From: Stygiobacter sp. RIFOXYC2_FULL_38_25
Lineage (GTDB): Bacteria > Bacteroidota > Ignavibacteria > Ignavibacteriales > Melioribacteraceae
Direction: 5' to 3'
NCBI GenBank assembly: GCA_001803165.1
Contig: MHAZ01000006.1
Coordinates: 435,428 to 499,427 of the forward strand
Length of the DNA stretch: 64,000 bases
The notes beneath the pieces are model-generated. The model did no database searches. It was given only the letters and a program-made list of their open reading frames with translations, and had not been told where the DNA came from. The position numbers and the translations under genes were made by a program. Below, piece after piece: positions 1-64,000 of the stretch. How positions within the stretch are numbered: the first letter of the stretch is position 1; each line of letters begins with the position of its first letter.

Positions 1-656
1 ACTTGTCTTAATGAGATAGCACTTAAACTTGAAACATCTGCAGTGATTGATGTCTGCGTTAGATCTGAAACGGGCTCTGGCCCACTTAGATCTGGATTTA
101 TCCAAAGTTTAACTTCATCATCGGTACCACTCCCAGTATTAAATTTGTAGCAAATAACGACAAGATATGTTGTTCCTACGTTGTATTCCGTTGAAGTATA
201 CAATTCGGTTTCAGTTGATTTTGAAATTCCAACAACAAATTTGCCACTTGCTGAACCTTTCTTAAAATAAACACGAGCATAATGTGTTGATGTTGAACCT
301 AGATGTACATTATAGTCACCTGCGGTTGTTGAAACTGATGCAGCGTTTACCAAAAACGAAAAATAGACTGTCCCTGAGTTCTGAGAAGAAAACGTTCTAT
401 TAACATCATCGTTTCCAGATGCAGCGATTGAAGCTGACCCTCCAACACCAGATGAAGAATAACCAGAATATGTTAAACTATTTGTAGAATACAAGAAATC
501 GTTACTTGTACCTGAATGCCGGGTCCAATTAATAGTTAAAGTTCTTAATTCCCCGACAGAATTTCCATAATCAAAATCGTCAGTAAATATCTGTCCCCAA
601 CTTACTGCTGGTAAGAAAAATCAAACGACGAGAAAAAGCGGAATGAATCTTTTCAT
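1..656 (-). pseudogene. Secreted protein, N-terminal part, broken by an in-frame stop
   Basis: An ATG at 654-656 follows a good ribosome binding site (GAGGTG, 7 nt upstream) and opens a signal peptide (MKRFIPLFLVV). A TGA at 621-623 stops it. The same frame then continues without another stop to the window edge: FFLPAVSWGQ, then about 200 residues rich in Ser, Thr, Gly and Asn, with segments such as DDFDYG, SGVGGSAS, VNRTFSSQNSGTVYFSF and ARVYFKKG. This composition resembles the LamG/jelly-roll-like beta-sandwich domains of secreted, T9SS-exported proteins in Ignavibacteria; the C-terminus lies outside the window. No alternative start follows the TGA closely enough to make a signal peptide. 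Either a point nonsense mutation has inactivated it, or it is a sequencing error. TGA is a normal stop here (msrA ends in TGA), so recoding is unlikely. The domain family is a resemblance only. Confidence 0.7.
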
Positions 657-682
657 TTACACACCTCATCTATTAAATATTT

Positions 683-1105
683 TTAGATCATAGAGGCAAC
701 AAAAGAAACAAGTAGAATTATTAGAGCCACAAAAATCAGTACGGCTCCAAAGATTTTTTTCTCTAAACTCTTTCTAATCTGCAGGTAGGAAACTTGCTCT
801 TCTTCATTATCTGCCATATCATGCAAGTAATCACCATCGGATACATTCCAATTCTCACGCACAGGTAAATTTCGTTTATCCAATCTTTCTTGATTAATTC
901 TAACTAAATCTACTTTTCTTAACTTATTGTCAGAGCCGATAGAAGCATGACTAGACCACCAATTGCGCGGCAATTCGAGTAGAACACTAATAGGTATTAC
1001 AGATTGATGAAGTATCTCAGCCGTGGGTTGTTCACAATTTTCATTTAATCCCCAGAAGTTTGTTTCGGAAGTTAATTCTTTTGCACACTGATTTGTTTTA
1101 GGCAT
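683..1105 (-). CDS. Hypothetical tail-anchored membrane protein
   Basis: I do not recognise this protein of about 140 residues. The first ~115 residues are hydrophilic, with acidic stretches (DMADNEEEQ) and a NWWSSHAS segment. The last ~22 residues (FGAVLIFVALIILLVSFVASM) are a single strong hydrophobic helix preceded by basic residues (RKSLEKK), so it would sit as a C-terminal tail anchor with the bulk in the cytoplasm. I placed the start at the ATG at 1103-1105, which has a GGGGGTGG purine run just upstream, rather than the TTG four codons earlier. It lies 27 nt upstream of the broken secreted-protein gene on the same strand and could be cotranscribed with it. No function can be given. Confidence 0.55.
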   Translation of the reverse strand: MPKTNQCAKELTSETNFWGLNENCEQPTAEILHQSVIPISVLLELPRNWWSSHASIGSDNKLRKVDLVRINQERLDKRNLPVRENWNVSDGDYLHDMADNEEEQVSYLQIRKSLEKKIFGAVLIFVALIILLVSFVASMI

Positions 1106-1427
1106 TTCCACCCCCAATTAAATGAAACTTACTTTCTATTTTTTGATCGAAAAAAGTTTATTGGCTGGTTCTTTAAATGGAATATACAAATACTCTCTAA
1201 CCAACAAAATAAAAATATTTTTCTAATAAGAGTTCTCGTCTATATTTTAGTTTATTAGCAAGTATTTCCAATGTTCTAAAAATGTCACCTATAGTTTGGC
1301 AATGAAATAATATCACGCTAAAAATGAGAGCAGCTTGGGGAAAAAATCGTGGCAATTGTTTTTAAACGGTTATGAAACATATTTCCGGAATTCTTTGTTA
1401 TAGCATAAACCAAATCGGACTTATGAA
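1106..1427. other. Intergenic region upstream of msrA
   Basis: This AT-rich gap lies between the divergently transcribed tail-anchored hypothetical and msrA. It must hold the promoters of both. I see no convincing -35/-10 pair, no RNA gene and no repeat in it. Confidence 0.5.
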
Positions 1428-2057
1428 ATGAAAAATATATTCTTACTTGCGTTGATTTCTTTAACAATCTTTGGTTGTTCCAGTAACGCCAAACCAATTT
1501 TCGAGGATAAAATGATTGATACAACAAAATATACAGTTGCTACATTCGGCGCCGGATGTTTCTGGTGCACCGAAGCAGTGTTCACAAGATTAAAAGGAGT
1601 AGCTAAAGTTGAAAGCGGCTATAGCGGCGGGAATGTTCCAAACCCAACTTACGAAGCAGTCTGCACGGGCAAAACCGGCCACGCTGAATGCACTAATATT
1701 TACTTTGACCCGGCGGTAATAAGTTATACACAATTGCTGGAAGTGTTTTTCAAAACTCATAACCCAACAACTTTGAATCAGCAAGGCGCTGATGTAGGTA
1801 CACAATACCGCTCGGTAATTTTTTATCATAACAATGAGCAGAAACAATTAGCAGAAAAAGTAAAGATGGATTTGACCGAGGCAAAAATTTGGGATAAACC
1901 GATTGTTACCGAAATAAGCGAATTTAGAAAATTTTATAGAGCGGAAGATTACCATCAGGATTATTACGAAAACAATACCAACCAAGGTTATTGCGCATTT
2001 GTTATTACGCCAAAGATAGAAAAATTTGAAAAAGTGTTTAAGAATTTACTGAAATGA
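1428..2057 (+). CDS. msrA: Peptide-methionine (S)-S-oxide reductase MsrA, lipoprotein form
   Basis: MsrA reduces the S-epimer of methionine sulfoxide in proteins, repairing oxidative damage. The signature GCFWCTEA gives the catalytic Cys44, with Cys47 of the CFWC motif close by. The family blocks GYSGG, GHAE and YHQDYY follow, and the length (209 aa) fits a full MsrA plus leader. Residues 1-17 form a lipoprotein signal peptide (MKNIFLLALISLTIFGC), so the enzyme is probably anchored in the cell envelope and works on exported proteins. No MsrB is fused or adjacent. The gene stands alone; its TGA stop is immediately followed by an inverted repeat shared with the convergent gltD gene. Confidence 0.95.
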   Translation: MKNIFLLALISLTIFGCSSNAKPIFEDKMIDTTKYTVATFGAGCFWCTEAVFTRLKGVAKVESGYSGGNVPNPTYEAVCTGKTGHAECTNIYFDPAVISYTQLLEVFFKTHNPTTLNQQGADVGTQYRSVIFYHNNEQKQLAEKVKMDLTEAKIWDKPIVTEISEFRKFYRAEDYHQDYYENNTNQGYCAFVITPKIEKFEKVFKNLLK

Positions 2058-2116
2058 CTTTGCGGCTCCGCGCCTCTGCGGTTTCTTTTTTACCGCAGAG
2101 ACGCTAAGGCGCTAAG
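2058..2116. repeat. Inverted repeat of 8-bp units between msrA and gltD
   Basis: Two 25-nt arms (2058-2082 and 2092-2116) face each other across a 9-nt T-rich loop. Each arm consists of three 8-nt units: CTTTGCGG, CTCCGCGC, CTCTGCGG on the left and, read on the other strand, CTTAGCGC, CTTAGCGT, CTCTGCGG on the right, each followed by T. The hairpin starts on the base after the msrA stop and ends 4 nt before the gltD stop, so it may act as a bidirectional terminator. The same unit bounds the GxxExxY gene at 37558-37996. Confidence 0.8.
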
Positions 2117-2120
2117 AAAA

Positions 2121-3578
2121 TTAAGCGGCGTTTTCTTCTACAGCTTGCTCGCTTAAAAAGTTATGAACCGCGCTGGCGCATTTTCTTCCTTCGGCAATTG
2201 CCCACACAACTAACGATTGTCCGCGGCGCATATCTCCGCATGCAAAAACTTTTTGCAAAGATGTCTGGTGTGCAAAGTCTGCATCGCCAAAATCTGCTTT
2301 TACATTTCCACGTGCATCCAGCTGCATACCTAAATCAACAAGTTCGGCTAACATTCCTGTCGGCTCGGGATGAACAAAACCCGCTGCAATCAGAACTAAA
2401 TCTGCTTCTAACTCAAACTCAGTTCCGGGAATGTTTACAAATTTTCCATTCTCAAATTTTGCTTCTACACAATTAAGCTTAGCAACTTCTCCATTTTCAT
2501 TACCGCTAAACGAAGTAGTATTGATGCTCCATTTTCTTTCCGCGCCTTCTTCGTGACTAGTAGAAGTACGAAGAATCATTGGCCAGTAGGGCCACGGAGA
2601 ACTTTCCGGTCTATCAACAGGAGGCTTAGGCATTACTTCAATTTGTGTAACTGATTTTGCACCTTGTCTATTTGAAGTTCCAACACAATCAGAGCCGGTA
2701 TCGCCTCCGCCAATCACAACAACATTCTTCCCTTTCGCGGTAATTGTCTGTTCAATTTTATCTCCGGCATTAATTTTATTCTGCTGAGATAAAAATTCCA
2801 TTGCAAAGTGAATTCCTTTTAAGTCTCTTCCGGGAATCGCAATATCTCTGGGCTTCTCAGAACCTCCGGCAAGCACAACTGCGTCATGAGTTTCAACTAA
2901 TTCTTTGGCGGAAATATCTTTTCCTACATTAACATTTGTCTTAAACGTAACTCCTTCAACTTTCATTTGTTTAATTCTTCTATCAATTACATTTTTTTCC
3001 AACTTGAAATCCGGAATACCATAGCGAAGCAATCCGCCGACTCTATCATTCTTTTCGTAAACTGTTACTGTATGACCGGCACGGCAAAGCTGTTGAGCGG
3101 CAGCCAATCCGCTAGGACCAGAGCCAACAACCGCCACTGTCTTCCTTGTAAGCACATGAGGCAATCTTGGCTTAACCCAACCTTCTTCAAAACCTTTATC
3201 TATGATTGTACGCTCGATAGCTTTAATAGAAACCGGAACTTTATTTATTCCAAGAGTACAAGCGGATTCGCAAGGTGCGGGGCATAGTCTGCCCGTGAAT
3301 TCCGGAAAATTATTTGTTGAGTGAAGATTTTCTAAAGCATCTTTCATGTGCCCTTTGAAAACCAAGTCATTCCATTCGGGTATATAATTCTGAATCGGAC
3401 AGCCGGTATCGCCGTGGCAGAATGGAATTCCGCAATCCATACAACGCGCGCCTTGAGTTTTTACTTTCTCAGAACTGAATCTCTTTTCAAACTCTTTATA
3501 ATGTTGAACTCTGTCTTCAGCAGAATCTTTTCTTAAATATGCTCTTTCAAATTCCATAAAACCGGTTGGCTTACCCAT
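2121..3578 (-). CDS. gltD: Glutamate synthase (NADPH) small subunit GltD
   Basis: GltD passes electrons from NAD(P)H through FAD and iron-sulfur clusters to GltB, which makes two glutamates from glutamine and 2-oxoglutarate. The N-terminus carries the two cysteine clusters (CMDCGIPFC at residues 46-54 with Cys60, then [12 protein letters not shown]). [14 protein letters not shown] dinucleotide fold follows near residue 150, a second one is [12 protein letters not shown], and [13 protein letters not shown] lies near the C-terminus. I chose the ATG at 3576-3578 because AAGGAGG lies 6-7 nt upstream. That ATG overlaps the gltB stop in the 8-nt string ATGGGTAA, which implies translational coupling. 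The length (485 aa) is normal for the family. Confidence 0.96.
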
Positions 3579-6500
3579 GAACAACCTCCTTCTCCTCTTC
3601 AAGTTTTTCTGCGGCAACCTTCGCAATTCTTGCCAACGCTTTTTTATATTCTCCCGGAATTACTTTCCAGAAATTTTCTTTTTCTTGTTCCCAATTTTCT
3701 AAAATGAATTGCGCACGCCTTGAGCCTGTGTATTCAAAATGTTTCTTCACCATTTCATAAACTTCATTTTTGTCATCGTCATAAATCAAATACTCTACTT
3801 CCACCATTCCATGATTAACACGCTTGCCGGCTTCGCGTGCTGGATCCCAAATGTAAGCGATGCCGCCGCTCATTCCAGCCGCAAAGTTTCTCCCAATTCT
3901 ACCAAGCACTGCAACACGACCGCCCGTCATATATTCACAACCGTGATCTCCTACTCCTTCAATAACTGCAAGCGCTCCGGAATTACGCACAGCAAATCTT
4001 TCTCCGGCAAGACCGTTGATAAAAGCTTCTCCACTCGTTGCACCGTACAAACAAGTATTACCCACTATAATATTATCTTCGGCTGCAAAGGTTACTTCCG
4101 GAGGAATTTTTACAATCACTCTGCCGCCGCTCAAACCTTTACCAAAATAATCATTCGCTTCGCCTGTCAGATTGAGTTCGATTCCTTTAGCAAGGAAAGC
4201 ACCAAAACTTTGTCCGGCTGTTCCGCGTAAATCAATTTTGATTGTTCCTTCCGGCAATCCATCTTCACCATACCTTTTGGCAACATCGCTTGAAAGCATT
4301 GTACCAACACAGCGGTGAATATTTCTTACTCGCTTGTTCAAAACAATCGGTGTTTTGTTTTCAACTGCTTCTTTTGTTTCAGCAATCAATTCGTGATCGA
4401 ATTGATTTTCCAAACCATGATTTTGTCCGCGAGTGCGATACAAACATGTATCGTAAAGCGGCGTTGGTTTGAAAAGCGGTTTGCTCAAATCAATACCGCG
4501 CGCTTTCCAATGATCGTGCTGGCGGATTGGAATTATTTTTTCAGTCTGTCCAATCATTTCATTAATTGTTCTATAACCAAGTTTAGCCATATACTCGCGG
4601 ACTTCTTCCGCAACAAAGAACATAAAGTTGATTACATACTCCGGCTTGCCGGTAAATTTCTTTCTTAGTTCCGGATCTTGTGTTGCAACGCCAACAGGAC
4701 AAGTATTAAGATGACACTTGCGCATCATTATGCATCCTTGTGTAACAAGAGGCGCTGTTGCGAAGCCAAATTCCTCAGCCCCAAGCAATGCAGCAATAAC
4801 AACATCTCTGCCGGTTTTAAGCTGACCATCTGTTGCAAGATAAACTCTATCGCGCAAACCGTTGAGAACAAGAGTTTGATGCGCTTCGGAAAGTCCAAGT
4901 TCCCAAGGCGTTCCGGCATATTGGATTGATGAAATTGGGCTCGCGCCGGTTCCACCATCGTGACCGCTAATTAAAATGTGATCGGCATGAGCTTTTGCAA
5001 CTCCGGCAGCAATTGTACCAACACCAACTTCGGAAACAAGCTTAACACTAATTCTTGCGGTAGGATTTATGTTTTTCAGATCAAAGATTAACTGTTTCAA
5101 ATCTTCAATTGAATAAATATCGTGATGCGGCGGCGGTGAAATCAAAGTTACGCCAGGCGTGCTGTGTCTAACCTTCGCAATGATTGAATCAACTTTGTGT
5201 CCAGGAAGCTGACCGCCCTCTCCCGGCTTTGCACCTTGAGCCATTTTAATTTGCAGCTCATCAGCATTTACCAAATAATTTGCTGTTACACCAAATCTTG
5301 CTGAAGCAACTTGCTTAATTGCGCTGCGTAAACTTTCTCCATTAGGACGAGTTACAAATCTTTCTGCTTCTTCTCCACCTTCGCCAGTGTTAGATTTACC
5401 GCCAATCTTGTTCATTGCAATAGCAAGATTTGTATGAGCCTCTCGCGATATTGAACCGAAGCTCATAGCGCCGGTTGCAAAACGTTTAACTATTTCTGAA
5501 GCTGGTTCAACTTCATCAATCGAAATCGGCTCGCCGGATAAATCCAAATCGAATAAACTTCTTAATGTTACTCTATGCTTGTCCTGATTGTTAATGTAAT
5601 CGGCATATTCTTTATAAGTTTTGAAATCGTTACGCTGCGTACTTAGCTGAAGTTTCGAGATTGTTAGAGGATTCCATAAGTGATGCTCGCCATCTCTTCT
5701 GTAATGATACAAACCGCCAACATCGAGCGAGCTTTGATCAACTTGCGGATCGAGCGCATGAAGGTGTCTTCTTTTTGTTTCCTCTTCAAGCATTTCGAGC
5801 GAAAGCCCTTCAATACGAGTCGGTGTACCGGAAAAATAGTTTTCTATAATTTCGCTATCGAGTCCAACCGCTTCAAAAATTTGAGCGCCGCAATAGGATT
5901 GAAGCGTACTTATTCCCATCTTACTGAAGATTTTATACAAACCTTTGCTTACAGCTTTCACAAAATTCTTTTTTACTGTCGCATAGTCAATCGAAGGTGG
6001 TAAGAAACCTTTCTCTGATAAATAAGCCAAAGTTTCATAAGCTAAATATGGATTAATTGCATTAGCGCCGTAACCGCACAGCAATGCAAAGTGATGAACT
6101 TCTCTCGCTTCGCCGGTCTCAACAATGATTCCGGTTTTAGTTCTTAAGCCAGCACGAAGTAATGTATGATGGATTGCTGAAGTTGCCAACAAGCTTGGTA
6201 TTGCTGCTTGTTCATGATTAACACCTTTATCTGATAGAACCAAAAGTGAAATTCCCGATTTAACCGCTTCAACAGCTTCAATGCAAATCTCTTCTAATCT
6301 ATTTCTCATATCGTGATGCTTGAACGGATTGAAAAGAAGAGGAATTGTTTGCGACTTAAATAATCCTCTCGCGATGTGACGAATCTTTTCCATCTGAGAA
6401 TTTGAAAGTAACGGATGTTCAAGCTCCAAACGGTTTGCGTGCTGAGGAGTTTCATCCAAAAGATTTTGTTCCGGACCAACATAAGTTGTTAACTCCATTA

Positions 6501-8160
6501 CAAGTTCTTCACGAATCGCATCAATTGGCGGATTTGTTACTTGCGCAAACAATTGCTTGAAATATCTAAACAGCATTTGCGGCTTATCGGAAAGTACTGC
6601 AAGTGCTGCGTCAGTTCCCATCGAGCCAATTGCTTCTTCGCCACGCTCAGCCATTGGCAGCAATACTTTATCCAAATCTTCTTTTGTGTAGCCAAAAATT
6701 CTTTGCCGCATTAGAATAGTTTTGAAGTCGGAATTGTAAATATAATCCGGAGTCGGCAAGTGACCCATCTTAATCATATTCTCATTAACCCACTTGCGGT
6801 AAGGCTTGCGCGTTACAATTTCCTTTTTGATTTCTTCATCTTCAATAATTCTTCCTTGCTTCAAATCAAGAATAAACATTCTTCCCGGTTGAAGTTTTCC
6901 TTTCACAGCAACATTCTCAGCGTCAACGCTCCAAGTTCCGGCTTCAGAAGTTAGAACAACTAAATCATCCTTTGTAATTACATAACGCGATGGACGCAAT
7001 CCATTTCTATCTAATGTTGCGCCTATAATATTGCCATCAGTGAAAACTACAGCAGCCGGACCATCCCAGGGCTCCATCATAGTCGCGTGGTATTCATAAA
7101 ACGCTTTTCTATCGGGATCCATCAAATCATTTTTAGACCAAGCTTCGGGAATCATCATCATCATTGCATGAGGAAGACTTCTTCCTCCCATAACTAAAAG
7201 CTCAAGTACGGAATCGAATGTAGCGGAATCACTTTGTCCATCCATAATTATCGGCAGCATTCTTCGCAAATCTTTTCCGTACAATGGCGATTCCATTACA
7301 TGCTGCCGCGCAGCCATCCAGTTTTTGTTACCACGCAGAGTATTTATTTCACCGTTGTGCGCAATCATTCTAAATGGATGAGCTAAATCCCAGGTTGGAA
7401 ATGTGTTTGTTGAAAAGCGCATGTGCAGCATTGTCATTCCGCTTTTCATATCGGGGTCGGAAAGATCTTTGTAGTAATCTATCAATTGTTGAGCGAGTAA
7501 CATTCCCTTGTAAACAAGTGTGCGGCTCGAAAAAGAAGGGACATAGTATTTGCTTCTATCTAACTTTAATTCGGCGCGAACACGATGGTCAATAATTCTT
7601 CTGATAAGATAAAGCTTGCGTTCAAATTCATTTTGGTCCTGTATTTTTTTGTTAGCGCCAACAAAGCATTGTCTAATAAATGGCTGCGTAGCTTGCGCTC
7701 CTTTGCCGGGAACTGTTGGATCTACCGGAACATCACGCCAACCAAGAAATTTCTGGTTCTCATCAAGAACAATTTTCTCAATTAAATTCTCAACGGATTT
7801 TCTAATGATAGGATTATGAGGAAGAAATATTACACCAACACCATACTTTCCTTCTTCCGGCAGATTTATTTTCGTTCCGCTTGTTACTTTACGTAAAAAT
7901 TCATCCGGCATTTGAATTAAAATTCCAGCACCATCTCCAGTGTTTGGATCGGCGCCAACAGCGCCCCTGTGTTCTAGATTTTTAAGAATATCAAGACCCT
8001 TTTCAATAATCGTTCTGGACTTTCTGCCTTTCACATCTGCGACAAATCCCATTCCACACGCGTCATGTTCAAAAGCTGGCGAGTACATACCCTTACACGC
8101 ATTCACGGAATTGGAAACATTCAGCATATCTTCGAACACATTTTTATTTAAATCCGGCAT
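3571..8160 (-). CDS. gltB: Glutamate synthase large subunit GltB
   Basis: GltB is the ammonia-transferring and FMN-containing subunit of glutamate synthase, central to nitrogen assimilation in the cytoplasm. At 1529 aa it has the full family architecture. A class II glutamine amidotransferase domain has its nucleophile at Cys35 (HDACGMGFV), so residues 1-34 would be a cleaved propeptide. The central domain follows, then the FMN domain ([23 protein letters not shown]) with the 3Fe-4S motif [12 protein letters not shown], and the C-terminal GXGXG beta-helix ([24 protein letters not shown]). AGGAG lies about 8 nt before the ATG. It is the first gene of a gltB-gltD operon. No PII or ammonium-transporter gene is adjacent. 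Confidence 0.97.
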
Positions 8161-8487
8161 CAGGATACTCCTATTTCTAAATAATTATTCACTTGATGAA
8201 TAAACAAGTTTATATTTTTCTTCCTTCCCACTTCTTCATGGGCTGAAAGAAAGTGAGACTTTTTAATGACAAACTAGATTAGATTAATTAGAATTGAATG
8301 GCGCGTAATGCCTAGGCTATCATTATAAATCGCCAGAGCATTTGTAAGGAGGATTGTAATATTTAGTCGCTTATTCTTCATTAATTAGCCAACGCCATAA
8401 ATCTAATCCGTAATATAAAAATCATAACGAATGATGCAAGTATTTTTTGCAAAAATATTCATCAAAATGCATAATTATGCAAAGGAC
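8161..8487 (-). promoter_or_regulatory. gltB upstream region with tentative promoter elements
   Basis: This 327-nt gap must contain the gltBD promoter. On the minus strand TTGCAT, 16 nt, then TATATT (about 8405-8435) resembles a sigma-70 promoter, and a perfect TATAAT occurs nearer the gene (8322-8327) without a clear -35. A 14-bp perfect palindrome TGCATAATTATGCA lies at 8468-8481, next to the peptidase stop codon, and could be an operator. I see no sigma-54 element, tRNA or known riboswitch. These are visual calls only. Confidence 0.3.
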
Positions 8488-9840
8488 TTAACGTACAGGT
8501 ATTGGCCAAACCGGAAGACTTTCATGTCCGGCTTCATCTACTGATTGAACTGCAAAAAGGTAATTGTCTTTAGAATATGGCAAAGTGATTTCCGTTCTAT
8601 CAGTAAATATTTTCTTTTGCCAGAAAGGCTGATAAGTTTCGCGCGTCAAAACAAAATATCCTTTGGGAATACCGTTTTGAGGTGCTTCCCATTTCAGCGT
8701 CGTGTAGTTTGTAACTTCTTTTGTAAGTACTCCAACATTTTGGGGCTGGGAAGGTGCAAGCGCTAAGTTAGCAAGCACTGCCAGATTTATGCAAGCAATC
8801 TTTCTTGCATATTCGTAGTCAACAAACTCCGGTAAATCTCCATACTGAATACCCTTTTCGACGCGAATATTTTGATGCTGATGGTCGTAATTTTCATTCA
8901 TCTCGCAGAAACGCACGGCAGTAAATCCTTGTCTGTTAAATGGAGTATGATCACCGCCGCGAAGAAATCTATCATTGCGATAAATTAGTTTCACTTCTAT
9001 TTGTTCAACATAACGCTCCCCGATTTCTTTTATATAGCGCGCAAGCTGACGGGACTTACTATCGTTCTCCGCATTAGTTGACTGACGGATACTTTTCATT
9101 TCGTCGGTTTCTAAAAGCGGTATTCCCTCACTAAATACTCTTACTTGCATATTATCTTTAAGCAGAGTTTCGTTTGAAAAAGAATTACCAATCATGTCAT
9201 TACTTAGCATGGCAACTAAATTCCAATTTTTCTCTTTGGCTTTCTTAGCCAAATAAGTTGAGCTAAACAGTCCCTGTTCTTCACCGGAAAATGCAACAAA
9301 GATTATTGTAGCTGGGAAGTTTCGTTTGGACATTACTCTAGCAAGTTCTAATACAGCGGCAACTCCGGATGCATCATCATTGGCTCCCGGTGCAGTTGAT
9401 GTTGAATCGTTAGCACCACCTGCCCGTGAATCAATATGACCGCCAACAATAAAAACTCTGTCGTCGGTTTTATTTGTACCTCTTAGAATAGCAACAGGAT
9501 TAGTCATAAGAATTCTTCGCGTAATTCTTCTTCCGTCCGGTTCTACATAAAATGAATCAAGGCTAACTTTCATTCTTCCTTCGGATTCAGCAGCGTACTT
9601 CTCAAATTGATTTTTAACCCATTCACATGCAGCGCCAATGCCTTTTTCTTTTTCGTTTCTCCAACTGAATGAATGGCGTGTTCCAAAACCTACTAATTTT
9701 CGAACGTTAGCCTCCAGATTAGCATGGGATATTTCACTCAGCATTGCAGAAATATTTGGATCTCTGTTTATTATAGTTGTTTGAGAAAGGATTACCGAAG
9801 TGATAAAAAGTATTGGAAGAAGATATTTTAATTGCTTCAT
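8488..9840 (-). CDS. Secreted M28-family zinc aminopeptidase with C-terminal Fn3 domain
   Basis: The protein carries an export signal (MKQLKYLLPILFITSVILSQ) and an M28 peptidase domain. Two-zinc site motifs are visible: GGHIDSRAG with His135, PGANDDASG with the bridging Asp at 155, and FSGEEQGL supplying the catalytic and metal-binding glutamates. SNDMIGN and RGGDHTPF complete the site. The last ~90 residues (from SQPQNVGVL) form a fibronectin type III domain. I moved the start to the ATG at 9838-9840 because it has GGAG 6 nt upstream and begins a clean signal peptide. It lies 94 nt after the sugar ABC ATPase gene on the same strand and could be the last gene of that operon or independent. 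It probably degrades peptides in the periplasm or outside; its substrate is unknown. Confidence 0.88.
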   Translation of the reverse strand: MKQLKYLLPILFITSVILSQTTIINRDPNISAMLSEISHANLEANVRKLVGFGTRHSFSWRNEKEKGIGAACEWVKNQFEKYAAESEGRMKVSLDSFYVEPDGRRITRRILMTNPVAILRGTNKTDDRVFIVGGHIDSRAGGANDSTSTAPGANDDASGVAAVLELARVMSKRNFPATIIFVAFSGEEQGLFSSTYLAKKAKEKNWNLVAMLSNDMIGNSFSNETLLKDNMQVRVFSEGIPLLETDEMKSIRQSTNAENDSKSRQLARYIKEIGERYVEQIEVKLIYRNDRFLRGGDHTPFNRQGFTAVRFCEMNENYDHQHQNIRVEKGIQYGDLPEFVDYEYARKIACINLAVLANLALAPSQPQNVGVLTKEVTNYTTLKWEAPQNGIPKGYFVLTRETYQPFWQKKIFTDRTEITLPYSKDNYLFAVQSVDEAGHESLPVWPIPVR

Positions 9841-9934
9841 TTTGTCTCCGTAGAATTTGTTTGAATATTCAAACAATACTCGTACAAAATAGAAGTTTTT
9901 ACCAACTAAGGAAAGATTGATACTTCAGAAAATA

Positions 9935-11017
9935 TCAAGCAATTCTGCTGCCGGTTTCACTTTCAAAAAAGTAAAAATGGTTTTTATCTAACGAAATTTC
10001 TACTTCAGCGCCTATGCGATAAGTGTCTTTAGGTTTTAACCGGGAAATGATTGGCTTACCGTCTATGGCAAAGTGAGCAAACACTTCATTTCCCATCTGT
10101 TCAACAACATCAAGCGTTACCTTAATTTTATTCACAGTATTATCTTCATCAGAAAAATGCTCTGGACGAATTCCAAGAGTAATTTTAGAATTCACATATT
10201 TTGAAAATACTTTCTCATCAAGCGGGATTTGCAAAGTATTCTTTTCGCTGGTAAATTTTATTCCGTCATCATTTACAATTTTTCCTTCAATAAAATTCAT
10301 CGCCGGGCTGCCAATAAAACCAGCTACGAATTGATTAACCGGATTGTTATAAAGATTCAGTGGCGAATCAACTTGCTGGACAATTCCATCTTTCATTACT
10401 ACAATTCTGTTACCAAGAGTCATAGCTTCGGTTTGGTCGTGAGTAACGTAAACCACAGTCGTTTCAAGCTGATGATGCAGACGAGCAAGTTCGGTTCTCA
10501 TTTGTACGCGGAGTTTTGCATCAAGATTGCTTAGCGGTTCATCAAACAAAAATACTTTTGGCTTTCGGACAATTGCCCTACCAACCGCAACACGCTGACG
10601 TTGCCCGCCGGATAATTGTTTTGGTTTCCGATTTAGCAAAGGTTCTATGCTAAGAATCTTTGCAGCTTCATTAACCCGTTCGTTGATTTTATCTTTGGGG
10701 AATTTTCTAAGCTTCAGACCAAAAGCCATATTTTCAAAAACCGTCATGTGAGGATAAAGCGCGTAATTCTGAAACACCATTGCAATATCTCTGTATTTTG
10801 GCGGCACATCATTCACAAGTTTTCCGTCAATGTAAATTTCGCCTTCCGTAATTTCTTCCAAACCGGCAACCATTCTTAGAGTTGTTGATTTGCCGCAGCC
10901 GCTTGGTCCGACAAGCACAACAAATTCTTTATCATTTATTTCCAGATTAACAGATTGTACCGCTCTGTTTTTACCTTCGTAAACTTTGCCAACATTTTTA
11001 AGAATTACTTCAGCCAT
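9935..11017 (-). CDS. Sugar ABC transporter ATP-binding protein (UgpC/MsmK/MalK type)
   Basis: This is the cytoplasmic ATPase of a carbohydrate importer. The Walker A motif GPSGCGKST is at residues 37-45, the signature LSGGQRQR near 135, Walker B VFLFDEPLSNLDA follows, and the switch histidine is in YVTHDQTEA. The C-terminal ~130 residues form the TOBE/MalK-type regulatory domain (LGIRPEHF), which separates it from other ABC ATPases. At 360 aa it has normal length. It is the last transporter gene of the operon, 19 nt after the MalG-type permease, and completes a set of one binding protein, two permeases and one ATPase. Confidence 0.94.
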   Translation of the reverse strand: MAEVILKNVGKVYEGKNRAVQSVNLEINDKEFVVLVGPSGCGKSTTLRMVAGLEEITEGEIYIDGKLVNDVPPKYRDIAMVFQNYALYPHMTVFENMAFGLKLRKFPKDKINERVNEAAKILSIEPLLNRKPKQLSGGQRQRVAVGRAIVRKPKVFLFDEPLSNLDAKLRVQMRTELARLHHQLETTVVYVTHDQTEAMTLGNRIVVMKDGIVQQVDSPLNLYNNPVNQFVAGFIGSPAMNFIEGKIVNDDGIKFTSEKNTLQIPLDEKVFSKYVNSKITLGIRPEHFSDEDNTVNKIKVTLDVVEQMGNEVFAHFAIDGKPIISRLKPKDTYRIGAEVEISLDKNHFYFFESETGSRIA

Positions 11018-11036
11018 AAATTTCCTCTTAAGAATT

Positions 11037-11855
11037 TTATTCTTTAACGCTTCCCATCATAATACCTTTGATGTAATATTTCTGAAGCGCTAAAAAGACG
11101 ATTAACACCGGAACGATTGTTATTACCGAACCAGCCATAAGCATTTCCGTGTCTTGAACATGCTCGCTGCTTAAGTTTGCAAGCGCCACCGGAAGCGTGT
11201 ACATATTTGAATCTGTCATCACAATTAAGGGCCAAAGAAAATCATTCCAAGTTCCCATAAACGTGAAGAGCCCGAGCGTAACTAAAATTGGTTTGCAGAG
11301 CGGAAGAATCACTTTCAAATAAATCTGAAGCTCAGTAGCGCCGTCCATTTTTGCGGCTTCAATCATGCTATCCGGAATAGAGAATGCGTACTGACGAATT
11401 AGGAATATTCCAAAAATACTTGCCATGCCGGGAACGATGATTGCCCAATATGTATTTATCAAGCCCATATTTTTAAGCAAAAGAAAAACCGGAAGCATAG
11501 TTACCTGTCCGGGAATTATCATAGAGCTCAATAAAAATTTGAAGAGGCTTTCTTTTTTTGCGAATCTGAATTTTGCAAACGCATAGCCGCCCATCGAATT
11601 AAGAAACAACGAAAAGAATGTTGCGCCAAGAGAAATAATTATGCTGTTCAGTAGGTAGCGAGATAGATTCAAACGGGAGAACAAAATTTGGTAATGTGAG
11701 AAATCAAATTTCTCGGGAAATAATTTTGGTGGATAGGTATTGGAAGCACCGGTAGGCATAAAGGAAGCCGAGACCATCCAGAGAAATGGTATGAATGTTA
11801 TCACCGCTACAAATATTACGAGAGCCAGAACTAAATATTTTTTTACCTTAGCCAT
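11037..11855 (-). CDS. Carbohydrate ABC transporter permease, MalG type
   Basis: This inner-membrane permease has six likely transmembrane helices and the coupling-helix EAA motif (EAAKMDGATELQIYLKVILPL). The N-terminal helix begins at MAKVKKYLVLALVIF. I used the ATG at 11853-11855, which follows GAAGGAGAG and overlaps the stop of the upstream permease in the 8-nt string ATGGCTAA, so the two subunits are probably translationally coupled. The 272-aa length fits the MalG family, and the C-terminus is short (IKGIMMGSVKE). It would pair with the MalF-type protein next to it to carry the substrate delivered by the 12722-13999 binding protein. Confidence 0.92.
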   Translation of the reverse strand: MAKVKKYLVLALVIFVAVITFIPFLWMVSASFMPTGASNTYPPKLFPEKFDFSHYQILFSRLNLSRYLLNSIIISLGATFFSLFLNSMGGYAFAKFRFAKKESLFKFLLSSMIIPGQVTMLPVFLLLKNMGLINTYWAIIVPGMASIFGIFLIRQYAFSIPDSMIEAAKMDGATELQIYLKVILPLCKPILVTLGLFTFMGTWNDFLWPLIVMTDSNMYTLPVALANLSSEHVQDTEMLMAGSVITIVPVLIVFLALQKYYIKGIMMGSVKE

Positions 11856-12732
11856 TTCTCTCCTTCTGCAATTTGAATTGGATTGATGTACCAATCAAAA
11901 TAATTACCGTAAGCATAAACGCCAGCGCAGTTGAGTAGCCAATGTTCCACCAGCGAAATCCTTCTTGGTACATATAGAGAACAATACTAAGAGTGCTGTT
12001 GAGCGGACCCCCTTGCGTCATCACGTAAGGCTCCGCAAATAGTTGGAAGTAACCAATCATTGTAATTACGCTGATAAACAAAGTTGTAGGCGCGAGCTGC
12101 GGAATTGTAATATGCTTGAATTGCTGCCACGCTGAAGCGCCTTCTATACTTGCAGCTTCGTAAAGTTCTTCGGGTATATTTTGAAGTCCGGCAATAAATA
12201 TTACCATGTTGTAGCCAAAATTTTTCCATACTACCAGAAGAATAATTGCAGGCATGGACCAATTGGGATCGCCAAGCCAATCAACCGGACCGATGCCGAT
12301 AAATCCTAATAAATAATTTAGCAAGCCAAAGCGAGGATGATAAATGTAACGCCAGACAATTGATACGGCAACGTGTGTTGTTACAACAGGCAAAAAATAA
12401 ATTAAGCGGAACACACCCTTGAAGCGAATAAACTTTGAGTTGAGTAAAACAGCAGCAGCTAAAGAAGCCGCAACCGAAAGAGGTCCGCCAACCATTACAA
12501 AGTAAAAAGTATTTTTGATTGCAGTCCAGAAAAGAGGATCGCTGAGAAGAGTTGAGTAATTTTTGAAAGCGACAAAGCGAAGATAATCTAAGTTACCGAG
12601 CGCGTAGATATCGAAATCGGTAAAGCTCATAGCGAAAGCAGCTATTACCGGCATAAAGAAAAACAACGCTATGATTAAAAGAGAGGGACCAAGGAATAAT
12701 ATTATTGCGCTAAGTTTGGTTTTATTTAGCAT
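11848..12732 (-). CDS. Carbohydrate ABC transporter permease, MalF type
   Basis: A 294-aa permease with six predicted membrane helices, starting with AIILFLGPSLLIIALFFFMP. The EAA loop reads EAASIEGASAWQQFKHITIP. It lacks the large periplasmic loop of enterobacterial MalF, like the UgpA/MsmF group. Its ATG lies inside the end of the binding-protein gene (11-nt overlap), and its own end overlaps the next permease. It forms the heterodimeric channel with that permease. Substrate cannot be read from the sequence; the surrounding GH144 and GH94 genes suggest a beta-gluco-oligosaccharide. Confidence 0.92.
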   Translation of the reverse strand: MLNKTKLSAIILFLGPSLLIIALFFFMPVIAAFAMSFTDFDIYALGNLDYLRFVAFKNYSTLLSDPLFWTAIKNTFYFVMVGGPLSVAASLAAAVLLNSKFIRFKGVFRLIYFLPVVTTHVAVSIVWRYIYHPRFGLLNYLLGFIGIGPVDWLGDPNWSMPAIILLVVWKNFGYNMVIFIAGLQNIPEELYEAASIEGASAWQQFKHITIPQLAPTTLFISVITMIGYFQLFAEPYVMTQGGPLNSTLSIVLYMYQEGFRWWNIGYSTALAFMLTVIILIGTSIQFKLQKERNG

Positions 12733-13999
12733 GTTTTTTACTCAAAATATAGCGGCGTTTTTCTAAAACCTTATTTACATCTTCGTCTAATTTTTTCAAC
12801 GCATCATCAATAGAAATTCTTTTACGGGCAATTGGCTCAACCATTTCTTGCTGAACCTTTTGAAACACAATCTGTTCCCACTCCGGAATTTTTGGAGCCG
12901 GCTTTGTTCTTTGAAGTTGATCGTAAAAAGCTTTGATGTATCTGTCATTTACAAATTCCGGATACTCCCATGATTTCTTAACTGCCGGCAAAGATGAAAC
13001 AAGTTTGTAAAACTCATACTGCGTTTTATATGATGATAAAAACTCAATCCACTTCCAAGCGGCTTCTTTGTTCTTCGATTTGGCATTCAATACGATACTT
13101 GAACCGCCAGGTAATGAATAACCGGGATACTCGTTGTTTGGAGATGGCAGCGGCGCGGTCATCCACTTGTCTTGCACATCCTTAGGTAGTCTGTTTTGAA
13201 ACTCGGTAACATTCCACGGACCGGTTATATATATCGAGAAAAAGCCTTCGCCGAAAGCTTGATAAACATTTAACACTTGCTGCATGTCCACCGGGGCTAA
13301 ATCCTCGTGATAAAATTTGGTGAGATATACGATTGCTTCCTTAAACTCTTTCGAAGAAAAATTTGCATACTGATTTTTGTTCTTCAATAGTTCAGCATTG
13401 TTTTGTAGTCCGAACAAAATAAATGGCAGCCATTCGTTTGTGGGAATGAAAAACGAATAGCTGTTAAACTTCTGTTTGATTTTCTTCGACGCATCGTAAA
13501 GTTCAGCCCAAGTTTTTGGTGCGTTATTGTAACCAACAGCTTTCAAGATATCTGTACGGTAGAACATTACTCTTGTATCAACATACCATGGAATTCCATA
13601 AACTGTTGAATCGAGAACATTTGTTTCCCAGATACCATCAAAGAATTTTTCTTTTGAGATGACTGACGATTTGGATACAAACTTATTCAATGGTTCGATT
13701 GAGCTGATTGCTTCAAATTCCGGTATCCATGTATTGCCGAGCTGGAATACATCCGGCAGAGTTTCGCTGGCAAAAGCTGTAATGAGTTTTTCGTGCGCGG
13801 CTATCCATGCAATCTGCAAAACTTTCACTTTGATGTTTGGATTCTGTTTTTCAAACTCAGGAATAAGTTTAGCAACAGTTTCTCCTTCAACACCCATAGC
13901 CCAAAAGTTAATTTCTACCTTATCAGATTTTTGCTGCGAACAGCTAATAGATAAAACTAAAAAAACTATTGCCAGATATTTAGTTCTCGTTTTGTTCAT
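12722..13999 (-). CDS. Extracellular sugar-binding lipoprotein of the ABC transporter
   Basis: This family 1 solute-binding protein of 425 aa captures the sugar for the adjacent permeases. A lipoprotein signal ends at Cys20 (LVLSISCSQ). The mature protein starts with KVEINFWAMGVEGE and shows the family blocks IPEFEKQNPNIKVKV, GNTWIPEF, YGIPWYVDTRVMFYRTD and PGGSSIVLNAKSKNKEAAWKW. The gene starts 1 nt before the end of the upstream T9SS-type glycosidase gene and overlaps the MalF-type permease, so it is embedded in the catabolic operon. It has many aromatic residues, as in oligosaccharide-binding members, but the ligand is not determinable by eye. Confidence 0.92.
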   Translation of the reverse strand: MNKTRTKYLAIVFLVLSISCSQQKSDKVEINFWAMGVEGETVAKLIPEFEKQNPNIKVKVLQIAWIAAHEKLITAFASETLPDVFQLGNTWIPEFEAISSIEPLNKFVSKSSVISKEKFFDGIWETNVLDSTVYGIPWYVDTRVMFYRTDILKAVGYNNAPKTWAELYDASKKIKQKFNSYSFFIPTNEWLPFILFGLQNNAELLKNKNQYANFSSKEFKEAIVYLTKFYHEDLAPVDMQQVLNVYQAFGEGFFSIYITGPWNVTEFQNRLPKDVQDKWMTAPLPSPNNEYPGYSLPGGSSIVLNAKSKNKEAAWKWIEFLSSYKTQYEFYKLVSSLPAVKKSWEYPEFVNDRYIKAFYDQLQRTKPAPKIPEWEQIVFQKVQQEMVEPIARKRISIDDALKKLDEDVNKVLEKRRYILSKKHAK

Positions 14000-14000
14000 T

Positions 14001-15890
14001 CTATTTGATCAACAACATTTTCTTGGTTTGAGTAAAACCATTTGCGGTCAAAGTGTAAAAGAAAACTCCGCTTTGTAAAGACGCGCCATGGCGCGTCTTT
14101 ACGTTAAATCTAACTTTGTAATTGCCCGGTTGTTTGTATTCGTTTACTAATGTGGTCACTTCTCTTCCAAGTGCATCATATATTTTTAAGCCCACTTGGC
14201 TTGCCGCTTGTACCTTGTAACTAATAGTCGTTTCCGGATTAAATGGATTTGGATAATTCTGCTCTAACTTAAACCCTGTTGGAATACTTTCCTCTTCTAC
14301 TTTTGTATCTGGAAAGAATAATCCTTTGCCGCTTGAAAAATCTAATATAGGCGCAATCTCCGGCGAGCTCATAAATTTCTTCCATAGAATTTCGGAACGG
14401 TAATTTTCAATCATTCCAACTATTGGTCCTTGATCAATCGCCAAGTAACCATCGCTAAACCAGAGGTTGCTGATATTAAACGCATCCTTAAAACCAAAAT
14501 CTCCCCAAAGATCCGCTCCGTGTATTATATAAAAGTGTTTTAGTGCTGCAATAGATTCTTTTGGTGTATAAGGCATTGCTGAAAGCGCCGCTGTTGGAGA
14601 AATCGTTCCATTATCGTTATTAGGCTCATGCGCTGTATATCCAACACTTGGAATTGAATAACTTGCTGTTAATCCCCAACAGTCTTCTTGGTATCCGGCA
14701 AATTTTTTAGGATTCGCTATGCAGTAAGCTCTGTTTACTAATGTTTGATTTTTGTTATGTACAAAATAATTTGTGTATAAATCTCTTTTGTTTCTCGGGT
14801 CAAAGCCTATGTATGAATAATGAGTCCAGAACAACGAGCCGCCGTAATCCGTGCCAACGTACAAAGGAATATCATATTTAGTTCGGTACTTGGAAATAGA
14901 GCCGCCATTTCCCCAACCTCCTTTGTAAAATTCGATAGGTGAAATAAGAGGAGCTTTTGTTGGTGAGGCTACAGCAAGTATATATGCAATTTGAGTCTCG
15001 TTCCAACCGTGAAAAACAAATGTATCACTAAAATTAAAACCCATTGTTGGAGACCAATTCCAATACAATCCGGTTGTACCATTTCTATAGAAATTCCAAT
15101 CTACTTCTTCCCAGATTTGTTTTATGTACGCTCTCGTCTGTATTTCGTCCGGAGAATTATTATCAAAGTATTGACGCGCGGTTAACAGTCCTTCAATCAA
15201 GAAAGCAGTCTCAACAATATCGCCTCCATTCTGCTGACCAAAGTTTACAACTTTACCTGTTGAGCCGTTAAGCCAATGAGGGAACACACCATGAAACCGG
15301 TCTGCCTTAGTAACCAGAAACGTTGTAATCTTCAACATGCGCTGTGCGCCTTGCTCTCGTGTAATGAACCCACGTTCAACGGCGGCAACAATTGCCATAA
15401 TGCCAAACCCGCTTCCACCAATTGTATTTGTAACATCGCTTTCATTTGGATGCCAGCGCTCACGTGCTAAACCACTGTTTGGATCGCCCCAATCCCAAAA
15501 GTATCTGAAAGTTGCTCGCTGAGTCATATCCAAAAATTCATCATCAGTCATTGAATGCGTCTTTGCGGAAACTTCTGCACTAAGTGGAGATTCATTTCCG
15601 GAATTATCATAGGCAGATACTTTGTACTTTACCGTTACTCCGGGCGTATTAATCCATTCCCAATGAAATGAACGATACTTCTTTACGGTTTTTGAAAGAG
15701 TAAAAGTTGAACCATCAAATTTGTAAACTCTATAACCGGCTAAATCAGCTTCAGTATTATTTTGCCAAATGACATCGGCATGTAACTCATAGCCAATTGC
15801 ATTAACGCCGGAAGGAGTTGCCGGCGGCGTGGTATCTTGAGCGCAACTAATTGAAACAAGAAAAAGTGAAAGCAATAATAGCTTCTTCAT
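14001..15890 (-). CDS. Secreted GH144-type glucanase with Fn3 and T9SS sorting domains
   Basis: Domains in order: signal peptide (residues 1-17, MKKLLLLSLFLVSISCA), Fn3 domain to about 110 (PPATPSGVNAIGYE, YKVSAYDNSGNESP), a catalytic (alpha/alpha)6 domain of the PF10091 glucoamylase/GH144 type from about 115 to 525, and a type IX secretion sorting domain at the C-terminus (NYPNPFNPETTISY, YDALGREV, SGVFFYTLT, KKMLLIK). Family blocks include RATFRYFWDWGDPNSGLA, GGSGFGIMAIVA, GFITREQG and FHGWNETQIAYILA. Founding GH144 members are endo-beta-1,2-glucanases; other specificities are possible. The sorting domain implies outer-membrane export and surface attachment. A 28-bp palindrome is inserted in frame in that domain (14075-14102). 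Alternative reading: generic glucoamylase-like protein. Confidence 0.82.
   Translation of the reverse strand: MKKLLLLSLFLVSISCAQDTTPPATPSGVNAIGYELHADVIWQNNTEADLAGYRVYKFDGSTFTLSKTVKKYRSFHWEWINTPGVTVKYKVSAYDNSGNESPLSAEVSAKTHSMTDDEFLDMTQRATFRYFWDWGDPNSGLARERWHPNESDVTNTIGGSGFGIMAIVAAVERGFITREQGAQRMLKITTFLVTKADRFHGVFPHWLNGSTGKVVNFGQQNGGDIVETAFLIEGLLTARQYFDNNSPDEIQTRAYIKQIWEEVDWNFYRNGTTGLYWNWSPTMGFNFSDTFVFHGWNETQIAYILAVASPTKAPLISPIEFYKGGWGNGGSISKYRTKYDIPLYVGTDYGGSLFWTHYSYIGFDPRNKRDLYTNYFVHNKNQTLVNRAYCIANPKKFAGYQEDCWGLTASYSIPSVGYTAHEPNNDNGTISPTAALSAMPYTPKESIAALKHFYIIHGADLWGDFGFKDAFNISNLWFSDGYLAIDQGPIVGMIENYRSEILWKKFMSSPEIAPILDFSSGKGLFFPDTKVEEESIPTGFKLEQNYPNPFNPETTISYKVQAASQVGLKIYDALGREVTTLVNEYKQPGNYKVRFNVKTRHGASLQSGVFFYTLTANGFTQTKKMLLIK
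14075..14102. repeat. 28-bp perfect palindrome inside the T9SS sorting domain
   Basis: The half site is GTAAAGACGCGCCA and its complement follows with no loop. On the coding strand it is read in frame as VKTRHGASL, between KVRFN and QSGVFFYTL, where related sorting domains have a short turn. It looks like a mobile palindrome that inserted without breaking the frame. Confidence 0.85.
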
Positions 15891-15910
15891 TTTAATCCTT
15901 CTTATAAAAA

Positions 15911-18900
15911 TTAATAAACAACTTCTATTTCAACCGGGAACATTTTAACATTAATTCTGCTGCCGGTAAAGTCAGCCGATTCTTTTCCGTTAACCAAGAC
16001 TTTTTTTGGAGTCTGTTTGCCGTTAAAATTCTTTATCACAATTCCACCACTTGGAATCTTTGTACTACCAAACAAATTTATCTTATAACTGTTTTCATTT
16101 TTTTTAATTGAATAGGAAAGTTCGCCATAATATGTTGGTAAGTTTTCGATAGACATTCCTTCCGGCGAATCAATCCAATCTTGCATTAATCCTGCACCAA
16201 CAACAAGTGATGAATCATACTCGTTCTCATAAACAAACATTGCGCGCATAGAGTTAATAAAATCCGAGCCGACCCAGGTATGCGGCATATCGCCGATAAA
16301 GCGTGGAAGTCTTCTGTCTTTCCAAACAACTTCCGCCCAATGATTCCATCCATGCGGACGCTGATCATTCAAGAAATAATTTGTTAACCAATGGGCTTTG
16401 TCCGGCTGATCAAGAAAAATAAACGAGCCGATTGTTCTAACTTCGTAAGGTGTATATGCATTCCATTCTGTTTCCGGCTTAGCACGTGTTTGAGTAAAGT
16501 CCCAATATTTATCAAAAGTATTTTGCAGCAAATCAGCCGGGAGATTTCCTCTCTCGTTGCAAGGATAAAGTGAAATGGTTGTTGATGTTGCGTCAAAATC
16601 ACCAAGCTCAACACAACCGGGGATGTAATTTATTTTATGCTGTTGAGTAGTTAGCCTAATCGAATTGTAAAGATTTTCTTTAAAGTCATCTCTTATTTTT
16701 TTGAAGCGAGTGGTTTCGTTTATATCACCAATTACTTCGGCAATTTCAACAGCATCTTTCAAACCTTTCATTCCAAAGAAACTATCCCAATAAGAATGGC
16801 GCGGCTTATCGCTGTAGCCTTCGTGAGAAATTGACTCCGGAAGAATTCCGTAATAAGCGCGTAAACTATCGCCGCTGTTTTTGTAGTAGTCTGTCGAGCG
16901 CTGGTCAATCAAACTTTTCATGTAATCAACTGTGCGTATTACATTTCCAAATTTGGATTTAAGCCATGTAGTATCTTTCGTGTAATTAAAGTATTGGCGA
17001 AGGAGATAAATAAATTCACCGTGACTGTCATTTTCCGGAACCGGGTCGGGTCCGCGCCTATCAACTACACAAGGTACTTTGCCATTATCAAATTGATTTG
17101 CTGCGTACCAATCGGCAAACTCGCGGACTTCTTTTACAATTCCGTTCTTAAGCAATGCCGATGAAGTGAGCGCGCCATCGCGAATCCAAGAACGTTCGTA
17201 AGAACGTGAACCGGGTTGAATGCCAAATTTATCGCGGTTAATTAGAATGTTGGCAAGGTTAGTGCGAATCGTGTTTACAATCTTATCGGCAGAAGAAGGA
17301 AGATTGAACTTGATGTGAGTTACTTTATCGTTCCAAAACTTTTTTGTTTCTTCAAATTTTTTCTGAACAAACTGAGCGTTAGCTTTTTTCAATTCTTTTG
17401 GTTCATTATAGAAAGGAACAGCAACGTAAAAAGTTTTTTCTTCCTGAGGTTTAAGTGAGAAAGAATACTTTATCGCTGCCGAAGCAAAACCAGTATTGTC
17501 CTTTACATCATTTCTTGGTGGAAGCTGATCTTGCGAAATAAAATTAATTACATCGCCATCATCAAAGGAAGCGGCGCCAATTCCATCCGGCTTAGAAATC
17601 GGCAAAACAACTTTTTCGTTGTTTACCAAAACTTTGTTTCTATCAATCTTTACCGATTTTACTTTTGCAACACCGCCGGTAATGTTCAGCCATTGATAAT
17701 AAGGATTAACTTGGAACGGGCGCAAAGCGATGTACAAGTTGCCGGTTTTGTCTTCCCCACCGATATTCTTTAAAGTGTAGTTTACGTACAACACAGAAGA
17801 TTTGTTTGCCTCCCCATTAGCAAAAGCTTTTACCTCAAGCTGAATATTGCCAAGCCACTTAATTTTTGGAATCGGCAAATAGTTATTTTCTAATGATTGC
17901 AGCGTTTTCTGATCGTTCCATGTGATTACTTTTCCATCTACATAGAGAAATGGTTCTATCGAAAAGTTGGACTTGTCAACTTCAACCATTCCCTCTTCGT
18001 TGATTAACGCTTCCTTCACATCGGAATTAACTCCGGTGATAGTCCAATAAGATTTTTCTTCGTTGAAATAACGTGGGAAATACCCTCGCGGAAAGTCTTT
18101 TGCTATGTTGATAAAAAAGCGGTTTGGGTCTGCGGAATACTCACCACTCAACATTGCTAATTCTTTGATCGCATAACCTTTCTTGCGTGAGCTGCTTTCA
18201 AGGCTCAGTTTTACATAAGCTGCTTCGTACTCGGGCAACCGAACGTAACTTGTATTAGAATTATCTTTTTCAGCCGAATAAACTTTTTCCCAACTCGTCT
18301 TGTCATCGGAGACTGAAACGGTAAACTTCTTTGCAAAATCTTTTTCATCCCAGATGATCTTCAAACCGCCAAATTCTTTTCTTCCGTGGAGATCAAGGAT
18401 TACTTCTTGGATTTCCTTTTTATCGCTAGCCCAGCTAGTTTCTGTTTTTCCATCAGTAAGATTTTTCACATACGAAAAAGCTGAAGAAGCAGTTACATTT
18501 ATTTGAGAAAGATCATTGCTTGTCGAAGGTGTAGGTTCAAAATTCAATTCGTCAAGATAAACTGTTCCTTTTCCGCCGTTGTAAGATGCTATAGTAAACT
18601 CAAGTCGGTTTGTTTTGCGCAAAGTTTTGTCTTGCGTAGGTCCCCATGCAAATTCAATTTTGCGCTTTTTGATTATATACTTCTTCCACTCGGTCGGGAA
18701 TTCATAATTGCGGTTGTTATACCACCAAACATTTTCGCCGGCTGCGTCGGCAAGTTTGAATTCGAGATTGTTGTTAGGTGATTTTGCTTTGAGGTAAAAC
18801 GAGAACTGAAAGTTTTCCGGATATTCTATTGGAATAATTTTTTGAATGCCGCCGTAACCTGAACCTTTAGTAAAGTTATAATCAATGCGGATGCATTTTC

Positions 18901-19072
18901 CTTTGAATCCATTAGCCATTGAGATTTTTAACTCAACTCCATCACTAGCAAAAATTTTCCAGCCATCGGTTGAATTAAATTCATCCAAGGTTTTGCCTTG
19001 TGCAAAGATTTGAATTGCGAGCGACAGCAGTACAAGAATAAGCGCAATCAGTTTGATTACTTTTTCTCTCAT
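15911..19072 (-). CDS. Large secreted six-hairpin glycosidase with CBM-like and F5/8C domains
   Basis: This 1053-aa exported protein begins with a Sec signal (residues 1-25, ending in IFAQ). Residues ~28-180 resemble a CBM11-like beta-sandwich (STDGWKIFASDGVE, GKGTVYLDELNFEP). Residues ~190-310 form a discoidin (F5/8 type C) domain (NLTDGKTETSWASDKKE, YAAYVKLSLESS-like pattern). A beta-rich linker follows, and residues ~590-950 form an (alpha/alpha)6 barrel of the six-hairpin glycosidase superfamily (RSYERSWIRDGALTSSALL, ENDSHGEFIYLLRQYF, HSYWDSFFGMKGL). Acid residues in SWIRDG and EWNAYTPYE are candidate catalytic or binding positions. The family (GH15-, GH63- or GH36-like) is not certain. 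The operon context with two GH144-type enzymes suggests action on the same glucan. Confidence 0.75.
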   Translation of the reverse strand: MREKVIKLIALILVLLSLAIQIFAQGKTLDEFNSTDGWKIFASDGVELKISMANGFKGKCIRIDYNFTKGSGYGGIQKIIPIEYPENFQFSFYLKAKSPNNNLEFKLADAAGENVWWYNNRNYEFPTEWKKYIIKKRKIEFAWGPTQDKTLRKTNRLEFTIASYNGGKGTVYLDELNFEPTPSTSNDLSQINVTASSAFSYVKNLTDGKTETSWASDKKEIQEVILDLHGRKEFGGLKIIWDEKDFAKKFTVSVSDDKTSWEKVYSAEKDNSNTSYVRLPEYEAAYVKLSLESSSRKKGYAIKELAMLSGEYSADPNRFFINIAKDFPRGYFPRYFNEEKSYWTITGVNSDVKEALINEEGMVEVDKSNFSIEPFLYVDGKVITWNDQKTLQSLENNYLPIPKIKWLGNIQLEVKAFANGEANKSSVLYVNYTLKNIGGEDKTGNLYIALRPFQVNPYYQWLNITGGVAKVKSVKIDRNKVLVNNEKVVLPISKPDGIGAASFDDGDVINFISQDQLPPRNDVKDNTGFASAAIKYSFSLKPQEEKTFYVAVPFYNEPKELKKANAQFVQKKFEETKKFWNDKVTHIKFNLPSSADKIVNTIRTNLANILINRDKFGIQPGSRSYERSWIRDGALTSSALLKNGIVKEVREFADWYAANQFDNGKVPCVVDRRGPDPVPENDSHGEFIYLLRQYFNYTKDTTWLKSKFGNVIRTVDYMKSLIDQRSTDYYKNSGDSLRAYYGILPESISHEGYSDKPRHSYWDSFFGMKGLKDAVEIAEVIGDINETTRFKKIRDDFKENLYNSIRLTTQQHKINYIPGCVELGDFDATSTTISLYPCNERGNLPADLLQNTFDKYWDFTQTRAKPETEWNAYTPYEVRTIGSFIFLDQPDKAHWLTNYFLNDQRPHGWNHWAEVVWKDRRLPRFIGDMPHTWVGSDFINSMRAMFVYENEYDSSLVVGAGLMQDWIDSPEGMSIENLPTYYGELSYSIKKNENSYKINLFGSTKIPSGGIVIKNFNGKQTPKKVLVNGKESADFTGSRINVKMFPVEIEVVY

Positions 19073-19096
19073 CTGATCCCTATCAAAAGTTGGGAT

Positions 19097-20491
19097 TTAT
19101 TTTTTCATTTGTTCGAAGCCGAGAATTTTTAAACCTTTCTGTACAATTTCGTCTTTCATAAAATATTTCCAAACGAATCCGTTGTAATAGTTTTCAATCA
19201 TTATAACAATTGGACCTTGATCCAATCCAAGTGAAGCTGTATCAACCCAATTTACTGTTGGATTGAAAGAATCTACAAAACCGTGTTTACCCCAAACACC
19301 TGCACCTCCATAACGGTCTTGTAAATTCATCAAAGTTGGGATACAAATTTCCGGTGCGAATGGAATGGAAGCTCCGGCAGCATACGCAGCAATTGTTCCA
19401 TCATCAAATTCTGTTGAATCAAGTCCGGATGAACCGCGCGGTGCGTATCCAAAAAATATTTTTCCATCTTGATTGTATTTACCTTCCGGTCCATCGCATG
19501 CGGAAAAACCCCACGAAAGTGAATCGTAGCCAACCCATTTCTTTGGATTAACAATAGCGTATTCGCGGTTAACATAGGTTGCGCGGCGTGTATTTTCAGC
19601 GTAATCAATTCCTTTTTTCTTCATGTATGAATCTGCAAGTCCGTTTGGATTGAGCCACAGAAAAGAATTTTGATGAGCAAATAACGATGGAAAAACTACG
19701 TGTCCGTAATTTTTTGTATAAGGTTCGCGCCATTGATATGTACTCAGAAAAGAAGCGTAAGCTTTTTCCGGATTTGGTAAATCCATTCCGGCAGCAATAA
19801 CATAAAGGAAGAGCGCTTCCGTGTATCCAAACCAACCCAGCGGACTAAAACCTTTTTCATCCCAGCCCATTGTCATTTGATAAGGCATTTTTTCATTCGC
19901 AGAGCGGACCCAGAATTTCCAATCAGCACGCGCTAATAACTTGGTCGCTAAATCTCTGATCTGTTTTTCTGCTTCGATGTCTTCAGTGAAATAATTTCTG
20001 GCAAAGATCATTCCGCAGAATAGGAAACCGCTATCAATTGAAGAGAGCTCACAATTCCAAAAACGCTGCCCGGTTTTCATGTGAAGAAAATGATAGTAAA
20101 AACCCTTGTAGCCGCTTGCAAGTTTTGCAGTGCTCTGTTCACTATTCCAGAAAAAGTTTAACATGTTGAGTGTTAGCTTTGCAGCTTCGGCGCGAGTAAT
20201 CCATCCTTTTTCAGCACCAATCGCCCAAATGGGAACAGCAAAACCAACCGCAGCAATTGAAGATGGCGAAGAATCTGTTGAACGGTCTTTTACCAATCCG
20301 TTTTCGGGATTAATTTCATCCAGAAAATATTTGAATGTACGGTACTGAAGTGTATCGAGGAATGATTTCTCTTCTACACTCATTTTGTAATTCAATTTAT
20401 TCAGCGGCTGATAATTAATAACTCTTGTTTGGCAGCTAATATTAGCCGCAATAAGTAGTATCAATATTGTTTTCAAAGTTCTTGCTTTCAT
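19097..20491 (-). CDS. GH144-type glucanase lipoprotein
   Basis: The protein (464 aa) is a PF10091/GH144-type enzyme without accessory domains, close in length to single-domain endo-beta-1,2-glucanases. A lipoprotein signal ends at Cys20 (LIAANISCQT), so it is probably tethered in the periplasm or on the outer membrane. Catalytic-domain blocks parallel those of the 14001-15890 enzyme: QYRTFKYFLDEINPENGLV, AAVGFAVPIWAIGAEKGWIT, WFGYTEALFLYVIAAG, SWGFSACDGPEG and GLDQGPIVIMIENY. The two are clearly diverged paralogues rather than recent duplicates. One may cut surface polysaccharide (T9SS-exported form) and this one shorten the fragments. Specificity is inferred from family only. Confidence 0.82.
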   Translation of the reverse strand: MKARTLKTILILLIAANISCQTRVINYQPLNKLNYKMSVEEKSFLDTLQYRTFKYFLDEINPENGLVKDRSTDSSPSSIAAVGFAVPIWAIGAEKGWITRAEAAKLTLNMLNFFWNSEQSTAKLASGYKGFYYHFLHMKTGQRFWNCELSSIDSGFLFCGMIFARNYFTEDIEAEKQIRDLATKLLARADWKFWVRSANEKMPYQMTMGWDEKGFSPLGWFGYTEALFLYVIAAGMDLPNPEKAYASFLSTYQWREPYTKNYGHVVFPSLFAHQNSFLWLNPNGLADSYMKKKGIDYAENTRRATYVNREYAIVNPKKWVGYDSLSWGFSACDGPEGKYNQDGKIFFGYAPRGSSGLDSTEFDDGTIAAYAAGASIPFAPEICIPTLMNLQDRYGGAGVWGKHGFVDSFNPTVNWVDTASLGLDQGPIVIMIENYYNGFVWKYFMKDEIVQKGLKILGFEQMKK

Positions 20492-20528
20492 CTCTTTCTC
20501 AGATAATTGTTGAACAATTTTACAGCGA

Positions 20529-22955
20529 TTAACCTAAAAGGACCTCAACTTTTACTTTGCCGGAAATGTTCTGCGATAAAACAACATTGCCGGAGATTTT
20601 CACTCCATCAATTTTAATTTCTTTCACACCAAAAGAAACACCGTTCGGATTCACCACATTAATTTGATAAACAACATTTCTGAACAACCGCTTCACAGAA
20701 TAATTTTCCCAGTCAGCCGGAATGCAAGGATCAATCACTAAACCTTCTTCTGTTGGGCGAACACCGAGAATCCATTCAACTAATTCTTTTTGAAGCCACT
20801 GAGCGGAGCCGGTGTACCAGGACCAGCCGCCCATTCCATAGTTCGGCGAGCCGGGTCCATCAATATTACCCGGAGTTACAAATGGCTCAGCAACATATTT
20901 ATCCGGATCGTTAGCGTAATTGTTTATTGGACTTAAACGCGAAAATGCAGCCCATGCGTTCTTTGCATCTTTCATCATTGCAAATGCTTGAATTGACCAA
21001 GTTGCCGCGTGTGTATAAACTCCTCCATTTTCTCTGCGGGATGGAGCGTAACGAGTTAAGTAACCAATATATTTATCTGTTTTTGTGTAAGCCGGATAGA
21101 AAAGTATTGTCCCGTTATTTTTCAACAAGTGCTTTTCAACCGAAGCCATCGCGGTTTTCTTTCTTGCTTCATCGGTAGAATCCGCAATTACACTCCAGGT
21201 CTGAGCGTTGAGATAAATTTTTCCCTCTTCACATTCGTTGCTGCCGATTTTTATTCCGCTGTCTTTTGTAGCACGCCAGAACCACTCACCATCCCAAGCA
21301 TATTTATTGATTGCGCCTTTCAACTTCGCTGCTTCTAACAAATACTTTTCTTTCAAATCATTCTTGCCTGTTTTCTCACAAACAGAAGAAAATCTTTTGA
21401 GTATCAAATAGAAAAAGTGAGCAAGCCAAATTGATTCTCCTTTAAATTCCAAACCAACAGCACTTAAGCCGTCGTTCCAATCGCCTGCGCCAATGTAAGG
21501 TAAGCCGCGTTCACTCATTCTTGTTAAAACTTTTTCAACTGCGGCAACACTGTGATCGAAAAGTGATTCCTTCTTCTCTGCGTTATCGTAGTAAGATTCT
21601 TTTTCATTTAGAAAAGAATAATTGTTCGTTTCATCCAGATAGTGGAAAAGAATAAAAGGCAGCCAAAGTAAATCGTCTGTCATTTTTGTTGGCAAGCCGG
21701 TCTCGCTAATCGGATGCCACCAATGCAATACTGTTCCATCTTGAAATTGATGACGCGCGTGTAATTTAATTTGCGCTTCAATTCTTTCTTGATCTCCGTA
21801 TAAGTAAATCATGCTGTCTTGAAGTTGATCTCTAAAGCCAAACGCTCCGCTCTGTTGATAGTAAGCAGTACGCGCCCACAGCCTTCCGGCAACAGCTTGG
21901 TAACGAAGCCAAATATTAGTAAGCAGATTAACCGAATCATCCGGAGTGTTAACCTCAAGCGCTTGTCTATTTTCTTCCCAAAATCTTTTTACGTCTTGCA
22001 AAGCATCAGAAATTTGTTCTGGTTCTTGATAATTCTTTTTCGATGCCTCAATATATTTTTTCGCGACTTCGATTGATTTCTTTTCAGATTCGAGCGCTTC
22101 CTTATCCCCATCAATTCCCATATAGAAAGCAGCTTCTTCAGTTTTGCTTGATTCAACTTTCACTTTTACCCGCACTGTTCCAATCGAATCATTCCATTTG
22201 CCGAGTGTGTTGGAAAGTTTTTCTTGGTTTAGCGAGTGTGGATTTGCGAGGTCGCCATATTGCCCAATAAATCTTTCCTTGTCTCCTTCGTAATCAACAA
22301 TTTTTCTGTTGGAAGAAATGTAACCGAAGTAAGGGTATTCAACATTCCAATGCCCGCGGTCGCCGAGTGGAATTTCCCACAAACGTTTTGTTGCGAGCAT
22401 CGCATTTAGCTTATCATCAAAATGAGTCTCGATAAATGTTTTATGAAATTCTCTATGGTGATCTGCCGAAGAACCCAAACACCATTCAAAATAGCTATAT
22501 ATAGAAAGCTCAACTGCTTCATTCGTTTTGTTAGTTACTTTGAAATTCCAAATTTCCAAATTGTTTTTCATAGGAACGAAAACATCAAGCTCAACGAGAA
22601 TTCCTTTGTACTCTGATTTGAAGCTAGCAAAGCCAAATCCATAAGTTGCTTTATAGTTTGCAATTTCTTTTTTGCCCGGCATCCAAAGCGGGTTCCACAC
22701 TTCTCCGGTTTTTTCATTTTTGAAGTAGAAGTATTTTCCCCAATTATCTTGAATCAAATCTTGATGCCAGCGGTTCAACCGGTTAAATTCCGAATGTTCT
22801 AAAAAGCTAAACCCGCCGCCGGTTTGCGAAATAACTAAGCTATAAGTTCCGTTTGAAATTACATTTATCCACGGTTTTGGAGTTTTATAATTTGTGATTA
22901 CGTAATCATATCGATGATCTTCGAAGTAACCATACTTTGTTTCAAATCTCGGCAT
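20529..22955 (-). CDS. GH94-family glycoside phosphorylase (cellobiose/oligoglucan phosphorylase type)
   Basis: This is a cytoplasmic GH94 enzyme (808 aa, no signal peptide) that would phosphorolyse a beta-linked gluco-oligosaccharide to sugar 1-phosphate, saving ATP. The N-terminal beta-sandwich shows KYGYFEDHRYDYVIT and PWINVISNGTYSLV, with the FxWCLG block typical of the family. The (alpha/alpha)6 domain has FGFRDQLQDS, HARHQFQDGTVLHWWHP and GAGDWNDGL, whose Asp is the likely general acid. The start at 22953-22955 has AGGAAAAG upstream and leaves 25 nt to the LacI gene, so I prefer it over the longer form that overlaps LacI. Length matches cellobiose or laminaribiose phosphorylases better than the ~1100-aa 1,2-beta-oligoglucan phosphorylases, so substrate is open. 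Confidence 0.85.
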   Translation of the reverse strand: MPRFETKYGYFEDHRYDYVITNYKTPKPWINVISNGTYSLVISQTGGGFSFLEHSEFNRLNRWHQDLIQDNWGKYFYFKNEKTGEVWNPLWMPGKKEIANYKATYGFGFASFKSEYKGILVELDVFVPMKNNLEIWNFKVTNKTNEAVELSIYSYFEWCLGSSADHHREFHKTFIETHFDDKLNAMLATKRLWEIPLGDRGHWNVEYPYFGYISSNRKIVDYEGDKERFIGQYGDLANPHSLNQEKLSNTLGKWNDSIGTVRVKVKVESSKTEEAAFYMGIDGDKEALESEKKSIEVAKKYIEASKKNYQEPEQISDALQDVKRFWEENRQALEVNTPDDSVNLLTNIWLRYQAVAGRLWARTAYYQQSGAFGFRDQLQDSMIYLYGDQERIEAQIKLHARHQFQDGTVLHWWHPISETGLPTKMTDDLLWLPFILFHYLDETNNYSFLNEKESYYDNAEKKESLFDHSVAAVEKVLTRMSERGLPYIGAGDWNDGLSAVGLEFKGESIWLAHFFYLILKRFSSVCEKTGKNDLKEKYLLEAAKLKGAINKYAWDGEWFWRATKDSGIKIGSNECEEGKIYLNAQTWSVIADSTDEARKKTAMASVEKHLLKNNGTILFYPAYTKTDKYIGYLTRYAPSRRENGGVYTHAATWSIQAFAMMKDAKNAWAAFSRLSPINNYANDPDKYVAEPFVTPGNIDGPGSPNYGMGGWSWYTGSAQWLQKELVEWILGVRPTEEGLVIDPCIPADWENYSVKRLFRNVVYQINVVNPNGVSFGVKEIKIDGVKISGNVVLSQNISGKVKVEVLLG

Positions 22956-22980
22956 TTCTTTTCCTAAAAAAATTTTTTGT

Positions 22981-23976
22981 TTAACATGAATTTCTTGTAA
23001 CAAGCTCTGTAGGCACTACCACTTTTTTAACTTTGCCGTTTACATCTTTTTGAACTTTTTCTATTAATCTTTGAGCGGCGAGATTCCCGATTCTATCTGT
23101 ATCAACTTTTATTGTGGTCAGACTAGGGTTTGAATATTCGGAAAGAATAATATCATCAAAACCAACTACAGCAACTTCCTCGGGTATCTTAATCCCTTTT
23201 GATTTCAGCGCGTTGCAGCAGCCAATCGCCATCATATCGTTAGCTGCAAAAATCACGCGGGGCATATCATTGTGTTTCAACATTTTCAACGTAGCTTGCT
23301 CTCCACTCGCCATTGTGAAAGTTCCTTTTGCCAGCCAGTAATCTTTCACTTCCAATTTGAATTTTTTACACGCATCAGCGAAACCTTTTTTGCGCAAGAA
23401 CGCATCATTGTTTTCTTCAGGACCGGCAATGTGACCAATTTTCTTGTAACCTTTAGCCACTAAATGCTCAACCAATTTGAAAGATGATTTGTAGTTATCA
23501 ACAGTAATTACATCATAGTCGCCAATTTCAGAATCACCGCTTATAAGAACATACGGAACAGTGTTGGTGCTGAGTGCATGGGCAATATCGTTACTCATAA
23601 AAGGAGTGAGAAGAATAAACCCGCCAACTAACCCGCTATGCATCATTGTATTGATTGATTCCACCATGGATCTATTCTTATGAGAACTAACAACCAAAGT
23701 GAAATAACCAAACTCGTATGCAGTTTCATCTATGCTGTGAATTATCTCGGCAAAAAATTCATCAGAGATATCCGGTAGAATCAGACCGAGCATATTGGAT
23801 TTACGTTTAGCAAAATTTCTTGCAATTATGTTTGGATTGTAGTTTAATTCTTTTGCAAGCTTTAGAATTTTCTTACGTGTGACTTCTTGCACTTTTGGAT
23901 TGTCGCTTAAAGCGCGCGAAACTGTAGCAATCGAAACATTCGCTTTTTGAGCGATTTGTTTTATCGTAGATGCCAT
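22981..23976 (-). CDS. LacI-family transcriptional regulator of the glucan operon
   Basis: A 331-aa regulator. The N-terminal helix-turn-helix (TIKQIAQKANVSIATVSRALS) and hinge helix (NIIARNFAKRK) bind DNA. The rest is a periplasmic-binding-protein-like sensor domain (LGLILPDISDEFFAEIIHSID, IGHIAGPEEN, VAVVGFDDIILSEYSNPSLTTI). It is the first gene of the minus-strand operon that runs to at least 9935, and a matching palindromic operator lies 22-35 nt upstream of its start. It probably represses the whole operon, itself included, until an oligosaccharide binds. The inducer is unknown. Confidence 0.93.
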   Translation of the reverse strand: MASTIKQIAQKANVSIATVSRALSDNPKVQEVTRKKILKLAKELNYNPNIIARNFAKRKSNMLGLILPDISDEFFAEIIHSIDETAYEFGYFTLVVSSHKNRSMVESINTMMHSGLVGGFILLTPFMSNDIAHALSTNTVPYVLISGDSEIGDYDVITVDNYKSSFKLVEHLVAKGYKKIGHIAGPEENNDAFLRKKGFADACKKFKLEVKDYWLAKGTFTMASGEQATLKMLKHNDMPRVIFAANDMMAIGCCNALKSKGIKIPEEVAVVGFDDIILSEYSNPSLTTIKVDTDRIGNLAAQRLIEKVQKDVNGKVKKVVVPTELVTRNSC

Positions 23977-23997
23977 ACACTTCCGTGATAAATGAAA

Positions 23998-24011
23998 TGA
24001 AAACGTTTACA
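23998..24011. promoter_or_regulatory. LacI-type operator upstream of the glucan operon
   Basis: TGAAAACGTTTACA has the perfect core AAACGTTT with a central CG, the usual form of LacI/GalR-family operators. It lies just upstream of the lacI-type gene, where a bound repressor would block the operon promoter. Confidence 0.7.
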
Positions 24012-24338
24012 TTGACGGTTTTAACTTAATATTCGGCTTCGGAAATGTCAACAATAAATTTCGGTTGCTACGGATTTAAAATAAAAATCGGACGAAAATG
24101 ATGTATTTGGGATAAAAACTTATCAAAAAAATTCTAAAAATTATCATAGGGAAGGTATTTGAGGTCAAGTTTTGTATTCAATATATAAGACAATTATTAC
24201 TGAACATATTTTCTTCCGCTTGTATATACTTACAAGCTTACATTCCACAATTCAATTCTTTAATAAAAATTTCGTTGAGTCAATAAAAGTGTATAAATTT
24301 TCGAGCCGATTTTTTATAACACTTTATTATTGGACTTC
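24012..24338. other. Intergenic region between the glucan operon and the DedA gene
   Basis: The AT-rich region holds the divergent promoters of the LacI-headed operon and the DedA gene. A weak inverted repeat (CTTGTA/TACAAG, about 24219-24235) is the only other structure I see. No RNA gene is apparent. Confidence 0.4.
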
Positions 24339-24971
24339 ATGGAATTCCTTACATACTTAATTGATCTGTTTTTGCATTTAGATAAACATATAGCAGAATT
24401 AATTCAGCAATATGGAACTTTAACTTACGTTATTCTTTTTGCAGTTGTCTTTGCCGAAACCGGTCTGGTTTTCACACCATTCTTACCCGGTGATTCTTTA
24501 CTCTTTGCAGCCGGCGCTTTTGCCGCTAAAGGTTCGTTTGATGTGCATTTACTTTTTATACTTCTGAGCATTGCAGCCATCATTGGAGATACTGTTAACT
24601 ATTGGATTGGTCATTACTTCGGTCCAAAAGTTTTTGATATGAATATCAAGTTTCTTAAAAAAGAGTATTTGGAAAGAACTCATCAGTTTTATGAGAAGCA
24701 TGGCGGCAAGACAATTATCATTGCCCGTTTCATACCAATTATCAGAACATTTGCGCCATTTGTAGCGGGAGTAGGTTCAATGTCTTACTCAAAGTTTATC
24801 CAGTATAATATTATTGGCGGGATGTTATGGTGTGCGCTTTTTGTTTATGCCGGTTACTTCTTTGGTAATCTTGAATTCGTGAAGTCTAACTTCTCTTTCA
24901 TTGTGATTGCTATAATTCTAATTTCGGTATTGCCAGGTGTTGCGGAATTTTTGCGAAGTCGCAAAAAATAG
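24339..24971 (+). CDS. DedA-family membrane protein
   Basis: This 210-aa inner-membrane protein belongs to the DedA/SNARE-associated family, which includes undecaprenyl-phosphate and phospholipid flippases. Family marks are [21 protein letters not shown] (membrane-reentrant helix with Glu and Asp), [13 protein letters not shown], and the [16 protein letters not shown] block with the conserved Arg and Pro. Hydrophobic helices surround these. I used the ATG at 24339 rather than the TTG three codons earlier; neither has a strong ribosome binding site. It stands alone on the plus strand and converges with a small membrane protein gene, the two genes abutting with no gap. Transported lipid is not predictable here. 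Confidence 0.9.
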
Positions 24972-25214
24972 TTATTTCTTTAACAGAGCAACAATTTTTA
25001 AGATAGTTTTAGCAATTCCTCTTACCACTATAATTAAAAGATAGATTAATACTGAAAGAAGAATTATAACCGGAAGTTGAGTTAGCAGTTCAATCCATGA
25101 TGCATCATATTTTACTATTGCATAGATGTTCAAAGCAACTGCACAGAAGAGCGCAATAAACCATATAATGATTTCTCTTTTCAGTGTAGTATTCTTAATA
25201 ATTATATCTTTCAT
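24972..25214 (-). CDS. Small hypothetical protein with two membrane helices
   Basis: An 80-residue protein of unknown function. Two hydrophobic segments (IIIWFIALFCAVALNIYAIV and LLTQLPVIILLSVLIYLLIIVV) are separated by a short hydrophilic loop (KYDASW). The ends are rich in lysine, so both termini would be cytoplasmic. The ATG at 25212-25214 lies 1 nt after the stop of the upstream oxidoreductase gene, implying coupled translation; an ATG 8 codons earlier, inside that gene, is an alternative. The tight link makes it the last gene of the Gfo/Idh-ApbE-DUF1080 operon, but no role is evident. Confidence 0.65.
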   Translation of the reverse strand: MKDIIIKNTTLKREIIIWFIALFCAVALNIYAIVKYDASWIELLTQLPVIILLSVLIYLLIIVVRGIAKTILKIVALLKK

Positions 25215-25215
25215 T

Positions 25216-26496
25216 TTATATCCGGTATTTTTCATCAAATGTAATTCTCTCTCTTGTCTTCGCAGCTTTTTCAGCTAACAGCGCCCAGACAGAGGCATAA
25301 TAACCTTGGCGCGATAGTTCTTCAGGCGCTTTTCCTTCTCGTATATATCTTGTAAATGCTTCCAGCTGGAGTTTAGTTTCATCCATCTTATAATTTTCTG
25401 CTATGTAGTCCCCACTATATTTTACAGCAGTCTCAGGAACCCAACTCGCGCCGCCAATCGGTATTACATCAAAAATATCTTTCTCAATATCATTTATTAG
25501 ATGAAGAATAGCCGGCGGTGCAGGCGGTTTTTCAGAATAAACTTTGTTGATTTCTATTTCCATAGTTCCTTTGCTGCCGAGAACTTGTTCCTCTAAGCCG
25601 TAATGTTTATTGCAATTCTGAGAATCATAAACAAGATTAGAACCATCCGGATATTCGTAAATACAAGCGATGTTATCGTAAACTTCTCTGCCATCTTTCC
25701 AAAAATTAATACTGCCGTTACAAACTACGGAAACCGGATTGGTTTTATTAACCCAATTTGCTACTTGTATTTGATGTGAGAGTAGCTCGGTAAATAAACC
25801 CGCAGAATATTCTTCGTACAAACGCCAATTAATTTTTCTTTCCAATTCCGGCTTAGGAAGCGGTCTACGCCAGTTCATAGAACGGTGCCAGTATGCGCGT
25901 ATCTGAGAAATCTGTCCAATCTCACCGTTGTGTATTCTCTTGATTGCATCTAAATATACCGGGCTAAACATTCGCTGATGACCGATTTGCAAAATTAGAT
26001 TTGTCTTCAGATGAGTATCATACATCAATTTTGTATCGTCAAGATTTCTTGCCATAGCTTTTTCACAGAACACATGCTTGCCGGCATGTAGCGCATCAAC
26101 GGTTATATGCGCGTGTTCATGAAGCGGAGTAGCAATTACAACACCATCAATATCTTTGATGGCAAGCAGCTCGCGGTAATCGTAAAATGCTTTTGCTTTC
26201 CCATTTGTGAATTTGATCGCCCGTTGATAGTTCGGTTCATAATCATCGCAAATAGCAGCAATTTCAACATTGAGAATATCTTCAAACGTCTGAACATTTT
26301 TAAGCAGCGCACTTCCACGATCACCAATTCCAATAAATCCTAAACGCACTTTATCTTGAGCAGATTTGCCGATTTTGTCTTCGCCAAATATTTTGAGCCA
26401 TGGCATTGATGAAAGTGCAACAGTAGAGCCGGTAGCTATAGAAATTTTCTTCAGGAATTCTCGTCTGTTAATTTCAAATAATTCTTTCTGTTCCAC
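25216..26496 (-). CDS. Exported Gfo/Idh/MocA-family oxidoreductase (variant EKA motif)
   Basis: This NAD(P)-dependent sugar dehydrogenase-like protein (426 aa) has a twin-arginine signal (NRREFLKKISIATGSTVAL), so it is exported folded, probably with its nucleotide bound, as known for glucose-fructose oxidoreductase. The Rossmann fold starts at VRLGFIGIGDRG. The usual EKP motif reads CEKAMARN, and the substrate-domain block is NWRLYEEYSAGLFTELLSHQ. The start is GTG, preceded by GGA. It is the fourth gene of an operon after DUF1080, another Gfo/Idh and apbE. By analogy with 3-keto-glycoside pathways it may oxidise or reduce C3 of a sugar, but the reaction is not readable from sequence alone. 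Confidence 0.87.
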   Translation of the reverse strand: MEQKELFEINRREFLKKISIATGSTVALSSMPWLKIFGEDKIGKSAQDKVRLGFIGIGDRGSALLKNVQTFEDILNVEIAAICDDYEPNYQRAIKFTNGKAKAFYDYRELLAIKDIDGVVIATPLHEHAHITVDALHAGKHVFCEKAMARNLDDTKLMYDTHLKTNLILQIGHQRMFSPVYLDAIKRIHNGEIGQISQIRAYWHRSMNWRRPLPKPELERKINWRLYEEYSAGLFTELLSHQIQVANWVNKTNPVSVVCNGSINFWKDGREVYDNIACIYEYPDGSNLVYDSQNCNKHYGLEEQVLGSKGTMEIEINKVYSEKPPAPPAILHLINDIEKDIFDVIPIGGASWVPETAVKYSGDYIAENYKMDETKLQLEAFTRYIREGKAPEELSRQGYYASVWALLAEKAAKTRERITFDEKYRI

Positions 26497-26520
26497 TTTT
26501 AGTCCTTGAGATAAACACTT

Positions 26521-27411
26521 CTAAAATTTTGTAATTGATGCTTCACCGCTATTGTATCTTATCTTTACAATTTCAACTTCGTTTAATTTTTCTTTCAGTG
26601 CTGCAGTTTTCTCATCATTCAAACTGAGCATAGCAGTCGAAAGAATTTCAGCTTCAAGAGGAGACTTACTTTGCACACTTACAGTTTCAATCTCTTTATT
26701 AATGTTACGGGTAATTGGATTAATAACATTTGCTTTGAATTGAAGCTGCCCCGAATCATCTAAGAAATAGTTACTCGAAGTTGATACGGAACCGTTTTCT
26801 AATTCAAATGAATAAACTGACTGCCCGGAATTGATGTAATCATTTAGTCCAACTTGCCAAGTTTTTCCACTTGGGTGTTTTCCTTTAGCTAAAATTGAGC
26901 TTTCTCCAAAACTAATAAACGCACTCTCAATTGGTGAATCATTAACTAATCTTTGCACTTTTTCCAAAGCGTAACCTTTTCCAAATCCGCCTAAATCAAT
27001 CTTTGTTTGTTCATCCGTAAACCGAATTGATTTTTCTTCATCGTCAAGCTGAATGTATTGCATACAAGAAGTTAAATCGGTTTCAGTTGCCTCCGGATTT
27101 TGTTTGAAAAAATCAACCAACCTCCTCATTGTAATATCAAATGCGCCTAAGGTTAATCTATTATAGTTCAGACAAAGTTTGATAATCTCCAGCATTTCCA
27201 AATCGACCATCACCGAAGATTTAAAAGCTTCGTTATTAATTCTTGAAACAAAACTTTCCGGTATAAAATAGCTCAACTTCAATTCGACTCGGTGAACTTC
27301 ATTTTCAATCATATTGAATAAACGCTCGCAAAGTTCTTCATCTGTGTATGGAAACACAACATTTAACCGCGTTCCCATCGCAAAGAATGAATTATAGTAA
27401 ACTTTGCTCAT
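26521..27411 (-). CDS. apbE: FAD:protein FMN transferase (ApbE family)
   Basis: ApbE enzymes attach FMN covalently to a Ser or Thr of a target protein. Family blocks are visible: FAMGTRLNVVFPY at the start, LTLGAFDITMRRL, IDLGGFGKGYALEKV (FAD and Mg binding), ISFGESSILAKG and VINPITR in place of the usual HIxDPxTG. The protein is 296 aa and has no signal peptide or lipobox, unlike most ApbE proteins of Gram-negative bacteria, so it may work in the cytoplasm. It lies between two Tat-exported Gfo/Idh genes in one operon. I found no obvious flavinylation target (FMN-bind or NqrC-like protein) in the window, so its partner is unknown. Confidence 0.87.
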   Translation of the reverse strand: MSKVYYNSFFAMGTRLNVVFPYTDEELCERLFNMIENEVHRVELKLSYFIPESFVSRINNEAFKSSVMVDLEMLEIIKLCLNYNRLTLGAFDITMRRLVDFFKQNPEATETDLTSCMQYIQLDDEEKSIRFTDEQTKIDLGGFGKGYALEKVQRLVNDSPIESAFISFGESSILAKGKHPSGKTWQVGLNDYINSGQSVYSFELENGSVSTSSNYFLDDSGQLQFKANVINPITRNINKEIETVSVQSKSPLEAEILSTAMLSLNDEKTAALKEKLNEVEIVKIRYNSGEASITKF

Positions 27412-27426
27412 CGTATCAGCTCCAAA

Positions 27427-28743
27427 CTAAAACTTTAATTCCCAGCCTTTCTCATATTCTCTCCGCCAATACTTCATCGCTTCTTTATCGCCAACAATAT
27501 GTCCTTGCTCGTCAAGATTCAAAACTCTGCCGACTTTCCACGCAATGTTCGAGAGCTGCAAAATGGCGACTGATTTGTTGCACTCAGAAATTGGTGAATT
27601 CTGTTTTTCACTTTTGCGTACAGCATTTACAAAATTTTTGAAGTGGTCCACGGTCATTTTATCAATGCTCTGCAAATCTTGAGTGGAACCGGTGTTCTTC
27701 ACCTTAAACTCATCAATCTTTTTATCATCCAAACTATAAACTTCGTATCCGCCTCTATCCATCACAACAGTACCCTCAGTTCCGTGAATTGCAACTCCTC
27801 TATCCTTTCCGTGAATTTTCTTTCCTTGACAGCTCTTTCCTTCCCACGAAATCATCTTATCTTCAAACTCGTAACTCGTTTCGATAGTATCGTAAAATTC
27901 CCAATCATCTTTAAAGTGATATCTTCCGCCGGCAGAAATAATTTTTTTCGGATGATCAACTTGAAGAGCCCAGCGGCAAAGATCAACTTCGTGTGTTCCG
28001 TTATTCAAAGTTTCGCCGGTTCCATAATGCCAAAACCAATGCCAGTTATAAGGATGAACATTGTCTTTATATGGTCTGCGGGGCGCCGGTCCTTGCCAGA
28101 GCTCCCAATCTAGTTCAGCAGGAACCGGAACAACTTTACCAATACCGATTGACTTGCGCGTGTTGCTGTACCAAGCTTTTCCGAAGTAAGCTCTGCCGAT
28201 TAATCCTTCATGAATTTTTTTCATAATATCAATTGTGAATTGAGCCGACCTTTGCTGATTGCCAAGTTGTACAACTTTACCAAATTTCTTTTGCGCCTTA
28301 ACAAGCATTTCACCTTCGTAAGGATTATGACTGCTCGGTTTTTCAACATAAACATCTTTGCCCGCTTGCATTCCGTAAATGGCAATATGTGCTTGCCAAT
28401 GTTCCGGTGTTGCAATCGAAATTGCATCAACATCTTTCGATTCAAGCAGTTTTCTATAATCAACTATCTGAAGCGGATCAGTATCAAATTTATCTTTAGT
28501 TGCTTTAGCAAATTTTACAAGTTCACGTTTATCAACATCGCAAATGTGAGTTACAAATGTGTTGTCGCTCATCCGCACGCCTTCTAAATGTGCATAACCT
28601 CTTCCGTGCAAGCCGATAATCCCAAAATTAATTCTATCGTTCGCACCAATTATTCTGGCGTAACTTTTAGCGCTGCTTGCAAATGCAATTCCGGCAGTAG
28701 CGAGTGCCGCTTTCTTCAAAAATTCTCTGCGTGATTCGTTCAT
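27427..28743 (-). CDS. Exported Gfo/Idh/MocA-family oxidoreductase
   Basis: A 438-aa enzyme with a Tat signal (SRREFLKKAALATAGIAFASS) and a Rossmann domain opening with INFGIIGLHGRG. It carries the canonical YVEKPSSHNP motif and the block HPYNWHWFWHYGTGETLNNGTHEVD, which is shared in type with the 59482-60846 protein and typical of the DUF-linked periplasmic Gfo/Idh group. It sits between the double DUF1080 gene (14 nt upstream) and apbE (15 nt downstream). The likely role is a nucleotide-dependent oxidation or reduction of a glycoside or keto-glycoside in the periplasm; the exact step is inferred from gene context. Confidence 0.9.
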   Translation of the reverse strand: MNESRREFLKKAALATAGIAFASSAKSYARIIGANDRINFGIIGLHGRGYAHLEGVRMSDNTFVTHICDVDKRELVKFAKATKDKFDTDPLQIVDYRKLLESKDVDAISIATPEHWQAHIAIYGMQAGKDVYVEKPSSHNPYEGEMLVKAQKKFGKVVQLGNQQRSAQFTIDIMKKIHEGLIGRAYFGKAWYSNTRKSIGIGKVVPVPAELDWELWQGPAPRRPYKDNVHPYNWHWFWHYGTGETLNNGTHEVDLCRWALQVDHPKKIISAGGRYHFKDDWEFYDTIETSYEFEDKMISWEGKSCQGKKIHGKDRGVAIHGTEGTVVMDRGGYEVYSLDDKKIDEFKVKNTGSTQDLQSIDKMTVDHFKNFVNAVRKSEKQNSPISECNKSVAILQLSNIAWKVGRVLNLDEQGHIVGDKEAMKYWRREYEKGWELKF

Positions 28744-28757
28744 ACTTAATGCTCCAA

Positions 28758-30113
28758 TTATAATTCACGAATTTTTATACTGCGGAACCAAACTTCAAAG
28801 CCATGTTCTTGTAAAAGAATGTGACCTTCCGGTGATTCGCCAAAATTTGGCCAGTCTTTGTATTTGCTGTAAGCTACCAATGCGCGCCACATCTGTGTTC
28901 CTCTTTCATACTCAACAACTTTAAATCCGTTCATCCAATGCTCAACATGATTACCGTTAACTATAATGCGTGCGTGGTTCCATTCACCAACACCGCTAAA
29001 TCTTTTATTAACTGCCGGGATCAGATCGTATAGTGAACCGACAGTTCTATTTCCCTTTACTCCAAGTTTTGCGTCGGGATGCTTTTCATCGTCTAAGATT
29101 TGAAATTCACAACCGATTGCAGAACCTTCTCCTTTATTTAGATCCGGATCAACAAAATATTTTATTCCGCTGTTAGAGCCTTCTGTTACTTTGAATTCAA
29201 CCAGCAGCTCAAAGTTTTTATATTTTTTAGTAGTAATAATGTCGCCACCGTTTTTCGACTCGAAACCGTTTGACTTTAATGTCTTGAGGGCACCATCTGC
29301 AATTTCCCATCCGCCCGAAGGAAATTTTTCGGACTTCGCGCTGCGCCAGCCTTCGGTTGTTTTTCCATCCCACAACAGTTTCCGGCCCTCTTTCTTTTCC
29401 CGCTCTGATAATACGTTTGGAAGATAATTGTATTGTGGAATATTACTCTTTGTTTTTGTAGCAAACTTTTGAACATCCTCCGTGATTATGCGAACGTTCT
29501 TCCAGCAGATTTGCTTCCCTTCGTCTGCTTTGTTGTTCCCAATGCTGTGCACCTGAAGAGCGATAAATCCTTCGCTAGTCATATCATCAATTATATCTGC
29601 GCATGCAATTCCGTTAATCCAAGTTTTAATTGAATTGCCAATTGCTTCAACACGCATTTTGTTCCATTCATTTTGTTTGAAAGCTTTACGCCCATTTTTG
29701 TTTTCATCAAGCGTGCAAAGCCAGCCGCGTCTGCCTTCATCATAAATCCCGCCTGTCCATGCTCTTTTAGCCGCATCAATTTCAACTTGATAGCCGTGAA
29801 CTTTACCATCTTTGTAAGTTGGTATGCTCGCACTTCTTATTTGTACACCGGAATTCATATCCGGCTCGCACTTAAATTCCAATTCAAGAATGAAATCGGA
29901 ATATTTTTCCTTTGTAACAATAAAACTGTTCGGAGTATTTAGTACAGTTTCGCCAACAATAATTCCATCTTGAACAGAATATTTTGCATGCCCGTTAAGC
30001 TGTTCCCAATTTAATAAATCTTTTCCGTTGAAGAGTTTTTTCCAATTCGTCTGTGCATTAGATATTGAAATAAACATTAGAATGATTACTGCGGATTTGG
30101 CGAGTAGCTTCAT
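28758..30113 (-). CDS. Secreted protein with two DUF1080 (3-keto-disaccharide hydrolase-like) domains
   Basis: After a Sec signal ([20 protein letters not shown]) this 451-aa protein has two tandem beta-sandwich domains of the DUF1080/PF06439 family. The first runs from about 22 to 215 ([56 protein letters not shown]). The second runs from about 240 to 450 ([55 protein letters not shown]). Members of the family cleave 3-keto-glycosides. It is the first gene of the operon with two Gfo/Idh enzymes and ApbE, so it would act on a 3-keto sugar produced by them. Whether both domains are active is unknown. Confidence 0.9.
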
Positions 30114-30335
30114 TTGGCTTGTCTCATAATTATGAAGGAAATAATTATTACTTAGTGAAATTAAGAATGTATTTGATTGGAAACCAATCTAAACCAGCTA
30201 CGTAAACATGATAATTGAACTAAGCATCACAATGACTTTTGATTACAAATAAGAATTAATATTTATTAAATTCGCCGTCATTAAAATGTGAAACTTGTAA
30301 ATACTGAAGAATACAAATCTCTCGTCGGAGAATAA

Positions 30336-31433
30336 ATGAAAAATTTAGTTTTATTGTTAATAGCTATAGTTGTTCTTTCTTCATGCTCAGGTCAGAAGGA
30401 AATTGAAAAGCCAAAACCGGTGGAGAAACCAGTTGTAGTAGTTGAAAAACCACGTACACTAGATTTTAGTTTTCAAAAACTGAACTCAACAACGAATGTT
30501 TCTCTTCGCGGAATTTCTGTGATTGATTCGCTAACCGCTTGGGCTAGCGGCGCTAAAGGTACCTTCCTACGTACAATTGACGGCGGCAAAACGTGGCAGA
30601 GTGGAAAAGTAAAAGGATTTGAGACTCTCGACTTTAGAGATATTGAAGCGTTCGATAAAAACACTGCCATTCTAATGTGCATTGACGCACCCGCATATTT
30701 TTTTAAGACTACCGACGGCGGGAAATCTTGGAAGAGAAAATATATGAACCGCGACCCCAATATTTTCTTTGACGGAATGGCTTTCTGGGATTCTAAGAAT
30801 GGGATTGCTTTCAGCGATCCGATTGAAGGAAGATTTTTTGTAGTTGTAACAAAAGATGGCGGCAATTCCTGGAAAGAATATCCTCAAACAAATATTCCAA
30901 TGGCTTTAAAAAATGAAGGTGGTTTTGCAGCAAGCGGCTCTTCAATTTGTGTTGCCGGTAAAGATTTAGTTTGGATTGGTTCAGGCGGAGCTGAGAGAGC
31001 ACGAATTTATTTTTCTCAAGACGCGGGAGAAAATTGGCGCGCAGTTGACGCACCGATGAAAGGCGGTAATGCTTCATCCGGTGTTTTTTCAATCAGCTTT
31101 AGAGATGATATGTACGGAATTGCTGTTGGCGGCGATTATAAGAAAGACAAAATGAAAGATGGAAATTGTGCAATCAGCGACGACGGCGGATTAAGTTGGC
31201 TATCTATCGGTGAGAGCAGACCGGAAGGTTTTAGATCTTGCGTAGCATGGAACCAGACTTTTAAATACTACTTAGCTACAGGAACATCCGGTAGTGATTT
31301 TTCTCTTGACGATGGTAAAACTTGGAAAACAATTGATTCAAAAAGTTTTAACAGCATCGGCATTTCTAAAACAGACGGCTCTTGTTTTGTTGTAGGCGAT
31401 GCTGGTGCAATTTCAAAGGTGATAACTAAATAG
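30336..31433 (+). CDS. YCF48/BNR-repeat beta-propeller lipoprotein
   Basis: A 365-aa lipoprotein (lipobox VLSSC, Cys17) followed by a Pro/Lys/Val-rich linker (EKPKPVEKPVVVVEKP) and a beta-propeller. Repeats with the Asp-box type pattern are visible: RTIDGGKTWQSG, KTTDGGKSWKRK, VTKDGGNSWKEY, FSQDAGENWRAV, ISDDGGLSWLSI and SLDDGKTWKTID. Such sequences match YCF48-related or WD40/YVTN/BNR-like proteins, often annotated oxidoreductase without proof. GGAG lies 8 nt before the start. It is monocistronic, facing the divergent DUF1080 operon. It could be an envelope assembly factor or a sugar-binding protein; function is not established. Confidence 0.85.
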   Translation: MKNLVLLLIAIVVLSSCSGQKEIEKPKPVEKPVVVVEKPRTLDFSFQKLNSTTNVSLRGISVIDSLTAWASGAKGTFLRTIDGGKTWQSGKVKGFETLDFRDIEAFDKNTAILMCIDAPAYFFKTTDGGKSWKRKYMNRDPNIFFDGMAFWDSKNGIAFSDPIEGRFFVVVTKDGGNSWKEYPQTNIPMALKNEGGFAASGSSICVAGKDLVWIGSGGAERARIYFSQDAGENWRAVDAPMKGGNASSGVFSISFRDDMYGIAVGGDYKKDKMKDGNCAISDDGGLSWLSIGESRPEGFRSCVAWNQTFKYYLATGTSGSDFSLDDGKTWKTIDSKSFNSIGISKTDGSCFVVGDAGAISKVITK

Positions 31434-31476
31434 TTAATTATCACCTTCAGAATTAATATTTACAGATGTAACAGCA

Positions 31477-32763
31477 TTAAAGTGAACGGAAGGATTCTTC
31501 CGCAGCTCTAATTGTTTTATCTAAATCTTCTTTTGTGTGTGCCGTCGAAACAAAAAACGCTTCAAACTGTGCCGGCGGCAGATAAATTCCACGATTCAAC
31601 ATTTCATGAAAAAACTTACCGTAAAGTTTCGTATCGGATTTGATAGCGGCATTGTAATCAGCTACCGGTTCGCTTGTAAAAAATAAAGTCATCATAGAAC
31701 CAACACGGTTAATCTGAAAATTTTTTCCGGTAGATTTCATTACCTCTTTAATTCCATTTTCGAGATATGATGATTTCTCTTCGAGAGTTTGATAAATCTC
31801 CGGATGATTTTTTATATGATTTAATGCCGCAAATCCGGCATTCATAGCAAGCGGATTTCCGCTTAATGTCCCGGCTTGATAAACCGGTCCGCTTGGCGAG
31901 ATCACTTGCATAATTTCCTTCCTGCCGCCGTAAGCACCAACCGGCAATCCGCCGCCAATAATCTTACCAAAGGTTGTAAGATCGGGTTGAACGCCTAAAA
32001 TTTCTTGCGCACCTCCTTTAGCAACTCTGAATCCAGTCATCACTTCATCGAAAATCAAAACTATATTTTCTTCAGTGCAAATTGAACGAAGCTCTTTTAT
32101 AAATGAATCATTAGCGCGAACAGTTCCCATATTTCCGACTACAGCTTCAATTATTATTGCGGCAATTTCACCTTGATTCTCTTGGACTAATCGCTTAACA
32201 GAATTGATGTCATTGAAGTCTGCCACGAGAGTATCAGCAGCATTTTTCTTCGTAACGCCAGGACTTGTAGGAACGCCAAATGTTAGAGCGCCGGAACCAG
32301 CTTTAATCAAGAAGAAATCTCCATGACCATGGTAGCAGCCTTCGAACTTTATAATTTTTTCTCTTCCGGTAAATCCGCGAGCAGCGCGAATCGCGCTCAT
32401 TGTTGCTTCAGTTCCACTGTTTACCATTCTAACCATTTCAATAGATGGAACCAGTTCAGAAATTAACTTTGCCATCTCAACTTCAATTTCTGTAGGCGCG
32501 CCAAAGCTTGTTCCATTCTCAATAGCTTTCAGCAATGCGGCTGTTATGAATTCCGGATTATGACCAAACAAGTGTGGTCCCCAGCTACCTATGTAATCAA
32601 TGTATTCGTTACCATCAACATCATAAATTTTAGAACCGTTTCCTTTTACAATAAACCGCGGAGTTCCGCCAACGGATTTAAAAGCGCGTACCGGTGAATT
32701 CACTCCACCAGGAATATAATTTTTAGCTTCCTCAAAAAGTTTTTCACTTTTGCTTGTCAGCAT
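31477..32763 (-). CDS. hemL: Glutamate-1-semialdehyde 2,1-aminomutase HemL
   Basis: HemL converts glutamate 1-semialdehyde to 5-aminolevulinate, the second step of the C5 haem route. The PLP-dependent class III aminotransferase fold shows PGGVNSPVRAF at the N-terminus, GTEATMSAIRAARG, FEGCYHGHGD, FDEVMTGFRVA (the PLP-binding Asp) and the lysine in FGKIIGGGLPVGAYGG near residue 267. The length, 428 aa, is standard. It is the last gene of the haem operon, 15 nt after hemB. Its location far from hemA but in the same operon makes the cluster complete. Confidence 0.97.
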   Translation of the reverse strand: MLTSKSEKLFEEAKNYIPGGVNSPVRAFKSVGGTPRFIVKGNGSKIYDVDGNEYIDYIGSWGPHLFGHNPEFITAALLKAIENGTSFGAPTEIEVEMAKLISELVPSIEMVRMVNSGTEATMSAIRAARGFTGREKIIKFEGCYHGHGDFFLIKAGSGALTFGVPTSPGVTKKNAADTLVADFNDINSVKRLVQENQGEIAAIIIEAVVGNMGTVRANDSFIKELRSICTEENIVLIFDEVMTGFRVAKGGAQEILGVQPDLTTFGKIIGGGLPVGAYGGRKEIMQVISPSGPVYQAGTLSGNPLAMNAGFAALNHIKNHPEIYQTLEEKSSYLENGIKEVMKSTGKNFQINRVGSMMTLFFTSEPVADYNAAIKSDTKLYGKFFHEMLNRGIYLPPAQFEAFFVSTAHTKEDLDKTIRAAEESFRSL

Positions 32764-32778
32764 TCTTTCCTCAAATTT

Positions 32779-33762
32779 TTATTTGTTTGCATCTAAATAT
32801 TTAGCGACTTCTTTTGCAAAGTAAGTAAGAATCATATCGGCACCGGCACGTTTAATTGCCATAAGAGATTCAAGCATAACTCTCTGCTCATCAATCCAAT
32901 TGTTACGCCCGGCGGCTTTAATCATAGCATACTCTCCGCTCACTTGGTAAGCAGCCGTTGGCATTTGGAATTTTTCTTTAACTCTCCAAATAATATCAAG
33001 ATAAGCACCGGCGGGTTTAACCATAATTATATCAGCGCCTTCTTCAATATCACTTTCGGCTTCGCGCAATGCTTCGTTTGTATTAGCAATATCCATTTGA
33101 TGTGATCTTCTATCGCCAAAAGCCGGAGTTGATTCTGCCGCATCTCTAAAAGGTCCGTAGTAACCGGAAGCATATTTAACAGCGTAACTCATAACCGGAA
33201 TTTCGTAGAAACCTTTTTCATCAAGCGCTTTTCTTATTGCACCAATTCTTCCATCCATCATATCGGAAGGAGCGATGATATCAGCACCAGCCTCCGCATG
33301 AGAGATTGCTTCCTTAACAAGCAAGTCAACAGTTTCGTCATTCAGAATTCTTTCTCCATCCAAAACTCCACAATGTCCGTGAGATGTATATTCGCACAAA
33401 CAAACATCTGTAATAACTACAAGTTTTTTTGTTTCTTTTTTGATTGCACGTACAGCTTGCTGAATTATCCCGTTTGCATCATACGCGCCGGAACCAACTT
33501 CATCTTTGTGTTCCGGAATACCAAAAAGTATAACTGCCGGAATGCCAAGCTTTTCAACCTCTTTACACTCTTCAACAAGAACATCAATAGACATTTGGTA
33601 AACGCCAGGCATTGATTTTACTTCATTCTTAATTCCTTTGCCCGGCACAGCAAAGAGTGGATAAATCAAATCGTTTTTTGTAAGAACGGTTTCGCGAATC
33701 ATATCGCGTACTGTCGGATTATATCTCAATCGTCTTAATCTTTTTTCCGGATATGTTGCCAT
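32779..33762 (-). CDS. hemB: Delta-aminolevulinic acid dehydratase (porphobilinogen synthase) HemB
   Basis: HemB condenses two 5-aminolevulinate molecules to porphobilinogen. Zinc-type ligands are present in [14 protein letters not shown], so the enzyme is the cysteine-rich zinc-dependent form rather than the magnesium-only form. Schiff-base lysines lie in [17 protein letters not shown] and [12 protein letters not shown]. At 327 aa it is full length. It lies 3 nt after hemY and 15 nt before hemL, so translation is probably coupled within the operon. Confidence 0.97.
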
Positions 33763-33765
33763 AGT

Positions 33766-35172
33766 TCACTCCATTGTTTGCAATACTTTATTATAAACCA
33801 GCTCAGAATTTTTTACACAATCTCCGACAGATATTCCGCCACGATAATTTCCGCTTAGAAAGATTCCCGGATTCTCTTTTTCAAATTTATCGAAATAATT
33901 TTCGTGTTCTATATAGCCAAGGTTGTATTGAGGAATAGCCTTTTGCCATATTTTCGAATTAAGAATTACCGGCTCGGCCTTAATGTTCATTAAGCTCTTA
34001 AACTCATTCAATGCATTTTTTATTAATACATCCTTTTCTTCTGCGAATAACTGAGGCGATCTTGCACCGCCTACAAACAAAGTGAAGGCAGCATAATCGT
34101 CACTGCTACGATTCGGGAATATTGTGGAGCTCCAAATTGCGCCAAGAAATTTCTTCTTCTCTTTCGAAGGAATAAGAAAACCAAATCCGTCCAGCGGAGT
34201 TCCAACATCATTCTTATTGAATCCAACATATAAAACCATAACCGGCGGATAATAAATTTCATTTAAGTGATTGGATAATTCAGCGTCTAATCCACCAAAA
34301 ATTCTTGCCGCTATATATGCAGGAACTGTTGAAATGATTTGATCACAATCTATGTTACTTTCTTGTCCATTTTTTTCATACTTAACTTGCCATTTATCCG
34401 CACGTTGCTCTACCTGCCTCGCGTTGCCCGAGGCAAGGCGGGCACTCTTCACTCTACACTCAAGAGCAATTTTTCCTTCTAAGGTTTTTGCTATCGCTCT
34501 CGGGAAAGTCTGCATTCCGTTTGTAAAGGAAAACATTTTAGCGCTCTGCTTTGATTCTTCCGCTCTCTTCTTTCTTTCTCTCGCACCTTTTATCATTCCC
34601 TTTATTAATCCGCCGTACAGTTCTTCTAATCGGTAAAGTTTAGGAAAAGCAGATTTCACACTCAGTTTAGTAGGATCGCCGGCAAAAACGCCGCTTACAA
34701 AAGGATCGATTGCGTAATCAAGAAACTCTTTACCAAGCCGGCGTTCAACAAACTGCGCTATGCTTTGGTAATATCCTTCGGCCGATTTTCCAACAAAAGG
34801 TTCACCAAACAAACGCAATTTGCCTTTAACAGAAAATAACTTCGTTTTTAAAAACGGAGCTAACCCCATTGGCAGTGCGTGTAGCTTATCATTTCTTAAG
34901 ATGTAACGCTTGCTTGAAATTTCGCTAGCGTAAATCATTTCATCCGATAAACCAACTTCTTCAACAATCTGCCTAATTAAAGGTGTAGTTTCCAAACCGC
35001 TATTCGGACCGAAGTCAATCAAGAAGCCATCTTCACATTTGGTTTGCATAGCACCGCCAACCTGGCTTTGCGCTTCGAGTATCGTTACTTCAAACCCTTT
35101 TTTGTTTAGCCAAAAAGCTGTTGCTAATCCGGATATGCCGGCGCCAAGTATTACAATTTTCTTTTTGTTCAT
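33766..35172 (-). CDS. hemY: Protoporphyrinogen oxidase, HemY/PPOX type
   Basis: This FAD enzyme (468 aa) oxidises protoporphyrinogen IX (or coproporphyrinogen III in Gram-positive types) using oxygen. It opens with the dinucleotide motif ILGAGISGLATAFWL. GGAMQT and the C-terminal FAD block GIFLSGNYRGGISVGDCV follow. The family also includes coproporphyrinogen oxidases, but the presence of HemN and HemH in the same operon and no HemQ points to the protoporphyrin route. An extra stretch (RLASGNARQVEQRADKW) near residue 250 is encoded partly by a palindromic repeat at 34411-34444, apparently inserted in frame. It lies 5 nt after hemH and 3 nt before hemB. Confidence 0.92.
   Translation of the reverse strand: MNKKKIVILGAGISGLATAFWLNKKGFEVTILEAQSQVGGAMQTKCEDGFLIDFGPNSGLETTPLIRQIVEEVGLSDEMIYASEISSKRYILRNDKLHALPMGLAPFLKTKLFSVKGKLRLFGEPFVGKSAEGYYQSIAQFVERRLGKEFLDYAIDPFVSGVFAGDPTKLSVKSAFPKLYRLEELYGGLIKGMIKGARERKKRAEESKQSAKMFSFTNGMQTFPRAIAKTLEGKIALECRVKSARLASGNARQVEQRADKWQVKYEKNGQESNIDCDQIISTVPAYIAARIFGGLDAELSNHLNEIYYPPVMVLYVGFNKNDVGTPLDGFGFLIPSKEKKKFLGAIWSSTIFPNRSSDDYAAFTLFVGGARSPQLFAEEKDVLIKNALNEFKSLMNIKAEPVILNSKIWQKAIPQYNLGYIEHENYFDKFEKENPGIFLSGNYRGGISVGDCVKNSELVYNKVLQTME
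34411..34444. repeat. Palindromic repeat inside hemY
   Basis: TGCCTCG (34415-34421) and CGAGGCA (34429-34435) pair around a 7-nt loop, with an overlapping GCCCG/CGGGC pair to the right. The stretch is much richer in G and C than the flanking gene. It is read in frame as ARLASGNARQ, in a region of the protein that looks like an added loop, and resembles an inserted REP-like element. Confidence 0.65.
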
Positions 35173-35177
35173 TCTAA

Positions 35178-36152
35178 TTATTCTGCCAAACGGGAATCTT
35201 TTTTAATTTCTTCGTTTACTAACTCAGTCAAACCTTCTAAGAATAAAGTGGAGTCGTTAAGCCCGCGCATCACAATATAATTTTGTATCCCGCATTCATC
35301 AGCAACGTGGCGATATTCAATATCAAGTTCAAAAAGAGTTTCAACATGATCCGAAACAAAGCTGATTGGAATAATCAAAAGATTTTTCTTTCCCTTAGCC
35401 GATAAATTTCTAATCATCGCATCGGTTGCAGGCTCAAGCCATTTCATTGGTCCGACTTTACTTTGATAGCACAAATGATGAGCGTGAGAATTTTTACGTG
35501 CTTTCATAACAGCAGCAACAGTTTCTTTTATGTGCTTGCTGTAGGGATCTCCCTTTTTCACCAAGCTGACCGGTGTACCATGTGCGCTAAATACTAATTG
35601 AACATTTTCTCTAACCTCTGAAGGAAACTTCTCTAAGGTTTCATCAATCCGCTGATTTATTGCCGCTGCATATTTATGCTGAGTTGGGTAATTATTTATC
35701 AAACTAATTATTTTTTTATCGCCGCTGTAATGACGCATCCATTCGTTGTAAGATGAGCCGGTAGTTGTTATTGAATAATGAGGATAGAGCGGAAGCAAAA
35801 TAATTTTATCGTAATCTCCATCTTCAACTTTATCAACAGCTTCTTGAGTAAGCGGTTTCCAATATCTCATCGCAGTGTAAACATCAATTTCTTTATGATA
35901 AAAGCGAAGCAGCTTTTGCAAGATTTGCCGCTGTTCTTCAGTCCACATATTAATCGGAGATTTTCCGCCAATCAATTTGTATTCTCCGGCAACCTTTGGG
36001 GCTCTGCGGGACGAGATAAACTTTGCGAACGTTTTCTGACCAAACGGAAGTTTGAAAATATCTCTATCGGAAAAGAGATTAAATAAAAATGGCTCAATGG
36101 CTTCAAGAGAGTCCGGACCGCCAAGGTTAAATAACACAACTGCTATTTTCAT
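35178..36152 (-). CDS. hemH: Ferrochelatase HemH
   Basis: HemH inserts ferrous iron into protoporphyrin IX, the final step of protohaem synthesis. Family blocks include VLFNLGGPDSLEAIEPFL at the start, FSAHGTPVSLVKKGDPY with the catalytic His, CYQSKVGPMKWLEP, and PISFVSDHVETLFELDIEY with the conserved His and Glu. The length, 324 aa, fits the bacterial form without a C-terminal 2Fe-2S extension. It lies between hemN and hemY in the haem operon (14 and 5 nt gaps). Confidence 0.96.
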   Translation of the reverse strand: MKIAVVLFNLGGPDSLEAIEPFLFNLFSDRDIFKLPFGQKTFAKFISSRRAPKVAGEYKLIGGKSPINMWTEEQRQILQKLLRFYHKEIDVYTAMRYWKPLTQEAVDKVEDGDYDKIILLPLYPHYSITTTGSSYNEWMRHYSGDKKIISLINNYPTQHKYAAAINQRIDETLEKFPSEVRENVQLVFSAHGTPVSLVKKGDPYSKHIKETVAAVMKARKNSHAHHLCYQSKVGPMKWLEPATDAMIRNLSAKGKKNLLIIPISFVSDHVETLFELDIEYRHVADECGIQNYIVMRGLNDSTLFLEGLTELVNEEIKKDSRLAE

Positions 36153-36166
36153 TTAGCACCTTGCTA

Positions 36167-37543
36167 TTAAACTGTTCTTGAATATCTTGCTTTATCTTCT
36201 TTGCGTTCGATGTAGCCATCGAAGTTCATTGCAATATTCCGAATGAGTAATCTTCCCATTTGAGTTACTTCCAATTTTCTGTTGGAAAGCTTCACCAAGC
36301 CGTCATCAATAAAATCTTTCATGCTTTCCAGCGATGAACCAAAGTAGTTCTCAAACTCAATCTTAAACGATTTCTCTACATCAGAAAAATCAAGTTCAAA
36401 ATCACACATTACTTTTGTAATAACATGCCGGCGGAGGATATCATCATCAGTTAAATAAACTCCGCGCTCGATAGGCAAGGTTTGATCATTTAATGAATCA
36501 AAATATTCTTTTTCTCTCTTCTTATTTTGAACGTAGCACTTTCCAACTTGACTTATGCTAGTAATTCCCATTCCATACAAATCTGTTCCGGCGTGTGTGC
36601 TGTAACCTTGAAAGTTGCGGTAAAGTTTTTTCTCTCGCTGAGCAATTGATAATTCATCAGTCGGTTTGGCAAAATGATCCATTCCAATAAAATCGTAACC
36701 GGCGCTTGTAAGTTTTTCAATCGTCATTTTTAATATCTGAAGTTTATCTTCAGCCGAAGGAAGATCATCCGGATTAATTAGGTTCATGTGTTTCTTCATC
36801 CACGGAACATGAGCATAATTGAAAACCGCAATTCTATCGGGCGAAATATTAATTGTTGCATCAACGGTTTTTTCGAACGACTCAATCGTTTGAAATGGAA
36901 GTCCGTACATTAAATCTAAATTGATGCTCTGGAAACCAAGCTCGCGAACCCAGCTTACAACTTGGCGTGTCATATCTTCCGGCTGAACTCTATTAACAGC
37001 TTTCTGAACATCGGAATTAAAATCTTGCACACCCATGCTGATACGGTTAAATCCACCGTTACGAAGTGCGGCTAAATGTTCTTTAGTTAATCCTCGCGGA
37101 TCAATCTCGCAGCCTTGTTCTGCGTCGGTTTTAATTTCAAAACTTTGGTTGATGAAGGAAATTAAATCAGTAATTTCATCCGGATTGAGATGCGTTGGCG
37201 TTCCACCTCCCCAATGAAGCTGCGCAACTTTTCTTCCGGTAGTTATATAAGTGCGGAGAAGATCAATTTCATTCTTGAGATATTTTATATACTCCTTAAT
37301 TCTATCACGGTTGCGGGTGATAATCATATTACAGCCGCAGAAGTAGCAAAGTGTATCGCAAAACGGTAAATGATAATAGAGCGAAAGCTCCGGCTGATCC
37401 GCTTGATTATTCGTACGTATGATTTCATCAAGATATTTCTCTGAAGTAAATGCTTCCGTAAAATGCGGTGCGGTCGGATAGCTGGTATATCGCGGTCCCG
37501 GTTTATCATACTTCTTTATTAAATCAATATTTATTTCAAACAT
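36167..37543 (-). CDS. hemN: Oxygen-independent coproporphyrinogen III oxidase HemN
   Basis: This radical SAM enzyme decarboxylates coproporphyrinogen III to protoporphyrinogen IX without oxygen. The iron-sulfur motif CDTLCYFC lies at residues 62-69, preceded by YHLPF, with a further Cys71 as in true HemN (CxxxCxxCxC). Also present are QLHWGGGTPTHLNPDE, CEIDPRGLT and INLDLMYGLPFQT. The 458-aa length and the C-terminal HemN domain separate it from the shorter HemW. Its ribosome binding site AGAGGA lies between the start and a repeat arm at 37558-37582. No HemF is in the window, so this step appears oxygen independent. Confidence 0.96.
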   Translation of the reverse strand: MFEINIDLIKKYDKPGPRYTSYPTAPHFTEAFTSEKYLDEIIRTNNQADQPELSLYYHLPFCDTLCYFCGCNMIITRNRDRIKEYIKYLKNEIDLLRTYITTGRKVAQLHWGGGTPTHLNPDEITDLISFINQSFEIKTDAEQGCEIDPRGLTKEHLAALRNGGFNRISMGVQDFNSDVQKAVNRVQPEDMTRQVVSWVRELGFQSINLDLMYGLPFQTIESFEKTVDATINISPDRIAVFNYAHVPWMKKHMNLINPDDLPSAEDKLQILKMTIEKLTSAGYDFIGMDHFAKPTDELSIAQREKKLYRNFQGYSTHAGTDLYGMGITSISQVGKCYVQNKKREKEYFDSLNDQTLPIERGVYLTDDDILRRHVITKVMCDFELDFSDVEKSFKIEFENYFGSSLESMKDFIDDGLVKLSNRKLEVTQMGRLLIRNIAMNFDGYIERKEDKARYSRTV

Positions 37544-37557
37544 ACTTTCCTCTTTCT

Positions 37558-37582
37558 ACCGCAGAGGCGCAAAGACGCAAAG
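37558..37582 (-). repeat. Inverted repeat arm on the hemN side of the GxxExxY gene
   Basis: Read on the minus strand the arm is CTTTGCGT, CTTTGCGC, CTCTGCGG and T. It starts 1 nt after the GxxExxY stop codon. It pairs with the arm at 37972-37996 (20 of 25 positions identical when aligned in the same sense), and both match the arms at 2058-2116. Confidence 0.8.
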
Positions 37583-37583
37583 T

Positions 37584-37971
37584 TTAGAAATTTAAAACCT
37601 TGCGCTTGAAGCCATCTACTAATTTTGGAACATTAAAATTTATTAAGAAGCCTAACTTCTTTTCTGCCAACTTCATGTAGGTTAGCAGTTGCGCATCATG
37701 AACCGGCAACAATAACTCTACTGCTTTTAATTCAATTATTATTTCACTCTCTACCAGCATGTCAATTCTGAAATCCGCTTCAAGAGTTTCACCTTTGAAA
37801 ACAACAGGAAGCACTACTTTTTCTTTCTACAAACAAATTTCGTGATCTTAACTCTTTGAACAAACATATCTCATAAACACTTTCTAATAATCCCGGACCT
37901 AATTCCCTATGAACACTTATCGCACTATCCAATATAACTGCACTGATTTTATTTAACTCTTCATTGGTCAT
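37584..37971 (-). pseudogene. GxxExxY family protein (PDDEXK_3 nuclease fold), frameshifted
   Basis: Two overlapping frames together give one GxxExxY protein of about 128 aa. The first half (from 37971) reads SAVILDSAISVHRELGPGLLESVYE, holding the family motif GPGLLESVY. The second half reads LPVVFKGETLEADFRIDMLVE then IIIELKAVELL, with the D-x(n)-E-L-K pattern of PD-(D/E)XK nucleases. The frame breaks in a run of five T (37818-37822, plus strand). Removing one base restores VERKVVLPVVF, so this is a single-base insertion or an error in a homopolymer. The gene lies between hemE and hemN and is bounded tightly by inverted repeat arms, so it looks like an inserted cassette. The biochemical function of the family is unknown. 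Confidence 0.85.
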
Positions 37972-37996
37972 CTTTGCGACTCTGCGTCTTAGCGGT
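37972..37996 (+). repeat. Inverted repeat arm at the GxxExxY start and hemE end
   Basis: The arm reads CTTTGCGA, CTCTGCGT, CTTAGCGG and T on the plus strand. It ends directly before the GxxExxY start codon and also encodes the last two codons (His-Arg) and the TAA stop of hemE at 37989-37991. Confidence 0.8.
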
Positions 37997-39038
37997 GAAA
38001 TTTTCTGCTTTCCTCTTTTACTACATCAACTAAAAACTTTGCTTTAGCAGGAGAGACATCGGGCAAAATGCCATGACCGAGATTAAAAATATGTCCTTTG
38101 TGCTTACCGAATGATCTAAGAACATTGACAGCTTCGGTTCTTATTTTTTCTTCGCTTCCGTATAAAACTGTTGGGTCTAAATTTCCTTGAAGAGATACTT
38201 TCTTACCAATCTTACTTCTAACTTTTCCAAGATCCATAGTCCAATCCAAACCAATCACATCTGCGCCACATTCCGCAAGCTTATTCAATTTATAGTGAAC
38301 ACCTTTGGCGAACACAATTACTGGTTCGTCTTTACGTTTAATCTGAGAAATTATTCTTTCGATGTAACTAAGTGAAAACTCTTCAAAATCTGCTGGAGAA
38401 AGAAGCCCCCCCCAAGTATCAAAAATTTGGACGGCGTTTGCACCAGCTTCAATTTTCGCAGATAAATATTCGGCTACTGCATCAGCAATCTTATCAAGCA
38501 GTTTGTGTGCTGCTTCCGGTTGATTGTAGATAAATTTTTTGATTTCCGAGAAACTTTTCGAGCCGCCACCTTCAACCATGTAAGTCATAAGAGTCCAAGG
38601 AGAACCGGCAAAACCTATCAGCGGAACGCGACCGTTCAGTTCTCTCTTAGTCATTGCAACCGCATCAAGAACATATTTCAAGTCCTTCACTGCATCAATA
38701 GTTTTCAACTTATCCACATCAGATGTTTTGCGAATAGGATCGTACAACTTTGGTCCCTTGCTTTCTATCATCTCCAATTTCATTCCCATAGCTTCGGGAA
38801 TAACAAGTATATCAGAGAAGATGATTGCGGCATCAACCCCGATTAAATCCACAGGTTGAATTGTTACTTCGGAAGCGAGTTCCGGAGTTTTACACATAGT
38901 AATGAAATCAGATTTTTTGCGAACTGCTCTATATTCCGGCAAGTATCTTCCGGCTTGACGCATTATCCAAATTGGAGTGCGCTCAACAGACTTTCTTTTG
39001 CACGCTCTAAGAAATAAATCGTTTATAATCTTTGTCAA
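37989..39038 (-). CDS. hemE: Uroporphyrinogen decarboxylase HemE
   Basis: HemE decarboxylates the four acetate groups of uroporphyrinogen III to give coproporphyrinogen III. The family signatures PIWIMRQAGRYLPEYR (N-terminal, with the catalytic Arg pair) and GFAGSPWTLMTYMVEG are intact, as are IIFSDILVIPEAMGM and FNLGHGILPDVSP. The length is 349 aa. The start is a TTG preceded by GGAGG, 11 nt after hemD. The final codons and stop lie within a repeat arm, so the native C-terminus may have been altered by the insertion of the GxxExxY cassette. Confidence 0.96.
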   Translation of the reverse strand: MTKIINDLFLRACKRKSVERTPIWIMRQAGRYLPEYRAVRKKSDFITMCKTPELASEVTIQPVDLIGVDAAIIFSDILVIPEAMGMKLEMIESKGPKLYDPIRKTSDVDKLKTIDAVKDLKYVLDAVAMTKRELNGRVPLIGFAGSPWTLMTYMVEGGGSKSFSEIKKFIYNQPEAAHKLLDKIADAVAEYLSAKIEAGANAVQIFDTWGGLLSPADFEEFSLSYIERIISQIKRKDEPVIVFAKGVHYKLNKLAECGADVIGLDWTMDLGKVRSKIGKKVSLQGNLDPTVLYGSEEKIRTEAVNVLRSFGKHKGHIFNLGHGILPDVSPAKAKFLVDVVKEESRKFHR

Positions 39039-39049
39039 TTTTCCTCCGC

Positions 39050-39826
39050 TTACGCGATGTTTTGTGTTACGCTAAAATATTTTTTGATTGCTTCTTCAAC
39101 TCCACGCAAAGAAAAGAGTTCCGGCACAATATTCACATTGATTCCATAAGCGTTAATTGCTGCTTCCGTTGTTTTTCCTATCGAGCATATAACCGCGCTG
39201 TTAAAGTAACTTTCAACATTTTCAATTTTCAGAAGACTGAGAAAATTACGGAATGAAGATGGACTTGTGAAAACGAATATATCAGGACGCTTATTTTGAA
39301 TCTGCATTAATTCTTCTTCTAATCCGTTCAAATCATTTTCCAAAACTTCATAAGTTGGAACGGAAGTAACTTCAGCACCAAGTTCGGTAAGTCCAATATT
39401 CAAGTCCTTGCGTGATAAAGAACTGCAAGGAATAAAAATTTTCTCACCTATTAAATCTATTTTTGAAAACTCCTTCAACAATCCGGCTGTACTAAACTCG
39501 GTCGGAATTAAACTAACTTCTAACTTATGTTCCTTGCAACGCTCAGCAGTTTCACTTCCTACAACGGCAACTTTAACTCGGCTCAGATCTAGGTTTCTAG
39601 CTTTCTTAATTGTAACAAATGATTCTACTGCATTCGATGATGTAAAAACTATCCAATCATACTTTTCAAACTGTTCAAGACTTTGATTTAGTTCTATCGA
39701 GTTCGAAATGTGCTGAATCTTTATTGTTGGGAAATAAATTAACTGAGCACCTTCATTCATAAGAGAACCGAAGTGTTTTCCAGCTTCAACTTTCCCTTTT
39801 GTTACAAGTATCGTCTTGTTAAACAT
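39050..39826 (-). CDS. hemD: Uroporphyrinogen-III synthase HemD
   Basis: HemD closes hydroxymethylbilane to uroporphyrinogen III. The family is poorly conserved, but the order in the operon, the 258-aa length and the two-domain pattern support the call: ILVTKGKVEAGKHFGSLM and DWIVFTSSNAVESF in the first domain, and DIFVFTSPSSFRNFLSL and VICSIGKTTEAAINAYGI in the second. Its ATG directly follows the hemC stop with no gap, so translation is probably coupled. Confidence 0.92.
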   Translation of the reverse strand: MFNKTILVTKGKVEAGKHFGSLMNEGAQLIYFPTIKIQHISNSIELNQSLEQFEKYDWIVFTSSNAVESFVTIKKARNLDLSRVKVAVVGSETAERCKEHKLEVSLIPTEFSTAGLLKEFSKIDLIGEKIFIPCSSLSRKDLNIGLTELGAEVTSVPTYEVLENDLNGLEEELMQIQNKRPDIFVFTSPSSFRNFLSLLKIENVESYFNSAVICSIGKTTEAAINAYGINVNIVPELFSLRGVEEAIKKYFSVTQNIA

Positions 39827-40774
39827 CTATTTCGCTTTTCTAACGGTTGAATAAACTTCTTTTAGAATTGTTGAGGCGCCGGCTTTTAACAAATCCTTAG
39901 CGAGCTTAATACCAAGTTTTTCCGGATTACTTTTCACACCACGAATTTTCTTTCGGAATGTTATAGAGCCGTCAATCGCGCCAACAATTGCTTCGAGATA
40001 CAATCCGTTTGATTTCATTTCTGCAAAAGCGCCTATTGGAACCTGGCAGCCTCCTTCCAAACTTTTCAGCAAAGAACGTTCCGCTCTAACAGCAACATAT
40101 GTTTCTTCATGATGAATTGAATTTACGCTTTCTTCAGCGAAATTATTGTCTTCACGAATCTCAATTCCCAGCGCACCTTGCCCAACAGCCGGAAGAATAT
40201 CTTCCTTACTTATAATTGAAGAAATGTGACGGTTGAGTTTTAATCTCTCAACACCGGCACGTGCTAAAATTATTGCGTCCCAATTAGATTCTAAAAACCT
40301 TTTTATTCTTGTTGGTACGTTACCACGTAACTCTTCAATTTTAATATCCGGACGGAGGTGCAAAAGCTGCGATCTTCTTCTTAATGAGCCGGTTGCAATA
40401 ACAGCGCCTTCACGCAAATTTTGGATTTTAGTCCCTCTCTTACGTGCAATCAAAACATCTTCTACCGGATGACGCTTGGTTACCGCTGCAAGTTTTAATC
40501 CTTTAGGGATTTCCGTCTGCAAATCTTTCAAGCTATGCACAGCAATGTCAATCGAGCCTTTCAATAATTCATTCTCAAGTTCTTTAGTGAATAAACCTTT
40601 GTCGCCAATTTTAGAAAGCGCTACATCAAGAATCTTATCACCTTTGGTATTGATAATCTTTATTTCCACAGAAAGATTTTTATTTTTTTTCTCAAGTTCA
40701 TTCTTGATAAAGTTAGCTTGCCACAGCGCTAACTCGCTTCCGCGCGATCCGATTATTAATTTATTTTTCTTCAA
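39827..40774 (-). CDS. hemC: Hydroxymethylbilane synthase (porphobilinogen deaminase) HemC
   Basis: HemC polymerises four porphobilinogens. Family marks include IGSRGSELALWQANF, DKGLFTKELENELL, AVHSLKDLQTEIP, TGSLRRRSQLLHLRPD and the cofactor-binding cysteine in SLEGGCQVPIGAFAE. At 315 aa it is normal length. The start is a TTG with AGAGGA upstream, and the gene overlaps the 3' end of hemA by 14 nt, so it relies on ribosomes from hemA. Confidence 0.96.
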   Translation of the reverse strand: MKKNKLIIGSRGSELALWQANFIKNELEKKNKNLSVEIKIINTKGDKILDVALSKIGDKGLFTKELENELLKGSIDIAVHSLKDLQTEIPKGLKLAAVTKRHPVEDVLIARKRGTKIQNLREGAVIATGSLRRRSQLLHLRPDIKIEELRGNVPTRIKRFLESNWDAIILARAGVERLKLNRHISSIISKEDILPAVGQGALGIEIREDNNFAEESVNSIHHEETYVAVRAERSLLKSLEGGCQVPIGAFAEMKSNGLYLEAIVGAIDGSITFRKKIRGVKSNPEKLGIKLAKDLLKAGASTILKEVYSTVRKAK

Positions 40775-42074
40775 CTTTTTCCTCTATGTTTTTCTTTTCT
40801 TCGTGCGGTGGTCTATCGTTAAGATTAAAAAGTTCTTTAAGGATAACCGTATTATCTGTAACCTCTTTTATATTAGAGCCGGTTTCGGCATACTCACGTA
40901 ATTTCACCGTTGGATTATGCAGCAGCCGTCCAATCATTCTGCGTGTCATATCTTCAACTTTTGCAAAGTCATCATCGTTAAGTTTATGCTTGATTTTTTC
41001 CAACTCATCGTTCCGTATTTCTTCGAAGAAAGAGCGCATTGTCTTGATAGTTGGAACAACGTCGAGCGAATTATACCAGCCGAAAAAGCCAACCAACTCT
41101 TCAATTATAATTTTGTTTACCATCGGAAGCTGGTCTTTGCGCTTCTGCAAATTCTGATCAACAATAACTTTCAGCGAATCCATATCATGGTAAAATACGT
41201 TATCAATCTTTTTCACTTCGGGATCTATATCTCGCGGTACGGCAATATCCATCATTACTATTGGCGAACCTTTCCGTTTCTTCATTACAGTCTGAACATC
41301 TTTAAGTGTGATGATAAAATCATCTGAGCTAGTTGCACTGATAATAATATCAAAATTATGTAACTGTTCATTCAAAAATTGAAATGGAATAATTTCACCA
41401 TGAACTTTTTCCGAAAGTTTCTCTGCTCGCTCTATTGTTCTATTTGAAATTGCGATTTTGCCAACACCTTTATCGCGTAAATGAACGGCTGCCAGTTCGC
41501 CGGTTTCTCCGGCGCCAATCACCAATGCCGATTTTTTTTCTAAGTTGGCAAAAATCTTTTCTACAACTTGAACAGCGGCATAGCTAACTGTAACAGCGCC
41601 TTCCCCGATTGTTGTTTCTTTTATTGCCCGCTTGCCAACTTTGGTTGCCGTATCAAATATTCTTCGTAAAACCGAACCGGAAAACTCCAGATCTTCACTA
41701 ATTTCAAATGATTCTTTTACTTGTCCAAGAATTTGGCTGTCGCCAATAATCATAGAATCAATTCCAGCCGCTACAGAGAAAATGTGTTTAACGGCTCCGC
41801 AAGAAAAATATCTAGAGAAGTGTTCCGGTTTAATACCAAGTTTTGGTTTGAAATCAATCAGTGTTTGAATTAAAGGTTGCGAATCTAAACTTTGAAATAG
41901 AGGAAAGCCAAAGATCTCAGTTCGGTTACAAGTAGATATAACAACACCATCTGAAAGCAGCGATTTTCTCAGTTGAGGAATAAATTCAACAATCTCGTTA
42001 CGAGTAAGGTGAACAGCTTCGCGGAGTTCAAGCGGCGAAGTTTTATGGTTAATCGAAATGCCTATCAAATTCAT
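40761..42074 (-). CDS. hemA: Glutamyl-tRNA reductase HemA
   Basis: HemA reduces glutamyl-tRNA to glutamate 1-semialdehyde, the committed and usually regulated step of the C5 route. Conserved blocks: GISINHKTSPLELREAV, STCNRTEIF with the catalytic Cys, HIFSVAAGIDSMIIGDSQILGQVK, VIGAGETGELAAVHL (NADPH binding) and MMDIAVPRDIDPEV. The 437-aa length fits, with a short charged tail (HEEKKNIEEKVEEK) that overlaps hemC. It lies 10 nt after the CcsA/HemX-like gene, an order known in other bacteria where HemX affects HemA levels. Confidence 0.97.
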   Translation of the reverse strand: MNLIGISINHKTSPLELREAVHLTRNEIVEFIPQLRKSLLSDGVVISTCNRTEIFGFPLFQSLDSQPLIQTLIDFKPKLGIKPEHFSRYFSCGAVKHIFSVAAGIDSMIIGDSQILGQVKESFEISEDLEFSGSVLRRIFDTATKVGKRAIKETTIGEGAVTVSYAAVQVVEKIFANLEKKSALVIGAGETGELAAVHLRDKGVGKIAISNRTIERAEKLSEKVHGEIIPFQFLNEQLHNFDIIISATSSDDFIITLKDVQTVMKKRKGSPIVMMDIAVPRDIDPEVKKIDNVFYHDMDSLKVIVDQNLQKRKDQLPMVNKIIIEELVGFFGWYNSLDVVPTIKTMRSFFEEIRNDELEKIKHKLNDDDFAKVEDMTRRMIGRLLHNPTVKLREYAETGSNIKEVTDNTVILKELFNLNDRPPHEEKKNIEEKVEEK

Positions 42075-42084
42075 TTTACTTCTT

Positions 42085-42909
42085 TCAATAGAACGAATGA
42101 AACGTCTTAGCCAGCGAATTCGTGATGATCAAAGACATAATTGCAAATAAAAATCCAATTAGAGAAAACAAGATTACTTTCTTACCGTATAGGTTTCCGA
42201 AAAGCTTCATAGCAATTCCAACACCATAAGCTATCCATACTAAAAATGTTCCGACAAGTTTTGGATCTGAATAACTAAATTTTGGGAAAGCAGCAGGCAG
42301 CCAAATAATTCCTATTACAATGGCAAACGTTAAAAGCACAAAACCAATCACCATAGAATAGAAACTAAGCTTTTCAAGAATTTCCAAACTTGGAAGCCTA
42401 TCGAACACCAAACCAAACTTATTGGATTTAATGTTCTTGTATAAGATCATGAAAAGTAATCCATATACGGCGGAAATTGTAATCCCGGAATAGCCGAGCA
42501 TTGCATTAATTACATGCAGACCGAGAAGGCGGTTCCTCAGAACTTCCGGAACAATATAAGTGTGTTCGATATTGATGGAAGAAAAAAATTGAAACACGAG
42601 TGAGAATAAAATTATAAACGCACCGGTTCCTCGTATGTCCGTTAACAATTCCAGCACGAAATAAGAAAAAATTATCGCGCAGGCAATAATCGAAAATATT
42701 TCAAACTTGTTTGTAATCGGCGGATGATCGTATTCTATCATTCTTGCTACAAGGTAGAAAGCGTGGAAAAAGAGTGTTATAAAAAGAATAACACGTTTCG
42801 AGTTGTTTGCGGATTTCTTCTCATTGAAAAAATCGTATAAGTAAATACCGAACGCCGCCATATAGAAAAACGGAAGCAGTGTGTTCAGTACTTTTATTGA
42901 TTCAAGCAT
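42085..42909 (-). CDS. CcsA/HemX-like membrane protein heading the haem operon
   Basis: A 274-aa integral membrane protein with about eight hydrophobic helices, of the CcmC/CcsA/HemX type. Recognisable parts are HAFYLVARMIEYDHPPITNKFE near residue 50-70 and LGLHVINAMLGYSGITISAVYGL with conserved His. In true CcsA haem-handling proteins the loop before the last helices has a WGxxWxWD tryptophan motif; here that stretch reads IIWLPAAFPKFSYSDPKLVG, keeping only the DPK end. Its position before hemA fits HemX, which in Bacillus lowers HemA abundance. It may therefore regulate HemA or move haem across the membrane; the missing motif makes cytochrome c assembly less likely. Confidence 0.75.
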   Translation of the reverse strand: MLESIKVLNTLLPFFYMAAFGIYLYDFFNEKKSANNSKRVILFITLFFHAFYLVARMIEYDHPPITNKFEIFSIIACAIIFSYFVLELLTDIRGTGAFIILFSLVFQFFSSINIEHTYIVPEVLRNRLLGLHVINAMLGYSGITISAVYGLLFMILYKNIKSNKFGLVFDRLPSLEILEKLSFYSMVIGFVLLTFAIVIGIIWLPAAFPKFSYSDPKLVGTFLVWIAYGVGIAMKLFGNLYGKKVILFSLIGFLFAIMSLIITNSLAKTFHSFY

Positions 42910-42935
42910 CTTAACTATCTCAATTTATCAAGCAT

Positions 42936-42955
42936 TCCGCACACCAGCTTGCGGA
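42936..42955. promoter_or_regulatory. Hairpin in the leader of the haem operon
   Basis: TCCGCA and TGCGGA pair around an 8-nt loop 27-46 nt upstream of the first gene of the haem operon. On the plus strand it is followed by a T run, but no plus-strand gene ends there. On the transcribed strand it would form a stem in the 5' leader and could affect expression. It is a visual call. Confidence 0.35.
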
Positions 42956-43065
42956 TTTTTGTGTGGCAAAATTATAAATATCTTACTCGAAATCCTCATT
43001 CAGTTACTATTTATTGCCCAAAAATCATTAAGAATTTGTGATTAACTCTAATATTTTAAGCGTGC

Positions 43066-45645
43066 TCACTTAACTATTAACCTTGTTTTATGGAGATTTT
43101 TGGAATCCGAAGAAGTACCAACCATTAATTTGTAACTGTCCTTCTCAACGCTGAACCCTTTTCCATCAATCCAGCGGGATAAGGTCTCCGGAGTAATGGT
43201 GAATTCTACCTTTTTCGTTTCGCCTGGAAGTAAAGCAATTCTCTTAAATCCTTTCAATGTTCTGTTGGCGCGAACATCTTTTTCGCCTTTAACATACAAC
43301 TGAACAACCTCTTCTCCTCTAACTTTGCCGGCATTGGTAACTTCAACTGAAAGAACTGTTGAATCGCAATCGCTGATTTGCTTGCGAGCTATATTCAAAT
43401 TCTTGTAAGTAAAGTTTGTGTAGCTCAATCCAAAACCGAAAGGATAAAGCGGCTCGCCTTTGAAATATCTATAAGTTCTTCCGTTCATATCATAATTGCC
43501 GAATGGAGGCAACTGATTAACCGATTTATAAAACGTAACCGGCAACTTTCCGCCAGGATTGTAATCTCCGAAAATTACATCCGCAATAGCAGAACCCGCA
43601 GCTTGCCCGGGATACCATGCTTCAATAATTGCCGGAATATTTTTGCTTTCCCAACTAATTGAAACTGCGCTGCCATTGAGCAATACCAGTACAACCGGTT
43701 TGTTGAGAGCATGGATTTTTTTAATCAAGTTAGATTGTGTTTCCGGCAAATCAAGAGTTAGCCTATCGCCTCCTTTGAAACCTTTCACTTCAACTTTCAT
43801 TTCTTCTCCCTCAAGACGAGGTGAAAGTCCCATGAACATAATTACAGCGTTAGATTTTTTTGCAGCTTCGATAGCGGAAAGTTCTAAGTTTTCTTCCGGC
43901 TTAGACCACAGAAATTGCATGAACGAGTAGCGCATTCTTTTCTGGAATTCGATTTTTATCTTGTATGTATTTCCAGCCGAGAGATTAACAAACTTATAGG
44001 TTTTGGAAGGTTCATGTTCACCGGAGTAACTAACAAAAAGAGAATCGTTGATAAAAATCTTGAAGGCATTGAACCCGTAACCACCGAGCGCAAACTTGCC
44101 GGTTTTTGGTGGCTTCAAATAGCCTGTCCATCTAATTCCAAAATTATCCGTATCAAAACTTTGATGAGGCGCGTCATCCCACCATGCAAAGTCAATCGTC
44201 TTATCAATTCTAGAAAATGTCGGAGTTCCGTTCATTTCCCGGTTGTTGAAGTATTCTCCATGCAATCCTTTTTCCGCACCGGATTCATCTGTAAAAAGGA
44301 ATTCTTCTCCTATAACTTCAAATGATGGAAGATTCTCTGCGAGTTCACAGCCCCTTGCATAAAGTACTTCTGTGTTTGGAAGTTTCTCTTTTATTCCTTG
44401 CAGCGGAGTTACCGGTGAAGACGGAAAGCCATTGTAATTTCCTAGCAGTACTTCAACATCATTGGCGTTTGGACCAATGACAGCAATGGTTTTCAAGTCT
44501 TTCTTCAGCGGTAGCAAATTCTTGGCATTCTTCAGAAGAACAATAGATTTTCTCGCTGCTTCCAGAGCAATTTGTTTATTCTCTTTTGTATCAACATCTC
44601 TTAGTTTTGAATAAGGAACATCTTCAGGCGGATCGAACATTCCAAGTTTGAAACGAGCAGTAAATAATCTTTTTACAGCTACATCAATTTCTTCTTCCTT
44701 TATCAATCCTTGTTTAATTGCAGAAAAAAGTGAAGGATAGGAACTTCCACATTCCAAATCAGTTCCGGCTTTGACGGAAATAGCTGATGCTTCTTCGCTT
44801 GTTTTAACAATTTTATGATATTCGTAAATATCCGATACAGCCCAGCAATCGGAAACGATGTAACCCTTAAATCCCCATTCATCACGCAAGATTTGTTTTA
44901 GCAGCGGATCGCTTCCGCAGCAAGCATCCCCGCGGAATCTGTTATATGCACACATTACAGAATAAGCTTTACCATCTACAATACATTTTTTAAAATGTGG
45001 CAAATAGCTTTCACGCAAATCATAATCGCTAATGAACGCGTTGAAAGTGTGGCGTTCAGGTTCAGGTCCACTGTGCACTGCAAAATGTTTTGGGGTTGCA
45101 ATAGTTTTGAGATACTTCTCATCATTTCCTTGCAAACCAATTACAAACTGTTTACCCATTTCGCCGGTTAAGTAAGTGTCCTCTCCGTATGTTTCCATTC
45201 CCCTTCCCCATCTCGGATCCCGAAACAAATTTATGTTTGGCGACCATAGAGTGATTCCTTGATAAATTCCTCGTTTGTTTTTTGCAGCAGCTAAACTGTA
45301 CTTAGCGCGAGCTTCATCGGAAATTACTGCAGCAACTTTCAACATAAAGTCCGTATCCCACATTGCGGCTAATCCTATAGCTTGCGGAAAAACTGTTGCA
45401 ATGCCGTTGCGTGCTATGCCGTGCAAACCCTCATTCCACCAATTATAAGCTGGAATATCAAGCCGCGTAATTGCCGGTGAGTTATAAACCATCTGAGTTA
45501 TCTTCTCCTCAAGCGTTAAGCGGGAAACTAAATCATCAACTCTTTGTTCGATTGGAAATTTTGGATCGTTGAATGGAAATTTCTGCTGAGAAAATGTTAG
45601 CAACTGAATGCTAAATAAAAAAACGAATAACAATTTCTTTTTCAT
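43066..45645 (-). CDS. GH3 beta-glucosidase with PA14 domain
   Basis: This exported glycosidase (859 aa, signal ending TFSQQ near residue 20) has the GH3 N-terminal TIM barrel (ITQMVYNSPAITRLDIPAYNW, WSPNINLFRDPRWGRG, nucleophile Asp in GYIVSDCWAVSD). The GH3 C-terminal domain is split by a PA14 insert (GLHGEYFNNREMNG to FMQFLW, about residues 455-590) and continues with EAWYPGQAAGSAIADVIFG and NPGGKLPVTFYKS. An Fn3-like end (GEEVVQLYVKGE) closes it. The PA14 insert occurs in the beta-glucosidases of Bacteroidota that act on oligosaccharides, including sophoro-oligosaccharide enzymes. It is outside the LacI operon but could finish the breakdown of the same glucan. Xylosidase or other activity cannot be excluded. 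Confidence 0.92.
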   Translation of the reverse strand: MKKKLLFVFLFSIQLLTFSQQKFPFNDPKFPIEQRVDDLVSRLTLEEKITQMVYNSPAITRLDIPAYNWWNEGLHGIARNGIATVFPQAIGLAAMWDTDFMLKVAAVISDEARAKYSLAAAKNKRGIYQGITLWSPNINLFRDPRWGRGMETYGEDTYLTGEMGKQFVIGLQGNDEKYLKTIATPKHFAVHSGPEPERHTFNAFISDYDLRESYLPHFKKCIVDGKAYSVMCAYNRFRGDACCGSDPLLKQILRDEWGFKGYIVSDCWAVSDIYEYHKIVKTSEEASAISVKAGTDLECGSSYPSLFSAIKQGLIKEEEIDVAVKRLFTARFKLGMFDPPEDVPYSKLRDVDTKENKQIALEAARKSIVLLKNAKNLLPLKKDLKTIAVIGPNANDVEVLLGNYNGFPSSPVTPLQGIKEKLPNTEVLYARGCELAENLPSFEVIGEEFLFTDESGAEKGLHGEYFNNREMNGTPTFSRIDKTIDFAWWDDAPHQSFDTDNFGIRWTGYLKPPKTGKFALGGYGFNAFKIFINDSLFVSYSGEHEPSKTYKFVNLSAGNTYKIKIEFQKRMRYSFMQFLWSKPEENLELSAIEAAKKSNAVIMFMGLSPRLEGEEMKVEVKGFKGGDRLTLDLPETQSNLIKKIHALNKPVVLVLLNGSAVSISWESKNIPAIIEAWYPGQAAGSAIADVIFGDYNPGGKLPVTFYKSVNQLPPFGNYDMNGRTYRYFKGEPLYPFGFGLSYTNFTYKNLNIARKQISDCDSTVLSVEVTNAGKVRGEEVVQLYVKGEKDVRANRTLKGFKRIALLPGETKKVEFTITPETLSRWIDGKGFSVEKDSYKLMVGTSSDSKNLHKTRLIVK

Positions 45646-45785
45646 TCTTATTCCAGCTAATAATTGGATTTTTTGTTAACTAAAAATAGCGAAGAGAAGT
45701 TATTTATCAGAAGAAAATTCCGGCTAACCCTTCTAAATCTTTTCAAAAATTAATTAGATTGAAATAGAATTTTTTGAGAATTAGC

Positions 45786-47351
45786 ATGAAGCATTCATAT
45801 TCACTTCTGTTTACTGTTTTATGGTTGGCAATAATTTCGAGCGCAAGAGAAAACAATATTGTCTTAGCCCAGCAGACTAAGCTACCGGGCAATTACATTC
45901 AGATTAACGCTATAGATTCCAAAGATGAGATTCTTAAAAAAGCAGCTAATGTTACTCCCTCAAAAATTCAGTATGAGTGGCAAAAGCTTGAGTTTACTGC
46001 CTTTATTCACTTCGGCATTAATACATTTTACGATGCCGAATGGGGACGCAAAGACTACGATATCTCGAAATTTAATCCGACTGATCTAGATGTGAATCAA
46101 TGGACTTCAACACTCAAGACTGCCGGTGTAAAATTGGTTTTGCTAACTACTAAACATCACGATGGTTTTTGTCTCTGGCAAACAAAGTTAACTGATTACA
46201 GTATTGCCAACACTCCGTTTCAAAAAGGTAAAGGCGATGTAGTTCGTGATCTATCAATCGCTTGCAAAAGAGCCGGACTAAAATTTGGAGTTTACCTTTC
46301 ACCTTGGGATATGCATGAACCAACTTACGGCACGGACGAATACAATAAATATTTTGTAAAACAACTTACCGAGTTACTAACAAACTATGGTGAGATTGCA
46401 GAAGTTTGGTTTGACGGCGCTTGCGGCGAGGGGACAAACGGAAAGAAGCAAGTTTACGATTGGCAATCTTATTACAAAACTATACGGAAGCTTCAGCCAA
46501 ATGCTGTAATTGCAATTATGGGTCCGGATGTTCGCTGGGTTGGAACGGAATCCGGTTACGGTCGGAAAACCGAATGGAGTGTTCTGCCAGGCTCCAGTTC
46601 AAGCCAAAGTGAAATTGCTGATAACTCACAACAACAAAAATTGGATGCTGCGTTTGTTCCGCGTGATTTGATGAATGAAGATTTGGGAAGCCGTGAGAAA
46701 ATTTACGCAGCTGCTTCACTTATTTGGTATCCGGCTGAAATTGATGTTTCAATTAGAAATGGTTGGTTCTACCACGCGCATGATGATGAGTCCGTGAAAT
46801 CGCCGGAAAAACTTGTTGATATTTATTACAACTCGGTTGGACTTAACGGGGTTTTGTTATTGAACATTCCGCCGGATAAGCGAGGCTTAATACACGAGAA
46901 TGATGTTAAAGCACTGCGTGGAATGAAAAAAATTCTCGATGAAACCTTCAGTACAAATTTTGCCCGGAATGCTTCTGCAAAAGCATCAAGCACTAAAATG
47001 GGGTTACTCGCAAAAAATATTCTTGATGATAATTTAGAAACCTATTGGTCTGCAGAGGAAAACGTTTCGCAAGCATCTATTGAATTAACATTCGAAAAGG
47101 AACAAAGATTTAACACCGCCATGCTGCAAGAAAATATTCCAATTGGTCAACGGATAGAAAAATTTCATCTGGAATATTGGGATGGTTTAAGTTGGAAAAC
47201 ATTTGCTGAAGGGACAACTGTAGGATATAAACGCTTACTCAGATTTTCAGCAATTACTGCAGATAGAATTAGAATAGTAATTGATGAAAGCCGGCTTAAT
47301 CCAACTTTGGCTTCGTTCGGTTTATACTTAGCGCCGGAAACAAAAGAATGA
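45786..47351 (+). CDS. Alpha-L-fucosidase (GH29) with C-terminal F5/8C-type domain
   Basis: A secreted 521-aa enzyme (signal up to about VLAQQ). GH29 blocks are clear: WQKLEFTAFIHFGINTFYDAEWG, LVLLTTKHHDGFCLWQT, FGVYLSPWDMHEPTYG and the nucleophile Asp in EVWFDGACG near residue 210. LLLNIPPDKRGLIHENDV ends the barrel, and about 130 residues of a discoidin-like beta-sandwich follow (NLETYWSAEENVSQASIELTF). I used the ATG at 45786 rather than an upstream TTG. It removes alpha-L-fucose from glycans. It converges with a class II aldolase gene (2-nt gap), which may act on the fucose released. Confidence 0.92.
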   Translation: MKHSYSLLFTVLWLAIISSARENNIVLAQQTKLPGNYIQINAIDSKDEILKKAANVTPSKIQYEWQKLEFTAFIHFGINTFYDAEWGRKDYDISKFNPTDLDVNQWTSTLKTAGVKLVLLTTKHHDGFCLWQTKLTDYSIANTPFQKGKGDVVRDLSIACKRAGLKFGVYLSPWDMHEPTYGTDEYNKYFVKQLTELLTNYGEIAEVWFDGACGEGTNGKKQVYDWQSYYKTIRKLQPNAVIAIMGPDVRWVGTESGYGRKTEWSVLPGSSSSQSEIADNSQQQKLDAAFVPRDLMNEDLGSREKIYAAASLIWYPAEIDVSIRNGWFYHAHDDESVKSPEKLVDIYYNSVGLNGVLLLNIPPDKRGLIHENDVKALRGMKKILDETFSTNFARNASAKASSTKMGLLAKNILDDNLETYWSAEENVSQASIELTFEKEQRFNTAMLQENIPIGQRIEKFHLEYWDGLSWKTFAEGTTVGYKRLLRFSAITADRIRIVIDESRLNPTLASFGLYLAPETKE

Positions 47352-47353
47352 AA

Positions 47354-48043
47354 TTATTTCTTTTTCGATTTTTTTGCGGAAGGTAAACCAACGTTTTTTC
47401 GAACGCCAAACTTCTCCCGGAATTCAATAAGCTTACCGGTCTGTTTTTTATTTAACGTATTTACATTTCCAAGTTGCGCCGCAATAAACTGAATTTTTGC
47501 TGCGTGCTCAACTGTTTCCATTTTATGATAAGCATCTATAACAGTTTTGCCAAGCGTTACAACACCATGATTAGCCAGCAAGAAAGCATCATAATCCAAA
47601 ACATATTTAGAAATCATTCCATACAATTCATCTGTTCCCGTTGTACCATATTCAACAAGAGGAATAGAGCCAAGAACAATTATTACTTCCGGTAAAACCA
47701 TTTTGTCTAACGGAATTCCCGCTACAGCAAATCCGGTTGCGTAAGGGGGATGAGTATGACAAACGCTCATCACATCCGGTCTGGATTTATAGATTTGCAA
47801 ATGCATATTTGCTTCCGAAGATTGCTTTCTTTTTCCCTCAACCAAATTTCCATCGAGATCGAGAACAATAAGATCATCCGGCTCCATAAATCCTTTACTA
47901 ATTCCGGTAGGAGTAATTAGGATTTTATTCTTTTCAATACGCACACTAACATTCCCGTCATTAGAAGCAACAAACCCTCTGTTGTAAATTCTTTTTCCAA
48001 CCTCTACAATCTCGGCTTTCAGCTTATGGGTTACTTTTGTCAC
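47354..48043 (-). CDS. Class II aldolase/adducin family protein, L-fuculose-phosphate aldolase-like
   Basis: A cytoplasmic zinc aldolase of 229 aa. The class II fold is shown by GNVSVRIEKNKILITPTGIS (phosphate binding), SSEANMHLQIYKSRPDV (catalytic Glu), VCHTHPPYATGFA (two zinc-binding His) and LLANHGVVTLGKT (third His). It is similar in length to FucA and could split L-fuculose 1-phosphate to dihydroxyacetone phosphate and lactaldehyde; related members act on other sugar phosphates. The start codon is GTG. No fucose isomerase or kinase is in the window, so the fucose link rests on the neighbouring fucosidase, which is convergent and not in the same operon. Confidence 0.87.
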   Translation of the reverse strand: MTKVTHKLKAEIVEVGKRIYNRGFVASNDGNVSVRIEKNKILITPTGISKGFMEPDDLIVLDLDGNLVEGKRKQSSEANMHLQIYKSRPDVMSVCHTHPPYATGFAVAGIPLDKMVLPEVIIVLGSIPLVEYGTTGTDELYGMISKYVLDYDAFLLANHGVVTLGKTVIDAYHKMETVEHAAKIQFIAAQLGNVNTLNKKQTGKLIEFREKFGVRKNVGLPSAKKSKKK

Positions 48044-48053
48044 AGAAACACTA

Positions 48054-51000
48054 TTATGATTTATTAGGAAGTTCGTTAATTATTTCAAGTATTAGTTTCT
48101 GAATTTGATCTTGCGAGAATGGTTTTGAAAGATAGTGTGTAAACCCGATGTTAAGAAATTCTGTTCTATCGTCGGACATAGCGTACGCGGTAATGGCTAC
48201 AATAGGCGTATTTGCATAAATATTATTCTCCCGAATTGCATTAGCGGCTTCTACGCCACTTTTTCCCCTTCTGAGATTAATATCCATTAGGATGATATCG
48301 TAGTGACCGGTATTCGTTAAGCTAATTGCGTCCTCTGCATTATTAACTTCCGTTATATCACCAATTCTTTTTAACATTTGCGAAATGGCAAAGGAATTGA
48401 TTTCATCATCTTCCACTAAGAGTATTTTTACTTTTTCTATTTCCGGTTCCGGTAATTTTGACTCAGAAGTGATACGCATTGCACTGTCAATTGGTAATTC
48501 ACTCTCCAAAACTTGATTAACAGGAATAGTAACGATGAAATTGGATCCAACTTCAAGCTTGCTTTCAACTTTAATATCGCCTTTCAATGCACTTACATAT
48601 TTTTTAACTATAGTTAATCCTAAACCTGTTCCTTCAAAATTTCGTCCTCTGCCTTCGCTTACCTGGCGGAACTCTTCGAAGATGATTTTTATCTTGTCTT
48701 CAGGAATTCCAATTCCGGTATCCTTAATGGAAATTATTATTTCCTTATCGGTTCTATCAGCAGTAACAACGATGCTTCCGTTAAATGTAAATCTGATAGC
48801 ATTATTCAACAGGTTATCAAGTATTTCTTTTACCATAGTTACATCGGTAATTGTAGAGAAATCCCTACACTTAAAATCTACCCGAATATATAATCCGTTT
48901 CTGTTGGCAAGTGCTTCAAATAGCTTTACTTCTTCTCTTATAATTTCAAGTATGGAAGCACGGGACAAATTTACTACTACTTTTTCCGCTTCTATCTTTG
49001 AATAGTTTAACAAAGTGTTCAAAGTATTTAAGAGTCGGTTGCTGCTTTTATTGATCAAAGCTACAAATTCTTGATTGTCCCCTTCGAGCTCATTGTATAA
49101 CAGCTCTGTTAGCCCAAGCATCCCTACCAACGGTGTTCTAAGTTCGTGACTCATATTCGAAAGGAAATTCGATTTTAGCCTATACATTTCCTCAGCTTTT
49201 TCCTTGGCCAGAAGCAGTTGTATTTCAAATTTCTTTCTCTCCGTAATATCTTCCTGAACAGCCAACAAATGCAGAGTTTTTCCTTCATTATCTTTTACCG
49301 GAGAGATTAATGTAGTTTCCCAATAAGCCGAACCATCCTTCTTCTTATTTAGATAATCTCCGCGCCATTCTTTACCCTCGCGCAGGTTTTTCCATATTTC
49401 TTCAGAATTAATTTCCGATTGCTTCTGCTGATTTAAAATTCTTAACGATTTCTTGATTATCTCATCTTTATCATAGCCGGATATTTCACAAAAGCCGGCA
49501 TTAACATATTCAATCATTCCGTTTACATCTGTTATAACAACAGATACCGGACTTTGCTCTACAGCCAGGCGGAGAGTATTCAGCTGGTCTTCAATATTTT
49601 TCCTCTTAGAGATATCACGCGCCGATACTAAAAGCCTTTTTTCTCCGGCTATTACTACCGGACTCATACTAATTTCCACCCAGAAAAGCTCCCCGCTTTT
49701 TTTCTTGGCTAACCATTCGAATCGTTGCGGTCCTTCATCTCTGGCTTTAAAAATCCATTGCAAAGCTTCTTTATTACTGTAAGGATAATTACCCTCACTC
49801 AAAAAATTCATGTCCGCTTGAATTGCCTCTTCTCTGGTAACACCAAACATTTTTTCCATAGTCTCATTAACATCCAATATCGCTCCGGTGTTAAGATCAT
49901 GAATAAACATGGCATCGTTAACAGAGTTATAAATTGTACGGAACCGCTCTTCGCTTTGACGCAACGCATTTTCCGCACTTTTACTTTCAGTGATATTTTG
50001 AACTGCGCCATATATACCGGCAAGTTTATTTTTTTGATCATCCCAAATTGGACGGGCAAAAACTCTAACCCAAAGAATTTTCCCGGATTTAGTTACGGTC
50101 CTAACTTCCGAAATTGCCGGTTGGTTTTTCTGCAGTAATTCAAATGCCCGTACATCTTTCTCTCTATCTTCCGGGTGTACTAACGATTTCCAACCCCCTA
50201 TTGCTCTATATTCTTCGAAAGAATATTCCGTCATAGAAGAAAAAGCACCGCTTATCCAATCATGATTCTGAGCACCATTTTTATCTAAACTTGTTGTGAA
50301 CATATAATCCGAAGCCACTTCGGAAATTAATCTATGCCGCTCCTCACTGTTCTTTAGTTCTTCTTCTGCTTTCTTTCTTGCTTCAGATTCCTTAAGAATT
50401 GCCCTTGCTTTAAATACGTAGCCAGAGAGAAAAACACCACCAATAAAAAGAACCACGAAGATTAGAAGCAGCTTAATGGAAAAGTAAAAGAGTGGCGCGC
50501 CTAATTCCGCTTCCGATGAAGCAATCGCAAGAGACCAAAAGGTATTCATGATCTTAACAGGTAGGAAATAAACTACCGCGCTGACATTGCTCTCTTTATC
50601 GTCTTTAAATATAAAAGTTGATGTCCCCTCTTTACCGCTCATCATTATTTGTGCTAAACGTTTTATATCAACAGAAGATTCTGCTGTTTCAAATGCAGAC
50701 TTGCCGACGTGATTTCGATTCTCACAGTAGAGCTCAATGCCATCGGCACTTAAGAGCCATGCGCGGACAGATGAACCAATCTTTATTTCATCAAGAATTT
50801 CTTTTGTTATCCTTTCAAAATTCAATAGGAACGCAATGCTACCCTCATATTTTCCATTCTTAAAAATTGGATAGTGAATTACAATTGCCTGGAAGCCTTG
50901 AACAGCCATGAAAACATCGCTAACTACGGGCTGATGCTCTGAAAGGATTTTTACCATGTGCTTCTGCTTGGATATATCCGCCCCAATTGATTTAGCATAA

Positions 51001-51332
51001 TACGGCACAGTATAAATTATTCTACCGTTTGCGTCTGTTCTGGTAATACCGGCAATTTCATCTTTCAGAACACGAAATAACCTTTCAAGTTCATTCCTCC
51101 CGTCATCATTCATTTCAGTAACGCTTCTATCTTTAGAAAGATAGAGCAATACACTATTCCACTTATCTATTAATTCATTAAAGCTTCTTGCAGCTTGCTT
51201 GGCGTGTATTTTCTGATGATTAATTATCTCGTTAATCTTGCGGTCGCGTTCGGTTTCATAAAAATAAATAAATAAGTACGCACATAATGCAAACATTAAA
51301 ATGATGCTGGCTATCCAACCGCGATTTTTCAT
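48054..51332 (-). CDS. Hybrid sensor histidine kinase (Cache, three PAS, HisKA, HATPase, REC)
   Basis: A 1092-aa membrane kinase. Two membrane helices (residues ~5-25 and ~285-305) enclose a Cache-like periplasmic sensor. Three PAS domains follow (about 325-455, 460-580, 585-705), each with PAC-type ends (GIYGAVQNITESK, RLLVSARDISKRK, LLAVQEDITERKK). HisKA has the phosphorylated His in SNMSHELRTPL, and the HATPase shows DNLLNNAIRF, DTGIGIPEDK and GTGLGLTIVKKYV. A receiver domain (ILLVEDDEINS, Asp in IILMDINLRRG, Lys in YLSKPFS) ends the protein. No separate response regulator or DNA-binding partner is next to it, so it probably signals through a phosphorelay to a distant protein. The stimulus is unknown. 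Confidence 0.95.
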   Translation of the reverse strand: MKNRGWIASIILMFALCAYLFIYFYETERDRKINEIINHQKIHAKQAARSFNELIDKWNSVLLYLSKDRSVTEMNDDGRNELERLFRVLKDEIAGITRTDANGRIIYTVPYYAKSIGADISKQKHMVKILSEHQPVVSDVFMAVQGFQAIVIHYPIFKNGKYEGSIAFLLNFERITKEILDEIKIGSSVRAWLLSADGIELYCENRNHVGKSAFETAESSVDIKRLAQIMMSGKEGTSTFIFKDDKESNVSAVVYFLPVKIMNTFWSLAIASSEAELGAPLFYFSIKLLLIFVVLFIGGVFLSGYVFKARAILKESEARKKAEEELKNSEERHRLISEVASDYMFTTSLDKNGAQNHDWISGAFSSMTEYSFEEYRAIGGWKSLVHPEDREKDVRAFELLQKNQPAISEVRTVTKSGKILWVRVFARPIWDDQKNKLAGIYGAVQNITESKSAENALRQSEERFRTIYNSVNDAMFIHDLNTGAILDVNETMEKMFGVTREEAIQADMNFLSEGNYPYSNKEALQWIFKARDEGPQRFEWLAKKKSGELFWVEISMSPVVIAGEKRLLVSARDISKRKNIEDQLNTLRLAVEQSPVSVVITDVNGMIEYVNAGFCEISGYDKDEIIKKSLRILNQQKQSEINSEEIWKNLREGKEWRGDYLNKKKDGSAYWETTLISPVKDNEGKTLHLLAVQEDITERKKFEIQLLLAKEKAEEMYRLKSNFLSNMSHELRTPLVGMLGLTELLYNELEGDNQEFVALINKSSNRLLNTLNTLLNYSKIEAEKVVVNLSRASILEIIREEVKLFEALANRNGLYIRVDFKCRDFSTITDVTMVKEILDNLLNNAIRFTFNGSIVVTADRTDKEIIISIKDTGIGIPEDKIKIIFEEFRQVSEGRGRNFEGTGLGLTIVKKYVSALKGDIKVESKLEVGSNFIVTIPVNQVLESELPIDSAMRITSESKLPEPEIEKVKILLVEDDEINSFAISQMLKRIGDITEVNNAEDAISLTNTGHYDIILMDINLRRGKSGVEAANAIRENNIYANTPIVAITAYAMSDDRTEFLNIGFTHYLSKPFSQDQIQKLILEIINELPNKS

Positions 51333-51573
51333 ACTTTATTGCGTCTTTGTTATAGTGCGTTAATGTTTTTCAAATAATGCTAAATTTGTTTTGAGGAAGT
51401 TAATATATTCTTACAAACTTCTAAAACACTTTATAGCAGTATTTATTAGGTTTAATTTATTCTCAAACATAGAGCAAATATAACATTTGAAATCGGATTG
51501 GGTAAAGCTAACCAATCCAAATCCGTTGAGATGCTGAAAAACAGAACGAGAAAATTAAAGTGAGGAATAGTTT

Positions 51574-51924
51574 ATGGTTGATCAAAACATACCGTTTCAA
51601 GTAATTGATTGGGATACTATTTCCAAAACCGAACACAAAGGTGAAACCGGAATTGCATTCTGGCAAACACTTCAACTGCCCGGCTTGAGAATTAGATTAG
51701 TGGAATATTCAGCCGGATACTTGGCAGATCACTGGTGCAAGAAAGGACACATTGTTCATTGCCTAGAAGGTGAAGTAATAACAGAACAAGAATCCGGTGA
51801 GAAATCTTTGCTCAAAGAGGGAACGACATACGTAGTTTCCGATGAGCTAAGTTCTCACCGTTCAGCCTGTGAGAACGGTGTAAGACTATTAATTATTGAT
51901 GGTGATTTTCTCAAGTTGAAGTGA
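51574..51924 (+). CDS. Small cupin-fold protein, DHCW-motif type
   Basis: A 116-aa soluble protein with a single cupin barrel. The block ADHWCKKGHIVHCLEGEV carries His and Cys residues in the metal-binding strand and matches the so-called DHCW-motif cupin group; LKEGTTYVVSDELSSHRS is the second motif. GAGGAATAG lies upstream of the ATG. It is a lone plus-strand gene divergent from the histidine kinase and convergent with the NYN gene. The family has no assigned reaction that I know. Confidence 0.8.
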   Translation: MVDQNIPFQVIDWDTISKTEHKGETGIAFWQTLQLPGLRIRLVEYSAGYLADHWCKKGHIVHCLEGEVITEQESGEKSLLKEGTTYVVSDELSSHRSACENGVRLLIIDGDFLKLK

Positions 51925-51948
51925 ATTGATTAATCTAAGAACTTGTAT

Positions 51949-52572
51949 TTACCAAGTATTCGGTTTAGTAAAGTTTGTGTTTGGTATTTGATTAGGCAAC
52001 TGAGATATTTTCAAGATGCCTGTTCTAATTCGTTTAATAAAATCCGCATGCTTCATAAGTTCTTTGGAAGGATGACCTTCGCCAGGCATAATTAATCCAA
52101 CTTTCTTTGTTGGGTGATAAAGTTTTACAATCCTCATAGATTCAGCTAAATCACTATCATTTGAAACAACAACAGCGCAATCATAATTGTTTAGCCATGC
52201 ATCGTTAACAACGTGAACAGCCATATTAACATCCGAACCTTTTTCCTCTGTCTTAATGATTTTTACCTTACTTGCAGTCGGGGTTGGTTCCGCTAAAGGT
52301 GCAAAAACTTCATGAGACAAAAAGTGCCCTAAATAAATATTCAACTCCGGAATGAATGATTTAAGTGCGCGTAAATAAGTTTGTTGATTCAACGGTTTCT
52401 TAGGGTTGCCCTTACCGGAAACAAGAGCAGTAAAGTATTTAATCTCTATAATCACATGTTCTTTTGAAAGTAGTTTGCCAAAGAGAGACTTGAAATCCAA
52501 CCATTTATATGGAGTGTTCTTAACGGCTCTATAATAAAAGTTAAAGCCGTCTATATAAATGATTGTCCGCAT
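51949..52572 (-). CDS. NYN-domain (PIN-like) putative RNA nuclease
   Basis: A 207-aa protein with a NYN/PIN-like nuclease domain. Acidic active-site candidates are Asp8 in IYIDGFNFYYR, the Asp in KGSDVNMAVHVV and the pair in VVVSNDSDLAESM, followed by VGLIMPGEG. No membrane segment or fused domain is present; the C-terminal ~30 residues (LPNQIPNTNFTKPNTW) look disordered. It is preceded by AGGTGGG and, 18 nt upstream of the ATG, by a terminator-like hairpin, so its expression may be controlled by attenuation. NYN proteins often cleave RNA in processing or defence; the target here is unknown. Confidence 0.87.
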   Translation of the reverse strand: MRTIIYIDGFNFYYRAVKNTPYKWLDFKSLFGKLLSKEHVIIEIKYFTALVSGKGNPKKPLNQQTYLRALKSFIPELNIYLGHFLSHEVFAPLAEPTPTASKVKIIKTEEKGSDVNMAVHVVNDAWLNNYDCAVVVSNDSDLAESMRIVKLYHPTKKVGLIMPGEGHPSKELMKHADFIKRIRTGILKISQLPNQIPNTNFTKPNTW

Positions 52573-52590
52573 TATCCCACCTAAATCTTT

Positions 52591-52655
52591 AAAAAAGCAA
52601 GAGCCACCGAAGTGACTCTGCGCCCATGGTCGAAACCGTAGGGGTGGTTAAAAAC
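52591..52655 (-). promoter_or_regulatory. Attenuator-like structured leader of the NYN gene
   Basis: On the minus strand AGAGTCAC (52612-52619), a TTCG tetraloop and GTGGCTCT (52600-52607) form a stem, followed by TTGCTTTTTT: an intrinsic terminator. It ends 18 nt before the NYN ATG, so no promoter fits between. A second stem with a TTCG loop precedes it (CC-TA-GGT with ACC-TGGG, about 52621-52645). An upstream CCACC could pair with GGTGG of the terminator stem and act as antiterminator. It could instead be the terminator of the 52717-54150 gene. Confidence 0.6.
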
Positions 52656-52716
52656 CTATCTAAAAATAGAGTTTCCTATATTCATTTTCAATGAAATTCT
52701 CTTGAAGCCAAATAAT

Positions 52717-54150
52717 CTATTTTATTTCCTTTATAAAAATGTTTCTGAAGCAAACTTTTGCGTCGCTATCGTGGTTTTGTAAACCAAAATAACCTTCTTT
52801 TGCAAAGTCTTTAATTTTTCCACGCGGCTCTGCTTTCCAGTTAACAATCTCTTTACCATTTAGAACTACTGTTATAATATCGCCAATGAAAGAAATTCTG
52901 TAGTGATTCCACTCGCCGGTTGGCTTAAATGCTTTTTCTCTCGCGGGCTCGGCATCGTAAACCGCGCCGGTTTGATGTTTCGGATCGGAAGCGTCATCAA
53001 TCTGAATTTCGAATGAGTGATAGATATAATCATCGCTCGTTACAAATTCCGGTACGCGCAAGAAAACACCGGAATTAGTTTTCGGCGCTAAACATTTGAA
53101 CTCAAGATCGAGAACGAAATTGCCATACTTTTTCTGACTGAACCACGACAAACCCATTCCTCCGCTCGAAGTTAAGATTCCGGTTTTGGGATCTAATTCA
53201 AAGTAACCGGGACCATAATGATTCCAGCCATGTTTTTCATATCTGCCCCAATTGTAGCTTAACAATTCTTGGAACCCTTTGTAGTAAGTAATTCCGGCTA
53301 TGTATTCCAATCCTTTTTTGATTGATGGAGATGGATTATCAACTTCTTTTTGGTCTTCATGTTCAATAACCAAGTAGCCACGAAAATTTTGCAATGTAAG
53401 TTCTGCAAGTATATCGTGAATGTTAGCTTTGCCGCTTCCGAAAGGAACATCGTAAGCATCTTTGTTGCCGAATTCATTTAGGTCTTTCAAGTGAAGTTCA
53501 ATCATTCTGCCGGAAAGCATTTTAAGCGCGTCAATTGGATTTACGGAAGTTCTCAGCCAATGTCCGGTATCGCCGCAAGAGCCAATGCGCGCATCCAATC
53601 CTTTAATATGATCAACCACAACTTGCGGTCTTGCATACTTTGATGGTTCCGGATGATTATGAATTGCTACATTGATTCCATACTGTTTTACAAATTTCTC
53701 GAGCAGAGAGAAATCATCGGTAGCTGGTTCTGTAACTATTGTTTGAATTCCCATTGTCTTAGCGAACTCAAAAACTTTCTTCGTTGCGGCTTCTGTATTT
53801 TCAAAACCAACAACTCCAAAGTTCACAAGCTTGATTCCAGCTTCATCTAATTTCTTTTTAACAAGAGTAATGTTTGCATCGCTCATATCATAATTGAAAA
53901 TTGCATTTGGATCATCGCCGCCAAGTTTTTGTCCCGGGTAAGCTTCCAAATATTTAACGCCAAGTTCTTTTACTTTTTGAAGGGTTTCAACAAAAGTAAA
54001 TTTTCTAAACGTCCAGCATTGAACTGCAACTTTGAACTCACGGATATTAACATTCTTGTAATCAACTTCTTCTTTCATCTGCTGTGCATTAATATTACTT
54101 GCCATAACTAGAACCAGAATCACTGCCAGTATTTTTTTCAAGTTCAACAT
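52717..54150 (-). CDS. Exported sugar isomerase/epimerase (TIM barrel) fused to a DUF1080 domain
   Basis: This 477-aa protein has a Sec signal (residues 1-22, ending SNINAQ). Residues ~28-290 form an AP-endonuclease-2-type TIM barrel of sugar phosphate isomerases/epimerases with metal-site motifs EAYPGQK, VAIHNHPEPS, GSCGDTGHWLR, ELHLKDL and VIEHEDQ. Residues ~295-477 are a DUF1080 beta-sandwich (GYFELDPKTGILTSSGG, LDLEFKCLAPKTNSGVFLRV, WNHYRISFIGD). The fusion joins two activities of the 3-keto-glycoside route on one exported chain, in keeping with the Gfo/Idh gene that follows on the upstream side. The barrel may rearrange or hydrate a 3-keto sugar; which reaction is not known. Confidence 0.88.
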   Translation of the reverse strand: MLNLKKILAVILVLVMASNINAQQMKEEVDYKNVNIREFKVAVQCWTFRKFTFVETLQKVKELGVKYLEAYPGQKLGGDDPNAIFNYDMSDANITLVKKKLDEAGIKLVNFGVVGFENTEAATKKVFEFAKTMGIQTIVTEPATDDFSLLEKFVKQYGINVAIHNHPEPSKYARPQVVVDHIKGLDARIGSCGDTGHWLRTSVNPIDALKMLSGRMIELHLKDLNEFGNKDAYDVPFGSGKANIHDILAELTLQNFRGYLVIEHEDQKEVDNPSPSIKKGLEYIAGITYYKGFQELLSYNWGRYEKHGWNHYGPGYFELDPKTGILTSSGGMGLSWFSQKKYGNFVLDLEFKCLAPKTNSGVFLRVPEFVTSDDYIYHSFEIQIDDASDPKHQTGAVYDAEPAREKAFKPTGEWNHYRISFIGDIITVVLNGKEIVNWKAEPRGKIKDFAKEGYFGLQNHDSDAKVCFRNIFIKEIK

Positions 54151-54183
54151 GTATACCTCTTTTTTTATTATTCAAAACTAGTT

Positions 54184-54340
54184 GGGCTGAAGCCCTAAAA
54201 ACAAACGCTTGTAATAACCCACGCTTACCCGCTTCGACTCAGTCTTCTGCGAGGCGAGAGCGTGGTTAACAAAAATTTTAATCGCTAACTCCCTTACCGA
54301 ATTGAAAATGCCCTTCCCTTTGGGAAGGGTTGGGATGGGC
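54184..54340. repeat. Cluster of three palindromic elements
   Basis: Three different hairpins lie side by side between two sugar genes. GGGCT-GA-AGCCC is at 54184-54195. A longer imperfect pair with AACCCACGCT on the left and AGCGTGGTT on the right spans about 54218-54269. CCCTTCCC, TTT, GGGAAGGG is at 54311-54329, inside a larger GCCC/GGGC pair followed by T's on the plus strand. The last may end transcription, but the block as a whole looks like nested REP-type repeats. No protein is encoded. Confidence 0.7.
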
Positions 54341-54343
54341 TTT

Positions 54344-55594
54344 TTATTTTTTTCCACGAGGATTCCACTCACCTTTTGCGACCTTCGGAACAAAGGTATC
54401 AAGATTTGGCGGAGGGAAAACTATTGTCTTTTCTTGCTCTGCGCTCATATATCCAGTCATTAACAATTCCGTAACGTTTAATCCGTCTTCAAAATTTTCC
54501 ATCGGGCGCTTTCCTTCGATGAACGAGCGAACCATGTGACGGTTTTCAACATCGTAACCGTAAGTATTTTCTTCGTTGCCTACTACAGGCATCAACCCAA
54601 TTTCAGCATTCTGCTTTTCTACCAAATCTTCTCCAACTTTTCCGCGAACATCACGACTGAAGAAAACTTTGAGATCGGTATCAAGAGTGTTAATCTGCAT
54701 TGAATATTCCGGTCCGAGTAATTCCATACTTAAACGTAAACCCGCACCAACGTAGCACCAGGATGTTGATGTCTCGACAATTAATTTTTCACCGGCATCA
54801 TCTACATATTCAACAACAGAGCGCGCGTAATCTTCTGCGGGACGGTTGGTATAATCCAGCTTACCGGCAGAATTATTTTTCAGAATATCCGCGTAGTGAG
54901 GTCTTTGCCATTTCAAGTTTTCTGCGTGTGCAGTTACTTTAACCGGAGTTAATGATGTTCTTGGTTTAGTAGGATCAGTCAATAGAAATCTCGCAACTTC
55001 AACGGAGTGGCACATCATATCATTCATTACGCCGCCCCCTTGAAGTGTTCCTTCCCAAAACCAAGGTGAATGCGGTCCGCCATGTTCTTCTGCAGCGCGG
55101 GCAAGATAAGGTCTGCCGGCAGAATAAGCGCCACGCTTCCAAATAACATCTTTGCCGCGTTGAACAGTCGGCTCAAACAATTGATTTTCAAGATAGCCGT
55201 CCAACAGTCCGGCACGTTTTACAAGCTCAACCATTTTCTTTGCTTCGGCAACGTTTCTTCCGAGAGGTTTTTCGCAAGCAACACCTTTTAGTTTTCCTTT
55301 GCCCGATTCAACAGCGTTTACAATTTCTTCCATCACTTCAATACGGGTAAAGTTTGGAGAGCAAATCCAAATTGCATCAATGTTAGGATCGGCAACCATT
55401 TCTGTAACCGAGCTAAATATTTTCGGCTCTCCAACATGCAGCACTCTTGCAAGCGAAGCCGCTTCTTGTGCTCTTTCAGTATTCCTATCAAAGATTCCAT
55501 TAATGTCGGCGTCGCGAACAGAAACCCAAGAGCGAATATGAAACTGCGCATTGAATCCGGCGCCAATCATTCCAACGCCAATTTTTTCTGCCAT
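54344..55594 (-). CDS. Gfo/Idh/MocA-family oxidoreductase, cytoplasmic
   Basis: A 416-aa enzyme without a Tat signal, so unlike the other Gfo/Idh proteins of the window it should stay in the cytoplasm. It starts directly with the Rossmann block IGVGMIGAGFNAQFHIRSW, carries CEKPLGRNVAEAKKM, and has AAEEHGGPHSPWFWEG and GGGVMNDMMCHSVEVARF in the substrate domain. AGGAGG precedes the ATG. Its first ~15 codons and ribosome binding site are repeated at 56639-56694, where a second copy of the gene has been lost. It probably oxidises or reduces an imported sugar intermediate; substrate unknown. Confidence 0.9.
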   Translation of the reverse strand: MAEKIGVGMIGAGFNAQFHIRSWVSVRDADINGIFDRNTERAQEAASLARVLHVGEPKIFSSVTEMVADPNIDAIWICSPNFTRIEVMEEIVNAVESGKGKLKGVACEKPLGRNVAEAKKMVELVKRAGLLDGYLENQLFEPTVQRGKDVIWKRGAYSAGRPYLARAAEEHGGPHSPWFWEGTLQGGGVMNDMMCHSVEVARFLLTDPTKPRTSLTPVKVTAHAENLKWQRPHYADILKNNSAGKLDYTNRPAEDYARSVVEYVDDAGEKLIVETSTSWCYVGAGLRLSMELLGPEYSMQINTLDTDLKVFFSRDVRGKVGEDLVEKQNAEIGLMPVVGNEENTYGYDVENRHMVRSFIEGKRPMENFEDGLNVTELLMTGYMSAEQEKTIVFPPPNLDTFVPKVAKGEWNPRGKK

Positions 55595-55605
55595 TAAAAC
55601 CTCCT
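55550..55605. repeat. Direct repeat, copy 1: 5' end of the Gfo/Idh gene
   Basis: This segment covers the ribosome binding site and first 15 codons of the 54344-55594 gene. It matches 56639-56694 at 51 of 56 positions, with changes that read as paralogue divergence. Confidence 0.85.
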
Positions 55606-55637
55606 TGAAAATTTTAGTATAAGTATTAATGCTGATA

Positions 55638-56639
55638 TTATTTTTTACGTTCTGTTAATTTTTTAACCGCTTTATCAAAATCACTCGATGGATTTTCGAG
55701 TTCTTTCTGCTTCTGAATTTCTTGATACTTTACTAATTCCTTAAGCGCGATTTCCTCACCAATCTTTTTCTGAATGCGTCCGGCATCCATAAGAACGGTG
55801 CGTTCATTTATTGTAAGAAAATCATGAAGTTTATTTATCCAGTCTTGCATAGTCATTGATTTACGCTGCATTGCTTGCAACTCTGCAAACGACAAATATT
55901 GATCTACAATTAGGTTAAGCTGTTTTATTTCTTCTTCCGATAGATAATTCTTAGCGATAGTTACATCTGTCTTTTTAATTTTAGAACCCTTCCATGAAGT
56001 TAAACCCATGTAAGGTTTTTTAGAATCCGCTCTTTCTGCTATCAATTCCGATGCAGTATGACCATGAATTGCATAATGAAATTTATTTTGAACAGTAGCA
56101 AAGAATTCTTGTGTGGCTTTAGCCTCGGGATTGTAATCAACACTTGTTGCATAAATATCGGTAACCTTACGGTAGAAAATCTTTTCGGAAGTGCGAATAT
56201 CACGGACACGTTCCAATAGCTCATCAAAATAATCGTTGCGGGCTTGCTTAAGTCGTTCATCATCAAGAACAAAACCTTTGACGAGATATTCTTTAATCCG
56301 TTGAGTTGCCCAAATGCGGAATTGAGTTCCGCGATTGGATTTTACACGGTAGCCGACTGAGATAATAACATCAAGATTATAATGCTCTATAGAGCGGGAA
56401 ACATCCCTTTTCCCTTCAATTTGAACTGTCAAGTAATCCTTGACAGATGCCTCACGATTTAATTCGCCTTCTTCAAAAAGGTTGTTAATGTGAAGACTGA
56501 TATTCTGTTTTGTGGTTTGGAAAAGTGCAGCCATTTGAACTTGATTGAGCCAAACGGTTTCTTTTTCCAATCGGACATCAATCTTGGTTGTTCCGTCTTC
56601 TGCCCGATAAAAAATTATTTCGGAATTAGATTCCAACAT
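55638..56639 (-). CDS. rhuM: RhuM-family protein
   Basis: A 333-aa protein of the RhuM (virulence RhuM) family. The N-terminal half has ETVWLNQVQMAALFQTTKQNISLHINN (a winged-helix-like part), then EGKRDVSRSIEHYNLDVIISVGYRVKS and RGTQFRIWATQRIKEYLVKGF. The C-terminal half has FYRKVTDIYATSVDYNPEA, FATVQNKFHYAIHGHTASELI and LPKxY-like DKxY features in YLSEEEIKQLNLIVDQYL. The family recurs in genomic islands and next to restriction systems; its molecular role is unknown. I placed the start at the ATG at 56637-56639. It lacks its own ribosome binding site and overlaps a short leader ORF made from the start of a lost Gfo/Idh gene, so it is probably translated by coupling. Confidence 0.9.
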   Translation of the reverse strand: MLESNSEIIFYRAEDGTTKIDVRLEKETVWLNQVQMAALFQTTKQNISLHINNLFEEGELNREASVKDYLTVQIEGKRDVSRSIEHYNLDVIISVGYRVKSNRGTQFRIWATQRIKEYLVKGFVLDDERLKQARNDYFDELLERVRDIRTSEKIFYRKVTDIYATSVDYNPEAKATQEFFATVQNKFHYAIHGHTASELIAERADSKKPYMGLTSWKGSKIKKTDVTIAKNYLSEEEIKQLNLIVDQYLSFAELQAMQRKSMTMQDWINKLHDFLTINERTVLMDAGRIQKKIGEEIALKELVKYQEIQKQKELENPSSDFDKAVKKLTERKK

Positions 56640-56682
56640 TGAAACCGGTTCCAATCATTCCTACGCCAATTCTTTCTGCCAT
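56626..56682 (-). pseudogene. Remnant 5' end of a second Gfo/Idh gene, now a leader ORF for RhuM
   Basis: After a GGAGG ribosome binding site the frame reads MAERIGVGMIGTGFNVGI and stops at TAA (56626-56628), 18 codons long. The first 15 residues match the start of the 54344-55594 oxidoreductase except for Lys4/Arg and Ala12/Thr. The remaining gene is missing and RhuM begins inside the last codons (ATG at 56637-56639). The 56-nt match covers 56639-56694. Confidence 0.85.
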
Positions 56683-56830
56683 TAAAACCTCCTCTATAAT
56701 TTTATGAGTAGTTTATAAACTTATGATTTCCCTTAAGGTCAAAACCAACAAAAATAAACTTACCCTAAAGAACTAAACCGCTGCTGTCGTTTTGAAGTAG
56801 CAATCGGCTGAGATGCTGGTGGTGTTGTAA

Positions 56831-57907
56831 TCATTTTTTCTTTTGTGGTTTAACTTTTTCTTTACTGTGCTTTTTCATTATTTCTGATATACTGTGTTTT
56901 TCTTTCAACTGTAAAATATTATCCCCTATTGAATGGAGATATTCATTCGAATCTTCAAATAAAGTGTTCTGGTTTGTCGTTTCAGATTTTGAAGGCAGAG
57001 ATAGAAACTCTAGAAAATAATCTTTTTCCGATTTAGAAGTTGATAATCCATAATCGCGCGAATTCATTTTAACAAGGTTCTGCAAATCATTTTCAAATGT
57101 AATTTTCTTCCTCGGATTTATTTTCAAATCTTCAATTTGCTTCTTTAATTTGCTTATTAATTCATTTTTCTTTTGAGTTATACTTTTCCTTTCTGTAGAA
57201 AATTTTTCAAGTTGATTCGTCAGGAATATTACATAAGAGCCCATTTCGTCTGCACTTCCAGCTAAACGATTTAATATTTGAGAGAATTGTACGAGAATTG
57301 GATCAGATAAATTTCTAGGATATCGTACTGTATGGTCAATTTCACTCCATCCTTCTTCAAATATTGTCCTTACTTGTATCTCAGAAAAATTCTCTTTTAT
57401 TGTAGGTGAAGATTTTAGTAAGTAATGAACCGAGCGATAACCATATGGATGCTTTCTTACATCACAATCGGTTTTCTCATATTTTTCATTTTTATCTCCT
57501 TCTCTAACGTAAGCAATGGGTCTTTCACGTAAAGACCAAGTGGATTTAATAAAATGATGAATATCTAACCAATCTTCCTTAAATAGATGTAATACTCTAA
57601 TACCAATTAAATCAGTTATTTCACTTTTATAATTATCTAAAGTAATACGTCTCCTTTTATCACCTATCTTTTTTCTAATTATTTTGGCAATGAGGCTGTC
57701 TGGACTTTTTAAGCGATACCGAACGGAATGTATTTTCTTTACCTTGTGAAGCCTTTCAATAATATAATTAGCTGTAGGTTCAAGGTCCGGGAGTATACTC
57801 ATATAGTTTTCACGAATTTTCTGAAGCTCATCCCATTTGAGTTTGGTGGCTTTAAAATCTTTCATTGTAATATTATGTTTACTAAGAAAAGAATCTAAGT
57901 CGCTCAT
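56831..57907 (-). CDS. RelA/SpoT-domain protein (alarmone synthetase-like)
   Basis: A 358-aa protein with one (p)ppGpp-synthetase-type domain (about residues 40-235) and no hydrolase, TGS or ACT domain. Motifs are ITDLIGIRVLHLF with the metal-binding Asp, HPYGYRSVHYLLKSS, and EIQVRTIFEEGWSEIDH with Gln and Glu of the catalytic patch. The C-terminal ~120 residues are charged and partly coiled coil (RKSITQKKNELISKLKKQ), ending in a Lys-rich tail. Such single-domain proteins are small alarmone synthetases or toxic/defence variants (toxSAS, CapRel-like). It lies about 150 nt upstream of the RhuM leader on the same strand, in an apparent insertion. Catalytic product cannot be read from sequence. 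Confidence 0.85.
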   Translation of the reverse strand: MSDLDSFLSKHNITMKDFKATKLKWDELQKIRENYMSILPDLEPTANYIIERLHKVKKIHSVRYRLKSPDSLIAKIIRKKIGDKRRRITLDNYKSEITDLIGIRVLHLFKEDWLDIHHFIKSTWSLRERPIAYVREGDKNEKYEKTDCDVRKHPYGYRSVHYLLKSSPTIKENFSEIQVRTIFEEGWSEIDHTVRYPRNLSDPILVQFSQILNRLAGSADEMGSYVIFLTNQLEKFSTERKSITQKKNELISKLKKQIEDLKINPRKKITFENDLQNLVKMNSRDYGLSTSKSEKDYFLEFLSLPSKSETTNQNTLFEDSNEYLHSIGDNILQLKEKHSISEIMKKHSKEKVKPQKKK

Positions 57908-57941
57908 AATTCCTCTTACTTACTTTTAGAACAAATCTTGC

Positions 57942-59159
57942 TTACACTACTTTTTTATCCACTTCCTTATCATTAAAGAAGATTGCAAAGAATACTAAAA
58001 CCACTGCGACTAGAATTGCCGGGACCCACCAGAAGTTTTGCCACTGCGCTAAAGCTTCTTTGCCTGTAGCTGTAATCATTCCGTTAAATAAATATCCGGC
58101 AACTTGAGAACCTATCAGCATTCCCAAACCATAAGTAGCAAGAACAACAAATCCTTGCGCTTGCCCGCGTATTTCGTTCGTTGCTTTCTTATCAACATAA
58201 ATGAAACCGGCAACAAAGAAGAAATCGTAACAAATTCCATGAAGGATAATTCCGCTTAGAATCATCCAAACAATTGTATCCGGCGCGCCGAGAGCAAACA
58301 ATACATAACGAAGAACCCAAGCAGCCATTCCGGTCAAGAGCATTTTCTTAATACCGATATAAGAGAATAGCAAAGGCATAATAAGAATGAAAAATGCTTC
58401 AGACATTTGACCGAAAGACATTTTGAATGCCGGGTTTTCAATTCCGCTGCCGTTAACAAACACCGGAGCGTAAGCGTAATAAACAGAGAGAGGAATGCAA
58501 ATCAAAAACGCGCTTATAATAAATACTATAAATGGTTTTGTGTTCAGTTGTTTCAATGCATCAATTCCAAGAATTTGACGCGCAGTAACTTTTTCACCTT
58601 TATTTGATGGAGGTGTATGTGGAAGAACAAAACTGAAGAATCCCATAAGCACACCTAAAACACCGGCAATCTTTAGCGGGATTGCAGTTTCATCAGCACC
58701 TAAAACTTTGCTCACAAAAATTCCAACAACAATCCATCCAATGGTTCCAAACACACGGATAACCGGAAATTGTTTTTCTTGGTTTGTCATGTGATGAAAC
58801 GCCAAAGAGTTTGTTAAAGCAACTGTAGGCATATAGCAAAGCATATTGAGAAGAAGTAGGAGAATAAAAATTGTTGCCGATGCATTTTCACCTTCTGCTA
58901 CAAACGGCGCGAGAAACATTGCGAGTCCTCCGACAATGTGAAGTACACCTAAAACTTTTTCTGTTGAGAAGTAGCGATCGGCAACCATGCCGAGAAAGAA
59001 AGGAGAAACAATTGCAGCAATTGGGCTAACTGTGTATGCCCAGTGAATTACGTGAGACATTCCGATTGCGCCCATGTAATTACCAACAGTTACATACCAT
59101 GCGCCCCAGATAGCGTATTGAAGGAACATCATAATAGATAAGCGGATTTGAACATTCAT
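57942..59159 (-). CDS. MFS transporter of the nucleoside:H+ symporter (NupG) type
   Basis: A 405-aa carrier with 12 hydrophobic helices and no signal peptide. QIRLSIMMFLQYAIWGAWYVT at the start, GMVADRYFSTEKVLG in the loop between helices 2 and 3, FPVIRVFGTIGWIVVG and IRGQAQGFVVLATYGLGMLIG are typical of the nucleoside permease group, which in Bacteroidota often lies next to Gfo/Idh and sugar isomerase genes and probably imports sugars. The start at 59157-59159 has AAAGGAG 7 nt upstream. It diverges from the 59482 oxidoreductase gene, so both could be governed from the shared 322-nt region. Confidence 0.88.
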   Translation of the reverse strand: MNVQIRLSIMMFLQYAIWGAWYVTVGNYMGAIGMSHVIHWAYTVSPIAAIVSPFFLGMVADRYFSTEKVLGVLHIVGGLAMFLAPFVAEGENASATIFILLLLLNMLCYMPTVALTNSLAFHHMTNQEKQFPVIRVFGTIGWIVVGIFVSKVLGADETAIPLKIAGVLGVLMGFFSFVLPHTPPSNKGEKVTARQILGIDALKQLNTKPFIVFIISAFLICIPLSVYYAYAPVFVNGSGIENPAFKMSFGQMSEAFFILIMPLLFSYIGIKKMLLTGMAAWVLRYVLFALGAPDTIVWMILSGIILHGICYDFFFVAGFIYVDKKATNEIRGQAQGFVVLATYGLGMLIGSQVAGYLFNGMITATGKEALAQWQNFWWVPAILVAVVLVFFAIFFNDKEVDKKVV

Positions 59160-59481
59160 GCAAAGCTCCTTTAACATAAAGAATAAAATGAATTATTTGT
59201 TAATCTAAAGGAATCTATTAAACGATACTGAACTGCCAAATCTTTTAAGAACATTACTTGAACAAATATATCAAATTTGGTTGAAAAAGTATTTTTAGAT
59301 AATTTTAGATTGATTCGTGAAAGCAGTTGTAAACACTTAGACAGAAATTTCATCTACAAATTTCGGCTCATATGAAAACAGCTTTCTTATATACTCTTCC
59401 TATTACTGCCTCAAGGCAATCAAAATTTCTTACCAATAAATATTTAACTGAATAACTTTCCACTCACTCAAAGAGAAGAAA
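59160..59481. promoter_or_regulatory. Divergent promoter region between the MFS and Gfo/Idh genes
   Basis: This AT-rich gap of 322 nt must contain promoters for the MFS gene (minus) and the 59482-64000 operon (plus). I see several A/T-rich -10-like stretches but no convincing pair, operator palindrome or RNA gene. An AGAGAAG purine run precedes the plus-strand start. Confidence 0.3.
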
Positions 59482-60846
59482 ATGGAAAAAGAGAAAAAGA
59501 TTTCACCGGAACAAAGCAATCAAATAAGCAGAAGGAAATTCATTGCACAAACGGGAATGGCGGCAGCTGCTTTTACAATTTTGCCAAGCGGCTTGTATGG
59601 TTTAAATAGAAGATCACCAAGCGATAAGCTGAATATTGCGGTAGTTGGCATTGGCGGCAAAGGAAATTCCGATGCGCGTGCTTGTGCCGGAGAAAATTTA
59701 GTTGCGTTCTGCGATGTTGATGAAACTATGAACCCGCAGCTAAAAATTGATTTTCCAAATGCTGCTTTCTATAAAGATTACAGAGTGATGCTTGAGAAAC
59801 AGAAAGATATTGATGCCGTTGTTATTGCAACACCGGATCACACACACGCAATTATTGCAATGGCTGCAATGAAAATGGGCAAGCATGTTTTCGTTCAGAA
59901 GCCGTTAACTCACACAATTTATGAAGCGAGAAGATTAGCCGAGGTTGCCAAAGGAAAAAATCTTGTTACTCAAATGGGCAATCAAGGTCATGCCGGAGAG
60001 GAAGCCAGATTATTGAATGAATGGATTTGGGATGGCGCAATTGGCGACATTAACGAAGTTCACATTTGGACAAACAGACCAATATGGCCTCAAGGTGAAT
60101 TGAAACGCCCAACAGAAACTCCGGATGTTCCAAGTACATTGGATTGGGATTTATTCTTGGGACCAGCTCCGCTTCGTCCTTATCATCCGGATATTCATCC
60201 TTTTAACTGGCGCGGCTTTTGGGATTATGGTACCGGCGCACTTGGCGATATGGGCGCACATTTTATTGATCAGCCTTTCTGGGCTTTGGATTTAGGTCAT
60301 CCGCTAACAGTTCAAGCTTCCTCAACTAAGTTTAATGAAGATTACTACCCTCTTTCATCAATGGTTACTTATCAGTTTCCAGCAAGAGGAAATAAACCTC
60401 CGGTAAAATTGGTTTGGTATGATGGCGGCTTAATGCCTCCTCGTCCGGAAGAATTAGAACCGGGCAGAAAAATGGGCGACAGCGGCGGCGGAGTTCTATT
60501 CTATGGCTCGAAAGGAAAAATTATGCACGGCACTTACGGTACCGGCGTTAGATTAATTCCCGAAACTAAAATGCAAGAGTATGTAAGACCGGAAAAAACT
60601 ATTCCACGCTCACCGGGAATTCAACTTGAATGGATTGAGGCAATTAAAAAAGGCTCGAAGAGCACTACGGATTTTTCATATTCCGGAAAACTGACCGAAG
60701 TAATGCTGCTCGGAAACATTGCTATTAGAATGCAAGACAAAAATACAGTTCTTGAATGGGATCCGGTAAAAATGGAAATTACAAACTTGCCGGAAGCTAA
60801 TCCTTTCATGCATGTTAAATATAGAGAAGGCTGGTCTTTGGAATAA
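59482..60846 (+). CDS. Exported Gfo/Idh/MocA-family oxidoreductase (variant QKP motif)
   Basis: A 454-aa protein with a Tat signal (SRRKFIAQTGMAAAAFTILPS), so it is exported folded. The Rossmann motif is IAVVGIGGKGNSDARA, and the usual EKP reads FVQKPLTHTIYEARR. The substrate domain has HPFNWRGFWDYGTGALGDMGAHFIDQPFWAL, close in style to the 27427-28743 protein. It is the first gene of a plus-strand operon with a second exported Gfo/Idh and a multihaem cytochrome. The cofactor is probably NAD(P) held in the protein; the sugar substrate is unknown. Confidence 0.9.
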   Translation: MEKEKKISPEQSNQISRRKFIAQTGMAAAAFTILPSGLYGLNRRSPSDKLNIAVVGIGGKGNSDARACAGENLVAFCDVDETMNPQLKIDFPNAAFYKDYRVMLEKQKDIDAVVIATPDHTHAIIAMAAMKMGKHVFVQKPLTHTIYEARRLAEVAKGKNLVTQMGNQGHAGEEARLLNEWIWDGAIGDINEVHIWTNRPIWPQGELKRPTETPDVPSTLDWDLFLGPAPLRPYHPDIHPFNWRGFWDYGTGALGDMGAHFIDQPFWALDLGHPLTVQASSTKFNEDYYPLSSMVTYQFPARGNKPPVKLVWYDGGLMPPRPEELEPGRKMGDSGGGVLFYGSKGKIMHGTYGTGVRLIPETKMQEYVRPEKTIPRSPGIQLEWIEAIKKGSKSTTDFSYSGKLTEVMLLGNIAIRMQDKNTVLEWDPVKMEITNLPEANPFMHVKYREGWSLE

Positions 60847-60872
60847 AAAGCGTTTTGAACTTTTTTGGATTT

Positions 60873-60935
60873 CTTGGTGACTTAGTGACTTTGTGGCAAA
60901 AAAGATTCTGACCACGAAGGCACCAAGCCACTAAG
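60873..60935. repeat. Inverted repeat of 8-bp units (CTTNGTGN form)
   Basis: The left arm (60873-60896) is CTTGGTGA, CTTAGTGA, CTTTGTGG; the right arm (60912-60935) read on the other strand is CTTAGTGG, CTTGGTGC, CTTCGTGG. The arms agree at 19 of 24 positions and enclose a 15-nt A-rich loop. The 8-nt periodicity is that of the CTYTGCGG family at 2058 and 37558, with GTG in place of GCG. Confidence 0.8.
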
Positions 60936-61005
60936 TTTCACTAAGTCGAAATTCAACTCAAACCGTACTCCGGTCTTTAAAAAGATTTTCTTAAGAGAAT
61001 AAAGA

Positions 61006-62343
61006 ATGACATCAGAAAAAAATTTAGATAGAAGAGAATTCATAAAAGTTTCTTCAGCAATCGGCGCCGGCTTAGTTCTGGCGCCTTACATAATCACCTC
61101 GGCAAAAGTTGATAAGAACAAACCTCTTAATATTGCCTTGATTGGATGCGGCGCGCAAGGACAAGCTCTGGTTAACGCCTGTTTGAAAATCCCGAATATC
61201 AAATTCAAAGCTGTGTGCGATATTTGGGAATCCTACAATCAACAAAGAGTTTTCCGCTTGCTCGAAAAGTATGGGCATAAACTCCGCGCTTATGTTGATT
61301 ATGAAGATATGCTGAATAAAGAAAAAGGTTTGGATGCCGTTCTTATTGCTTCACCCGATTTTTGGCACGCGCAGCACGCAGTTGATTGTATGGAAGCGGG
61401 TTTGCAAGTCTATTGCGAAAAGGAAATGTCCAACACACTTGAAGGTGCAAGAAAAATTGTTCAAGCTGCAAGAAGAACAAAAAAGCTTTGCCAGATCGGT
61501 CATCAAAGAAGAAGCAATCCATATTATCTACATTGCTACAAAAAAGTAATAAACGAAGCCGGATTGCTTGGCAAGATTACTACTATTAACGGACAGTGGA
61601 ACAGAGCCGTTCAGCCGGATAACGGTTGGCCGGATGGTAAAGGAATTCCACTTGCTACATTAAAAAAATATGGTTTTGAAAATATGCATCAGCACCGCAA
61701 CTGGCGCTGGTACAGAAATCTTGGTGGCGGACCGATTGTAGATTTGGGCTCGCATCAAATTGATATTTACAGCTGGTTCCTAAACGCGAATCCAATTTCT
61801 GTTATGGCAAGCGGCGGAACAGATTATTATGATAAGAACACTCATCAATGGTACGATTCTGTTTTAGCAACATTCAGATACAAAACTAAGAATGGTGTTG
61901 TTAGAGCTTTTTATCAAACTATAACAACAAACAGCAGTCAAGGCTATTACGAAAGCTTTATGGGAGACGCCGGTTCATTAACAATTTCCGAATCTGCAGG
62001 ACGGGTTGGTATTTACAAAGAACCCGCAGCGCCAAACTGGGATGAGTGGATAAAAAAAGGAATTGTTGAATCGCCAACCAGCGATGCGCCAGCCGCGGCT
62101 CCTTCAGTAGTTTTGGATGCAAGGGAAACAGTCGCACCTCCTAAACACACATTGCCGGTAAAGTTTAACGATCCATATCATAAGCCTCATCTTGAAAACT
62201 TTTTCAATTCTGTTAGAGGTTTGGAAAAATTAAACTGTCCTCCGGAAATTGGTTACGAAACTGCCGTAACAGTTCTTAAAGTGAATGAAGCCGTACAAGC
62301 TAAACGGGAAGTAAAACTCAATCCATCAGATTTTAAGATTTAG
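61006..62343 (+). CDS. Exported Gfo/Idh/MocA-family oxidoreductase (variant EKE motif)
   Basis: A 445-aa protein with a Tat signal (DRREFIKVSSAIGAGLVLAP). The Rossmann start is IALIGCGAQGQALVNACL; the EKP motif reads CEKEMSNTLEGARK, and GHQRRSNPYYLHCYKK and HRNWRWYRNLGGGPIVDLGSHQIDIY mark the substrate domain. It follows the first exported oxidoreductase by 159 nt (holding a repeat hairpin) and ends 2 nt before the cytochrome gene, which suggests cotranscription. In 3-keto-glycoside clusters two such enzymes act on different steps (oxidation and reduction); here that is inference. Confidence 0.9.
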   Translation: MTSEKNLDRREFIKVSSAIGAGLVLAPYIITSAKVDKNKPLNIALIGCGAQGQALVNACLKIPNIKFKAVCDIWESYNQQRVFRLLEKYGHKLRAYVDYEDMLNKEKGLDAVLIASPDFWHAQHAVDCMEAGLQVYCEKEMSNTLEGARKIVQAARRTKKLCQIGHQRRSNPYYLHCYKKVINEAGLLGKITTINGQWNRAVQPDNGWPDGKGIPLATLKKYGFENMHQHRNWRWYRNLGGGPIVDLGSHQIDIYSWFLNANPISVMASGGTDYYDKNTHQWYDSVLATFRYKTKNGVVRAFYQTITTNSSQGYYESFMGDAGSLTISESAGRVGIYKEPAAPNWDEWIKKGIVESPTSDAPAAAPSVVLDARETVAPPKHTLPVKFNDPYHKPHLENFFNSVRGLEKLNCPPEIGYETAVTVLKVNEAVQAKREVKLNPSDFKI

Positions 62344-62345
62344 CT

Positions 62346-64000
62346 ATGAACAATTTCTCTTCAACCTCTAAGAGCGATTCTAAAAACATACAATATCCTT
62401 TGCGGGCTCTGCGTTATCGTCGCGTCCTTTGCGTGAAATGTTTTGAGGAGAGAATTTTTAGAATTGCCTACGCGGCAATCTTTCTAATTATTTTTTTTGC
62501 TATCGGCTTAACTCTATTTACGCAACAAAATAAGATTGGTGATTTAAGAGACGGAAGCAGATCAGTTCCAGTTCACTTAATGAAATTGTTCGATGCGGAC
62601 AGCGTTCTAGTTTTGAAGAACGACAATCCTCTTCTCCCATTTTCAACAAAATATACTTGCGGCGAATGTCATTCGTACGAAGTAATCAATAAAGGTTTTC
62701 ACTTCAACGCATCTAATCCAAAAGTTAAACCGGGAAGAAAAGGTGAACCTTGGATTTATGTTGACTGGCGAAACTTAACTGTAATTCCGGTTTCCGAAAG
62801 AAAATGGAAAGGAACTTACACTCCATCAGTTCTAGGAATTTCCTCGTTCAAATTTTTGGATTTGTTCGGCACACATTATCCCGGCGGCGGAATTGGTGAA
62901 ACTGATAGCTTACAAAATCCGGATGATTTCTTCCGCTGGGAAGTTTCCGGCAAGCTTGATGTAAATTGCCTCGCTTGCCATGATGCAAATCCGGAATATG
63001 ATCCAGCTGAATACTCAGCACAGATGCTGAAGCAGAATTTCAAATGGGCTGCCGCTGCTGCCAGTGCAATTGCCGAAGTGAAAGGCAACGCTTCCAAGAT
63101 GCCCGATAATTATGATGTTTATAATTCGTTGACTTACTCCGACATTGATATGCGCACAACAGCGCCGCCAAGTATCAGTTATGATAAAGCTAAGTTCAAC
63201 GACAACAACCAGATATTTTTTGATATAACTAGAAAAGCAAAGAAAGAACGCTGTTACTATTGCCATTCAAGTGTTACTTATCAAGCTGAAAATTATAATC
63301 AGTGGGATGAAGATGAGGATGTTCATCTTCAAAAAGGAATGACATGCGCCGACTGTCACCGCAACGGAATTGATCATGATATGATTCGCGGATACAGAGA
63401 AGAAGCAAGTGATAAGAATAATTTTAGAGTTGCTTCATTTTCTTGCAAAGGATGCCATTTAGGTAACGGCGAAGCGAAAGTCGGCAAGAATGGCGCTCCG
63501 GTTCCTCTTCATAAAGGCATCCCGGCAATTCATTTCGAGAAACTTGAATGCACAGTTTGCCATTCCGGTTCTTTGCCTAATGATAGAAGCAGCTTAGTAA
63601 AGACTTCGCGAGCACATAAACTGGGAATTAGAAAATCCAACAAGCAAGGGGATTTCTTTCCGCACATTCAGTCTCCGGTTTATCTAAGAAATGAAAAGGG
63701 AATGCTTGAGCCGAACAATTTGCTTTGGCCCTCCTACTGGGCATCAAAGAATGGCGATAAGATTACACCACTTTCTATTGATGAAATTGCCAATTCTGTT
63801 TCTGGTAGAATCAAACTCGATACTTTACTCAATTACGGCAAGTGGCATTCCGTAAGCGATAGTATGATGATTTCCGTTCTGAAGAAATTAAACGGAAGCT
63901 CTAGAAAGAAGAATACAAGCTTTGTTTATGTGACCGGCGGAAAAATTATTGAGCTTGACGGAACAAGATTAAGAAAGAGTGAACATGAATCAGCCGAAGC
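62346..64000 (+). CDS. Multihaem cytochrome c, partial (runs off the window)
   Basis: The frame is open from the ATG at 62346 to the window edge (about 551 codons). After a variable N-terminus and one membrane helix (RIAYAAIFLIIFFAIGLTLF) it carries six haem-binding CxxCH motifs: CGECH (Cys at residue 105), CLACH, CYYCH, CADCH, CKGCH and CTVCH. Extra His residues and conserved-looking LPFSTKYTCGECHSYE, YPGGGIGE and HLGNGEAKVG-type segments suggest a dedicated exported cytochrome. The likely start is uncertain because codons ~18-30 come from a repeat element; GAGGAGAG inside the frame near 62445 may mark a later original start without a visible codon. It would move electrons in the periplasm, perhaps from the sugar oxidation upstream. 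Confidence 0.87.
   Translation, partial: MNNFSSTSKSDSKNIQYPLRALRYRRVLCVKCFEERIFRIAYAAIFLIIFFAIGLTLFTQQNKIGDLRDGSRSVPVHLMKLFDADSVLVLKNDNPLLPFSTKYTCGECHSYEVINKGFHFNASNPKVKPGRKGEPWIYVDWRNLTVIPVSERKWKGTYTPSVLGISSFKFLDLFGTHYPGGGIGETDSLQNPDDFFRWEVSGKLDVNCLACHDANPEYDPAEYSAQMLKQNFKWAAAAASAIAEVKGNASKMPDNYDVYNSLTYSDIDMRTTAPPSISYDKAKFNDNNQIFFDITRKAKKERCYYCHSSVTYQAENYNQWDEDEDVHLQKGMTCADCHRNGIDHDMIRGYREEASDKNNFRVASFSCKGCHLGNGEAKVGKNGAPVPLHKGIPAIHFEKLECTVCHSGSLPNDRSSLVKTSRAHKLGIRKSNKQGDFFPHIQSPVYLRNEKGMLEPNNLLWPSYWASKNGDKITPLSIDEIANSVSGRIKLDTLLNYGKWHSVSDSMMISVLKKLNGSSRKKNTSFVYVTGGKIIELDGTRLRKSEHESAE
62398..62435 (+). repeat. Degenerate repeat arm inside the cytochrome N-terminus
   Basis: Units CTTTGCGG, CTCTGCGT and CTTTGCGT of the 8-bp repeat family occur here with extra bases between them and are read in frame within the cytochrome's N-terminal segment (LRALRYRRVLCVK). 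No second arm is evident. Confidence 0.6.

Follow-up and report, generated by a model that had tools for sequence, protein, structure and literature searches.

A conserved two-hairpin RNA linked to NYN nuclease genes, candidate partners in a type III-like toxin-antitoxin module

Type III toxin-antitoxin loci are recognized by their layout, in which a promoter is followed by repeats, a terminator, and the toxin gene (PMC8860590). What the ToxIN, CptIN, and TenpIN families have in common with the locus reported here is the order promoter, antitoxin RNA (a candidate one in our case), terminator, and endoribonuclease gene, together with their occurrence on both plasmids and chromosomes (PMC8860590). 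A similar layout has been described for AbiF/RCd22 of Clostridioides difficile, in which the toxin gene lacks a predicted promoter, follows a structured RNA equipped with both a promoter and a terminator, and is expressed from a read-through transcript, and in which the RNA neutralizes the protein (PMC12373285). AvcID is classed as type III although its toxin is a deaminase, which shows that enzymes other than ToxN can come under the control of a type III antitoxin RNA; the RNA inhibits the deaminase and disappears upon phage infection (PMC10511110). A search for HEC-09 found one paper, where it is among the names listed as correlated with phage susceptibility; the passage that lists it mentions no RNA partner (PMC12447246).

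The locus described here lies in the window, the whole 64,000-nucleotide stretch of Stygiobacter DNA that was analyzed, and combines a small structured RNA with a gene for an NYN-domain protein. It resembles ToxIN in having a promoter-like sequence, a weak 9/12 match, directly before the RNA and a terminator, formed by hairpin P2 and a U tract, between the RNA and the candidate toxin gene, and the short distance from RNA to gene in those NYN loci where the RNA lies upstream is also that of ToxIN and AbiF/RCd22 (PMC8860590, PMC12373285). Unlike ToxI, the RNA in the window consists of a single pair of hairpins, with no tandem repeats and no pseudoknot detected; tandem hairpin repeats are, however, shared with ToxIN by one plasmid-borne homologue. 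The candidate toxin has an NYN fold and is not a ToxN, and elsewhere the NYN-linked RNA also occurs in convergent or divergent orientation relative to the gene. Compared with AbiF, the protein is NYN and not of the Abi_2/AbiD/F family, and RF03085, the Rfam family of RCd22, reaches its gathering score in neither the window nor 27 other loci and does not appear among the weak matches of the leader stretch. AvcID uses a different enzyme, and no terminator is predicted between avcI and avcD (PMC10511110). The module therefore falls outside ToxIN, CptIN, and TenpIN, because the toxin fold differs and the window RNA lacks repeats, and outside AbiF, because RF03085 does not match. Judged by analogy, it is most likely an RNA-controlled toxin system of a kind undescribed for the NYN family that works like type III systems. 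A search of open-licence papers in PubMed Central, judged by titles, the opening of abstracts, and selected passages, returned no description of an NYN nuclease paired with an antitoxin RNA.

The two-hairpin leader is encoded on the minus strand, in the gap that separates a sugar-metabolism gene (52717-54150) from the NYN gene (Table 1). The initial annotation had placed two TTCG hairpins before this gene and a terminator hairpin with a U tract 18 nt before its start codon, and both features are indeed present: the RNA consists of a 5' tail, P1, P2, and the U tract, after which 18 nt lead to the ATG at 52572. The conserved unit, from about 52655 to 52590, is shorter than the stretch first annotated (52573-52716). 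The predicted folding energy of the window RNA (66 nt) is -20.3 kcal/mol, against -13.1 +/- 2.6 for shuffled sequences, none of which equaled it in 200 trials. Between the stop of the upstream gene (52717) and the ATG, the sole promoter-like site on this strand lies a few bases before the RNA. Scans of the window were not above chance for terminators (4 terminator-like sites versus 2.9 expected) or for promoters (12 promoter-like sites versus 10.4 expected); with these scans alone at chance level, the element is judged real because it is conserved. At gathering score, Rfam held no family for the RNA in the window or in the 27 other loci, the matches there being tRNAs, and weak matches of the leader stretch fell far below the cut-off (isrB, 18.3 bits versus 35). 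When the genome itself was searched for repeats of the element, it yielded one full copy and six short matches, the best with an E value of 0.029.

Table 1. Coordinates of the features of the NYN locus in the window
Feature	Position	Strand	Basis
Small structured RNA (candidate antitoxin), ~65 nt	52590..52655	-	Covariance model R1, fold
Hairpin P1, CCUA-C-GGU UUCG ACC-A-UGGG, loop TTCG	52623..52642	-	Fold, covariation
Hairpin P2, G+C-rich terminator stem, loop TTCG, bulge before closing GC	52597..52621	-	Scan, fold
U tract (T6), predicted RNA end	52591..52596	-	Sequence
Promoter-like site TTGAAA-17-TATTTT ahead of RNA	52663..52691	-	9/12 consensus, weak alone
NYN-domain nuclease gene, 207 aa (candidate toxin)	51949..52572	-	Pfam NYN, HEC-09, fold

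We read the flanks of 80 homologous NYN loci on genome contigs, the best 80 of 284 confirmed loci. Forty RNA copies, those of the window and of 39 of these 80 loci, were aligned with MAFFT (alignment A1), and covariance model R1 was trained on the same 40 sequences, so that the 39 match by construction, as does the window itself (52590-52653, 72.3 bits). With matches accepted up to an E value of 1, 78 of these best 80 of 284 loci have an R1 RNA next to their NYN gene, and the linkage therefore holds for the closer homologues. Among the 41 of these best 80 loci that had no part in training, 39 have a match, comprising 26 upstream copies and all 13 convergent ones, and 9 of the 78 matches score below 30 bits and rest on their position. 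The two misses among the best 80 are L076, in which the N-terminus is missing, and L112, in which a variant of the RNA is visible by eye. The leader reported in the initial annotation is thus conserved. Loci with the RNA bear 13 phylum labels in the protein tree, most of them attached to metagenome-assembled genomes, so that the labels may err.

The structure of the RNA is supported by covariation. The A1 consensus comprises 17 pairs, 16 of them with compensatory changes. With the structure named, 93.8% of cells are paired, compared with 75.5% in shuffled alignments, and two-sided changes affect 141 cells, compared with 40; none of 500 shuffles reaches any of the five structure measures, and slid versions of the structure attain at most 58%, although the structure was derived from the same alignment, which favors it. 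All seven pairs of P1 show two-sided changes in the 40 copies, as do eight of the nine pairs of the main helix of P2, in which 97.2% of cells are paired, and P2 with its U tract is kept as a terminator in the homologues. In 96 copies, whose alignment was fitted to the model, every one of the 15 column pairs that covary most strongly belongs to the structure, and no additional covarying helix or pseudoknot was seen, the model to which this alignment was fitted being a nested one. Variation in the family is for the most part compensatory change within the stems. Distances between RNAs correlate with distances between the corresponding proteins (Mantel rho 0.44; at most 0.14 in 500 permutations; L057, L067, and L101, each with more than one stop, left out), which shows shared history only. 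A functional link between the RNA and the NYN nuclease is very likely.

The only Pfam match of the window protein is NYN (E 1.3e-10). Over nearly its full length it also matches HEC-09, a candidate-defense profile of PADLOC (E 1.4e-39), the likeness to HEC-09 being one of protein profile only, and it matches PHROG 7929 (E 7.9e-59). A sequence search for a known structure gave none at an E value of 10. Its AlphaFold2 model, with a mean pLDDT of 95.4, superimposes on the NYN protein VPA0982 (2qip; Z 16.7, 156 residues, 2.8 A) and on the NYN domains of mouse and human MARF1 (5yaa_A, Z 16.3; 6fdl_B, Z 15.9), the next structural match being far lower (Z 7.8). These proteins share the fold of the window protein at 14 to 18% identity, with 51 to 61 of the 207 model residues unaligned. 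Six acidic residues (D8, E110, D114, D124, D139, and D141) are invariant in 59 sequences. The domain profile, the fold, and the conserved acidic residues of the NYN superfamily are thus all found in the window protein, and sequence and model together suggest that it is likely to be an active nuclease. In keeping with mobility, homologues occur in 16 of 97 genomes and in none of the five other genomes of the genus, and a tblastn search of plasmids found 449 records with NYN homologues, all below 60% identity.

The RNA is found in three arrangements relative to the gene. Among the best 80 of 284 loci, it lies upstream on the strand of the gene in 65 and downstream on the opposite strand in 13, none of the latter having been used to train R1; the 13 convergent loci are labeled Actinomycetota or Chloroflexota, bar one that is unlabeled. 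The layout of the window recurs in L065, from a cultured Polynucleobacter isolate. In a total of 114 NYN loci, 77 have the RNA upstream, 15 have it convergent, and 22 have no R1 match, these being L076, L112, and otherwise distant homologues from whole genomes, plasmids, and viral contigs. In this count L010, L012, and L013 are left out and replaced by L037, L040, and L054, which have the same or nearly the same DNA, and both members of the look-alike pairs L075/L127, L089/L128, and L130/L140 are counted. In the 15 convergent copies, 0 to 20 nt separate the 3' end of the RNA from the point where the gene match ends. The third arrangement is seen in five distant loci (L014 and L016 to L019; 32 to 37% identity), in which the RNA, made up of two hairpins and a T tract, is located upstream and runs divergently from the gene. 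An alignment of these five RNAs has 16 pairs, 12 of them with compensatory change, and the best unfiltered in-locus match of model R2 is the divergent RNA place in all five (E 0.02 to 0.07), matches that are weak on their own because R2 was built from R1 matches; the match in L016 is shorter than the element, and that in L019 is 0.3 bits ahead of the next. On a tree of 110 proteins, from which L057, L067, and L101 (more than one stop) were omitted, the arrangement labels require 10 changes, whereas 35 are needed on average once the labels are shuffled; the labels for divergent and other upstream RNAs were assigned by eye, and the bootstrap had not settled. Such a small number of changes implies that the arrangement is inherited by clade and has been altered a few times. 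Because the RNA occurs in convergent and divergent copies, it probably acts in trans. In one locus (L158, from G294), two RNA copies on the same strand (1399-1474 and 2241-2301) flank a single NYN gene match, one before it and the other about 120 nt after it.

A sigma-70-like match of at least 9/12 was found within 70 nt upstream of 65 of 90 RNAs, compared with 23% of shuffled sequences, and 52 of these 65 matches end 1 to 9 nt before the RNA. By arrangement, 60 of 76 upstream-type copies have such a match, as do 5 of 14 convergent copies, a proportion hardly above that in shuffles. In the 77 upstream loci the median distance from the RNA end to the gene match is 11 nt, and in one of them it is 40 nt or more. 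A gap this short leaves little room for a second promoter, and the gene in upstream-type loci is therefore most likely expressed by read-through of the terminator of the RNA. For copies of this type, the data accordingly support the earlier suggestion that no promoter fits after the RNA and that transcripts must pass through the terminator.

The fate of the two components was followed in 395 genomes of the phylum, with NYN loci called at an E value of 1e-25 and RNA places at 1e-4. Sixteen NYN loci were found, and the RNA is present at all 12 with at least 45% identity, the window's own included. Of four loci at 39 to 43% identity, three (L160, L162, and L163) have no RNA by R1 or R2, and the fourth (L164) has an RNA match at chance level only; some relatives therefore manage without the RNA. 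The three loci without RNA (in G171, G312, and G422:C49) all come from one genome family (f40), and their NYN proteins may have been put to another use. RNA places also number 16, of which 9 adjoin an NYN match and 7 have no intact gene. Eight NYN codons remain beside the RNA in G028 and about the last 30 residues in G057, broken NYN frames are found in G283 and G331, the second RNA copy of G246 is accompanied by NYN scraps with a stop, and G341 has no trace of the gene; in G058 an intact NYN gene is absent and the RNA itself is part-decayed. A 28.7-bit RNA match in G075 (L126), which has no NYN gene, looks like a plain terminator. Three further RNAs of 77 to 83 bits (L057, L067, and L101) lie beside gene matches with several in-frame stops, where assembly errors are possible. 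This pattern of decay is in keeping with an antitoxin that does no harm by itself and a toxin that cells do not tolerate without it. It is supportive but not decisive, because the gene, about tenfold the length of the RNA, presents a larger mutational target. In L119 (G028), at about 1571-2547, the broken NYN copy abuts two genes, which by eye resemble an AbiE-type pair.

We consider it probable that the locus is a type III-like toxin-antitoxin module in which the RNA neutralizes the NYN RNase. The scarcity of promoter matches before convergent copies and the six plasmid loci that neither model matches weigh slightly against this reading. A short structured RNA would be made from its own promoter and would end at P2 and the U tract, and occasional read-through of this terminator would yield the mRNA of the NYN-fold ribonuclease. 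By analogy with type III systems, the RNA probably binds the enzyme directly and would keep it inactive while the RNA is in excess, an excess that the terminator would maintain in upstream-type loci and separate transcription would maintain elsewhere. Were the supply of RNA to stop, for example through phage shutdown of host transcription or through loss of the carrying plasmid, the freed enzyme would cut cellular RNA to toxic effect, and the module could benefit its bearer through defense or through plasmid maintenance.

The initial annotation had instead described an attenuator-like leader, in which an upstream CCACC (52647-52643) competes for the GGTGG of the terminator (52608-52604). The more general cis reading, that the RNA only controls read-through and is perhaps sensed or cut by the nuclease, draws on the position of the RNA upstream with a terminator in 77 loci, nearly all of which leave no promoter room after it, but we consider it improbable: 15 loci are convergent and five distant loci divergent, and there the RNA cannot be a leader, and the RNA persists where the NYN gene is gone or broken. 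The proposed switch also failed to stand out, as CCACC and GGTGG are paired in 67.8% of cells, compared with 66.5% in shuffles, 117 of 500 of which score as high. A structured RNA with a terminator before the gene thus stands, and a cis attenuator operating by CCACC and GGTGG does not. Masking of the ribosome site by pairing of CCACC with a second GGTGG (52581-52577), within the likely ribosome-binding region of the NYN gene, was suggested by the fold of the whole leader and was likewise rejected: of 77 other upstream loci, one has a GGTGG near the gene start, a rarity that also counts against the cis reading. The motif was sought in the 15 nt that precede the protein match, whose beginning does not always coincide with the start codon. 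Autoregulation by read-through may arise as a side effect of the layout, by analogy with type III toxin-antitoxin loci. Base pairing of the RNA with the NYN mRNA, as in type I systems, would suit the convergent loci, in which the transcripts meet at their 3' ends, but such antisense control appears very improbable, given that the RNA forms no better duplex with its own gene match, over the first 90 nt, than with those of other loci (mean z 0.02 +/- 0.11, n = 92); for the 5' part of the gene it is rejected, complementarity there being at chance. Least credible of all is the reading that the element simply terminates the upstream sugar gene and has nothing to do with NYN. The element does lie about 100 nt after the stop of that gene, but it accompanies NYN in 78 of the best 80 of 284 loci, and conservation takes in P1 as well as the terminator.

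That the RNA is instead a cofactor or activator, such that the NYN protein is harmless alone and turns into an active ribonucleoprotein nuclease, serving in defense or RNA processing, only with the RNA, seems to us unlikely, even though the same linkage and the same trans arrangements would be expected and the 5' tail, conserved and rich in pyrimidines, could serve for recognition. No hypervariable single-stranded stretch fit to serve as a guide stands out in alignment A1, and the repeated units with a terminator found in some homologues resemble antitoxin arrays. The presence of the RNA at 12 of 12 closer NYN loci, set beside 7 of 16 RNA places without an intact gene, also counts against a cofactor, because a harmless protein should more often occur alone, but gene length confounds this argument, and three more distant NYN loci are without the RNA.

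When 12 of the 449 plasmid records were inspected for the RNA, 6 had a model match with an E value below 0.01, three by R1 (L116, L141, and L143) and three by R2 (L114, L115, and L144), and 6 had none. R1 also matches one prophage (L150) and 8 of 14 IMG/VR loci. L115, on a 4.6-kb Escherichia coli plasmid, encodes an NYN homologue of 38% identity and carries 2.6 copies of a 33-nt hairpin unit, followed by a terminator and then the NYN gene; this repeat stretch is present in 17 plasmid records. The RNA of L114, on a 3.46-kb E. coli plasmid, folds into two successive P1 and P2 units, the second of which is matched by R2 (E 9e-7). In Thiothrix (L144), the R2 match (E 0.0023) is located some 490 nt upstream, ahead of a small gene that runs in the same direction. 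We lean slightly towards a pan-bacterial superfamily of RNA-neutralized NYN ribonucleases, whose RNA is not in Rfam and is a 65-nt unit that is single in most of the loci inspected and doubled or in tandem on small E. coli plasmids, whose RNA gene is upstream, convergent, or divergent, and which would link the single RNA of AbiF with the repeat array of ToxIN. On Klebsiella and Marinobacter plasmids (L145, L147, and L148), other hairpin RNAs with a GCGATTAAGTT-like motif, recognized by eye, precede a terminator and an NYN gene, in two copies 53 nt apart in L145, and are possibly a sister RNA family. Four plasmid matches (H33, H40, H44, and H55) are distant NYN homologues annotated as 6-hydroxy-3-succinoylpyridine hydroxylase or 3-monooxygenase, a name that is probably misleading.

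If the toxin-antitoxin reading is correct, type III-like systems would gain a new toxin fold and a new family of RNA antitoxins, and would include a case of an antitoxin RNA that is free of the operon layout. The candidate defense protein HEC-09 would likewise gain its missing RNA half, which would matter for screens in which the HEC-09 protein is expressed alone.

Other genes near the locus may be mentioned. Two minus-strand genes 3 to 5 kb from the NYN gene (55638-56654 and 56831-57907) are a RhuM-family gene, which matches the PADLOC candidate PDC-S05 (E 3e-142), and a RelA/SpoT-domain gene, which has no PADLOC match. They sit inside a cluster of sugar genes and are perhaps part of a small defense islet. 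The gene at 52717-54150, also on the minus strand, combines a xylose-isomerase-like barrel with a 3-keto-disaccharide hydrolase domain, and genes for Gfo/Idh/MocA oxidoreductases lie near it.
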